Shown here: in pieces, positions 1 to 35,754 of the stretch
How the letters are laid out: each line of letters begins with the position of its first letter
Position numbering within the stretch: position 1 is the stretch's first letter
Assembly: GCA_031265445.1 (NCBI GenBank)
Contig: JAISCQ010000055.1
Location: forward strand, 1-35,754
Source: Bacteroidales bacterium
Lineage (GTDB): Bacteria; Bacteroidota; Bacteroidia; Bacteroidales; UBA4181
Reading direction: 5' to 3'
DNA length: 35,754 nucleotides
Made by a program: the position numbers and the translations under genes
The notes under the pieces: generated by a model
Database searches by the model: none
The model's input: only the letters and a program-made list of their open reading frames with translations
What the model was told of the DNA's origin: nothing

Positions 1-12
1 GGTTAATGACCC

Positions 13-43
13 GCGGTTATGAAAATCCGGCTTTTCAAGCCGC
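13..43 (+). repeat. Dispersed 31-bp repeat, copy 1
   Basis: These 31 bases recur exactly, in the same orientation, at 28086-28116. Both copies contain a small hairpin, CGGCTT-TTC-AAGCCG, and both are preceded by a GACC-type half palindrome. At 28070-28089 that part forms a perfect 20-bp palindrome, while here it is degenerate. Both lie outside genes. The repeat is seen directly. That it is a non-autonomous mobile or REP-like element is inference. Confidence 0.75.
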
Positions 44-152
44 AGAATCACTTATTAATTAGCAAAATCCATTATAAAGACTGTCTGCCAAATCTAAATA
101 ATATAATTTTGATGACATACTTAGGAGGTTTTTTTTACCGGCCGTCATTATA

Positions 153-184
153 GACCCTGACAGGTCTGCCGACCCTGTCAGGTC
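153..184. repeat. Paired CCTGACAGG/CCTGTCAGG hairpin
   Basis: Two 14-mers (GACCCTGACAGGTC at 153-166 and GACCCTGTCAGGTC at 171-184) differ at one base. Their cores are reverse complements and can form a 9-bp stem (156-164 with 174-182) over a 9-base loop. The same 9-mer core recurs at 219-227, 6061-6069 and, inverted, 25690-25698, so it belongs to a small dispersed family. It sits downstream of the oxidoreductase gene that ends at 271 and could assist termination there, but there is no U tract in the right place. Confidence 0.6.
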
Positions 185-216
185 GGGCGCTACTCCCGGT
201 ATCGGTGCGACACGCT

Positions 217-242
217 GACCTGTCAGGCTGCGAAGCTGCTGA
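217..242 (+). repeat. Dispersed 26-bp repeat, copy 1 (inverse of 25674-25699)
   Basis: These 26 bases occur as an exact reverse complement at 25674-25699. The copy ends 28 bases beyond the stop codon of the minus-strand oxidoreductase gene. The distal copy lies just beyond the stop of the GH125 gene. Both are therefore 3'-flanking elements with the same orientation relative to the gene they follow. It contains the CCTGTCAGG core. Confidence 0.7.
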
Positions 243-270
243 CGGGTCAACGAAGACTCTACCACCGCTG

Positions 271-3183
271 TCAGGGAGTCAGCGCCTCAAACAATACCTC
301 CACAGGGTGCTTTGCTTTCCTGCCTGTACCATGTTCGATGTGTTGGCGGCAACTGGTTCCCGGCGCGGCGATAATCGTATCTTCCGGCGTTTCGCGTACC
401 TGTGGAAAAAGCAGCAATTCGCCTATCCGCATCGAGAGATCGTAATGCTTTTTCTCGTAGCCAAACGAACCGGCCATGCCGCAACATCCTGTGTTCAATT
501 CGCGGACAGCGTAGTTTTCAGGTATGGAAAGCATATCGCGCGTAGCCTGCGTGGTGATGAGCGATTTTTGCTGACAGTGCCCATGAAAAGCGATATTGGC
601 CGCCCGGTCGGTAAACGACGAGGAACTGATCCGTCCCTGTTTCCACTCGCGAACTATAAACTCCTCGACGGTCAATGTATTGGGGGCCAGCTTTCCGGCA
701 GTTTCACGCAATGCAGGTGAAACCAGCTCGGGATATTCGTCACGGAAACTGAGGATGCACGACGGTTCGATACCGACCAGCGGAACCTTTTCCGAAACGA
801 GCTTACCGAACAAATCAACATTGTGATCGGCAATCTTCTGCGCTTTCCGTAACAGTCCCTTGGAAATATATGTCCGGCCACTCTCCCTGTGTTGCACTAT
901 TTCGATACGATACCCCAAACGGCGCAGCAATGCAACCGCTGAGATGCCAACAGGCACGTCATGGTAGCCGGTGAACTCGTCAATAAAAAGATACAGTCTG
1001 CCAACATGCTGCTTTATAGAACTTTCATTCGAAAAAGTAGGATGAGAAAGCCGTTTACGAAGACTGTACCTGTGAATTTGGGGAATCTTCCTTCGCGGAT
1101 CAAACCCCATCATTTTCGCCGTCAGCGAACATGCGGATATATGGTTGTACAATTTCGGCCACAGGCTGCCTGTTTTATTCAGTAAATTGATGTGCGCCAC
1201 CATCCGGGCACGGAAAGGCGTCCCGTTGCGGTCATAATCATGCTGTAGAAATTCGGCTTTTAATCTGGCCATATCCACATTTGAAGGACATTCGCTTTTG
1301 CATCCTTTACATGAAAGACAAAGATCCAGTACGTCAGACAGTTCTTTGCTTCCGAATGATGCATTTCCGTCATCCTGTAACAGGTATTCGCGAAGGAGAT
1401 TGGCGCGCGCGCGCGTGCTTAACTTTTCGTTGTGGGTAGCCATGTAGCTGGGACACATGGTTCCGCCGGCGGTATGCCATTTCCGGCAGTCGCCCGAACC
1501 GTTGCAACGCTCCACAGCCCGCATCATTCCAGCTGTCGACGAAAAATCGAAGACGGTTTTGATCTCCTTCACGGGACGTCCCGGTTCGTAGCGCAGCGAA
1601 GTATCCATCGGCGGGGTATCCGTGATCTTTCCCGGATTGAAAATTCCCTGCGGATCAAAATACTCCTTCACTTTTTTAAATAATCCGTACACATGATCAC
1701 CGTACATCAGCGGGATAAATTCGCCGCGAAGACGCCCGTCGCCATGCTCGCCGCTTAGCGAACCGCGGTATTTCTTCACCAGGACAGCCGTTTCGCGGGC
1801 AATCGTACGGAACAGCCTGACGTCTTCCTGGTCTTTGAGATTCAGTATCGGCCGCAGGTGCAGTTCGCCTGTGGCTATGTGTGCGTGGTATACGCAATGA
1901 AGCCCGTAGCGTTCCAGTAACTGTTTAAATTCGGCAATGCAGGCAGGGAGATCTTCGGGAAGGATGGCAGTATCCTCAATCACCGACACAGGCTTGGCAT
2001 CGCCCTTCATATTCGACAGCACGCCCAGCCCGGCCTTACGCAGCGCCCATACTTTGTTGACATCCGCGCCGGTAATGAGTGGAAAATGGTAACCGTACCC
2101 GGCCGTTTTCATGGCCTGTTCCAGGCGAACAGCCCGCTGACGGATGGTTTCCCCGTCATGGCCGGCAAACTCCACAATCAGGATCGCGCCGGGATTGCCC
2201 CGGACGAAAAAACGGTTGCGCTGCTGTAAAAGATTGTCCCCGGTCAGCTCCAGAATCACGCTGTCCATCAGTTCCACAGCTGTCGGGGCATGCTGAAGCG
2301 CCACCAGGTTGGCATGCAGCGCCTCGTCTACCGAATGAAGGTGGATGCACATTACAGCCGTCAATGGCGGAGGAAGCGGAACCACGCGCAGCTTCACCGC
2401 AGTGATGAAAACCAGCGTTCCTTCCGAACCGGCAATGAGCGGACAGAGATTGAACGGACGCTCGCCGCCAAACGGCTGCATATCCATAAGTTCATCGAGG
2501 GCGTAACCGTTGTTGCGCCGCCGTATGCCGGGCTTGGGAAACTGTTCGCTGATTTCCGACCGGTTAAGCGTGTCGGACAATAGCTCTTTCACATTCCTGT
2601 AGATGTTGTTTTCTAATGCGTTACCCTTTGTTTTCTCATCAAATGCTTTCATATCCATGTCGGCAAATTCCACCTCGCTGCCATCGCTCAGCAGGGCTTT
2701 AACCGCCAGGGTATGGTCGCGCGTGCTACCGTATACGAGCGAATGTAAACCGCACGAATTGTTGCCTACCATCCCGCCGATGGTACAGCGGTTGGATGTG
2801 GACGTTTCCGGTGCGAAAAATACACCATGAGGCTTCAGGTAACGGTTTAATTCATCAGGAACCACACCCGGTTCCACCCAAACCCAGCCTTCGTCAAAAT
2901 TTTCATCCAGGATACGGGTCATGTACCGCGAGACGTCCACGATCAATCCGCCGCCTACTACCTGACCTGCCAATGACGTGCCGCCCGCCCTCGGTACCAG
3001 GCTGACGCCTTCGCGACGGGCCTTATCGATCAGCAGGCGGACATCGGCGGCATCTTCAGGATAAGCCACAGCCAGCGGCAATTCGCGATAAGCTGACGCA
3101 TCGGTTGCATAAACCGTCCGGTCAATGATATCCGTATGAAAGCTGCCGCGAAAGCCGTCGGGTTTGGAAAGATCGGAAGACAT
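271..3183 (-). CDS. FAD-linked oxidase / Fe-S cysteine-rich domain protein (GlcD-GlpC type)
   Basis: This is probably a flavin-dependent 2-hydroxyacid (D-lactate or glycolate type) dehydrogenase passing electrons through Fe-S clusters. The N-terminal half is a FAD-binding PCMH-type domain: RAGGTSLAGQ near residue 70 and GMVGNNSCG near 140 are flavin-contacting motifs. It is followed by a FAD-oxidase C-terminal domain with SGEHGDGR near residue 480. The last 400 residues carry ferredoxin-like Cys groups (CNGSGDCRKW and CLSCKGCKSECP) and two cysteine-rich redox motifs, one ending LNTGCCGMAGSFGYE. At about 970 residues it has the usual length of the single-chain fusion. A TTG 12 bases upstream also keeps the frame open, but ATG at 3183 (MSSDLSKPDG) is preferred. 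It follows folD by 33 bases on the same strand, so cotranscription is likely. The substrate cannot be read from the sequence. Confidence 0.88.
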   Translation of the reverse strand: MSSDLSKPDGFRGSFHTDIIDRTVYATDASAYRELPLAVAYPEDAADVRLLIDKARREGVSLVPRAGGTSLAGQVVGGGLIVDVSRYMTRILDENFDEGWVWVEPGVVPDELNRYLKPHGVFFAPETSTSNRCTIGGMVGNNSCGLHSLVYGSTRDHTLAVKALLSDGSEVEFADMDMKAFDEKTKGNALENNIYRNVKELLSDTLNRSEISEQFPKPGIRRRNNGYALDELMDMQPFGGERPFNLCPLIAGSEGTLVFITAVKLRVVPLPPPLTAVMCIHLHSVDEALHANLVALQHAPTAVELMDSVILELTGDNLLQQRNRFFVRGNPGAILIVEFAGHDGETIRQRAVRLEQAMKTAGYGYHFPLITGADVNKVWALRKAGLGVLSNMKGDAKPVSVIEDTAILPEDLPACIAEFKQLLERYGLHCVYHAHIATGELHLRPILNLKDQEDVRLFRTIARETAVLVKKYRGSLSGEHGDGRLRGEFIPLMYGDHVYGLFKKVKEYFDPQGIFNPGKITDTPPMDTSLRYEPGRPVKEIKTVFDFSSTAGMMRAVERCNGSGDCRKWHTAGGTMCPSYMATHNEKLSTRARANLLREYLLQDDGNASFGSKELSDVLDLCLSCKGCKSECPSNVDMARLKAEFLQHDYDRNGTPFRARMVAHINLLNKTGSLWPKLYNHISACSLTAKMMGFDPRRKIPQIHRYSLRKRLSHPTFSNESSIKQHVGRLYLFIDEFTGYHDVPVGISAVALLRRLGYRIEIVQHRESGRTYISKGLLRKAQKIADHNVDLFGKLVSEKVPLVGIEPSCILSFRDEYPELVSPALRETAGKLAPNTLTVEEFIVREWKQGRISSSSFTDRAANIAFHGHCQQKSLITTQATRDMLSIPENYAVRELNTGCCGMAGSFGYEKKHYDLSMRIGELLLFPQVRETPEDTIIAAPGTSCRQHIEHGTGRKAKHPVEVLFEALTP

Positions 3184-3216
3184 GGAAAAACGCAAGATCG
3201 TGTGAGGTCTTCACAT

Positions 3217-4086
3217 TTACCTTTCCGCTGCCTGCAATGTATTCCGCAACAGCGAAACAATGGTCATCGGGCCTACCCCGCCGGGAACAGGCGTAATGTA
3301 GCTGCATTTGGGCGCTACTTCATCGAATTTCACATCGCCTTTCAGTTTCCATCCCGACTTTGTTTCCGTCGATGGAACACGTGTTGTTCCCACATCGATG
3401 ATCACTGCGCCTTCCTTCACCATGCCGGCCGTTACAAATTCAGGATGGCCAAGGGCTGCAATGATGATATCCGCCTGACGGGTAATTTCGGGAATATTCT
3501 GCGTCCGACTGTGGCAAATGGTAACCGTTGCATCACCCGGAACGGCTTTCCGGGCCATCAGCATGCTTACAGGCTTGCCCACGATATTGCTGCGGCCAAG
3601 CACTGCGCAATGCTTTCCGCGGACATCAATCCCGTAGCGGTTCAGCAGTTCCATGATCCCTGCCGGCGTTGCCGAAACAAAGCAGGGCAAGCCGATCATC
3701 ATGCGTCCCACGTTCACCGGATGGAATCCGTCCACATCCTTCGACGGCGAGATGGCTTCAATAATCTTTTGTTCGTCGATATGCCCGGGGAGCGGCAGCT
3801 GCACAATGAACCCGTCGATATCGCTATCGGCATTGAGTCCGTCGATACAGCGAAGCAATTCTGCTTCCGTAACATCGTCCCCGCAGCGTATCAGTGTAGA
3901 TTTGAACCCCACCTGCTCGCATGCTTTTACTTTGTGCGCCACGTACGTCTCGCTGCCGCCGTCGTGTCCTACCAGCACGGCAGCCAAGTGAGGGGGCCTG
4001 AGCCCGCGCGATTTCATCACATCTACGTCTATTTTTATTTCGGACTTTATTTCGTCGGCAATCCGTTTTCCGTCTATCAACTGCAT
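3217..4086 (-). CDS. folD: Methylenetetrahydrofolate dehydrogenase / cyclohydrolase FolD
   Basis: This bifunctional cytoplasmic enzyme interconverts 5,10-methylene-, methenyl- and 10-formyl-tetrahydrofolate, using NADP, for purine and formyl-Met synthesis. The 289-residue length is typical. The catalytic segment [11 protein letters not shown] lies near residue 50 with the expected Tyr and Lys. The NADP-site motif [14 protein letters not shown] lies in the middle, and the family ending [15 protein letters not shown] is intact. The start ATG is preceded by only 49 bases after the DUF3467 gene, with no TAnnTTTG box between them. It is therefore probably read from the promoter upstream of the glycosyltransferase gene. 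Confidence 0.96.
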
Positions 4087-4135
4087 GTTATTTTAATTTT
4101 TGATGAATGATGTGAAAATATATTGCGACCCTCTG

Positions 4136-4456
4136 TCAGTTATAACCCAGCGGGGCAAAACCCGGCCCGCGGTCATCCACTTTTACCGTCCCGTGGACGG
4201 TTTCAAATTTCGACATGTTCTCGCCCAGAGCAAGCAGCAAACGCTTGGCATGTTCGGGCGTGAGGATGATGCGCGATTTCACTTCCGCTTTCGGGATGCC
4301 GGGCATGATGCGGATAAAGTCCAGCACAAATTCCGACGACGAGTGCGATATGATGGCCAGATTGGAATAAATCCCCTGGGCGATCTCGTCTTTCAACTCG
4401 ATGTTGATCTGATTCAGATTCTGGTTTTGATTCTGGTTTTGATTTTGGTTCTCCAT
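4136..4456 (-). CDS. DUF3467 family protein
   Basis: This is a small (106-residue) conserved protein of unknown function, common in Bacteroidota and other phyla. After a low-complexity Asn/Gln leader made of six NQ pairs, the recognisable DUF3467 core begins with INIELKDEIAQGIYSNLAII. It continues through EFVLDFIRIMPG and the family hallmark SRIILTPEHAKRLLLAL, ending in a short PGFAPLGYN tail. The NQ leader is encoded by a CAAAAC/CAGAAT hexanucleotide run and could vary in length. Its first 254 coding bases lie inside the 3' part of the upstream glycosyltransferase frame, shifted by one base. folD follows 49 bases later. The function is not known to me, and the family name is all the sequence supports. 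Confidence 0.88.
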   Translation of the reverse strand: MENQNQNQNQNQNLNQINIELKDEIAQGIYSNLAIISHSSSEFVLDFIRIMPGIPKAEVKSRIILTPEHAKRLLLALGENMSKFETVHGTVKVDDRGPGFAPLGYN

Positions 4457-5921
4457 GATATTTTGAATGATAAGAAGATTGGTGACTTTTCCTGGAATTT
4501 CCGGTTTTCAGAAATTCGGTAAATTTGATTTTCCGCGCGGCAAAGAGGCTCATCCTGAGCAGCAGCAATCCGTGACGAAACCGGCTGATTTGCGTGGAAC
4601 CGTAGGCGCGATCCCTGTAGCGTATGATCAGTTCGACGATCTTGAGGTTTTGCTTGGCGGCGCCAAAGAGAAGGTCAAAATCGCCGAAGGGGTCGAAATT
4701 ACCGAAATAGGAACGATTGTCCCTGATGGTTTCATAATCTCTGCGAAACAGCGCTTTCGTGCCGCACAGCGTATCTTTCAGGCGCTGCCCCAGCAGGTAG
4801 GAGAAAAACCATCCGAAAAACTTGTTGCCCAGCAAATTCAGAAAGCGCATGGCATTTTTCTCCATCGGATAAACCAGCCTGCATCCGTTGATGAACTCGC
4901 CCCTGTTATGATACAGCGCCTGATAGAATTTCGGCAATTCTTCGGGCGGCATGGTCAGGTCGGCATCCAGAATCATCAGCGCTTCACCCGTTGCGGCGTC
5001 AAAAGCTTCGCGCACAGCATTCCCCTTTCCTTCCCCGGTTTGGCGCATGACCCTGATGTCCTTTTCCGGAAACGCAGCCTGTACGCGGCATATTTCTTCG
5101 TAGGTGCAGTCGGAAGAATGTCCCTCGATAAAGATAAATTCCTGATGCGTACCGAAAACGGGCGTCCGGCGGATGGCATTTTCGATGTTCCCCCGTTCGT
5201 TGCGTGCGGGAATGATGATGGACACCGAAAAGGGACGTTCCTCATGCAGTATCGGACGCGAAACGTGCAGGTTGACAAGTCCCAGGCGGTTGAATCCCGG
5301 CAGGTTAGCCAGCAATCCGTTCAACAGGCCGTGCAGCAGCGGAATATAGGCGGGCAGCAGGATTTTCCGTTCCATCCGTATCGTCTGGAAGCCTTCCAGC
5401 TGCAACAGTCCTTCCGTATCCTTTACGGAAAACCAGTTCGCATTGGGTTGCTTCTGTTTCAGGCCGATCCGTTCCAGTAACTTGATCACGGGTTCCCAAA
5501 GGAAGCTGTATTGCGTGATTACCACGCGCGTCTGCGGATGGCACAGCCTGCGAATGTTGTGAATGGCCTTCTGCGCATCCCACAGGCATCCCATCAAATC
5601 GCTGAGAATGATGTAATCGAAAGTGTCGCTGCCGGTCTGTAACGTTTCCACGTCGTCTACGGCGAAATGAAGACGGGGATATTTCCGTCGCGCCAAATCA
5701 ATCACTTCCGGCACAAGGTCGATACCCATTCCGAAAGCCGGTTTTACGGCATGCAGCAAATTACCGCTCCCGCAACCGATCTCGATCACTCTTTTCCCCG
5801 GCGGGATGATGAACGAACAGTAGCGCTCCAGCATACGATGGTAGAAGGCATTCCGCTTGTTCCACCTTTCCCGCTTCCACACCGTTTCCCGATAAAACGC
5901 ACTTATTTCTTCCTTAGTCAT
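4203..5921 (-). CDS. SAM methyltransferase - GT2 glycosyltransferase fusion
   Basis: This two-domain protein probably modifies a surface glycan or lipid. Residues 1-220 are a class I SAM methyltransferase (VIEIGCGSGNLL at 45-56, VDDVETL near 88-94). Residues 230-470 are a family 2 glycosyltransferase of the dolichyl-phosphate-mannose-synthase type (SVSIIIPARNERGNIENAI at 232-250, GEGKGNAVREAF, ILDADL with Asp319/Asp321 as metal ligands, CGTKALFRRD). I chose ATG 5921 because a TAnnTTTG box lies at 5952-5959 and because the frame further upstream only translates repeat DNA into Cys/Ser/His-rich sequence. The frame stays open about 100 residues past the GT2 homology, through the whole intergenic gap and into the DUF3467 gene. 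That tail (Ser/Lys/Glu/His-rich) looks non-homologous and suggests a lost stop codon. Confidence 0.85.
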   Translation of the reverse strand: MTKEEISAFYRETVWKRERWNKRNAFYHRMLERYCSFIIPPGKRVIEIGCGSGNLLHAVKPAFGMGIDLVPEVIDLARRKYPRLHFAVDDVETLQTGSDTFDYIILSDLMGCLWDAQKAIHNIRRLCHPQTRVVITQYSFLWEPVIKLLERIGLKQKQPNANWFSVKDTEGLLQLEGFQTIRMERKILLPAYIPLLHGLLNGLLANLPGFNRLGLVNLHVSRPILHEERPFSVSIIIPARNERGNIENAIRRTPVFGTHQEFIFIEGHSSDCTYEEICRVQAAFPEKDIRVMRQTGEGKGNAVREAFDAATGEALMILDADLTMPPEELPKFYQALYHNRGEFINGCRLVYPMEKNAMRFLNLLGNKFFGWFFSYLLGQRLKDTLCGTKALFRRDYETIRDNRSYFGNFDPFGDFDLLFGAAKQNLKIVELIIRYRDRAYGSTQISRFRHGLLLLRMSLFAARKIKFTEFLKTGNSRKSHQSSYHSKYHGEPKSKPESKPESESDQHRVERRDRPGDLFQSGHHIALVVGICAGLYPHHARHPESGSEIAHHPHARTCQAFAACSGREHVEI

Positions 5922-5951
5922 ATAGACGATTTGACCGTTTCGATTTCCCCG

Positions 5952-5959
5952 CAAAATTA
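5952..5959 (-). promoter_or_regulatory. Bacteroidota -7 box for the methyltransferase-GT2 operon
   Basis: On the minus strand this reads TAATTTTG, matching TAnnTTTG, 30 bases upstream of the ATG at 5921. No convincing -33 TTG is seen at the best spacing. It supports the start at 5921 and the reading of the four genes down to 271 as one unit. Confidence 0.5.
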
Positions 5960-6088
5960 TAAAAAAATCACTACCGATCGATCCCGGCGGACCTGTTATT
6001 TCCTTTTCCGGTTTTGCGAAAGCAGGGTATGATTTTTTTCGACCATGACCCCTATTTGACCCTGTCAGGATTGTTTCCCGCATGTTTG

Positions 6089-6195
6089 CACAATGGGATG
6101 AACAATGGGGTGAACAATGGGGCGAACAATGGGGCGAACAATAGGGCGAACAATAGGACGAACAATAGGACGCACACGCAGGGCGAACAATAGGG
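6089..6195. repeat. 12-bp tandem array, unit GGCGAACAATAG
   Basis: About nine imperfect head-to-tail copies of a 12-bp unit (variants GGTGAACAATGG, GGCGAACAATGG, GACGAACAATAG) run up to a GGGCGCAC palindrome. Copies drift gradually from GATGAACAATGG on the left to GGCGAACAATAG on the right, as expected from slippage and unequal exchange. Because 12 is a multiple of three the array stays open as a Cys/Ser/His-rich frame, which is an artefact. Confidence 0.8.
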
Positions 6196-6285
6196 CGCAC
6201 ACACAGGTGCGCCCCTACATTGTCGTTACCGTGATCAATAATATCAATAATATCACAACGTAGGGGCGAACCTGTGTGTTCGCCC
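6193..6285. repeat. GGGCGNAC...GTNCGCCC palindromic element pair
   Basis: There are two 8-bp-stem hairpins: GGGCGCAC-ACACAG-GTGCGCCC (6193-6214) and GGGCGAAC-CTGTGT-GTTCGCCC (6264-6285). They are arranged so that 6206-6223 and the 18 bases ending near 6272 are also near-perfect inverted repeats (CGCCCCTAC/GTAGGGGCG). Similar GTAGGGGCG...CGCCC elements are widespread intergenic REP-like repeats in many phyla. A further half copy (CCTGTGTGTTCGCCC) follows at 6289-6303. Confidence 0.75.
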
Positions 6286-6492
6286 TAACCTGTGTGTTCG
6301 CCCATGTCATATAACAAAGCCATCCCGCGCACAGTATAATTTGAAATTACACATTAATTATATACATTAATTATATTATAACACGAGATATTCAAAAATA
6401 GATTGCATCACCAGCATTATTTTTTGCTGCCTTCTGCAGTTCCCCCCGAAATCTCAAAAATTTTCTCACTGTCTTGTGTCCCCGGCAGCTAT

Positions 6493-9400
6493 TTATCTCA
6501 TATTCTTCAACAGGCACAAATAAGCGTCTTCCAGATTCGGTTCTGCCGGAACCGCGTTTTCAAACGGTTGCAGGCTGGCCAGATAGCGTACCTGGATGGT
6601 ATCGCCGTCCTGGATATGGTGCACCACCATCGTTTTATCGAGCGATGTATCGAACTCATCCGTGCCGATGCGGAAATTCCAGACTTTCCCGGCGGCTAAC
6701 CTTACCATATCGGCCGGGTTGCCGAAATATTTCATATCGCCCCTGTCCACCACTACCACCTGGTTGCACGAACTGGAAATATCCTCGATGATATGGGTGG
6801 AGAAGATCACCACGCGTTCGCGGCTTAATTCTACCAGCAGGTTGCGGAAGCGGATGCGTTCGCGCGGATCCAGGCCGGCGGTAGGCTCGTCCACGATGAG
6901 GATACGCGGCAGGTGCAGCAGGATGAGGGCAATACCGATGCGCTGCTTCATTCCGCCGGAGAACGAGCCGATCCTGTCGTCGCGACATTCGTACATGTGC
7001 ACGGCTTTCAGCACGTATTCGACGCGCTCGCCACGCAGTTTCCCGTCAACAACGCCTTTCAGGATAGCCTGGTAGTCAAGGAATTCCCAGGAGGTCATGT
7101 TTTCGTAGGTGCCAAATTCCTGTGGCAGGAATCCGATCAGGCTTTGCAACTCCTCGCGGTACACGCGGGTATCGAGGCCATTGATCCGGATGCAGCCGTA
7201 GCTTTGCTCCAATATGCCGCATACAATGCGCATCAGTGTCGACTTGCCTGCGCCGTTTGGGCCCAGCAGTCCGAACATACCGGTTTTAATCTCAAACGAT
7301 ACGCCGCGCAACGCTTTGAATGGCTTGCGCTTCTTCCCGATGACGGGGATGCTTTTCACCAGCCGGTACCAAATGCGGCGAAGGCGTCCCCTGGCGCGTT
7401 CCACATTGATATTCTGATCGTAAAGTTTGCGTGAAGTACGGTAAATGACGGCGCACAGCGCCCAGATAACAGCTGTGACAATGATCAGGTTGGGGTTGTC
7501 CATCCGGCGATAGAGCGCAAACAGCGTGGCAAGCGGGATACCCCACCATACCAGCCGGCTGATCCACCGTACCCGGCGTTTTCCCGCGAAACGGTAATCG
7601 AGGTACTGGCGTATTCTTTTCCACAGGTGGAGCGCCCCGGCATATACGGCAAACGAAAGGAGAAACGTCCAGAAACGTTTCTCGATGGCAAAATATGCGA
7701 ACCACGCGCCGAACAGCAGCAACCCGAATTGCCATGTCAGCCCGGCCAAATCTTTCAACGAACGGAATGCGCTGCTTATTCCGAGCCGTTGACGAATTTT
7801 CAGTCCGCTCATCCATTGACGGCGGAAACGTCCCGGCCAGTCGTAAATCTTCACCAGGTTGCGCACATCGATGCTGATCGGGTCGTCGGGCGCAATCAGC
7901 CTGGTACGGGCGCGACGCAGGCTGGCTTGCATGAAATAAGTCAGTCCGGGAATAAGGATCACCAGTCCGACTAAGTAAATGGACTGCCATAAAAGGGTTT
8001 CGGCATAACGGTAGATGCAGAACACGCCGGCGACAAACAGGATGAGGTGGAAGATTTTCATTCGCAGCGGAAGGGTACGGTACCATTTCAGCGTATTTTC
8101 GAGACCCATGCATGCGGACGGTACGAGGATCAGCGTGAGCAGCGCCGAGAACGATAACCCGCCGATAACCGTAATGGCAAACGGCGCCCCGATAGCCCCG
8201 GCATATTCCGATTTGCCCATCGCTAACGGGAACATGGCGACAATGGTAGTGATCGACGTGATGAGGATCGGGCGGACGCGCGACAAACCGGCCGTCATCA
8301 GTGCACGGTTACGGCGATAGCCTTGCCTGCGCAGGATATTCGAGTAGTCGATGAGGATGATGCTGTTGTTGACCACCACGCCCAGCAGGATGAGAAAGCC
8401 GGTGAGCGTGTTGGTGTTCAGCAGGCTGTTGCCGGTGACCAGCAGCGCCAGCAGCGAGCCGATGGCGGCCAGCGGGATGGAGAACAGCAGCACAAACGGC
8501 GTGGAAAACGACTCGAACACCGACGCAAGGATCATGAAAATGAGGATAAAAGCCGCCAGCAACAGGAACTTGAAATCGCCGAGGATGTCCTCCTCGTGAA
8601 ACACCTGCACGGCAATGCCCGCAGGCAGGTTATAATTTGCAACCAGCAGGTCGATATCCGCGCGGTATCCTTCCAGCAGGTTTTTGGACGATTCCACCTC
8701 CCGCGAAAAACTGTAGAATACCTCGATTTGCTTGTCCTGATTCACGCGGTATATCTGCGAACGCCCGCGTCCGCGGTTGATCGCGGCCAAATCCTTCAAT
8801 TCGTGCAGGCCTCCGTTGGCATTGCGTATCTGTACGGCGCGCAGGTCATCGATGGTCTTTTCTTTCCGCTTCGTTTTTTCTTCCTCCTCTTCGGGAATAT
8901 TGTTACGGATCACAATATCGTAAGTCTCTTCGCCTACCTTGAAGGTCGTTCCGGATTGCATTTCGGGATTCAGCGACATCAGCCCCTGCGTAATATCAGC
9001 CTGCGTGATGCTGTACGAACTGAGCAGGATCGGATCGAAGTTCAGCAGCAGTTCCGGTTGACGGCGGTCGAACGACACGCGCGAATTTCTGATATAGTCC
9101 TGTTCATCCAGATAATAGCGCATATCCTCGGCCACCACCTGCATCAAATCGAAATCAGAACCTTTGATCACAATGCGTTCGCGGGTGTCTCCTATGCCCA
9201 GCATATACATGAACCCGGCCATGCCGCTTATCGCCGACCCGCCGCCGTCACCGCTTACGCCGCTCGACAGCGAGACTTCCGCGCCGTTGATGTTCTGCAA
9301 CCTCCGCTGCACCTCCGCTTTGATGTCGGCAATGTTCCGTTTCCCGGTCTTCCGGTAATCTTCCGTCAGTGTCAGCGTCAGTATCGCTTCTTTTTCCTGT

Positions 9401-11184
9401 ATCCAGCAGGAAAGGTCTTTCTTTTCGGGAAAATCGGCCAACCGTTCCTCCATCACGCGGACGGCCTTGTCGGTAATGTCCAGGGTACTTCCCGCCTGCA
9501 TCTCCACACGAACATCCACCTTGTCCGACTCGGCTTCCTTCGTTTGCGACAGGGTCAACGCCAGCGAAAGGGCAAGCGTCACAAAAAGTATGACAATGGA
9601 ACTGAGGAGCACCGCACCGGGATGGCGCATGCAGGTTTTCAGCAGCACCAGGTAAATCTGTACGGGACGTTGCGTTACGGATACTTTTTCGTAAAACACG
9701 GTATGGTCCCGTTTGCGCCGCAGGATAGCGTATACCGCCATCGGAACGAACAGCAGCGCTACCAGCAGCGATATGGAGAGGGTCGAGATGATGGATACCC
9801 CAATGTTATTGCCAAGCAGCTTGATAAAGAAATTTTCGGAAAACACGAACGGCAGGAATACCGTGATGGTGGTGAGCGTGGCTGCCAGTATCGAACGCCA
9901 TACCTCGCGCGTACCCTGCGTAACGGCGCGTTCGGCCGCACAACCGGCGCCCGACAGCCGGTAGACATTTTCGAGCACCACGACGCTGTTGTCCAGCAAC
10001 ATTCCCACGGCAAGCGCCATTCCCACCAGCGTGAGGCTGTTGATGGTGATACCAAAGGCGTAGAAGAAGTTGAACGCCGTGAAAACAGAAACAGGAATGG
10101 ACAGGGCGATGATGAGCACCAGCCGGACGTTTCTCAGGAAGAACCACAGGATGAGCACGGCCAGCAATCCGCCCGTAATTGCAAGGTTAATGATCTGGTT
10201 GATGTTCTTTTCCATGATTTCCGCCGTGTCGCTCTGCACGGAAATCTCGATATCAAGCGGCAACAGTTTCCCGTTGAGTGTGCCGATGACATCCGCTACG
10301 CGATGCGACAGGTCGATGAGATTGGCCTGCGAATCGTTTGCCAGGTTCACACTCACGGCATCCTTCCCGTTCACGCGGCTGTAGGTTGTTTCCTCCTTGA
10401 GGTCGAAAAAGACGGCGGCCACATCTTTCAGCAATACCGGCCCCGACGCCACCACGATGTTTTCGAGATCGGAAACTTTGGCATACGGTGAATTGACATG
10501 GACAAAATATTTACCGGACGGCTCGTTGGCAAAACCGACAAAGGCCTTGTCCTGCATGTTTTGCGAAAGCAGCCCGCTGATAACCGATGGCGTGAGGTTC
10601 AACGCTTTGCACGCATCGGGATCGAGCCGTATCTCGATGGCGCGTTCGCGACCGCCGTATACATTCACCGCCGCCACCCCGTCGATATTCTCCAGCTCGG
10701 TGCGGATCTCCTTCTCCACGATGTTGCGTACACGGTCTGTTCCGCCCGATCCGCGTACCTGCAAGCGCATGAAGTTACTCGACAGCATCTGCGATATGTC
10801 GATCTTCTGCACCTGAACCATGAAGTCTTTGGGAAAGCCTGTAGCCGTTTCGTTTACCTTTTCCTGCAATTTCAGTGCAGTGATCTTGAAATTGACGTTT
10901 TTCTTGAACCTGACTTCAATGCTCGACTGCCGGCTACCAACCCTCGAGCGGATTTCCTCCACGCCCCCGACAGAACTGATGGCGCCCTCGAGCGGAATGA
11001 CGACCTCAGACTCTACGTAGTTCGGATCCATATCCTGCTGCGAGCCTACCCCCACGTATAACACCGGGAGTTCGGCATTGGGCAAAAGTTCCACAGGAAG
11101 CTGCCGATACGACACGTACCCCAGCAGGGTAAGCGCGATGAACAGCATACAGATCGCGACGCGGCGGTTGAGGAGGAAATTCAT
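6493..11184 (-). CDS. RND efflux permease - ABC ATPase fusion protein
   Basis: This 1563-residue inner-membrane protein joins two transporter types. Residues 1 to about 1030 are a complete HAE1/AcrB-like RND permease. It opens with a MNFLLNRRVAI membrane anchor and has TM4 motif GMLLDNSVVVLENV (Asp398, the proton-relay Asp; the second AcrB Asp is Asn399, as in many relatives). Two porter/docking repeats follow, and the TM10 motif GVVVNNSIILIDY lies near 938. Two further spans follow at about 1041-1085. An NBD-like first strand (IDVRNLVKIY, about 1103-1112) is followed by about 170 residues with roughly four spans (1150-1167, 1169-1187, 1210-1225, 1232-1250). A full ABC ATPase comes next: ALRGVSFEI near 1292, Walker A GPNGAGKST (Lys1314), signature FSGGMKQR near 1410, Walker B ILIVDEPTAGLD near 1432 and H-loop STHIIED. 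The ATPase resembles NatA/ABC-2 drug exporters. No adaptor, TolC or ABC permease gene adjoins it. The substrate is unknown. Confidence 0.9.
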   Translation of the reverse strand: MNFLLNRRVAICMLFIALTLLGYVSYRQLPVELLPNAELPVLYVGVGSQQDMDPNYVESEVVIPLEGAISSVGGVEEIRSRVGSRQSSIEVRFKKNVNFKITALKLQEKVNETATGFPKDFMVQVQKIDISQMLSSNFMRLQVRGSGGTDRVRNIVEKEIRTELENIDGVAAVNVYGGRERAIEIRLDPDACKALNLTPSVISGLLSQNMQDKAFVGFANEPSGKYFVHVNSPYAKVSDLENIVVASGPVLLKDVAAVFFDLKEETTYSRVNGKDAVSVNLANDSQANLIDLSHRVADVIGTLNGKLLPLDIEISVQSDTAEIMEKNINQIINLAITGGLLAVLILWFFLRNVRLVLIIALSIPVSVFTAFNFFYAFGITINSLTLVGMALAVGMLLDNSVVVLENVYRLSGAGCAAERAVTQGTREVWRSILAATLTTITVFLPFVFSENFFIKLLGNNIGVSIISTLSISLLVALLFVPMAVYAILRRKRDHTVFYEKVSVTQRPVQIYLVLLKTCMRHPGAVLLSSIVILFVTLALSLALTLSQTKEAESDKVDVRVEMQAGSTLDITDKAVRVMEERLADFPEKKDLSCWIQEKEAILTLTLTEDYRKTGKRNIADIKAEVQRRLQNINGAEVSLSSGVSGDGGGSAISGMAGFMYMLGIGDTRERIVIKGSDFDLMQVVAEDMRYYLDEQDYIRNSRVSFDRRQPELLLNFDPILLSSYSITQADITQGLMSLNPEMQSGTTFKVGEETYDIVIRNNIPEEEEEKTKRKEKTIDDLRAVQIRNANGGLHELKDLAAINRGRGRSQIYRVNQDKQIEVFYSFSREVESSKNLLEGYRADIDLLVANYNLPAGIAVQVFHEEDILGDFKFLLLAAFILIFMILASVFESFSTPFVLLFSIPLAAIGSLLALLVTGNSLLNTNTLTGFLILLGVVVNNSIILIDYSNILRRQGYRRNRALMTAGLSRVRPILITSITTIVAMFPLAMGKSEYAGAIGAPFAITVIGGLSFSALLTLILVPSACMGLENTLKWYRTLPLRMKIFHLILFVAGVFCIYRYAETLLWQSIYLVGLVILIPGLTYFMQASLRRARTRLIAPDDPISIDVRNLVKIYDWPGRFRRQWMSGLKIRQRLGISSAFRSLKDLAGLTWQFGLLLFGAWFAYFAIEKRFWTFLLSFAVYAGALHLWKRIRQYLDYRFAGKRRVRWISRLVWWGIPLATLFALYRRMDNPNLIIVTAVIWALCAVIYRTSRKLYDQNINVERARGRLRRIWYRLVKSIPVIGKKRKPFKALRGVSFEIKTGMFGLLGPNGAGKSTLMRIVCGILEQSYGCIRINGLDTRVYREELQSLIGFLPQEFGTYENMTSWEFLDYQAILKGVVDGKLRGERVEYVLKAVHMYECRDDRIGSFSGGMKQRIGIALILLHLPRILIVDEPTAGLDPRERIRFRNLLVELSRERVVIFSTHIIEDISSSCNQVVVVDRGDMKYFGNPADMVRLAAGKVWNFRIGTDEFDTSLDKTMVVHHIQDGDTIQVRYLASLQPFENAVPAEPNLEDAYLCLLKNMR

Positions 11185-11417
11185 AAGGCCATGCAGGTTT
11201 TTGAAATTTTATACTGCATGCCGGGCGCATCATCCGGACGTTTCTCGAAACCGATCAACCGGTCATCCGCATACACTGACACAAAATACCAGCTATTCTT
11301 CATCGCGCCAAACAATTGCTCTTTGGGCTTTTTATTTTTATCGTTCCAGCCCGTCGATTCGTAAAGCGCATAAAATGAGGCTATATCAGGAAAATCAGTT
11401 GAATATCTAACAGTCAT
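11181..11417 (-). pseudogene. Truncated GNAT acetyltransferase fragment
   Basis: The first 55 or so residues match the N-terminal part of a common GNAT subfamily: a FYALYESTGWND segment, then AMKNSWYFVSVYADDRLIGF, where acetyl-CoA-domain strands 1-2 normally lead into G(R/F)VVSDG. After LIGF the similarity stops. About 20 unrelated residues follow and the frame ends in a TGA that overlaps the RND-ABC start codon (ATGA). A functional enzyme needs about 80 more residues, including the acetyl-CoA pyrophosphate loop, and these are absent. A GTG one codon upstream is an alternative start. I read it as a remnant left by a deletion or recombination next to the transporter gene. A genuine short coupled leader peptide cannot be excluded. 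Confidence 0.55.
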
Positions 11418-11430
11418 CACAATTTACTCA

Positions 11431-11610
11431 TTAAATATAATGTCCCATTGCCGATGCAGCGTAATCTGTTTTATTCTCTTCGTCAACCTTGTATATCAAT
11501 CTGTATTTTTGGACTTTGCCCGTGATATCCGGATAAGCTGTATTTCAAGACTACTGATACCTGTAAAAAGGCGTTTCGGCCAACTCTTCAAAAATATGTT
11601 CAATTATGTT
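11431..11610 (-). pseudogene. Frameshifted Txe/YoeB-like toxin remnant
   Basis: Three pieces of one family appear in different minus-strand frames. IIEHIFEELAETPF is at 11554-11610, followed one frame away by a TGIS segment that fits the usual PFxGxG. LKYSLSGYHGQ is at 11516-11548. KYRLIYKVDEEN and MGHYI end at the TAA at 11431. Together they follow the order of RelE-superfamily Txe/YoeB toxins (IxxELxxxPFxGxGxPExLKxxLSGxxSRRI, HRLVYxV, xGHY). At least two frameshifts and internal stops make it inactive. A TATTTTTG box (minus strand, 11712-11719) lies upstream. No antitoxin frame is recognisable. The match is from memory of the family pattern and needs a search. Confidence 0.5.
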
Positions 11611-11790
11611 TGCCGGTCGTTTTGTTGCCGGTCGCGAAATGGTCTGCTACTTGCTATTATTAATGTCATACCATTTATTTTTTATAGAAATACCTGTCAA
11701 ATCGCGTACCACAAAAATACAAAATATTCGGCAATGATACTATGAGATGCCCAAAAATATAAAAATTGAAAAAATGTTTCCCTGACGATC

Positions 11791-11821
11791 TTGCTAACCT
11801 TAGAATAATTCCGTATGTTTG
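11791..11821 (+). promoter_or_regulatory. Bacteroidota promoter for the aldose 1-epimerase gene
   Basis: TTG at 11791-11793 and TATGTTTG at 11814-11821 (TAnnTTTG) are separated by 20 bases, the expected spacing for -33 and -7 elements of the Bacteroidota primary sigma factor. The ATG follows 38 bases after the -7 box. Confidence 0.6.
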
Positions 11822-11859
11822 TGCGTAAAGATTGTTGAAATTTTATACAAGATCATATT

Positions 11860-12957
11860 ATGAAGTATTATTTTATCTTATTAAGTATCATTGCCATGAC
11901 AGCTTGCACCACCACCTCCAAACCGACCATTACCGGCGAAGAATGGGGAACGGTCGATTCGAAACCTGCGTATCTGTATACATTGACCAACTCCAACGGG
12001 GTGACGGCCAAAATCACCAACTATGGCGGCATCATTGTAGCATACAATGCGCCCGACAGGAACGGGAATCTGGAAAACATCGTGCTGGGATTGGGCAGTC
12101 TCGATGATTATGTGGCCGGACATCCAAGCCTGGGTTGCCTCATCGGGCGTTATGCCAACCGCATCGGCGGAGCAAAGTTTACTTTAGACGGCACAGAGTA
12201 CGTGCTGGCTGCTAATAGCGGCCGGAATCACATACACGGCGGCATCAAGCGGCTCAGTCACAAGCTTTGGGATGCTTCCACAGCGAGCGATGAGCAATCG
12301 GCCACGTTATCGCTGACATGTACCGCCGCCGACATGGAAGAAGGCTATCCCGGCAACATGACCGTGAAAGTGGACTACGTACTGAACAACGACAACGAGT
12401 TGCAGATACGCTATTCCGCCGCTACCGATAAGCCGACCGTAGTGAACCTCACCAACCACAGCTATTTCAACCTTACGGGCTGTAAGGAAGATGTGCGCGG
12501 CCACCAAGTTAGAATTTACGCCGATGCTTATACCCCTGTAGACGACGAAAATATCCCTACGGGCGAAATCAAACCGGTGGAAGGTACAACTTACGACTTG
12601 CGCCGATGGATCACCATAGGCGACCGTCTGGCTGAACTTCCCAAAGGTTACGATCATAATTATTGTGTGAAAGGGACGCCCGGTAACGCCGTGCTGGCAG
12701 CCGAACTGTACGAGCCGAAAAGCGGACGCCTGCTGCAAACCCGCACCACCGAACCCGGCGTACAGTTTTATACCGCATGTAACTTAGACGGCAGCAAGAA
12801 AGGTCCGCAAGGAGCTGCGTATTCTCCGTTTACGGGTGCATGCTTCGAAGCGCAGCACTATCCCGATTCGCCCAATAAGCCTCATTTCCCGACAACGGCA
12901 CTAAGCCCCGGTGAAACATACACACAAGTGACCATATATAAGGTTGGGATAAAATAA
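11860..12957 (+). CDS. galM: Lipoprotein aldose 1-epimerase (GalM family)
   Basis: This enzyme interconverts alpha and beta anomers of aldoses such as galactose or glucose. It has the full family pattern: LGSLDDYVAGHPSLG, the binding segment GRNHIHGG with its His, NLTNHSYFNLTG with the acid His, and EAQHYPDSPNKPHFP with the base Glu, ending SPGETYTQVTIYKVG. An N-terminal lipoprotein signal (MKYYFILLSIIAMTAC, lipobox Cys16) means it is anchored in the cell envelope, facing the periplasm or the surface. This is common for Bacteroidota GalM homologues in sugar-uptake settings. The 365-residue length fits. It has its own promoter and stands alone, with 165 bases to the next gene. Confidence 0.94.
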   Translation: MKYYFILLSIIAMTACTTTSKPTITGEEWGTVDSKPAYLYTLTNSNGVTAKITNYGGIIVAYNAPDRNGNLENIVLGLGSLDDYVAGHPSLGCLIGRYANRIGGAKFTLDGTEYVLAANSGRNHIHGGIKRLSHKLWDASTASDEQSATLSLTCTAADMEEGYPGNMTVKVDYVLNNDNELQIRYSAATDKPTVVNLTNHSYFNLTGCKEDVRGHQVRIYADAYTPVDDENIPTGEIKPVEGTTYDLRRWITIGDRLAELPKGYDHNYCVKGTPGNAVLAAELYEPKSGRLLQTRTTEPGVQFYTACNLDGSKKGPQGAAYSPFTGACFEAQHYPDSPNKPHFPTTALSPGETYTQVTIYKVGIK

Positions 12958-13084
12958 GTGTCCTTTGTGTCTTCGTGGAATACCGAAAATAAAAATGATA
13001 AAATTTTTTGTGGGATTTTGTAACCATTGGAGCTTTTTATCGTATTTTTATATTGTCAGAATGATTCTATATTAGTTGTTTTTT

Positions 13085-13092
13085 TATCTTTG
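13085..13092 (+). promoter_or_regulatory. Bacteroidota -7 box before exported-protein pair
   Basis: TATCTTTG matches TAnnTTTG, 30 bases upstream of the ATG at 13123. No TTG is seen at the best distance. It probably starts transcription of the unknown lipoprotein and its partner and possibly reads on into tmk. Confidence 0.5.
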
Positions 13093-13122
13093 CGAATGAT
13101 TTCATTTATCCAAATTTAAACC

Positions 13123-14043
13123 ATGCAAAACATACGTTTTTTTATACCCCTGTTGATTGGCGGCGCCTGCATGCTCGTGTGCCATTCGTGCAGCACATGC
13201 AGCCGGCAACAAACAACAGTAGACAATATAACCATTGATCTGGCTGACTTGGCCATCGATTCGAGTTATGTCAACATGGCCCATAAAGTGTTCTACGCTT
13301 TACCCACGCCCATCGAGATGTCCATGTTGATCAAAGGCTCGGGTATCACTTATCAGCCAGCCTTGCTGAACGATCCGGCCAACGCATCGAAATACCTGAC
13401 CAACCAAAAGATGGCGCTTAATTTCGGAGGCTATATTACCGATTTAACCTATGCCGGTCTTTTCGGGCAATCGCAGACCGTATTACGCTACAAGCAAGCC
13501 GTCCAGCAATTGACGGATGGATTGGGCCTGCAGTCGGCCATCGATCCCAACACCATGCAGCTGCTGGAGGCAAATATCAATAATAAAGATGTGGTGATGC
13601 GGATCATTTCCGATACATACGCCTCATGTACGGCATCGCTGAACGAAAACAACCGTTATTTCCTGACGTTAGCCATGCTGGTCGGCGGCTGGGTCGAAGG
13701 AATGTACATCGCAACCAGCATGACCGATGAGAAATTGGTATCGAACGAAGGTCGTATGAAACAGTTGGTGATCGACCAGAAACTGACCTTTGATATGATG
13801 TGGCGGGCCATGTCCGATCTGAAAAATATCTCCGAAGTATCCGGCATGATGAATGAATTGTCGGGGCTGGCACAACTGTTCGACAAAATAAACGTCAGCC
13901 AGACATCGAATTCCGTTACTCCTTCCGCCGACGGGAAAACCAGCAACATCGCTTCATCGAACATCCATAATGCTACACCGGAGTTGTTTGCACAAATCAA
14001 AGATCAGATTCAAGCCCTGCGTCATAACTTTACAAAAAAATAA
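13123..14043 (+). CDS. Exported lipoprotein of unknown function
   Basis: I do not recognise a named family. The N-terminus is a lipoprotein-type signal: a hydrophobic stretch IRFFIPLLIGGACMLVC, then HSCSTC, with Cys20 or Cys23 as the likely lipidated residue. The remaining 280 or so residues look largely helical and soluble, with several Asn/Gln-rich turns. Notable segments are VFYALPTPIEMSMLIKGSG near 50, a NENNRYFLTLAMLVGGWVEGMYI hydrophobic segment around 190-210 and a Ser/Thr/Asn-rich stretch before the C-terminal helix. The PTPIEMS phrase recurs, as I remember it, in conserved Bacteroidota exported proteins of unknown role. The next gene starts 6 bases after its stop, so the two are surely cotranscribed. 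Confidence 0.8.
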   Translation: MQNIRFFIPLLIGGACMLVCHSCSTCSRQQTTVDNITIDLADLAIDSSYVNMAHKVFYALPTPIEMSMLIKGSGITYQPALLNDPANASKYLTNQKMALNFGGYITDLTYAGLFGQSQTVLRYKQAVQQLTDGLGLQSAIDPNTMQLLEANINNKDVVMRIISDTYASCTASLNENNRYFLTLAMLVGGWVEGMYIATSMTDEKLVSNEGRMKQLVIDQKLTFDMMWRAMSDLKNISEVSGMMNELSGLAQLFDKINVSQTSNSVTPSADGKTSNIASSNIHNATPELFAQIKDQIQALRHNFTKK

Positions 14044-14049
14044 ACTTCT

Positions 14050-14505
14050 ATGCGACAAAAATATATACCGGCTTTAGCCATAGCATTTTTATTTGTGATG
14101 GCATTTTCATCGCTGGATGCCCGGGCACAATGCAAAGCTTTTGTAAAAAGCACCTGTCTTCCTCAATTAGCGCCGTACATTCACGACGGGAGTTACCAGG
14201 CAGTGATGATGAGTGAAGGAGAGGAAGCGGAAGTATACAAAACGATTTTCGCAGGCCAGCAATACCGCCTGTTCGTTTGTACGGACAATTCCCTGCCCAA
14301 TGTCGAATTTGTGGTGTCGGACATTCATCGCAACATTCTGTTCGACAACCGCAAAAACGGGAACGTGAAAATGTGGGATTTTAAAGCAGATGCCAGCCAG
14401 CAGATCAAGATAACCATACGCATACCCAAACCCAAAAAACAGGATGCCAGCGAACAGGAAGTCGTGTTTGGCTGTGTAGGTGTCCTTTTCGGTTTATTGG
14501 AATAA
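14050..14505 (+). CDS. Small exported protein of unknown function
   Basis: This 151-residue protein has a clear signal peptide (about residues 1-26, cleavage after DARA before QCKAF). The mature part contains a short beta-rich domain: YKTIFAGQQYRLFVCTD, VEFVVSDIHRNILFDNR, VKMWDFKADASQQIKITIRIP, ending in a hydrophobic VVFGCVGVLFGLLE. The alternation of strands and the aromatic and charged pattern resembles a pre-peptidase or C2-like jelly roll, but I cannot name it. The start lies 6 bases after the preceding gene's stop. The next gene, tmk, begins 45 bases further on. The pair probably works together in the periplasm, but the sequence does not show how. Confidence 0.8.
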   Translation: MRQKYIPALAIAFLFVMAFSSLDARAQCKAFVKSTCLPQLAPYIHDGSYQAVMMSEGEEAEVYKTIFAGQQYRLFVCTDNSLPNVEFVVSDIHRNILFDNRKNGNVKMWDFKADASQQIKITIRIPKPKKQDASEQEVVFGCVGVLFGLLE

Positions 14506-14550
14506 TATCAGCAGCGAAAACAGCAGTTTCCAGTAAGTAAGCTTGGAATC

Positions 14551-15237
14551 ATGGGACTAATGGTTATAGAAGGTTTGGACGGAGCTGGTAAATCGACGCA
14601 GATCAACCGGTTAAATGAGTATTTGATTGCCCGGGGTTACCGTTGCCGTCAATTGCATTTCCCGCGTACGGAAAGTTCCGTGTACGGCGAACTGATCGCT
14701 CGTTTCCTTCGCGGCGAACTGGGCGATATACACCGGGTAAACCCGTACTTGATCGCTTTGATGTATGCCGGAGACAGGCTCGATTTCAAGCCGACCCTGG
14801 AAAAATGGCTGAATGTCGGCGAAATGGTTCTGCTCGATCGTTATGTCTACTCCAATGTAGCTTACCAATGTGCCAAAATATCGAACAAAGAAGACAGCCG
14901 GGCTTTGCGCGAATGGATTCTGCACTTGGAATTTGAATATCACGGATTGCCTAAACCCGATCTGAATATTTTCCTTGATGTTCCTTTCGGGTTTACCCGA
15001 CAAAAATTGACGGACAACAGGGACGGCGACGAACGTCAATATCTCCATGGCAAAAGGGATATCCACGAAGCCGACCTCGATTTCCAGAAGTCAGTGCGCG
15101 AATCGTACCTTTCCTTATCGGACATCGACGATTTTGTTCAAATCGATTGTAGCGACGGCCATGCTATTTTGCCTGTTGACCAGGTATTTAGTAAGATTTT
15201 AAATGTTTTGAATGAAAAATTAACCAATATCAAATGA
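14551..15237 (+). CDS. tmk: Thymidylate kinase
   Basis: It phosphorylates dTMP to dTDP in the cytoplasm, a required step of dTTP synthesis. The P-loop VIEGLDGAGKST is at residues 5-16. The dTMP-binding and catalytic DRYVYSNVAYQ lies near 95-105, FLDVP near 146-150, and a LID region with TDNRDGDERQYL follows. At 228 residues it is slightly longer than the usual 205-215. Upstream spacing is 45 bases with no clear promoter box, so it may share transcription with the exported pair. Its TGA overlaps the ATG of the next gene (ATGA), which implies translational coupling to an exported repeat protein unrelated to nucleotides. Confidence 0.93.
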   Translation: MGLMVIEGLDGAGKSTQINRLNEYLIARGYRCRQLHFPRTESSVYGELIARFLRGELGDIHRVNPYLIALMYAGDRLDFKPTLEKWLNVGEMVLLDRYVYSNVAYQCAKISNKEDSRALREWILHLEFEYHGLPKPDLNIFLDVPFGFTRQKLTDNRDGDERQYLHGKRDIHEADLDFQKSVRESYLSLSDIDDFVQIDCSDGHAILPVDQVFSKILNVLNEKLTNIK

Positions 15238-16211
15238 AAGTGAAATCTTTTGTCATATTACTATCAGTGTTTGCGTGGCTGACCCCGGTCATGGCACAAT
15301 ACGATTTCGAAGCAATGGAACGGGACCGTATGGCTAAAGCCAGGGTAAAGGTTCAAACACAATGGACTCATGACTTTGTTGACGGAAAACCATCCGCTAA
15401 AGGGTACAAATCTTCGGTCACGAAATTCAACACGAAGGGAAATATAACCGAAGTCACCAATTATAACGAAGACGGCAAGGTCATTTCGTTGATCATTTAT
15501 CAATACGACAGCCGTGATAACAAGGTGAATTTCGAGCGGTACCAAGGCAATCGCGAAAAGCTGCAATACAGCCAGAAGGTCGTGTACGATGCTAAAAGCA
15601 ACAAAACCAAAGAATATGGATATGACGGGGCTACCGTATATAGCAATACTTACCAGTATGATACAAATGGCAAGCTTTCCGAAATCGCTTATACGGTGGA
15701 CAATGTCCTCGTGGAAAAACGAAAATTGAAATATTCGGGGAACAAAACCGAAATAATGATTTACGATCCGAATAATAACCTGACATTCAAGCAGGAAAAC
15801 AGTTATAATGACAAAGGGTTACTGGTAGCGGAAATAAAATCCGGTGGTAAAGGCAACGTAGTGCACACCCTGGATTTGCAATACAACACTTCGGGCGATT
15901 TGACGGAAGAAGTTAAAAAACGCGCAGGAGACAAGCTGGATTACCAGAAACTGTACTATTACGACAAGGAAAACCGTCCCATCAAGGAAGAAACCGTCAA
16001 CCTGAACGACACAAAGTTCGTGTCGCACGAATATCAATACAACAACCTGGGCGATTTGATATTAGAGACTTGGAAAAAGAACGAAAAAACAAACGAATCG
16101 TCATCGAAGAAAATCACGTACGATTCCAAAGGACTCTATACGGAGATGGAATGTTATTTTGCCACTTATAAGTTAAGCTCTTTATATAAATACACGCACG
16201 AATTTTATTGA
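15234..16211 (+). CDS. Exported YD-like repeat protein
   Basis: This 325-residue protein has a signal peptide (MKVKSFVILLSVFAWLTPVMA, then QYDFEA). The mature chain is built of about 10 imperfect repeats of 20-25 residues with the pattern Y(D/N)xxGxLxEexxy, e.g. FNTKGNITEVTNYNEDGK, YQYDTNGKLSEIAYT, YNDKGLLVAEIKSG and YQYNNLGDLILETWKK. These resemble single RHS/YD-repeat strands and Bacteroidota cell-envelope proteins of unknown role. There is no RHS core domain, toxin tip or sorting signal, so it is probably a free or loosely bound periplasmic beta-rich protein. The start codon overlaps the tmk stop, so expression is tied to tmk. The function is unknown. Confidence 0.8.
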   Translation: MKVKSFVILLSVFAWLTPVMAQYDFEAMERDRMAKARVKVQTQWTHDFVDGKPSAKGYKSSVTKFNTKGNITEVTNYNEDGKVISLIIYQYDSRDNKVNFERYQGNREKLQYSQKVVYDAKSNKTKEYGYDGATVYSNTYQYDTNGKLSEIAYTVDNVLVEKRKLKYSGNKTEIMIYDPNNNLTFKQENSYNDKGLLVAEIKSGGKGNVVHTLDLQYNTSGDLTEEVKKRAGDKLDYQKLYYYDKENRPIKEETVNLNDTKFVSHEYQYNNLGDLILETWKKNEKTNESSSKKITYDSKGLYTEMECYFATYKLSSLYKYTHEFY

Positions 16212-16239
16212 ATATCGGTTTTAACGCCTGAAGACGCAC

Positions 16240-16767
16240 GTGCTCGTATCTCACACGTCTGGTCGACATTGGCGGCCGGCCGTACATAGGGTAAAAGGGC
16301 AGGGAAAGTTTTTAGGGTTATCCTTTTTAGACATATTGAAAAGTGTAAAGTTTCTGAAAATCAGCCGTATCGAAAGGCGCCTCTTTGTCGAAGCCGCCTG
16401 CGAAACTTTGCGGGTACGCATCGTTACTACCTTCCGAAATACCCGGCAGTATGCTTCGTGGCTCGGGCAAAGCCAGGTGGAAACCGAACCGGTTGCACTC
16501 GACACATGGCACAGAGCACAGGTTCTACAAATCAAAACAGCATTAACACGATGCCGGCATCTCGTGTGGGCGCGCAAATGTTTGGTAGAATCCGTTGCCG
16601 CCAAGCGGATGCTCAATCGCCGCCAGATACCGGCAACATTGTATATGGGCGTTGCCAAAAACGAAAAGGGAAAACTCATTGCCCACGCATGGATTCGCAG
16701 TGGCGACATTTGGGTGTCGGGCGGACGCAACCGTCAAAAATTTACCGTAGTTGGCGTTTTTTCATGA
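16240..16767 (+). CDS. Lasso peptide B2-type transglutaminase-like protease homologue
   Basis: The C-terminal 70 residues match the transglutaminase-like family of lasso-peptide leader peptidases (McjB C-terminal domain, B2). ARKCLVESVAAKRMLNRRQI carries the catalytic-type Cys114. LYMGVAKNEKGKLIAHAW carries His149, followed by SGDIWVSGG and FTVVGVF. The McjB Asp about 12 residues after the His is replaced here by Gly, although Asp156 lies 7 residues after it. The N-terminal half (ERRLFVEAAC...YASWLG) fits the usual helical leader of B2 proteins. The start is uncertain: GTG 16240 gives 175 residues and TTG 16336 gives 143. No RRE (B1), asparagine-synthetase-like cyclase or precursor peptide is recognisable nearby. 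Its true substrate is unknown. Confidence 0.78.
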   Translation: MLVSHTSGRHWRPAVHRVKGQGKFLGLSFLDILKSVKFLKISRIERRLFVEAACETLRVRIVTTFRNTRQYASWLGQSQVETEPVALDTWHRAQVLQIKTALTRCRHLVWARKCLVESVAAKRMLNRRQIPATLYMGVAKNEKGKLIAHAWIRSGDIWVSGGRNRQKFTVVGVFS

Positions 16768-16788
16768 AAAACTGTCCGCGAAAAGGAA

Positions 16789-16796
16789 TATTTTTG
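16789..16796 (+). promoter_or_regulatory. Bacteroidota -7 box for the TPR gene
   Basis: TATTTTTG matches TAnnTTTG, 22 bases after the B2-like gene's stop and 29 bases before ATG 16826. It supports that ATG over the one at 16751, which would lie upstream of the promoter. Confidence 0.55.
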
Positions 16797-16825
16797 TACT
16801 TTCACGGCTCAAAATTGATAACCTC

Positions 16826-17773
16826 ATGGGATTTTTTTCATCATTATTTACTCCGGTCAAAAGCGAGGAAGACAACCGGCAGAAAGTCGACCTGAAAAAT
16901 TTCGACATCTTGAAATACGATGGCATACGCGCGCAGCGCGCAGGCAAAACGGAATATGCAGTAAAGTGCTTTACCGAAGCCCTGAAAATACAGGCGGATT
17001 TCGAAACAATGAAATACCTCATGTCTGCCTATTACATGCTGAACAAGCACGATGAGGCGCTGGAAGTATTGAATACAATGATGGACACGGGAGAAGAGCC
17101 TGTCAGCACCTTATTGACGCGCGCCAATCTTCTTTTCACGATGGGAACGAACACCGAAGCAGTAGCCGATTGCATACGGGCCATTGAAATAGAACCGGAA
17201 AACCCCTTTGCGTACTTCCAGTTGGCCAAATCGAAACGTGCGCTTGGCGAACTGCCGCAAGCCATCAGTAACTTAGACAGCGCCATCGGTATCAAAGACG
17301 ATTTTGCCGAAGGCTATGTATTGCGCGCCACGATTAATTACGCGCTAAAAAATGGGAACAGCGCATTATCAGATGTGGAAAAAGTGATTGAACTGACGCC
17401 CGAAGATGAAATGGCCTACCTGCTCCGGGGTCGTATTCACGAATTGTTGGGCGATACCGATGCCGCTTTCCTCGACTACCAGGAAGCGTCGGAGCTTAAC
17501 CCGTTCAACGAAGAAGCCTATTTGCTTGCCGGCCAACTGATGATGGCACAGGAAAAATATGGCGAAGCAATCACCCTTTTCGACGAAGCAATCGAACATA
17601 ACGAAAAGTTTGCAAAGGCTTATATTGAAAGGGCGCAGGCCAAACACAAAACAGGCGACCATGAAGGCGCTTTGGCCGATGAGAAAAAAGCTGGAGAACT
17701 AAACCCCGACGAAAAAGAAAAACCAGCTGGAAATCATAATTTCGACGACCTCTATAAGGGAAATATCATTTAG
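16826..17773 (+). CDS. Tetratricopeptide repeat protein
   Basis: This cytoplasmic scaffold protein of 315 residues contains about seven TPR units from residue 30 to 300. The repeat signature (small residue at 8, A at 20, P at 32) is plain, e.g. AFYLGR-type helices AYFQLAKSKRALGELPQAIS, AYLLRGRIHELLGDTDAAF and AYLLAGQLMMAQEKYGEAI. A short MGFFSSLFTP head and an acidic/Lys-rich tail (NPDEKEKPAGNHNFDDLYKGNII) flank the solenoid. There is no signal peptide or membrane span with the chosen start. The partner is unknown. Its promoter is separate from that of the B2-like gene. Confidence 0.88.
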   Translation: MGFFSSLFTPVKSEEDNRQKVDLKNFDILKYDGIRAQRAGKTEYAVKCFTEALKIQADFETMKYLMSAYYMLNKHDEALEVLNTMMDTGEEPVSTLLTRANLLFTMGTNTEAVADCIRAIEIEPENPFAYFQLAKSKRALGELPQAISNLDSAIGIKDDFAEGYVLRATINYALKNGNSALSDVEKVIELTPEDEMAYLLRGRIHELLGDTDAAFLDYQEASELNPFNEEAYLLAGQLMMAQEKYGEAITLFDEAIEHNEKFAKAYIERAQAKHKTGDHEGALADEKKAGELNPDEKEKPAGNHNFDDLYKGNII

Positions 17774-17844
17774 TTCGGTTTCAAATGCTTACCCGGTCAC
17801 TTCCGGTGTGAATATTATTCATGGGTTTTTAAATCTGTTTTATC

Positions 17845-17852
17845 TATTTTTG
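17845..17852 (+). promoter_or_regulatory. Bacteroidota -7 box for the first Gfo/Idh/MocA gene
   Basis: TATTTTTG (TAnnTTTG) lies 45 bases before ATG 17898. It lies downstream of a more distal in-frame ATG at 17808, which argues for the inner start. Confidence 0.5.
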
Positions 17853-17897
17853 CAGAGAATAACAGTCATCAAGACAAAACGAAACACAAACCGCACC

Positions 17898-18896
17898 ATG
17901 CTTCAGATAGGACTTTTAGGCGCCGGTATGATCGGCAAAATACACGTGGATGGTTTCCTGTCAATGAACAGTAAAATTGCCCGGTACACGGCTGTTTGCG
18001 ATATAGACGAGACCAAACGCAATGATTTTGCTCAAAGGTACAATTTTCGCGTTTTCGCGGACTTGGACGGGATGCTGGCCGACCCGGATATTGATATTGT
18101 CGACTTGTGCCTGCCCAGCTTCATGCACGAACAGTTTGCCGTAAGAATCGTCAAAGCAAAAAAACATATCCTTATCGAAAAACCCATTGCCTTTACGCTC
18201 GAAGCGGCGCGCAATATCTTTGCGGCAGCCCGCGAGAACGGCGTCCGCACGATGGTAGCGCAGGTTATACGCTTCTGGCCCGAATATGCTAAAGTAAAGG
18301 AAATATGCGACAGTGGAGCGCTGGGCGACATCGTCACCGTATACGCCGGACGGCTCGGGCAGATGGTCACCTGGGTCGACTGGTACAAAGACCCTGCCAA
18401 ATCGGGAGAAACACTGATGAACCTCACCCAGCACGACATCGACTTCCTGCATTACCTCTTGGGCAAGCCGGTATCGGCATATAGCGCCGGTACCTGCGAC
18501 GCCAGCAACAATTACAACGACGTGATGAACATCTTCCGTTTTGAGTGTGGCGCCAACGCCATGGTCGACGGCAGCCTGAGCATGACCGCCGGTTACCCCT
18601 TCACCATGCGGATGCGCGTACTGGGAACCAGGGGCACGCTGGAATTTACATATACTGCCGGCGAAAACATCGACTCCGAAAGCGCCTCCATGTTGATGTG
18701 GTATCGCCCCGGCGAAAAAGGCAAAAAGGTGGAAGTGGAAGATTACGATCCTTACGGAAAAGAAATCGAATACTTTGCCGGATGCATCATCACAGGCAAA
18801 GACCCTGAAACAGTTTCCGAGCAAAGCGTCATGCAGGTGCTTGCCTCGATCCTTGCCGCCAGGGAATCACTCGCCAAAGGCGAAATGAAACTGTAA
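17898..18896 (+). CDS. Cytoplasmic Gfo/Idh/MocA oxidoreductase
   Basis: This NAD(P)-dependent sugar or cyclitol dehydrogenase/reductase has 332 residues from ATG 17898. The N-terminal Rossmann domain opens with IGLLGAGMIGKIHVDGF. It is followed by the family EKP motif ILIEKPIAFT (the Lys is catalytic in the family), QVIRFWPEYAK, and HDIDFLHYLLG with the His that pairs with the Lys, as in inositol 2-dehydrogenase. The C-terminal domain is the usual open beta sheet (VRMRVLGTRGTLEFTY-like stretch). Having no export signal, it acts in the cytoplasm, unlike its paralogue at 19019. I infer a role in the same sugar-oxidation pathway. The substrate is not readable. It could equally be an inositol or deoxysugar enzyme. 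Confidence 0.9.
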   Translation: MLQIGLLGAGMIGKIHVDGFLSMNSKIARYTAVCDIDETKRNDFAQRYNFRVFADLDGMLADPDIDIVDLCLPSFMHEQFAVRIVKAKKHILIEKPIAFTLEAARNIFAAARENGVRTMVAQVIRFWPEYAKVKEICDSGALGDIVTVYAGRLGQMVTWVDWYKDPAKSGETLMNLTQHDIDFLHYLLGKPVSAYSAGTCDASNNYNDVMNIFRFECGANAMVDGSLSMTAGYPFTMRMRVLGTRGTLEFTYTAGENIDSESASMLMWYRPGEKGKKVEVEDYDPYGKEIEYFAGCIITGKDPETVSEQSVMQVLASILAARESLAKGEMKL

Positions 18897-19018
18897 TAAC
18901 GTCCGATTGATCAGTATTTACTCATCAAATAAAATTATATCTCATCATGAAGAAAGTTTCTGTATTCATTTACATTCCCGTTGCATGAAAATTATCATAA
19001 CCAAGTAATCAAATCAAT

Positions 19019-20287
19019 ATGAACCAAACAAATCAAAACAGGCGCAGCTTTTTGAAGACAGCAGCTTTGGGAGTGGCGGCCTTTACGATCGTTCCGCGCC
19101 ACGTACTGGGCGGAACCGGTTATTTAGCGCCCAGCGATGAGCTTACCAAAGCCATCATCGGCGTAGGCGGTATGGGTCGCGGACACATCGCCTATCCGGG
19201 TGCGCGCCTCACCGCCATTTGCGACGTGGACAAGACCCATCTGGACATTGCCTTGAAACAGTGTCCGGCAGGCGTCAAAACGCATCACGACTATCGTGAA
19301 ATCCTGCAAGACCCGTCCGTCGACATTGTGCACATCGCTACGCCACCGCACTGGCACGGCATCATGGCGGCCGAAGCAGCTAAAGCCGGCAAGGACATCT
19401 GGTGCGAAAAACCCATGACGCGCACCATCGGTGAAGGCATTCGCGTGAAGGAAGCCGTACAGCGCCACGGGCGCATCTTCCGGCTGAATACGTGGTTCCG
19501 TTTTGCCGATAACTTCTACGGCATGGGAACGAGGGTAAAACCCATCAGGAAACTCGTCCAGAGCGGGCTGCTCGGCTGGCCGCTGAAAGTAACCGTGAGC
19601 GCCACTACCGGTTTCGACTGGAAATTCTACTGGGTAGGTAAAACCGGATTGGAAATACAACCTGTTCCTGCCGAACTGGATTACGATTCCTGGCTCGGCC
19701 CGGCGCCCTTCAAGCCTTACAACGTACACCGCACGCACGGAACGTTCCGCGGATATTGGGACTATGACGGTGGCGGTCTCGGCGACATGGGGCAACATTA
19801 CCTCGATCCGGTACAGTATTTCCTCGGCAAAGACGATACCAGCCCCGTGGAAGTGATTGTAGACGGAGCGCAACAGGATACGGACGCCTGCGGCACATGG
19901 AAACGTGTGGAACTGGTTTATGCCGACGGTTGTCGCATCATCCTCGATGGCGACAATAAGGATACGAACGCAGCCTACATCGAAGGCCCCAAAGGAAAGC
20001 TCTATCCCGGTTTCCGGTCGGATATACCCGACCTGGAAAAGAAATTGGCTGCTTTTCCCGATCCGGAGCCGCAAATGACCGATTTTGCCGAAGCCGTGCG
20101 TACCCGTACCACCTTTGCGCTGAATGACCAAAACGGGTTCCGCTCGTCCACTATCGTTAACATGGCGATTATTGCCGTCCGTCTGGGACGTTCGCTGAAG
20201 TTCGACCCGGAAAAGTTGCAGTTTATCGGCGACGATGGCGCAAACGCCTTGATCAATCAACCGATGAGAGCGCCGTGGAGTATTTAA
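19019..20287 (+). CDS. Tat-exported Gfo/Idh/MocA oxidoreductase
   Basis: This 422-residue protein starts with a twin-arginine signal (NRRSFLKTAALGVAAFTIVP), so it is exported folded, with cofactor bound. The Rossmann motif is shifted (AIIGVGGMGRGHI). The EKP motif is CEKPMTRT, preceded by HIATPPHWHG, and GGGLGDMGQHYLDPVQYFL is the hallmark of the Bacteroidota exported subgroup. Members of this subgroup often sit beside DUF1080 or sugar-isomerase genes, where related enzymes oxidise glycosides at C3. It follows the cytoplasmic paralogue by 122 bases and precedes the HEAT/DUF1080 gene by 99, with no promoter box between them. One transcript is likely. Confidence 0.93.
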   Translation: MNQTNQNRRSFLKTAALGVAAFTIVPRHVLGGTGYLAPSDELTKAIIGVGGMGRGHIAYPGARLTAICDVDKTHLDIALKQCPAGVKTHHDYREILQDPSVDIVHIATPPHWHGIMAAEAAKAGKDIWCEKPMTRTIGEGIRVKEAVQRHGRIFRLNTWFRFADNFYGMGTRVKPIRKLVQSGLLGWPLKVTVSATTGFDWKFYWVGKTGLEIQPVPAELDYDSWLGPAPFKPYNVHRTHGTFRGYWDYDGGGLGDMGQHYLDPVQYFLGKDDTSPVEVIVDGAQQDTDACGTWKRVELVYADGCRIILDGDNKDTNAAYIEGPKGKLYPGFRSDIPDLEKKLAAFPDPEPQMTDFAEAVRTRTTFALNDQNGFRSSTIVNMAIIAVRLGRSLKFDPEKLQFIGDDGANALINQPMRAPWSI

Positions 20288-20386
20288 TTTTTGAATCTAT
20301 CAACCATGGAGTGTCATCATATGGATGCAGCAAATAAAAAATCCGTCTGATCTGTATGATTCACATTCTGTTCAAATAAATCGAAA

Positions 20387-23300
20387 ATGAAGAAATTATT
20401 TATATCGCTTATATTAACGGTCGGGGTATTATCGGCCATGTTTGCCCAAGCCGACCGGAGAACCCGCGAAACAAAAATTGCGGACATCGTGATGCAGTTG
20501 CCTGCGAGCAACACGGCAAGCTTCAACCAACTCATGGACGAGCTGAGCCGGCTGGGCGGCGTGGTTACCGACCTGGCGCCGCAACTGGCCGATCCCGGTG
20601 GAAACGACGCACAAATACGTTATGCGATTGGCGGTTTGGCTATGTATGCCTCGAAAAATGCAAGCCTGAAAGCGCCTGTAGCCAAAAGTCTTTGTGAAGC
20701 CATCCCCCGGGCGAAATCGGATGAAATACGCGATTTCCTGTTCATCCAGCTGCAATATGTAGCCGGGCGTGAATCGATGGAAACCGTTTTTCAGTATCTG
20801 GATCATGCCCGGCTTGCCGATGCCGCAGTCCGTGTGCTGATTCGCATTCTGGGCGACGAATTTGCCGCCGCCTTTGAATTGCAGGGACGCAATAAAATGA
20901 CTGTCACAGCCAAATATGAGGTATCCACTGATTTCATTGACGGCAAGCAGATTGACAAATACCTGACAGCAGACATACAAACGGCTCTCGGCAAAGTTAC
21001 AGGCGCACCGCAACTATCGCTTGTGGAAGCTCTTGGCGATATGCGCTATTGGCCTGCCGAAAAAGAAATCAGGGCTTTGGCGGCAACCGGCGATGCAAAG
21101 CTTCGCAAAGTCGTATGGCACAGTCTGGCGCAAATAGCCGATCCCTCTGCGGAAAAGATTCTTGCCGGGGCCGCCGAAAAAGCCGGTTACAAATACGAAC
21201 CTGCCGACGCTTTCGGTTCGTATGTGCTGTTCCTCAAAAACAGCCTTTCCCAGGCGGAGATGGTTTCAAAATCGGCCAAAAAGATGCTGAAAGCCGTTTC
21301 CGAAACATCGCAAATAGCAGCCAAAAGCGCTGCATTGGAGCTTCTCACGCTCTCGGCGGGCGAAAAAGCCATCGGCGACGTAATCGATGCTTTGAAAAGC
21401 GGTAACAGACAATATCGTCAGGCTGCCCTGAAATATTCGGCAAACATCAAATCCGCCAAGATGTATGACGCTTTGATGAAGGCTGCGAAGAAAGAAAAAC
21501 GCGCCGAGGCGAAAGCAGAAATCATTGCTTCATTCGGCGAACGCGGCGACAGGGATGCATGGCCGTTTGTACGGGAATGTTTAGCCGACGGCAATGGCAA
21601 CATACGCACGGCTGCCATCATATCGGCAGGCAAGCTGGCCGGAGCCGATGCGGTAGCGTCCATCGCGAAAGCAATGAATACCGGCGACACGCAGGTGGTA
21701 ACCGTCGGAAAGAATACATTGCTGAGCATTTCCGGCGACCGGGTGGCGACCGAAGCCGCCTCCGCCATACCCCAAACATCCGCGCAAGCGAAAACAGCAT
21801 TCATGGAAATATTGGCAGCCCGCGGGGCTGCATCGCAAGCCGGAAGCATCTTTGCACAAACGTCGTCGACCGATGCCGGCGTGCGTTTGGCTGCCGATAA
21901 GGCCCTGAAAGCGGTAGTCGCCGGAAAGGATGTTCCGCGTATTGCACAACTGTTGAATGACGCTTCGAACAAAGATGAGATTGCCGCATTGCAACAGGCA
22001 CTGTTTGTTGCCGTGTCGTCGGAAAGCCGGGAAGCGCAACCCGATATTATTGCGAAGGAAGCCATCAACAGTCGCAGCAAGATCGCATATGCCAAGGCTG
22101 CAAGTCTTTATTGTAATGTGCTGGCCATGATTGGCGGGGAAAAAGCGCTGGACATGGTGATGACCAATGGATTCAACAGCAGCGATGCAGGCGCGAAAGA
22201 AGCGGCTTTCGAAGCATTGATCAATTGGAGCGACAATTCGGCGACTCCGCAGTTATACAAAATTGCCGCCGGTAATCCTTCAGGCCAGTATTTCGATGCT
22301 GCCTTATCAGCCTACGTTTCAAAGGCAGGCGCTTCGAAAAATACGCCCGAGCAAAAGCTGTTGATGCTGCGCAATGCATTGGACATTGCCAAAACGCCGG
22401 CGCAGAAGCAGGCCATCCTGCAACAGATTGCACGCACAGGTACTTTTGTGGGACTGATCACTGCCGGAAAATACCTGGACGACCACAACAACGACATACA
22501 GCAGGCAGCCGTACAGGCCGTTCGCACGATTGCCCTGGCACACGCCGAATACTGCGGCCCCGAAGTAACCGCGCTGCTGAACAGGGCCATGACCGTGAAC
22601 AGGGACGCAGAAGCAGATTACCAGAAGCAGGCCATCCTGAAACACATGGACGCACTGCCGAAGGACGGTTTCGTATCAATGTTCAACGGTAAGGATCTCA
22701 CCGGCTGGAAAGGTCTGGTGGAAAATCCGATTGCCCGCGCCAAAATGACCCCGAAGCAACTGGCCGAGAAACAGGTAAAGGCCGACGAGATCATGCGCCG
22801 CGACTGGAAAGTGGAAAACGGGTTGCTGGTGTTCGAGGGTAAAGGTTATGACAACCTCTGTTCGGCAAAGGATTACGGCGACTTTGAATTGTATGTCGAC
22901 TGGCGGATTACTGCCAAAGGGGATGCCGGTATCTATCTGCGCGGTACGCCCCAGGTGCAGATCTGGGACATTGCCCTCGCCAACGTCGGTGCACAGGTCG
23001 GTTCAGGCGGCTTGTACAACAATCAGAAACACTTGAGCAAACCATTGCTGGTAGCCGATAATCCGGTGAACGAATGGAATTCTTTCTACATCAAGATGAT
23101 TGGCGAAAAGGTAACCGTGTATCTCAACGGACAGTTAGTGGTGGATAATATTACGCTCGAAAACTACTGGGATCGCAAGTTGCCCATTTTCGGGAAGGAT
23201 GCTGTCGAATTGCAGGCGCACGGCGAACGGGTGGAATATCGCAACATTTATGTTCGTGAAATTCCGCGTCCAGAGCCTTATCAGGTATCGGACGCCGAAA

Positions 23301-23929
23301 AAGCCGAAGGGTTCGTACCGATGTTCAATGGCATCGACATGTCGGGCTGGATAGGGAATCTGAAAGACTATGTTCCGCGCGACGGCGCCATCGCATGCGT
23401 CCCTTCGTCCGGTGGCCATGGCAACCTGTATACCGAAAGGGAATATTCGGACTTTATCATGCGTTTTGAGTTCCAGCTGACACCCGCGGCCAACAATGGC
23501 TTGGGCATCCGTACTTCGCTTGAAGGAGATGCCGCATACGCAGGCATGGAGTTGCAGATACTCGATAATGAAGCCGATGTATACAGGAATCTCCAGATTT
23601 ATCAGTATCACGGTTCGGTATATGGCGTGATTCCCGCCAAACGCGGTTATCTGAAACCCGTTGGCGAATGGAACTGTCAGGAAGTGATCGCCGAAGGCAA
23701 CCATATCAAGGTAACGCTTAACGGTACGGTAATCCTTGACGGCGACATCGCGCAAGCGAGCAAGAACTTTACCGAAACGGCCGATTATCTTTCGCATCCG
23801 GGATTATCCAACAAGAGCGGACATATCGGCTTCCTCGGACACGGCTCCGAATTGGCTTTCCGGAATCTAAGAATCAAAGACCTGTCGAAACCGGAACCTG
23901 TAAAGGGAACAGGGAAAGGGAAGAAGTAA
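20387..23929 (+). CDS. HEAT-repeat protein with two DUF1080 (3-keto-disaccharide hydrolase) domains
   Basis: This 1180-residue exported protein (signal peptide about 1-20, cleavage near MFAQA) has a large N-terminal HEAT/ARM-like solenoid of Ala-rich helical pairs over residues 30-750. Two tandem DUF1080 (PF06439) domains follow. The first covers about 760-960 (FVSMFNGKDLTGWKG, FELYVDWRIT, GDAGIYLRG, NEWNSFYIKMIGEKVTVYLNG, VELQAHGERVEYRNIYVREI). The second covers about 973-1170 (FVPMFNGIDMSGWIG, FIMRFEFQLTPAANNGLGIRT, MELQILDN, GEWNCQEVIAEGNHIKVTLNG, GHIGFLGHGSELAFRNLRIKDL). DUF1080 is a concanavalin-like fold linked to cleavage of 3-keto-glycosides. The domains differ from each other and probably bind different ligands. 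It is the likely enzyme partner of the Gfo/Idh/MocA genes upstream. Hairpin terminator follows. Confidence 0.92.
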   Translation: MKKLFISLILTVGVLSAMFAQADRRTRETKIADIVMQLPASNTASFNQLMDELSRLGGVVTDLAPQLADPGGNDAQIRYAIGGLAMYASKNASLKAPVAKSLCEAIPRAKSDEIRDFLFIQLQYVAGRESMETVFQYLDHARLADAAVRVLIRILGDEFAAAFELQGRNKMTVTAKYEVSTDFIDGKQIDKYLTADIQTALGKVTGAPQLSLVEALGDMRYWPAEKEIRALAATGDAKLRKVVWHSLAQIADPSAEKILAGAAEKAGYKYEPADAFGSYVLFLKNSLSQAEMVSKSAKKMLKAVSETSQIAAKSAALELLTLSAGEKAIGDVIDALKSGNRQYRQAALKYSANIKSAKMYDALMKAAKKEKRAEAKAEIIASFGERGDRDAWPFVRECLADGNGNIRTAAIISAGKLAGADAVASIAKAMNTGDTQVVTVGKNTLLSISGDRVATEAASAIPQTSAQAKTAFMEILAARGAASQAGSIFAQTSSTDAGVRLAADKALKAVVAGKDVPRIAQLLNDASNKDEIAALQQALFVAVSSESREAQPDIIAKEAINSRSKIAYAKAASLYCNVLAMIGGEKALDMVMTNGFNSSDAGAKEAAFEALINWSDNSATPQLYKIAAGNPSGQYFDAALSAYVSKAGASKNTPEQKLLMLRNALDIAKTPAQKQAILQQIARTGTFVGLITAGKYLDDHNNDIQQAAVQAVRTIALAHAEYCGPEVTALLNRAMTVNRDAEADYQKQAILKHMDALPKDGFVSMFNGKDLTGWKGLVENPIARAKMTPKQLAEKQVKADEIMRRDWKVENGLLVFEGKGYDNLCSAKDYGDFELYVDWRITAKGDAGIYLRGTPQVQIWDIALANVGAQVGSGGLYNNQKHLSKPLLVADNPVNEWNSFYIKMIGEKVTVYLNGQLVVDNITLENYWDRKLPIFGKDAVELQAHGERVEYRNIYVREIPRPEPYQVSDAEKAEGFVPMFNGIDMSGWIGNLKDYVPRDGAIACVPSSGGHGNLYTEREYSDFIMRFEFQLTPAANNGLGIRTSLEGDAAYAGMELQILDNEADVYRNLQIYQYHGSVYGVIPAKRGYLKPVGEWNCQEVIAEGNHIKVTLNGTVILDGDIAQASKNFTETADYLSHPGLSNKSGHIGFLGHGSELAFRNLRIKDLSKPEPVKGTGKGKK

Positions 23930-23942
23930 AAGGGAAGTAAAA

Positions 23943-23973
23943 AGCCGCATGGAGATTCTGTGCGGCTTTTTTT
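23943..23973 (+). terminator. Rho-independent terminator after the HEAT/DUF1080 gene
   Basis: The stem AGCCGCA (23943-23949) pairs with TGCGGCT (23961-23967) over an 11-base loop and runs into seven Ts. It begins 13 bases after the stop codon. It ends the Gfo-Gfo-DUF1080 transcript and separates it from the GH125 gene. Confidence 0.8.
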
Positions 23974-24140
23974 AATGAAAACATCGAGCCACGTAGCTTG
24001 TAACCGGAAAAGACGGACGATACAAAAACTCACAATCTCATCAGCCCGTTTCGAAGGCAAGAATATTTGCCGAAACAGGACAAACAATCGGATTTATCGC
24101 GATTTATCGCGCCATTTTTCGTTACAGGGTAATTTTTTTT

Positions 24141-24148
24141 TATATTTG
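24141..24148 (+). promoter_or_regulatory. Bacteroidota -7 box for the GH125 gene
   Basis: TATATTTG (TAnnTTTG) is 61 bases before ATG 24210. A TTCG at 24118-24121 stands at a 19-base spacing as a weak -33. The distal ATG at 24153 would lie at the transcript's first bases, so 24210 is the better start. Confidence 0.5.
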
Positions 24149-24209
24149 CCTAATGGATATAACATCCTATTCACCGATCAAGACATTTATTATTAGAAAA
24201 TTAATCGAC

Positions 24210-25649
24210 ATGACATCACGCAGGGATTTTATCAGGACAGGAGGTTTTGGATTGGCTGCTCTTGCAGCAGGCGGCAATGTATTTGGGACAGGCACAGGTT
24301 TTCCGGTTGCAGCCGGTCATGTATCCAAACGCCCCGAGGTATCTAAAAGGCATTTCACATCCAGGGCAGTGGAAGAAACCATTGTACGCGTCAAGAAACA
24401 GATAAAGGATCCGAAACTGGCGTGGATGTTCGAAAATTGCTTTCCGAATACGCTCGATACAACAGTGAATTATCGCATACAGGACGGACGCCCCGATACT
24501 TTTGTGTATACCGGCGATATACACGCCATGTGGCTGCGCGATTCGAGCGCACAGGTATGGCCGTATCTGTCGCTCTGCAAGGACGACGAACCGTTGAAAC
24601 AACTGATTGCGGGTGTGATCAACCGTCAGACCAAGTGTGTACTGATCGACCCGTATGCCAACGCTTTTAACGATGGGCCCGGTCACAGCGAATGGATGAG
24701 CGACCTCACCGATATGAAATCCGAATTGCACGAACGCAAGTGGGAAATAGACTCGTTATGCTACACCATACGTTTGGCCTACCATTACTGGAAAACCACA
24801 GGCGACACTTCGGTATTTACCTCCGAATGGAAGAAAGCCGCGGCCCTTATCATGAAGACATTCAAGGAACAGCAACGTAAGGACGGGCTTGGCCCTTACC
24901 GTTTCCAGCGCAGGACGGAGCGGCAATTGGATACTCAGTCCAACGATGGCTGGGGGAATCCTGTGAAACCGTCAGGGCTGATCGTGTCATCGTTCCGCCC
25001 GTCCGACGATGCTACCACCTGCGGGTTCCTGATCCCGTCGAACCTGTTTGCGGTGACTTCGCTGAAACAATTGGCCGAAATATCGCATACGGTCACCGGA
25101 GACGGCGCTTTTGCGAAAACCTGCACCGACCTGGCCGCCGAAGTACAGGCTGCGATCGATCAGTATGCTGTGACCGGTCATCTCAACTATGGCAAACTGT
25201 ATGCTTTTGAGATCGATGGTTTCGGCAACCGGCTTTTCATGGACGACGCCAATGTCCCCAGCCTGTTAGCCATGCCGTACCTGGGATGTTTGGATGCCAA
25301 CGATCCCGTATACCGAAATACACGTCGCTTTGTGTGGAGTACAGACAATCCTTATTTCTTCAGGGGTAAAGCGGGCGAAGGCATTGGCGGGCCGCACATC
25401 GGTTATGATATGGTATGGCCGATGAGCATCATCATGAAAGCGATGACCAGCAGCAACGACGCTGAAATCAAAACCTGCATCCGTATGCTCCGCGACACCG
25501 ATGCCAATACGGGTTTCATGCACGAATCCTTTCATAAGGACGACCCGGCTAAATTCACCCGCAGCTGGTTCGCCTGGGTGAATACCCTGTTCGGCGAACT
25601 GATTGTAAAACTTGAAAAGGAAGGTAAAATAGCATTGCTGAACGTTTAG
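24210..25649 (+). CDS. Tat-exported GH125 exo-alpha-1,6-mannosidase
   Basis: This is a metal-independent glycoside hydrolase family 125 enzyme that removes alpha-1,6-linked mannose from N-glycan or yeast mannan chains. From ATG 24210 it has 479 residues and begins with a twin-arginine signal (TSRRDFIRTGGFGLAALAAGG). Family hallmarks are present: the (alpha/alpha)6 barrel with GDIHAMWLRDSSAQVWPY (carrying the acid Asp region), DPYANAFNDGP, GFLIPSNLFAV, FMDDANVPSLLAMPYLG, and the terminal WPMSIIMKAMTS and GFMHESFHKDD. The Glu of HESFH fits the base. It has its own promoter after a terminator, so it is a separate unit beside the sugar-oxidation cluster. There are no SusC/D genes in the window, so it is not part of a visible classical PUL. 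Confidence 0.92.
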   Translation: MTSRRDFIRTGGFGLAALAAGGNVFGTGTGFPVAAGHVSKRPEVSKRHFTSRAVEETIVRVKKQIKDPKLAWMFENCFPNTLDTTVNYRIQDGRPDTFVYTGDIHAMWLRDSSAQVWPYLSLCKDDEPLKQLIAGVINRQTKCVLIDPYANAFNDGPGHSEWMSDLTDMKSELHERKWEIDSLCYTIRLAYHYWKTTGDTSVFTSEWKKAAALIMKTFKEQQRKDGLGPYRFQRRTERQLDTQSNDGWGNPVKPSGLIVSSFRPSDDATTCGFLIPSNLFAVTSLKQLAEISHTVTGDGAFAKTCTDLAAEVQAAIDQYAVTGHLNYGKLYAFEIDGFGNRLFMDDANVPSLLAMPYLGCLDANDPVYRNTRRFVWSTDNPYFFRGKAGEGIGGPHIGYDMVWPMSIIMKAMTSSNDAEIKTCIRMLRDTDANTGFMHESFHKDDPAKFTRSWFAWVNTLFGELIVKLEKEGKIALLNV

Positions 25650-25673
25650 TCCGATTTTGAGTTTATGACCCTT

Positions 25674-25699
25674 TCAGCAGCTTCGCAGCCTGACAGGTC
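25674..25699 (-). repeat. Dispersed 26-bp repeat, copy 2 (inverse of 217-242)
   Basis: This is an exact reverse complement of 217-242. It begins 24 bases after the GH125 stop codon. Both copies lie just beyond a gene's 3' end and in the same orientation relative to that gene, suggesting a spread 3'-flanking element. Confidence 0.7.
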
Positions 25700-25736
25700 G
25701 TTATTGCAGTGTATTTTTCCGTCTAAAAATTTTACG

Positions 25737-25985
25737 CTTTGCTGCACGGTAGCAGGAACGGTTTTGGATTCGTGTTTGCTGCACGGTAGCAAACGTGAAT
25801 TTCATCCGGTTTGCATTTGCTGCACGGTAGCAAACGTGAATTTGTTCCGGTTCGTGTTTGCTGCGCGGTAGCAAACGTGAACTTGTTCCGGTTTGCGTTT
25901 GCTGCGCGGTAGCAAACGTGAATTTCATCCGGTTTGCGTTTGCTGCGCGGCAGCAAACGTGAACTTGTTCCGGTTCACGTTATAA
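25737..25985. repeat. 41-bp tandem array of TTTGCTGC...AGCAAA hairpins
   Basis: Six copies are counted from the GCTGC start points at 25741, 25778, 25819, 25860, 25901 and 25942. Five spacings are 37, 41, 41, 41 and 41. Each unit begins with a hairpin TTTGCTGCRCGGTAGCAAA (in the last copy TTTGCTGC-GCG-GCAGCAAA is perfect). A spacer follows, alternating between GTGAATTTCATCCGG and GTGAACTTGTTCCGG forms. The first copy is degenerate. The spacer is itself repeated, with no variable spacers, so it is not a CRISPR array. Confidence 0.85.
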
Positions 25986-26014
25986 TACGTGATGCAGAAC
26001 GCATGATGCTGGTA

Positions 26015-26593
26015 TTATTTGGTTCTCTTTACTTTGTTTTCCTCCATTTTATATTCCTGTCCGCTTTCGGGGCAAACCGCCATTCCGTTTTGGTCGAACT
26101 TCAAACGATGTCCGTATTCGCTCATCCATCCGGTTTGCCGGGCAGGGTTACCAACCAGCAAAGCGTATGGCGGCACGTCTCTGGTCACCACTGCGCCGGC
26201 GCCGATGAAGGCATAGGTTCCGATGTCGCGTCCGCAAACGACGGTCGCATTGGCCCCGATGGTTGCTCCTTTGCCTACATGCGTCCGGGCATACGCTCCG
26301 CGACGGTTAATCCCGCTACGGGGGTTAATCACATTGGTGAAAACGCACGACGGGCCTAAAAAAACATCGTCGTCGCAGGTTACGCCGGTATATACGGATA
26401 CATTATTCTGCACTTTGACATGATTACCCAGCACTACTTCGGGCGAAATGACGACATTCTGCCCTATATTACAATTTTCTCCAAGCACACACCCGGTCAT
26501 CAGGTGCGAAAAGTGCCATATCTTCGTTCCTTTCCCTATGTGGCAGCCTTCGTCGATCACTGCCGTGGGATGCGCAAAATAAGCGGTTCCCAT
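26015..26593 (-). CDS. Left-handed beta-helix acetyltransferase (WbpD/WlbB-like)
   Basis: This is probably a UDP-2-acetamido-3-amino-2,3-dideoxy-glucuronate N-acetyltransferase, making the 3-acetamido group of a di-N-acetylated uronic acid for surface polysaccharide. The 192-residue chain is a hexapeptide-repeat beta-helix over residues 8-150: IDEGCHIGKGTKIWHFSHL near the start (the IWHFSHV-type segment is diagnostic), NVVISPEVVLGNHVKVQNN, CVFTNVINPRS, GAYARTHVGKGATIGANATV and AFIGAGAVVTRDVPPYALLVGNPA. The start ATG shares a base with the TGA of the aminotransferase gene upstream (TGATG), so the two are translationally coupled. The C-terminal tail (QTGWMSEYGHRLKF...) is typical. Dehydrogenase and epimerase genes of the pathway are not in the window. 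Confidence 0.9.
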   Translation of the reverse strand: MGTAYFAHPTAVIDEGCHIGKGTKIWHFSHLMTGCVLGENCNIGQNVVISPEVVLGNHVKVQNNVSVYTGVTCDDDVFLGPSCVFTNVINPRSGINRRGAYARTHVGKGATIGANATVVCGRDIGTYAFIGAGAVVTRDVPPYALLVGNPARQTGWMSEYGHRLKFDQNGMAVCPESGQEYKMEENKVKRTK

Positions 26594-27717
26594 CAGCGGA
26601 AAAATTTTTTGACAGCGTCGATGATATATCCCTGTTCGTCTGCGGTCAATTCGGTATGCATCGGTAATGACAATACCGAATCGGACAGTTCTTTCGATAC
26701 ATCAAGCGATCCGGCCGCACGGGCGATGCCTTTGAAGGCATTCTGCCCGTTGAGCGGCAACGGATAATAGATCATGGACGGAACGCCCTTTTCCGAAAGA
26801 TATGCTTTCAGGGCATTCCGCCTGCCATCTTTCACTTTCAGGGTGTATTGATGGTAAACGTGCGTGGAATAAGGCATTTCCCCGGGAAGCGCTATCCCCG
26901 CAACATCTTTCAATCCTTCGGAATAGATTTTTGCAGCCCGTTGCCGGGCGTGCGTATATTCGTCCAGGCGCCGAAGCTTGACATTCAGGATGGCCGCCTG
27001 CAACGTATCCAGACGCGAATTGCATCCCAATACTTCATGATGATATTTTACAGCTTGCCCGTGCACGGTCATCATCCGCAGGCGCTCGGCCAGGAGGTCG
27101 TCTTCGGTCGTCAAAGCGCCGCCATCGCCAAAGCAGCCCAGGTTCTTGGTCGGGAAAAATGAAGTGCAGCCGATATGTCCGATGGTTCCGGTTTGTCTTT
27201 TAGAGCCGTTTGAAAAGGTATACCATGCGCCAATGGCCTGTGCGTTGTCTTCTATAATAAACAAATGGTGTTTTTGCGCGAAGTCCATGATCTCTTCCAT
27301 CGGGCAACTTTGTCCGAAAAGGTGAACCGGGATCATGGCTTTTGTTTTCGAAGACAGACCTTTTTCGATATGTGCCGGGGTGATGTTGAATGATTCACGA
27401 TCCACATCCACCATGACCGGCACCAGCTTCAGCAAAGCAATCACTTCAGCTGCCGCTACATAGGTGAATGCCGGAACAATGACTTCATCGCCGGGCTGCA
27501 AACCCAGCGCCATCAAAGCAATCTGCAGTGCATCCGTGCCGTTCGCACATGGAATCACGTGCCCGGCTCCTGTATATTTTTCAAGATTTGCTTTAAATTC
27601 TTTTACCTGCGGCCCGTTGATAAAAGCGGAACTGTTGATCACCTGCGATATCGCCCCGTCAACTTCGGGTTGAATTTTCCTGTATTGACCGACAAGGTCG
27701 CACATCTGTATTTTCAT
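26593..27717 (-). CDS. DegT/DnrJ/EryC1/StrS aminotransferase (WbpE/WlbC-like)
   Basis: This is a PLP-dependent sugar aminotransferase of 374 residues. Beside the WbpD-like gene its expected reaction is amination of UDP-3-keto-GlcNAcA at C3 with glutamate. Seen in sequence: the cofactor loop NGTDALQIAL (59-68), EVIVPAFTYVAAAE, Asp157 in IIEDNAQAIGA (the Asp that holds the pyridine nitrogen), the Schiff-base Lys191 in SFFPTKNLGCFGDGG, NSRLDTLQAAIL, and the final YPLPLNGQNAF and LPMHTELT. A close -33/-7 promoter lies 48-78 bases upstream. It is the first gene of a two-gene operon. Confidence 0.93.
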   Translation of the reverse strand: MKIQMCDLVGQYRKIQPEVDGAISQVINSSAFINGPQVKEFKANLEKYTGAGHVIPCANGTDALQIALMALGLQPGDEVIVPAFTYVAAAEVIALLKLVPVMVDVDRESFNITPAHIEKGLSSKTKAMIPVHLFGQSCPMEEIMDFAQKHHLFIIEDNAQAIGAWYTFSNGSKRQTGTIGHIGCTSFFPTKNLGCFGDGGALTTEDDLLAERLRMMTVHGQAVKYHHEVLGCNSRLDTLQAAILNVKLRRLDEYTHARQRAAKIYSEGLKDVAGIALPGEMPYSTHVYHQYTLKVKDGRRNALKAYLSEKGVPSMIYYPLPLNGQNAFKGIARAAGSLDVSKELSDSVLSLPMHTELTADEQGYIIDAVKKFFR

Positions 27718-27764
27718 ACGCTATCAAATCATTACCTTTCCGAAAACATTCGAAAATGACCATA

Positions 27765-27795
27765 CAAAGATATGTCGGTAAAATTATAAACGCAA
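27765..27795 (-). promoter_or_regulatory. Bacteroidota promoter for the aminotransferase/acetyltransferase operon
   Basis: On the minus strand TTG (27795-27793) and TATCTTTG (27772-27765) stand 20 bases apart, a good -33/-7 pair. The -7 box ends 47 bases before the ATG at 27717. Confidence 0.65.
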
Positions 27796-28020
27796 GTTTT
27801 GACATCCGTGGAACCGAAATTCAATATCCTTTTCGAAGACCTGAAGAATTTCGAAGAATTTAAAGCGTCGTTTACTTAGGAGTTATCAGAAAATAAGCAT
27901 TACATTTTTCATGATTACATTGTCCAAAATTTTCTCAAGGCATCATAGCCCAAAGGGCTTTATTTTCGTAACCGCATGCAAGCGAAGCGCAGCTTGCGGA
28001 AGACGCGTCTCTCCTCCACT

Positions 28021-28049
28021 GCTGCCTGAAATCCTGCCTTTCAGGCAGC
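28021..28049. repeat. 11-bp-stem hairpin
   Basis: GCTGCCTGAAA (28021-28031) and TTTCAGGCAGC (28039-28049) are perfect reverse complements over a 7-base loop TCCTGCC. There is no T tract. It belongs to the structured segment shared in part with the left end of the window. Confidence 0.75.
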
Positions 28050-28069
28050 GGCCGCGAGACATCTCCTTT

Positions 28070-28089
28070 CCGCAGGTCGCGACCTGCGG
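28070..28089. repeat. Perfect 20-bp palindrome CCGCAGGTCGCGACCTGCGG
   Basis: Both halves match exactly with no loop. It overlaps the first four bases of the 31-bp dispersed repeat at 28086. The equivalent at the left window edge (GACCCGCGG) keeps only part of it. It could be a protein-binding operator, a cruciform or the end of a mobile repeat. Confidence 0.8.
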
Positions 28090-28116
28090 TTATGAAAATC
28101 CGGCTTTTCAAGCCGC
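28086..28116 (+). repeat. Dispersed 31-bp repeat, copy 2
   Basis: Identical to 13-43 in the same orientation, with the CGGCTT-TTC-AAGCCG hairpin. It lies in the gap upstream of aroE. Confidence 0.75.
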
Positions 28117-28238
28117 CGAAACGTAACGTCTATTTCTTGACAGTTCTTTAAGACTTTCCCTTGATTTGGAAGTATGACTTCGTCTGCTTTACTGTCAGGA
28201 TCGTCAGAACAGACAAAACCAAAACCGCATTTCAAATA

Positions 28239-29030
28239 ATGAACGGCATCTATTTATACGGATTAATAGGATATCCTTTATCTCATTCCTTTTCGCAGGG
28301 ATATTTTACCGAAAAGTTTGCAAAAGAAGGGTATATAGGGTATTCATACAGAAACTTCCCGATCGGAACGATCTGGGAGCTGTGCGACCTGCTGAAGCAA
28401 CAGCCCGATCTGCACGGATTCAATGTAACCATCCCCTACAAGGAGCAGATCATTCCTTTTCTTGACGGGATGGACCATGTTGCCGGGACTGCCGGCGCTG
28501 TCAATACCGTACAGGTCATACGCAACGGGAAAGATATATCCCTGAAAGGCTACAATACGGATGTATATGGATTTAGCCGTTCGCTGGAAGAATGGTTTGC
28601 GGCGCGCGATGTGGAATTACCCCGCCAAGCGCTGGTGCTGGGGACAGGAGGTGCATCCAAAGCGGTAGCCTGCGCGCTGTTCGGGCTGGGTATTGATACA
28701 CATTTTGTGTCGCGCAGGGAAGGCGAGGCGGTATACAAAACATACGGCCAGCTGGAGGCCGCCGACATGCTTGCTCATTCCCTGATCGTGAACACAACGC
28801 CTTTGGGGATGTACCCGAACATCGACGAATATCCTCCGATCCCGTATCAGCATCTGACGGAAAAACATTTTTTGTACGACCTGGTGTACAATCCCGGGGA
28901 GACCCTGTTGATGCGCAAGGGACGCGAAGCAGGCGCCACAGCGTGCAACGGCGAACGCATGCTGCACCTGCAAGCCGATAAGGCCTGGGAGATTTGGACA
29001 GAAAACAGGAACAGGGAGGCAAAAGATTGA
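28239..29030 (+). CDS. aroE: Shikimate dehydrogenase
   Basis: It reduces 3-dehydroshikimate to shikimate with NADPH in aromatic amino acid synthesis. From ATG 28239 it has 263 residues. The substrate segment is GLIGYPLSHSFS (8-19). NVTIPYKE contains the catalytic Lys68, GYNTDVYGF the partner Asp108, and VLGTGGASKAVACAL is the NADP loop. NTTPLGMYPN and DLVYNPGETLLM are also standard. The frame is open 26 codons upstream from a TTG, but the homology starts at MNGIYLYGLIG. The cofactor motif after the second strand is HFVSRR, consistent with NADP binding by Arg. It stands between a repeat-rich gap and the AsmA gene (163 bases, own promoter box). Confidence 0.95.
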   Translation: MNGIYLYGLIGYPLSHSFSQGYFTEKFAKEGYIGYSYRNFPIGTIWELCDLLKQQPDLHGFNVTIPYKEQIIPFLDGMDHVAGTAGAVNTVQVIRNGKDISLKGYNTDVYGFSRSLEEWFAARDVELPRQALVLGTGGASKAVACALFGLGIDTHFVSRREGEAVYKTYGQLEAADMLAHSLIVNTTPLGMYPNIDEYPPIPYQHLTEKHFLYDLVYNPGETLLMRKGREAGATACNGERMLHLQADKAWEIWTENRNREAKD

Positions 29031-29142
29031 ATATCGTTTAATCGAACGTTGGGGAAAAAGCTCCGAAAAGGAGAAAATGACGCTGTAAAACAGAATCTTT
29101 ACCATTATTTGATTTTTCTTGAAACTTGCTGTAGAAATTATT

Positions 29143-29150
29143 TATTTTTG
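29143..29150 (+). promoter_or_regulatory. Bacteroidota -7 box for the AsmA-family gene
   Basis: TATTTTTG (TAnnTTTG) lies 43 bases before ATG 29194. The nearest TTG upstream (29126-29128) is at 14 bases, too close for an ideal -33. Confidence 0.5.
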
Positions 29151-29193
29151 TATCGAAATTTTGTGATTCATCGAAATCTAAAAACATATCTCC

Positions 29194-31968
29194 ATGAAAA
29201 TCGTTAAGAAATCTCTGAAAATAGTCCTGATTACCGTACTGGTAATTGTTGTTATATTATTGGTTACCCCTTTCCTGTTCAAGGGTAAAATCATCGAAAT
29301 CGCTAAAAGCGAACTGAACAGGATGTTGACGGCAAAAGTCGACTTTGCCGACCTGCAACTGTCGTTCATCCGCAATTTCCCGAATGTCTGCGTGGTTTTG
29401 GAAGACCTGACCGTTATCGGCACAGACGGGTTTGAAGGCGACACGCTGGTGACATTCAAAGAATTCAGCGCCACGGTCGACATGATGAGTGTGCTCAGGA
29501 TGGACAACATCCAGGTAAAATCGGTGTTGTTAGACCGGGCAAGGCTGTATGCGCATGTGCTGGACAACGGCCATGTAAACTGGGACATCATGAAACCCGG
29601 CGACGAAATGGAAACTGCACCCGAAGACACATCCGCAACCACATTCAGGGTAGCGCTCAGGAAGTTTGAAATCCGCAAAGCGGACATCATCTATCGCGAC
29701 GATTCGAGTAAGATGGAGGCAACGGTGAAGGATCTCAATTTCCGCCTGCGTGGCGACATGACTCAGGATCACGCCGACCTGAACATGGAACTGGGCATTT
29801 CCGAAGTCAGCTTCCGGATGAACGGCATCCGTATGCTGAAAAAGGCGCGGGTGGGCTTTGTTTCGGAAATAGCGGCCGATTTGAAAAACATGGGCTTTAC
29901 TTTCAAGGACAATCAATTCAACCTGAATGAAATTGTCCTGAAGTTTGCCGGTTCGGTGCGGATGCCTGCCGACGGCATCCATACAGACCTGACATTCGCC
30001 ACTGACAGGACCGACTTCAAGAGCCTGCTGTCGCTCATCCCGGCCATTTACATGAAGGATTTCGAACAGGTAAAGACGGCGGGAAGCCTTACCCTGAGCG
30101 GCAACCTGAAAGGCGTCTACAACGACGGGCAGATGCCCGACGCCCACCTCAACATGACGGTTGACAATGCCATGTTCCAGTATCCCGACCTGCCCAGGTC
30201 GGTGGATAAGATCAGCATTGCAGCAGGCGTGTTTTATGACGGCGCGGTATTCGACCGTACCACCGTGGACGTAGACAGGTTCCATTTCGAAATGGCCGGC
30301 AACCCGTTCGATGCCGAACTGCACGTGAAAACTCCCGACAGCGATATGCAGGTAGCGGCTAAGTTTGCCGGTAAAATAGATTTCAATTCCCTGTCGGACA
30401 TCATTCCGCTGGATAGCGTTACCCTGAAAGGCCTCCTGGAATGTGACCTTTCGCTGGCCGGACGTATGTCCACTCTGGAAAAGGAACAGTACGAAGACTT
30501 CAAAGCCGGGGGGATGCTGAAATTGAGCGGCTTCGATTTTGAGAGTCCTGATTTCCCGCAAGGGGTGAAGATCACAGGCACGCAACTCGATTTTACGCCC
30601 AGAAAAGTCGACCTGGTGAACTTCGACGCGATGATCGGACGCTCGGATATCGGTTTGAACGGCACCCTGGAAAATTTCATACCGTATGTTTTCAAGAATA
30701 AAACGATACGCGGCAAACTCGCCCTGAAATCGAACACCATCGACCTCAACGAGTTTATGACGGGCGAAAGCGCCGAAACCGCGCCTGCCGACACGGTTCC
30801 CATGAGTGTCATCGAAGTGCCCGGAAATATTGACTTCACGATGAACGCCAGCATCGGCAAGATACTGTTCGACAAATTGACGATTACCCATACTGCCGGT
30901 GTGTTGCTGGTGAAGGACGGCAAGGTGCGCATGCAGAATCTCGGCATGAACCTGCTGGAAGGGAGTATGATACTCAATGGCGAATACAGTACGCAGGACG
31001 TCAGGGTTCCTTCGGTCGATTTCGGGATGGACATCAGGCAATTCAACATCACGTCGGCGCTCTCGTCGTTCTCCATGCTCGAAAAGATACTGCCCGAGCC
31101 GCAGAACTATACGGGTAAAGTGTCGGCCAGCCTGACCCTGTCCGGCGTCCTCGACGAGCAGCTCAGCCCCGTGTTGAATACAGTGTCATCCAAAGGCGTG
31201 TTACAAACGCAGAATATGGAAATCCGGAACTCAAAACTGTTCGGAACGATGGCCGACCTGTTGAAAAACGAACAATGGCGTACCCCTGCCCCGGGAAACG
31301 TTAACATCAAGTACGAGATCAGGGACGGACGGCTGATGATCGAACCGGTACAGATGAATATATCGCAGGCCAGGCTCGAACTCACGGGCGACCAGGGCTT
31401 GGATATGACCTTGAATTACAAGGTGAATGTAGCTGTGCCGACTTCGTCGGTGGGTTCGGCCGCTGCCGGTCTCCTGGACAAGATTCCCGGAGGCTCAAGC
31501 ATCAAGGAATTTAAGGTAACCGGACTGGTGGGCGGAACAGCCGCCAAGCCCGAAGTGAAACTCAGCATTGCCGACATGGCGGGTAGCATTACCGAAGCCG
31601 TGAAAGCGCAGGTGACAGAAGTGATCACCCAAAAGGTGGAAGAAGTGAAAACGCAGGTGAAGGAAGAGGTGAACAGGCAGGTGGATGCATTGATGGAGGA
31701 AGCCCAAAAGAAAGCCGACAACATCCGCAACACCGCCAAACAGACAGCCGACAGGCTGCGTAGCGAAGCCAGCGCCAATGCCGACAAGCTGGAAAAAGAT
31801 GCGGCGTCGAAATCGGCCATTGAAAAACGCCTGGCTAAGGCCGCTGCCGACAAGCTCCGCAAGGAAGGCGAGGCCGGCGCTGTGAAGGTAGAGCAGGAAG
31901 GCGAAAAGCAGGCAGCCGCAATCATGGATGCAGCCCAAAAGAAAGCCGACGAGATCAAAAACAAATAA
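29194..31968 (+). CDS. AsmA-family envelope protein with Lys/Ala-rich coiled-coil tail
   Basis: AsmA-like proteins are anchored by one N-terminal span in the inner membrane and form long beta-rich grooves in the periplasm, implicated in lipid traffic to the outer membrane. Here the anchor is LKIVLITVLVIVVILLVTPF (about 8-28). The AsmA N-terminal domain begins KIIEIAKSELNRMLTAKVDF. Many DUF-AsmA strands follow (KSVLLDRARLYAHVLDNGHVNWDIM, typical). The AsmA C-terminal domain ends near residue 790 (YKVNVAVPTSSVGSAAAGLLD). The last 130 residues are different: a highly charged helical stretch with KxxxE/AKKADxIRN-type periodicity, ending AAQKKADEIKNK. Length is 924 residues. There is a strong hairpin terminator after the gene. 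The role of the tail is unknown. Confidence 0.9.
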   Translation: MKIVKKSLKIVLITVLVIVVILLVTPFLFKGKIIEIAKSELNRMLTAKVDFADLQLSFIRNFPNVCVVLEDLTVIGTDGFEGDTLVTFKEFSATVDMMSVLRMDNIQVKSVLLDRARLYAHVLDNGHVNWDIMKPGDEMETAPEDTSATTFRVALRKFEIRKADIIYRDDSSKMEATVKDLNFRLRGDMTQDHADLNMELGISEVSFRMNGIRMLKKARVGFVSEIAADLKNMGFTFKDNQFNLNEIVLKFAGSVRMPADGIHTDLTFATDRTDFKSLLSLIPAIYMKDFEQVKTAGSLTLSGNLKGVYNDGQMPDAHLNMTVDNAMFQYPDLPRSVDKISIAAGVFYDGAVFDRTTVDVDRFHFEMAGNPFDAELHVKTPDSDMQVAAKFAGKIDFNSLSDIIPLDSVTLKGLLECDLSLAGRMSTLEKEQYEDFKAGGMLKLSGFDFESPDFPQGVKITGTQLDFTPRKVDLVNFDAMIGRSDIGLNGTLENFIPYVFKNKTIRGKLALKSNTIDLNEFMTGESAETAPADTVPMSVIEVPGNIDFTMNASIGKILFDKLTITHTAGVLLVKDGKVRMQNLGMNLLEGSMILNGEYSTQDVRVPSVDFGMDIRQFNITSALSSFSMLEKILPEPQNYTGKVSASLTLSGVLDEQLSPVLNTVSSKGVLQTQNMEIRNSKLFGTMADLLKNEQWRTPAPGNVNIKYEIRDGRLMIEPVQMNISQARLELTGDQGLDMTLNYKVNVAVPTSSVGSAAAGLLDKIPGGSSIKEFKVTGLVGGTAAKPEVKLSIADMAGSITEAVKAQVTEVITQKVEEVKTQVKEEVNRQVDALMEEAQKKADNIRNTAKQTADRLRSEASANADKLEKDAASKSAIEKRLAKAAADKLRKEGEAGAVKVEQEGEKQAAAIMDAAQKKADEIKNK

Positions 31969-31984
31969 CAGGCAATAACCCTGT

Positions 31985-32020
31985 AAAAAACCCGGAGTTA
32001 TGGAAACCTCCGGGTTTTTT
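31985..32020. terminator. Bidirectional hairpin terminator after the AsmA gene
   Basis: An A6 run, CCCGGAG (31991-31997), a 10-base loop, CTCCGGG (32008-32014) and a T6 run make an intrinsic terminator usable in both directions. It begins 17 bases after the AsmA stop and also lies beyond the end of the minus-strand M23 gene (stop at 32109). Confidence 0.88.
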
Positions 32021-32108
32021 AGTGTGTCGCGCATGATGCTGTCGCAAGATTAGAAGTACGCGAAGTATGCGAAATGACGGTTCAAAAAAAGATGAACCGT
32101 AGAGGCGC

Positions 32109-33860
32109 CTAACGGGTAAACCTTGCTTTGTATTCTGCCGTATTTCCTTTGCTGTCTATCACTTTCAGTTCGAGTGTGTGCTGCGTATTTTCGGTCAGGC
32201 GACCGGCATCGAAACTGTAATACAGCAGGTCGTTTTTGGCATCGTATTCAAAAAGCGCCCATTGTCCGTCAATCCATCCGTTGCAGGTATGGATGCCCGA
32301 AAAATCATCCCTGATTTTGAACCTCATGCTTGGGATGCCCCGCATATTTGCACCATTCTTGATATTGACGGGTGTGATGCGCGGAGGAACCGTGTCCACG
32401 CCGACGGCAAACTCCCCGAATACGCTCGAGCCGGTACTCACCACGCCGTCGCGGTATGCGCCTCCTGCAGACGAACGCCGTCCCGAGGGTTCAATCCGTA
32501 CCACTAAAGCCTTTTCGCGCAAGCGTTCCGGCAGGCTGTCGGCTGCTATTTCGATGGTCATGGCCTTGTGCAGGGGTGTGCCGGGATGATGAATTTTGTA
32601 TGCATCCGAATATAGCCCCCTGGGACGACCGGAGGTAAGACATGTAAAATCAATTTCGCCGTACAGCCCGTCGGCAGGGATGGTTACGCGCAGGCCGGGC
32701 TGTACGTGCGTAAATTCTCTTTTGTATGCGCTTTCGTTCATGCCGGGGAGAGTGAATATCTCCGGTATATGCGCCGGTAGCGCTGTTCCCGGCGCGTATT
32801 CGAAAGTAAAGTTGAGCCGCGAACCGTTGCCATGGAAGTCGCGGACGATCACCAGCGCCTTGTGAACCCCCGAATCGGGAAACGACGTGATGCCGCGATC
32901 TAATTGCCGGTCGTATACGCTCAAGCGGTTGTTCGGTTCTATATACATGCGGTTGAACCGTACCTGGTGGCTGATGTAATAATCATAATCTATCAGGCTG
33001 TTGATATACCGTGATTCATCAAATGAAAACCGGTCCATGGTTTGCGAAAACATCATGGAACTGTCCACCCAGAGCCTGATACTGTACGGCCCGCAACGAT
33101 TGGCCGAACCGTAAGTCTGGTCGTAGGCGTCGATTCCGAAAGCAACTTTTCCCACGATCTCCAGTTTCTTTCCTCCGGCAATCCGGTATGTTTTTCCCGA
33201 TTTTTCGAGATCGAGGATCAGTCTGTCCGCCGAGCCGTTCACCGTGCTTCCTTTACCAAGCGGATAAACAGCCAGGCGCCGCATGATGGGGGCTACCTGA
33301 TCTTTCACCCCGAAGCCGAAATGTAACGGATTGATGGGTTCTTCGGTTTTGGTGTCGCGCACCTCGAAATGGAGGTGTGGTCCGCCCGAGCTACCCGTAT
33401 TTCCCGAAAAGGCGACCACGTCGCCGCGCTTCACGGGCAGCCGCGCGGAGTCGGGGTACAGGTTGACGGCAAACCGTTCCAGTTTGTATTGCTGCTGCTT
33501 TACGTATGTGGTAATATCGCTGTTGAAAGCGTTCAAATGCCCGTAGACAGTGGTATAGCCGTTAGGATGTGTAATGTACAGCGCATTGCCGTAGCCGACA
33601 GGCGAAACCGAGATACGTGATACGTAACCCTGTTCGCAGGCGTAAACCTTGTGCCCTGTGGCGCCCTGTGTACGGAAATCGACGCCCGAATGAAGATGGT
33701 TGGCCCTCAATTCTGCGAAAGTGGCCGAAAGTAATACCGGAAGATCCAGCGGTCGGCGGAAAACAGTATCGACTTGCTGCGCATTACCAATGTTAAGCGT
33801 GAGCAACAAGGATAGCACGAAACTCAAAACCCGGAACCCGAAACCCGAAACTCGAAACAT
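32109..33860 (-). CDS. M23-family metallopeptidase (LytM-like), exported
   Basis: This zinc endopeptidase acts on peptidoglycan cross-bridges in the periplasm. The signal peptide is about residues 1-28 (VLSFVLSLLLTLNIGNA then QQVDTV). Its first residues, MFRVSGFGFRV, are encoded by a TTTCGGG-type heptanucleotide run. The M23 domain contains HLHSGVD (ligands His57 and Asp61), VYGHL (His108) and GGPHLHFEVRD (His162, His164), the full LytM Zn/catalytic set. It then has a C-terminal half of about 380 residues, beta-rich and typical of the Bacteroidota version, with PPRITPVN and YSFDAGRLT. Its start codon directly follows the TAG of the glucosaminidase gene (TAGATG), so it is cotranscribed. Confidence 0.92.
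   Translation of the reverse strand: MFRVSGFGFRVLSFVLSLLLTLNIGNAQQVDTVFRRPLDLPVLLSATFAELRANHLHSGVDFRTQGATGHKVYACEQGYVSRISVSPVGYGNALYITHPNGYTTVYGHLNAFNSDITTYVKQQQYKLERFAVNLYPDSARLPVKRGDVVAFSGNTGSSGGPHLHFEVRDTKTEEPINPLHFGFGVKDQVAPIMRRLAVYPLGKGSTVNGSADRLILDLEKSGKTYRIAGGKKLEIVGKVAFGIDAYDQTYGSANRCGPYSIRLWVDSSMMFSQTMDRFSFDESRYINSLIDYDYYISHQVRFNRMYIEPNNRLSVYDRQLDRGITSFPDSGVHKALVIVRDFHGNGSRLNFTFEYAPGTALPAHIPEIFTLPGMNESAYKREFTHVQPGLRVTIPADGLYGEIDFTCLTSGRPRGLYSDAYKIHHPGTPLHKAMTIEIAADSLPERLREKALVVRIEPSGRRSSAGGAYRDGVVSTGSSVFGEFAVGVDTVPPRITPVNIKNGANMRGIPSMRFKIRDDFSGIHTCNGWIDGQWALFEYDAKNDLLYYSFDAGRLTENTQHTLELKVIDSKGNTAEYKARFTR
33819..33858 (-). repeat. Imperfect 7-bp repeat (CCCGAAA/CTCGAAA) inside a signal-peptide start
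   Basis: The plus strand reads as a run of AAACTCA, AAACCCGG, AACCCG, AAACCCG and AAACTCG-type units. The minus strand therefore codes the opening of the M23 protein with F/R/V/S/G residues. Similar GTTTCGGGTTTCGGG runs occur widely between genes in Bacteroidota, as I recall. Slippage of one unit would shift frame. Confidence 0.6.
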
Positions 33861-34829
33861 CTATTTCCTTTTTTTCCTGCGTAAGTTCAAAATATCGCCG
33901 GTTTCGGGCTGTGTTCCCTCTTCCATCCGGTTGAGCGTATATAGCCGCGATAATTTGACGGCATACTTTTGCGAGATGTAATACATCGTCTCTCCTTCGC
34001 TTACCGTATGTGTTTCGTAACTCCGTTCGGCTTTCCGTCGTTTGGGTTGCAGGTATACGATCCGGCCTTCATACAGCTCGTCGGATGCCTTGACGTCGTT
34101 GTATTTGGGTAATTGCCAGGGCATCATGTCCAATTCGTTGCTCAACGAGGTATAAGTGTCGCCTTCTTTAGCGGTGATATAGTCCGTACCGTTGTTTTTC
34201 TTTACCGGACGCCGTTCAATATTGAAGGACGAGAAATCGTCCCAAGCATCCGCTTTGGCGGTTTTGTCCTTCGATTCGGCAGTTGCCGGGGACGATTTGT
34301 CGACCGCTTTCCTGCTCGGCTTCACATCCGTATCGTACCGGTACAGACGGTAACGCTCGATCAGATCGACGAGCCGCTGCGGATATTTCGGATCGGTAGC
34401 ATAGCCTGCTTTGCGCAGTCCCTTTGCCCAGTTCTTGTAGTCGGTCGACCTGTATTCGAAGAGAAATGCGTAACGGCTACGGGTCATCAGGAAATCGGTA
34501 TGATCAAGGTACGATTCCTCGGCGGTTTTGTAATGACGGAAACATTCGCTTTTCCTGTTGTCGTCGTGGTAAATTTCTTTACCTTCCCATCCGTGGCACT
34601 TGATACCGAAGTGGTTATTGGCAACAACAGCTAAGCGGCTATTGCCGTTGGCCGACTCGAGTATTCCCTGCGCCAGCGTAATACTGGCCGGTATGCCGCT
34701 TCGTTTCATTTCCGAAACGGCCAGGTCTTTATAAGTGTCGATATAATCTTCGGCGGTGATTTTCTGCGCGAACAAATCGGGCGTTACCAAAAAAACGAGC
34801 CAGAAGGCTATCACATAATAAACTCTCAT
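33861..34829 (-). CDS. Exported glucosaminidase (GH73-type) with two LysM domains
   Basis: This peptidoglycan N-acetylglucosaminidase has 322 residues from ATG 34829. It has a short signal peptide (VYYVIAFWLVFLVTPDLFA then QKITAED). The Flg_hydro/GH73 domain spans about 25-165 with the catalytic-type Glu58 in SITLAQGILESANGNS, then NNHFGIKC, CFRHYKTAEESY and YATDPKYPQRLVDLI. A Ser/Lys linker (170-215) leads to LysM-like repeats at about 217-262 (ITAKEGDTYTSLSNEL) and 272-316 (HTVSEGETMYYISQKY), which bind the glycan. The frame is open to a further ATG 46 codons upstream, but that lies upstream of the promoter box. First gene of a two-hydrolase operon. Confidence 0.93.
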   Translation of the reverse strand: MRVYYVIAFWLVFLVTPDLFAQKITAEDYIDTYKDLAVSEMKRSGIPASITLAQGILESANGNSRLAVVANNHFGIKCHGWEGKEIYHDDNRKSECFRHYKTAEESYLDHTDFLMTRSRYAFLFEYRSTDYKNWAKGLRKAGYATDPKYPQRLVDLIERYRLYRYDTDVKPSRKAVDKSSPATAESKDKTAKADAWDDFSSFNIERRPVKKNNGTDYITAKEGDTYTSLSNELDMMPWQLPKYNDVKASDELYEGRIVYLQPKRRKAERSYETHTVSEGETMYYISQKYAVKLSRLYTLNRMEEGTQPETGDILNLRRKKRK

Positions 34830-34852
34830 TTCAGGGGACGTATAAGGATTGA

Positions 34853-34860
34853 CAAAAGTA
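34853..34860 (-). promoter_or_regulatory. Bacteroidota -7 box for the peptidoglycan hydrolase operon
   Basis: On the minus strand this reads TACTTTTG (TAnnTTTG), 23 bases before ATG 34829. A TTG (34879-34877) stands 16 bases further. It decides the start in favour of 34829. Confidence 0.55.
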
Positions 34861-34978
34861 CAAAAAAACAATTTCCCAACCGTATGATCACGGGGCACAT
34901 TTGAAAATATGGTTGTAATAAAATGATATACTGTTGCTTTCGATGATTTCTTTTGCATAAAGTTCAAGTGAAATTCGG

Positions 34979-35006
34979 TTGATATAATAAATATGTGTTA
35001 CCTTTG
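34979..35006 (+). promoter_or_regulatory. Bacteroidota promoter for the Rpn-type nuclease gene
   Basis: TTG (34979-34981) and TACCTTTG (34999-35006, TAnnTTTG) are 17 bases apart. The -7 box is 30 bases before ATG 35037. Confidence 0.55.
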
Positions 35007-35036
35007 CGCGGTCATTAAAGAAATAATTTTACGATT

Positions 35037-35754
35037 ATGGCACGTTATCTTGATCCGAAAAATGATTTACCCTTCAAGCGGATCTTCGGCGAACATCCCG
35101 ATCTGCTGAAGAGTTTCCTCAATGCGCTGATGCCTCTGGAAGAGGATCAGCAGATAGAAAGTCTGGAGTATCTTCCTGCCGAACAGGTGCCGGACAGTCC
35201 GACGAGGAAAAATACCATCGTGGACGTCCGCTGCAGGGACCATCGCGGACGTCAGTTCATTGTGGAGATGCAAATGCACTGGAACAACGCTTTCACCAAC
35301 CGGATGGTGTTCAATGCCTCAAAAGCATATGTTTGTCAGTTGCAACAAGGAGAAAAATATGATCTTCTGCAGCCGGTATACGCTCTGGCCATACTCAATG
35401 AGGCCTTTGAGGAAAAGACGCCGGAATTCTATCACCACTACCGCATCGTGAACGACAAAAACACGAATGAGGTGATCGAGGGGCTGGAGTTTGTGATGGT
35501 TGAACTTCCCAAGTTCAGGGCGGAGAACTGGGCCGACCGTCGGATGGCGGTGCTGTGGCTTCGCTTCCTGAAAGAAGTGGAGGAAGATATGCGCGTTGTA
35601 CCCGAGGAATTGAAGGAGAACGAGTACATCCGCCAGGCGCTGGACATGTGCGAGGAAGGCGCCTTCACCGAAGCCGAACTGGCAGCTTACGACAGGTACT
35701 GGGACGCCATACGCGTCGAAAACACGCTTATATCCGTAAGCCGGAAGGAAGGCA
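35037..35754 (+). CDS. Rpn family PD-(D/E)XK nuclease / putative transposase, partial at window edge
   Basis: The gene runs off the right edge. At least 239 residues are visible. It opens MARYLDPKNDLPFKRIFGE, the family's usual DxxFKxxFG start, followed by LLKSFLNALMPL. The PD-(D/E)XK core appears as IVDVRCRDHRGRQFIVEMQM: the Asp of strand 2 and the E-x-Q of strand 3 are both present. WNNAFTNRMVFNASKAYVCQL and a helical region follow, with FYHHYRIVNDKN. Rpn proteins (formerly called transposase_31/PDDEXK_2) are DNA nucleases that promote recA-independent recombination and are often scattered in many copies in Bacteroidota. No inverted repeats are seen at the visible end. Confidence 0.88.
   Translation, partial: MARYLDPKNDLPFKRIFGEHPDLLKSFLNALMPLEEDQQIESLEYLPAEQVPDSPTRKNTIVDVRCRDHRGRQFIVEMQMHWNNAFTNRMVFNASKAYVCQLQQGEKYDLLQPVYALAILNEAFEEKTPEFYHHYRIVNDKNTNEVIEGLEFVMVELPKFRAENWADRRMAVLWLRFLKEVEEDMRVVPEELKENEYIRQALDMCEEGAFTEAELAAYDRYWDAIRVENTLISVSRKEG

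Follow-up and report, generated by a model that had tools for sequence, protein, structure and literature searches.

A conserved Bacteroidota protein joins an RND permease to an ABC ATPase domain apparently split by a membrane insert

RND pumps and ABC transporters count as two distinct superfamilies, each with an energy source of its own, and RND permeases of the drug-pump type are normally driven by the proton gradient. Among described machines, MdtABC-TolC shares with the locus analysed here an RND module with two different adjacent RND genes, an adaptor and a TolC-like channel, but MdtB and MdtC carry no ATPase and the system has no ABC genes. MacAB-TolC and YbhFSR share the combination of an ATP-driven inner-membrane part with an adaptor and an outer-membrane channel, but have no RND subunit. 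We found no description of an RND-ABC fusion in the open-access literature, and none appears in the passages that fusion-related terms picked out of the searched part of a 2021 Chem Rev review of tripartite pumps (PMC8277102); domain databases may well display the architecture without comment.

Here we describe such a fusion. The window, a stretch of 35,754 nucleotides from a draft Bacteroidales genome (GCA_031265445.1, contig JAISCQ010000055.1), contains one uninterrupted open reading frame of 1563 codons plus stop, from ATG to TGA, at 6493..11184 on the minus strand, which we call gene F. An initial annotation had read it as a single stop-free frame with an RND pump and an ABC ATPase, and Pfam indeed places both domains in one chain: ACR_tran (PF00873) at residues 2-1023 (532.4 bits, cut-off 28) and ABC_tran at 1292-1436 (89.8 bits, cut-off 25). 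The frame's coordinates hold, and its strand is corrected to minus. The chain, all of it encoded on that strand, runs from an HAE-1 type RND permease (residues 2-1023; 8116..11181) through two extra membrane helices seen in hydropathy and in the AlphaFold2 model (1040-1093; 7906..8067) to a predicted nucleotide-binding domain (NBD) strand 1 with the A-loop Tyr1114 (1103-1114, ISIDVRNLVKIY; 7843..7878). There follow a putative insert between NBD strands 1 and 2, drawn from the homologue alignment and the model (1115-1287; 7324..7842), with four predicted membrane helices (1143-1256; 7417..7758), and finally the remaining NBD with a C-terminal extension (1288-1563; 6496..7323).

How widespread is this architecture? 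We scanned a single genome for each species with the C-terminal 530 residues of F as query. Relatives turned up in 88 stretches, of which 79 distinct loci were kept; these, together with the genomes of the relatives, yielded 74 non-redundant full-length F sequences including the window's own, the others being 48-76% identical to it. They come from isolates, among them Parabacteroides gordonii, P. goldsteinii and Bacteroides faecis, and from metagenome assemblies across many Bacteroidota groups, and all 74 have the insert and the NBD motifs. In even samples that count the source genome itself, the insert region occurs in 40 of 295 genomes of the source's order and in 6 of 395 genomes of the phylum with other classes included; neither the recovered full-length set nor these samples contained an F homologue without the insert or without the fusion. 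The fusion, whose frequency the initial annotation had left to be checked, is thus conserved across Bacteroidota. Since the window is a draft contig, the fusion could in principle be an assembly join of two genes, but 74 non-redundant full-length homologues, isolates included, all with fusion, insert and NBD motifs, exclude chance or such a join, which we regard as vanishingly improbable.

By phmmer against the PDB, the RND part has E. coli MdtB as its closest solved relative. F has the full-length ACR_tran match of HAE-1 RND permeases, and it stays below the curated NCBIfam cut-offs for RND_permease_1/2, MdtB, MdtC and AcrB (best 451.9 bits against 1250). The module had been annotated as a complete RND pump with Asp398 as its proton relay. 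The fold and the residue hold: Asp398 (9991..9993, minus strand) corresponds to AcrB D407 and is invariant in 74 of 74 homologues. The completeness does not, for the position of AcrB D408 is Asn in 70 of the 74 and that of K940 is Asn939, so that only the D407 equivalent of the AcrB-type relay (D407, D408, K940) is kept, whereas MdtB has D408 and K940. With Asp398 the sole acid of the TM4 pair and Asn in place of K940, the classical AcrB relay is incomplete in F; judged by sequence, membership of the RND fold stands despite the altered relay, and an AcrB-type relay does not. The RND permease encoded next to F in its relatives (gene E, below) likewise has DN in TM4 in 68 of 69 sequences (one row could not be read); its TM10 carries NN, ND or NS. 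We considered DN/NN as a sign that ATP had replaced protons and dropped the idea, because DN/NN also occurs in an unfused RND from a Cetobacterium plasmid, and NN in an unfused RND from Brevibacillus; the pattern is therefore a trait of a broader RND subgroup and not evidence of ATP coupling.

The ATPase part carries a Walker A motif (GPNGAGKST, residues 1308-1316 with Lys1314; 7237..7263), a Q-loop, an ABC signature (SGGMK within SGGMKQR, 1409-1413; 6946..6960), a Walker B motif with the catalytic Glu1433 (ILIVDE, 1428-1433; 6886..6903) and the switch His1464 (6793..6795), all on the minus strand and all invariant in the homologue alignment. Lys1314, the signature and Walker B lie where they had first been annotated (the latter two at about 1410 and 1432). 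What F lacks is contiguity of strands 1 and 2, a usual though not strictly defining trait of NBDs. The initial annotation had recognised a first-strand motif, IDVRNLVKIY, preceded by two spans and followed by about 170 residues with roughly four spans. The motif is present, two residues further on than first placed (1105-1114, with Y1114 as the A-loop Tyr), and its I1105, V1111, K1112 and Y1114 are invariant among 60 sequences. Hydropathy averaged over the 74 homologues agrees with the span count, two before strand 1 and four after, and the stretch from residue 1113 to 1289 measures 170-213 aa across the full-length set (n=74).

An AlphaFold2 model of residues 1024-1563 (60 aligned sequences, pLDDT 79.8, pTM 0.56) predicts the same order: after two helices come a strand at 1105-1110 and an amphipathic helix, then four long helices and finally the other NBD strands, with the six membrane helices at model residues 17-37, 41-70, 120-143, 147-175, 180-205 and 208-233. 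Local confidence is moderate around strand 1 (pLDDT 58-73, model residues 71-100). VIA alignments of the model to solved NBDs (Z 24-25) start at model residues 78-82, that is F residues 1101-1105, which pair with residues 1-5 of LptB, MalK and others; 230 of the 235 LptB residues are aligned (Z 24). MacB, in which a four-helix type VII permease with a large periplasmic domain is joined to the NBD, was matched through its NBD only. An alignment that begins at residues 1-5 of LptB and MalK indicates that the modelled strand 1105-1110 fills the place of NBD strand 1, so the strand, whose packing into the NBD sheet had been put up for checking, is predicted to lie there. The NBD encoded by operon gene A, a paralogue 46% identical to the F-NBD over 267 aa including the C-terminal tail, reads MSISIKGLHMIYPGGKHALRDVDLEIPTGMFGLLGPNGAGKST, the same strand and loop, and has no insert.

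The predicted topology follows a positive-inside pattern: cytoplasmic loops hold on average 11.6, 5.4 and 10.4 Lys+Arg and periplasmic loops 0.3, 0.6 and 1.3, the loops differing in length. In two divergent homologues (L156, L157) the insert has a single hairpin of two spans, giving four extra spans in all, and Walker A follows strand 1 after about 140 residues instead of 203. An even number of spans, four or two, would keep strand 1 on the cytoplasmic side. The alignment start, the insert-free paralogue and the even span number thus bear out the annotated split, and a position of the membrane insert between NBD strands 1 and 2 is supported by homologue alignment and predicted structure. The alternative that the first-strand motif belongs to a second, degenerate NBD was rejected, as neither the homologue alignment nor a motif scan revealed a further P-loop or set of NBD motifs ahead of residue 1308. 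The insert region (1022-1287) has no Pfam match, no match worth noting among PDB chains by sequence, and no sequence relation to gene G. In another divergent homologue (L159:2072-6943) the cytoplasmic part of the insert contains an extra low-complexity stretch rich in Ser, Gly and Asp.

In its relatives F is the sixth of seven genes, A to G, on one strand, an order that is complete in four genomes (L108, L109, L111, L112). Gene A encodes a 297-aa NBD, B a protein of about 1100-1190 aa with an ABC-2-like N-terminus and an M1-peptidase-like region, C an outer-membrane efflux protein forming a TolC-like channel (Pfam OEP), D an HlyD-type adaptor (Pfam HlyD), E an RND permease (Pfam ACR_tran) and G a 237-aa membrane protein that its predicted structure suggests is a small ABC-2-fold permease. 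Among loci with enough flanking sequence, E lies directly upstream of F in 71 of 71 and G directly downstream in 69 of 70, while C is found upstream in 68 of 68 and D in 66 of 68. By this gene content the operon encodes two NBDs, two ABC-2-type and two RND permeases, an adaptor and a channel. Matches in PADLOC were to generic ABC/AAA ATPases, and we rejected a defence system as an explanation.

The two putative ABC permeases deserve closer description. The N-terminus of B matches ABC2_membrane_2 with an E value of 3.4e-4, below the Pfam cut-off, and is joined to the M1-like region in L104:9133-12459 and its homologues; a Golvesin C-terminal domain is also present on the L108 protein. The M1-like region has no HExxH motif, a single HExxH-like match (in L111) falling past the M1-matched region, and for that reason we do not claim a working peptidase; B may be a pseudo-enzyme that deals with the substrate on the periplasmic side. 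Pfam gives no match for G, and its AlphaFold2 model (pLDDT 84, pTM 0.80) aligns with NosY in VIA (Z 17.2, 216 residues, rmsd 3.6), its best 50 VIA entries being ABC-2-type transporters, so that an ABC-2 (type V) permease fold is predicted for it; Foldseek alone gave an E value of 0.05.

The genome from which the window comes has the operon in pieces on three contigs: A and B near the end of C100, with non-operon sequence after B; F on the window's contig (C16); and G on C202, adjoining a large ORF that looks by eye like a tRNA synthetase. No orthologue of E was found in this draft genome, where the best RND match is just 31% identical. Overlapping the start codon of F, at 11184-11420, is an ORF that by eye resembles the start of an acetyltransferase and is cut short at some 60 residues; it marks a breakpoint upstream of F. 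An interspersed repeat around gggcgaacacacaggttcgcccctacgttgtgatattattgatattattga occupies 6080-6320 of the window, with 30 match rows in the draft genome; a copy lies directly after B on C100, so that the repeat stands beside two of the scattered pieces. Elsewhere in the window, on the minus strand, 4203-6200 encodes a single chain with a methyltransferase domain at 134-232 and a family-2 glycosyltransferase domain at 327-489, and 271-3195 a 974-aa ORF with FAD-linked oxidase and 4Fe-4S dicluster domains.

With the operon scattered and E missing from the assembled sequence, the window's F may work differently from its relatives or be an orphan. That it is a decaying copy, cut from its operon by rearrangement, would fit any mechanism for the family and is suggested by the separation of A-B, F and G, each among other neighbours, and by the truncated ORF in front of F. 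Against this, F, G, A and B are all stop-free frames, and in a draft of 309 contigs that is 84.8% complete the dispersal could be real or could reflect missing genes or mis-joins; we consider the orphan explanation doubtful, though not far-fetched.

What might such a chain do? We speculate that F is an RND permease that is covalently half of an ABC exporter motor, tying a heteromeric ABC exporter to a heteromeric RND tripartite pump, a proposal that we hold to be evenly poised between right and wrong. Going by gene content, A and the F-NBD would make up a heterodimeric ATPase that powers permeases B and G, and E and F, as in MdtB-MdtC, would assemble into a heteromeric RND unit served by adaptor D and channel C. 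The extra helices of F, two before strand 1 and four within the NBD, would fasten the NBD to the membrane and hold the ABC part alongside the RND part. ATP hydrolysis would then serve to move the substrate or extract it at the inner membrane, and a conduit of RND, adaptor and channel would take it through the outer membrane. Such a joint machine is in keeping with the conservation of both ABC and RND partners beside F, the invariant ATPase motifs, the close kinship of the F-NBD and A, and MdtB, itself a subunit of a heteromeric pump, as the closest solved relative. It has to contend with a profile comparison that gave no link between G and the B permease region (P 0.13) and with the Foldseek value for G, with the need to reconcile three-fold RND with two-fold ABC symmetry, and with the scattered operon of the window's genome. 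A stronger version, in which the A/F-NBD heterodimer and a proton-coupled E/F make a single exporter with two energy sources and the helices inserted in the NBD couple ATP hydrolysis to the RND cycle, we put forward tentatively and think rather unlikely.

The same parts allow other arrangements. The F-NBDs could pair with one another or with A so that ATP drives or gates the RND cycle, the inserted helices transmitting the motion. The covalent fusion and the incomplete relays of both F and E are what one might expect of an ATP-gated pump, but as unfused RNDs share the DN/NN or NN residues and dedicated ABC-2-type permeases are co-encoded, we judge this unlikely. Those permeases also weigh against a self-contained ABC half-transporter mounted on an RND trimer, in which the extra helices of F, two and then four, would be its own permease domain: six is a number of spans known from ABC half-transporters, but L156 and L157 have four in all, the insert shows no sequence relation to G or to any PDB chain, and G, a separate permease by its predicted fold, almost always adjoins F, which leaves this option very unlikely. 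A looser association is also conceivable, in which the ABC and RND parts would be independent pumps with adaptor and channel in common, and the fusion would do no more than fix stoichiometry and location. In another genome (L136) an A-like NBD gene adjoins a gene for a large membrane protein and has no RND genes with it, from which it appears that the ABC half may stand alone. A mere tether should sometimes be lost, however, and the fusion and split NBD are strictly conserved across Bacteroidota, with no unfused F found, so that we consider a tether a little less probable than ATP gating. The joint machine of two heteromeric exporters remains our preferred reading.

A conserved RND-ABC chain that keeps both sets of partners offers a natural test of whether ATP and the proton gradient can be coupled in one trans-envelope exporter, and its carriers include gut Bacteroides and Parabacteroides species. 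The NBD, among the most conserved folds known, would also seem to tolerate membrane hairpins between its strands 1 and 2.

Joining an RND permease to a second pump component in one chain has a counterpart in the window's own genome, on contig C269 (L142:1401-5933), where a 1510-aa ORF encodes an RND permease (1-1037) and then, in the same frame, a NodT-type outer-membrane channel (1057-1509), and a 369-aa ORF upstream may be its adaptor; the partner there is a channel, not an ATPase. On the ABC side, the likeness is to NosDFY and other ABC-2 (type V) exporters and to NBDs of the GldA/DrrA type. Profiles place the F-NBD in this type (168.6 bits to GldA and 166.4 bits to DrrA, each short of the cut-off), and G would have a NosY-like fold. 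In an NBD tree F and A split from seven of the eight other NBDs of the window's genome with 97/96 support, the eighth having a very long branch and an unsure placement. To our knowledge, and in what our searches returned, no other NBD of the GldA/DrrA type has strands 1 and 2 separated by membrane helices, nor is any fused to an RND permease, and it is in these two respects that the family described here departs from its nearest ABC relatives.

Follow-up and report, generated by a model that had tools for sequence, protein, structure and literature searches.

Lasso peptides are usually found via B and C genes that adjoin the gene of a precursor. In the maturation of microcin J25, the leader is acted on by McjB, which is a single fused protein and has a Cys-His-Asp triad (PMC11420955, available part), and in that of paeninodin the RRE and the protease are separate proteins, PadeB1 and PadeB2, and PadeB2 cuts the precursor only with the help of PadeB1 (PMC5067487, available part). 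That a RiPP leader protease can be encoded away from its precursor has been described for unclustered lanthipeptide leader proteases (PMC8960859, available part). A dispersed lasso pathway has not been reported in the accessible parts of the open-licence literature searched, which included PMC10352776, PMC7533575, PMC4289311 and PMC8831229.

Here, we have analysed a stretch of 35,754 nucleotides from a Bacteroidales bacterium, the whole of which is called the window, and in it a gene that a sequence-only reading had described as an orphan lasso-peptide B2 protease homologue. In our view, this gene likely encodes a trans-acting B2 leader protease of a lasso pathway whose genes are not clustered. 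Like in the PadeB1/PadeB2 system, the same two families of RRE and protease are found in the window's genome; unlike there, the B1 and B2 genes are unlinked, cyclase and precursor are also unlinked in relatives, and the activity is a predicted one. The window B2 resembles McjB in being a Cys-His protease of the same superfamily, but it is unfused and carries a Gly at the position of the Asp, 12 residues after the His. From the unclustered lanthipeptide proteases it differs in RiPP class and enzyme, and here the dispersal extends to RRE, cyclase and precursor. New is the genome arrangement, not the enzyme.

The Protease and Its Catalytic Residues

The open reading frame at 16240-16767 on the plus strand contains a lasso B2-type cysteine protease, as had been proposed, and exceeds the curated cut-offs of both family models, with 78.6 bits against 33 for NF033537 (lasso B2) and 74.7 bits against 26 for PF13471 (Transglut_core3). 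It is the only PF13471 gene found in the window's genome, an assembly of 4.6 Mb in 309 contigs with a completeness of 84.8%. The Cys/His transglutaminase-like core has been confirmed as well: counted from TTG 16336, Cys82 lies in an aligned column with Cys in 47 of 47 Bacteroidales B2 proteins, and His117 in a column conserved in 46 of 47. In the AlphaFold2 model (mean pLDDT 91.3), a helix starts at Cys82, and His117 is part of a strand. By its family membership the gene is a genuine, intact lasso-peptide leader protease (B2), whose cleavage activity is predicted.

It seems very improbable to us that the protein belongs to another class of proteases or transglutaminase-like enzymes and is merely similar to B2. 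The curated B2 model matches well beyond its cut-off, the neighbours in the tree are B2 proteins, some of them beside B1 and HPr-kinase-like genes, and B1 and B2 co-occur across genomes (see below). These observations have to be weighed against a fold search in which the model shows only a loose relation to transglutaminase-like cysteine proteases, with matches at the superfamily level (best Z 5.3) that include LapG, vasohibin and MOA proteases, and against the lack of a conserved acidic third catalytic residue in the Bacteroidales B2 alignment. A sequence search has returned no convincing solved relative.

The replacement of the usual Asp by Gly (VSGG) had been noted as an anomaly of this gene. 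In the McjB-type triad, the Asp is presumably spaced 12 residues after the His; in the window B2, this position is occupied by Gly129, and the protein does not have the Cys-His-Asp arrangement. The Gly is thus present as described, but it is not peculiar to the window: counted ungapped (gapped counts differ slightly), residue 12 after the His in 46 Bacteroidales B2 proteins is Gly in 31, Pro in five, Glu in four and Asp in one. Because Gly prevails in this way and several of the proteins carrying it adjoin a cyclase and a precursor (e.g., at L066 and L069), the VSGG motif is normal for Bacteroidales B2 proteins and no oddity.

TABLE 1. Coordinates of features around the window B2 gene and of giant proteins at other loci.
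Locus	Position	Strand	Feature	Basis
Window	15234-16211	+	RHS-like repeat protein with exported-looking N-terminus, upstream of B2	PF05593, 26.3 bits (cut-off 22)
Window	16206-16212		Left TATTGAA copy of a 7-bp direct repeat, possible target-site duplication	
Window	16213-16333		121-bp stretch without counterpart in L012; lies between the upstream stop and the TTG start and holds GTG 16240	Comparison with L012
Window	16334-16340		Right TATTGAA copy of the 7-bp direct repeat, overlaps the TTG start	
Window	16336-16767	+	Lasso-peptide B2 leader protease (Transglut_core3), most likely 143 aa from TTG; predicted catalytic Cys82 and His117	Family scores, conserved Cys/His, gapless alignment to L012, AlphaFold2
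Window	16826-17773	+	TPR-repeat protein, downstream of B2	Family searches
L177	4967-9547		Giant protein (example)	
L133	11023-14592		Giant protein (example)	
L135	3523-8388		Giant protein (example)	
L182	9588-13850		Giant protein (example)	
L228	2552-5914		Giant protein (example)	

Start Codon and Gene Neighbourhood

The nearest relative of the window B2 (84% identity) is encoded on L012, a contig of the MAG Gx485_bin136 from the same genus (C171 of genome G003, reversed), and window and L012 have the gene order tmk, RHS-like repeat protein, B2 and TPR protein in common. In L012, the B2 homology starts at a TTG, the last two bases of which overlap the TGA stop of the RHS-like gene (TTGA). This TTG is also present in the window, at 16336, separated from the upstream stop by 121 additional bp, and the B2 of a second congener, G008, begins at about the same alignment position. 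The GTG at 16240, which had been taken as the start, sits inside the extra DNA. Since the starts in L012 and G008 agree and this GTG has no counterpart in the closest relative, alignment places the start most likely at TTG 16336, giving a protein of 143 aa, and the start at GTG 16240 has been abandoned. The extra stretch interrupts the stop/start overlap seen in L012, by which B2 was probably coupled to the upstream gene. As a dispersed repeat the stretch was rejected, being present in a single copy in the window's genome.

The position of B2 between an exported repeat protein and a TPR protein agrees with the sequence-only reading (Table 1). Ahead of the TPR gene, a site of the form TAnnTTTG, which we take to be the Bacteroidota promoter consensus, has been read by eye at 16789-16796, and this promoter-like site suggests that the TPR gene belongs to a separate transcript. 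Neither a cyclase nor an RRE nor a precursor lies beside the window B2, and the locus is not a classical lasso gene cluster in which precursor, B and C genes adjoin. Among the relatives examined, the neighbourhood is found in L012/G003 only, so that a conserved neighbour is missing, as had been suspected; the RHS-like gene is no conserved partner of B2, because it does not lie next to B2 in G008. There, the B2 gene (L014 9488-9919) sits elsewhere and adjoins an MMPL/acyltransferase/methyltransferase fusion gene on the opposite strand, for which no relation to lasso peptides has been seen.

An isolated gene with a changing neighbourhood could also be a relic, in decay, of a lasso cluster that has been lost, and the missing surrounding cluster, the extra 121 bp ahead of the start and the different context in G008 would fit such a history. 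We nevertheless regard decay as highly unlikely. The reading frame is open, Cys and His are kept, the B1 gene is intact, and 143 of 143 codons align gaplessly with L012. Over this alignment, 34.5 synonymous changes on 101.5 sites compare with 22.5 non-synonymous changes on 327.5 sites (p 1.2e-10), and the resulting dN/dS of 0.159 is at the upper end of the values of five neighbour genes (0.073-0.158). The window B2 is under purifying selection. A second complete cluster with a B2 of its own, which would have pointed to decay together with the unconserved neighbourhood, is absent from the genome, as is any second B2.

A Lasso-Type RRE Elsewhere in the Genome

The description as an orphan without B1 is correct for the locus and for the window, but not for the genome. 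One PqqD/RRE gene above the cut-off has been found in the window's genome, and it is of the lasso type (NF033536, 82.4 bits against a cut-off of 80), its best PDB relative being the lasso RRE TbiB1 (E 9.1e-18). It lies on contig C307, unlinked to B2. The same contig carries L053 (1388-3229), an Asn-synthetase-like gene in whose product the glutaminase Cys2 is replaced by Thr (MTFYTGLF).

How closely the two families go together has been followed in 80 genomes, 48 with B2 and 32 without, the latter consisting of six congeners, three further family members and 23 members of the order. Counted at 60 bits or more, B1 is present in 44 of the 48 genomes with B2 and in none of the 32 without (Fisher p 2.7e-18). 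The four exceptions are G003, which is 57% complete, G170, G250 and G368 (41 bits), and weak PqqD matches of 32 and 37 bits occur in two of the 32 B2-negative genomes. All six congeners without B2 are also without B1, and their cyclase matches are at the level of AsnB or missing. Adjacent B1-B2 pairs are found in G017 (L015 9227-9983) and G090 (L056 324-1108), two genomes of high listed completeness in which no lasso-clade cyclase has been recognised; in G090, the pair stands at the contig start, and NF033535 gives no match at E 1e-6.

This co-occurrence also bears on the earlier suggestion that the protein may process an unrelated peptide or belong to an unrecognised RiPP-like route. With a partner RRE in the genome, the association of B1 with B2 in other genomes, and a lasso-clade cyclase in two congeners that share the orphan B2, one of which (G008) also has a precursor, this is not the best reading.

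Orphan B2 Genes and Scattered Lasso Genes in the Order

Of 393 genomes of the order, 47 gave a match to NF033537, and the neighbourhoods of 47 B2 genes were surveyed, from 46 of the 47 genomes (G163 left out) and from G003. A cyclase-like gene lies within 10 kb of B2 in 23 cases, B1 is near and a cyclase is not in 15, and in one case, on a contig of 3.2 kb, only an HPr-kinase-like gene is near. The remaining eight B2 genes, those of the window, G003, G008, G048, G044, G157, G263 and G064, lack a nearby cyclase, B1, kinase or sulfotransferase gene; a nucleotidyltransferase lies 3 kb from that of G157. Since the contig extends for at least 5.6 kb on each side of seven of the eight, contig ends do not explain the orphan genes. 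In the B2 tree, they stand on several branches and require four label changes, of which the starred branches force only one.

The missing genes are largely found at other places of the same genomes. A lasso-type B1 is present elsewhere in seven of the eight (all but G003), a lasso-clade cyclase likewise in seven (all but the window's genome), and a precursor in five (G008, G044, G157, G263 and G064). The cyclases of G263 and G064 adjoin a precursor; those of G008, G003, G044, G157 and G048 have been placed by models built without them and by a quick tree, in which a branch with an SH-aLRT of 100 divides the lasso side from the rest. In the congeners G008 and G003, the cyclase lies on another contig than the orphan B2 and scores 1062 and 1041 bits, respectively, with alignment A2, which holds both, and 506 and 484 bits with a model without both. 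In G008, B2, B1, cyclase and precursor are distributed over four contigs (C65, C82, C93 and C4), and likewise in G157, where the contigs measure 193, 151, 208 and 377 kb, so that the scatter there is not due to fragmentation of the assembly.

The precursors of the survey share the consensus KKxWxxPxLxxL....TxGG. With Thr as the last but one residue of the leader, an Asp or Glu stands at core position 7-9 in 28 of 29, a count biased upwards, as the frame with an acceptor was chosen where several Thr were possible. The precursor match of G008 (E 7.8e-5) has the predicted core GGTTPTWSEAEGYDFGAES, which begins GGTTPTWSE and carries Glu at position 9. The idea that one B1/B2 pair serves many cyclases, raised by NF033535 matches that number up to 14 in a genome, was dropped, because most of the matches of 150-270 bits examined start with MCG[IL], the glutaminase Cys of AsnB-type proteins.

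Search for Cyclase and Precursor in the Window's Own Genome

In the window's genome, at its completeness of 84.8%, neither a lasso-clade cyclase nor a precursor has been found, which is the main weakness of the dispersed-pathway reading. The best precursor matches are low-scoring (E 0.25-0.75), with a search that is weak for divergent leaders, and the candidates are not precursors: two are parts of reading frames 589 and 1055 aa long, and another overlaps dnaJ. The only Asn-synthetase-like gene of fair score is L053, beside genes that look glycosyltransferase-like by eye. It has been rejected as the missing cyclase, as it reaches 103 bits with the lasso model against 184 bits with the AsnB model and groups with AsnB-type proteins; a score of 440 bits came from a model trained on a pool containing L053, and with models built without it the protein is AsnB-like.

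Cyclase and precursor are thus either within the missing 15% of the genome or lost in the lineage. At this completeness one gene is easily missed, several less so. A loss would leave B1 and B2 as an RRE-guided protease kept for another peptide, and we consider such a re-use unlikely. The intact state of both genes in a genome without recognised cyclase or precursor, and the selection acting on B2 relative to L012, are compatible with it, as is G017 (completeness listed as 100), whose adjacent B1-B2 pair comes with no precursor found and in which the one cyclase-like match examined is AsnB-type (MCGL). On the other hand, both congeners with the same B2 hold lasso-clade cyclases, the six other congeners without B2 have no B1 either, no alternative substrate gene is conserved beside B2, and divergent leaders may have escaped the precursor search. 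We therefore prefer the dispersed pathway, with the strain's own cyclase and precursor presumably in the unassembled part.

A Probable Lasso Pathway in Trans

The dispersed-pathway reading builds on the observed membership of B2 and B1 in their families, the purifying selection on B2, the co-occurrence of B1 and B2, and the unlinked cyclases and precursors in relatives, including those of the same genus. The window B2 probably looks orphaned because the lasso genes of this group lie scattered over the chromosome, and co-occurrence across genomes suggests that the scattered parts belong, and would work, together. By analogy with PadeB1/PadeB2, the unlinked B1/RRE on C307 would bind the leader of a KKxWxxPxLxxL....TxGG precursor and hand it over to B2, where Cys82, with the help of His117, would sever the leader one residue past the penultimate Thr, and an unlinked Asn-synthetase-like cyclase would close the ring onto the Asp or Glu at position 7-9.

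A wider proposal, which we put forward as possible yet rather doubtful, is that a lasso pathway with fully dispersed genes, at up to four loci, operates in several Bacteroidales families, with the precursor coupled to a giant type-IX-secreted beta-propeller/SprB-repeat protein rather than to its enzymes, and that the trans-acting set of B1, B2 and cyclase matures a lasso peptide that has this surface protein as its functional partner or its carrier. If a Bacteroidales pathway is indeed spread over up to four loci, cluster-based mining will miss its products and label its enzymes as orphans. The scattered arrangement would also offer a clean test of whether RRE, protease and cyclase act in trans as a standing set.

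Giant Proteins Beside the Precursors

Among 30 lasso precursors of the order, 18 have a giant protein within 1.5 kb, in 17 cases on the same strand, and four of the 12 precursors without one lie less than 750 bp from the end of the locus. The giant secreted protein often follows the precursor within about 120 bp and combines a beta-propeller-like N-terminus with SprB repeats (examples, among others, in Table 1). In most of those examined, it ends in a type IX secretion tail.
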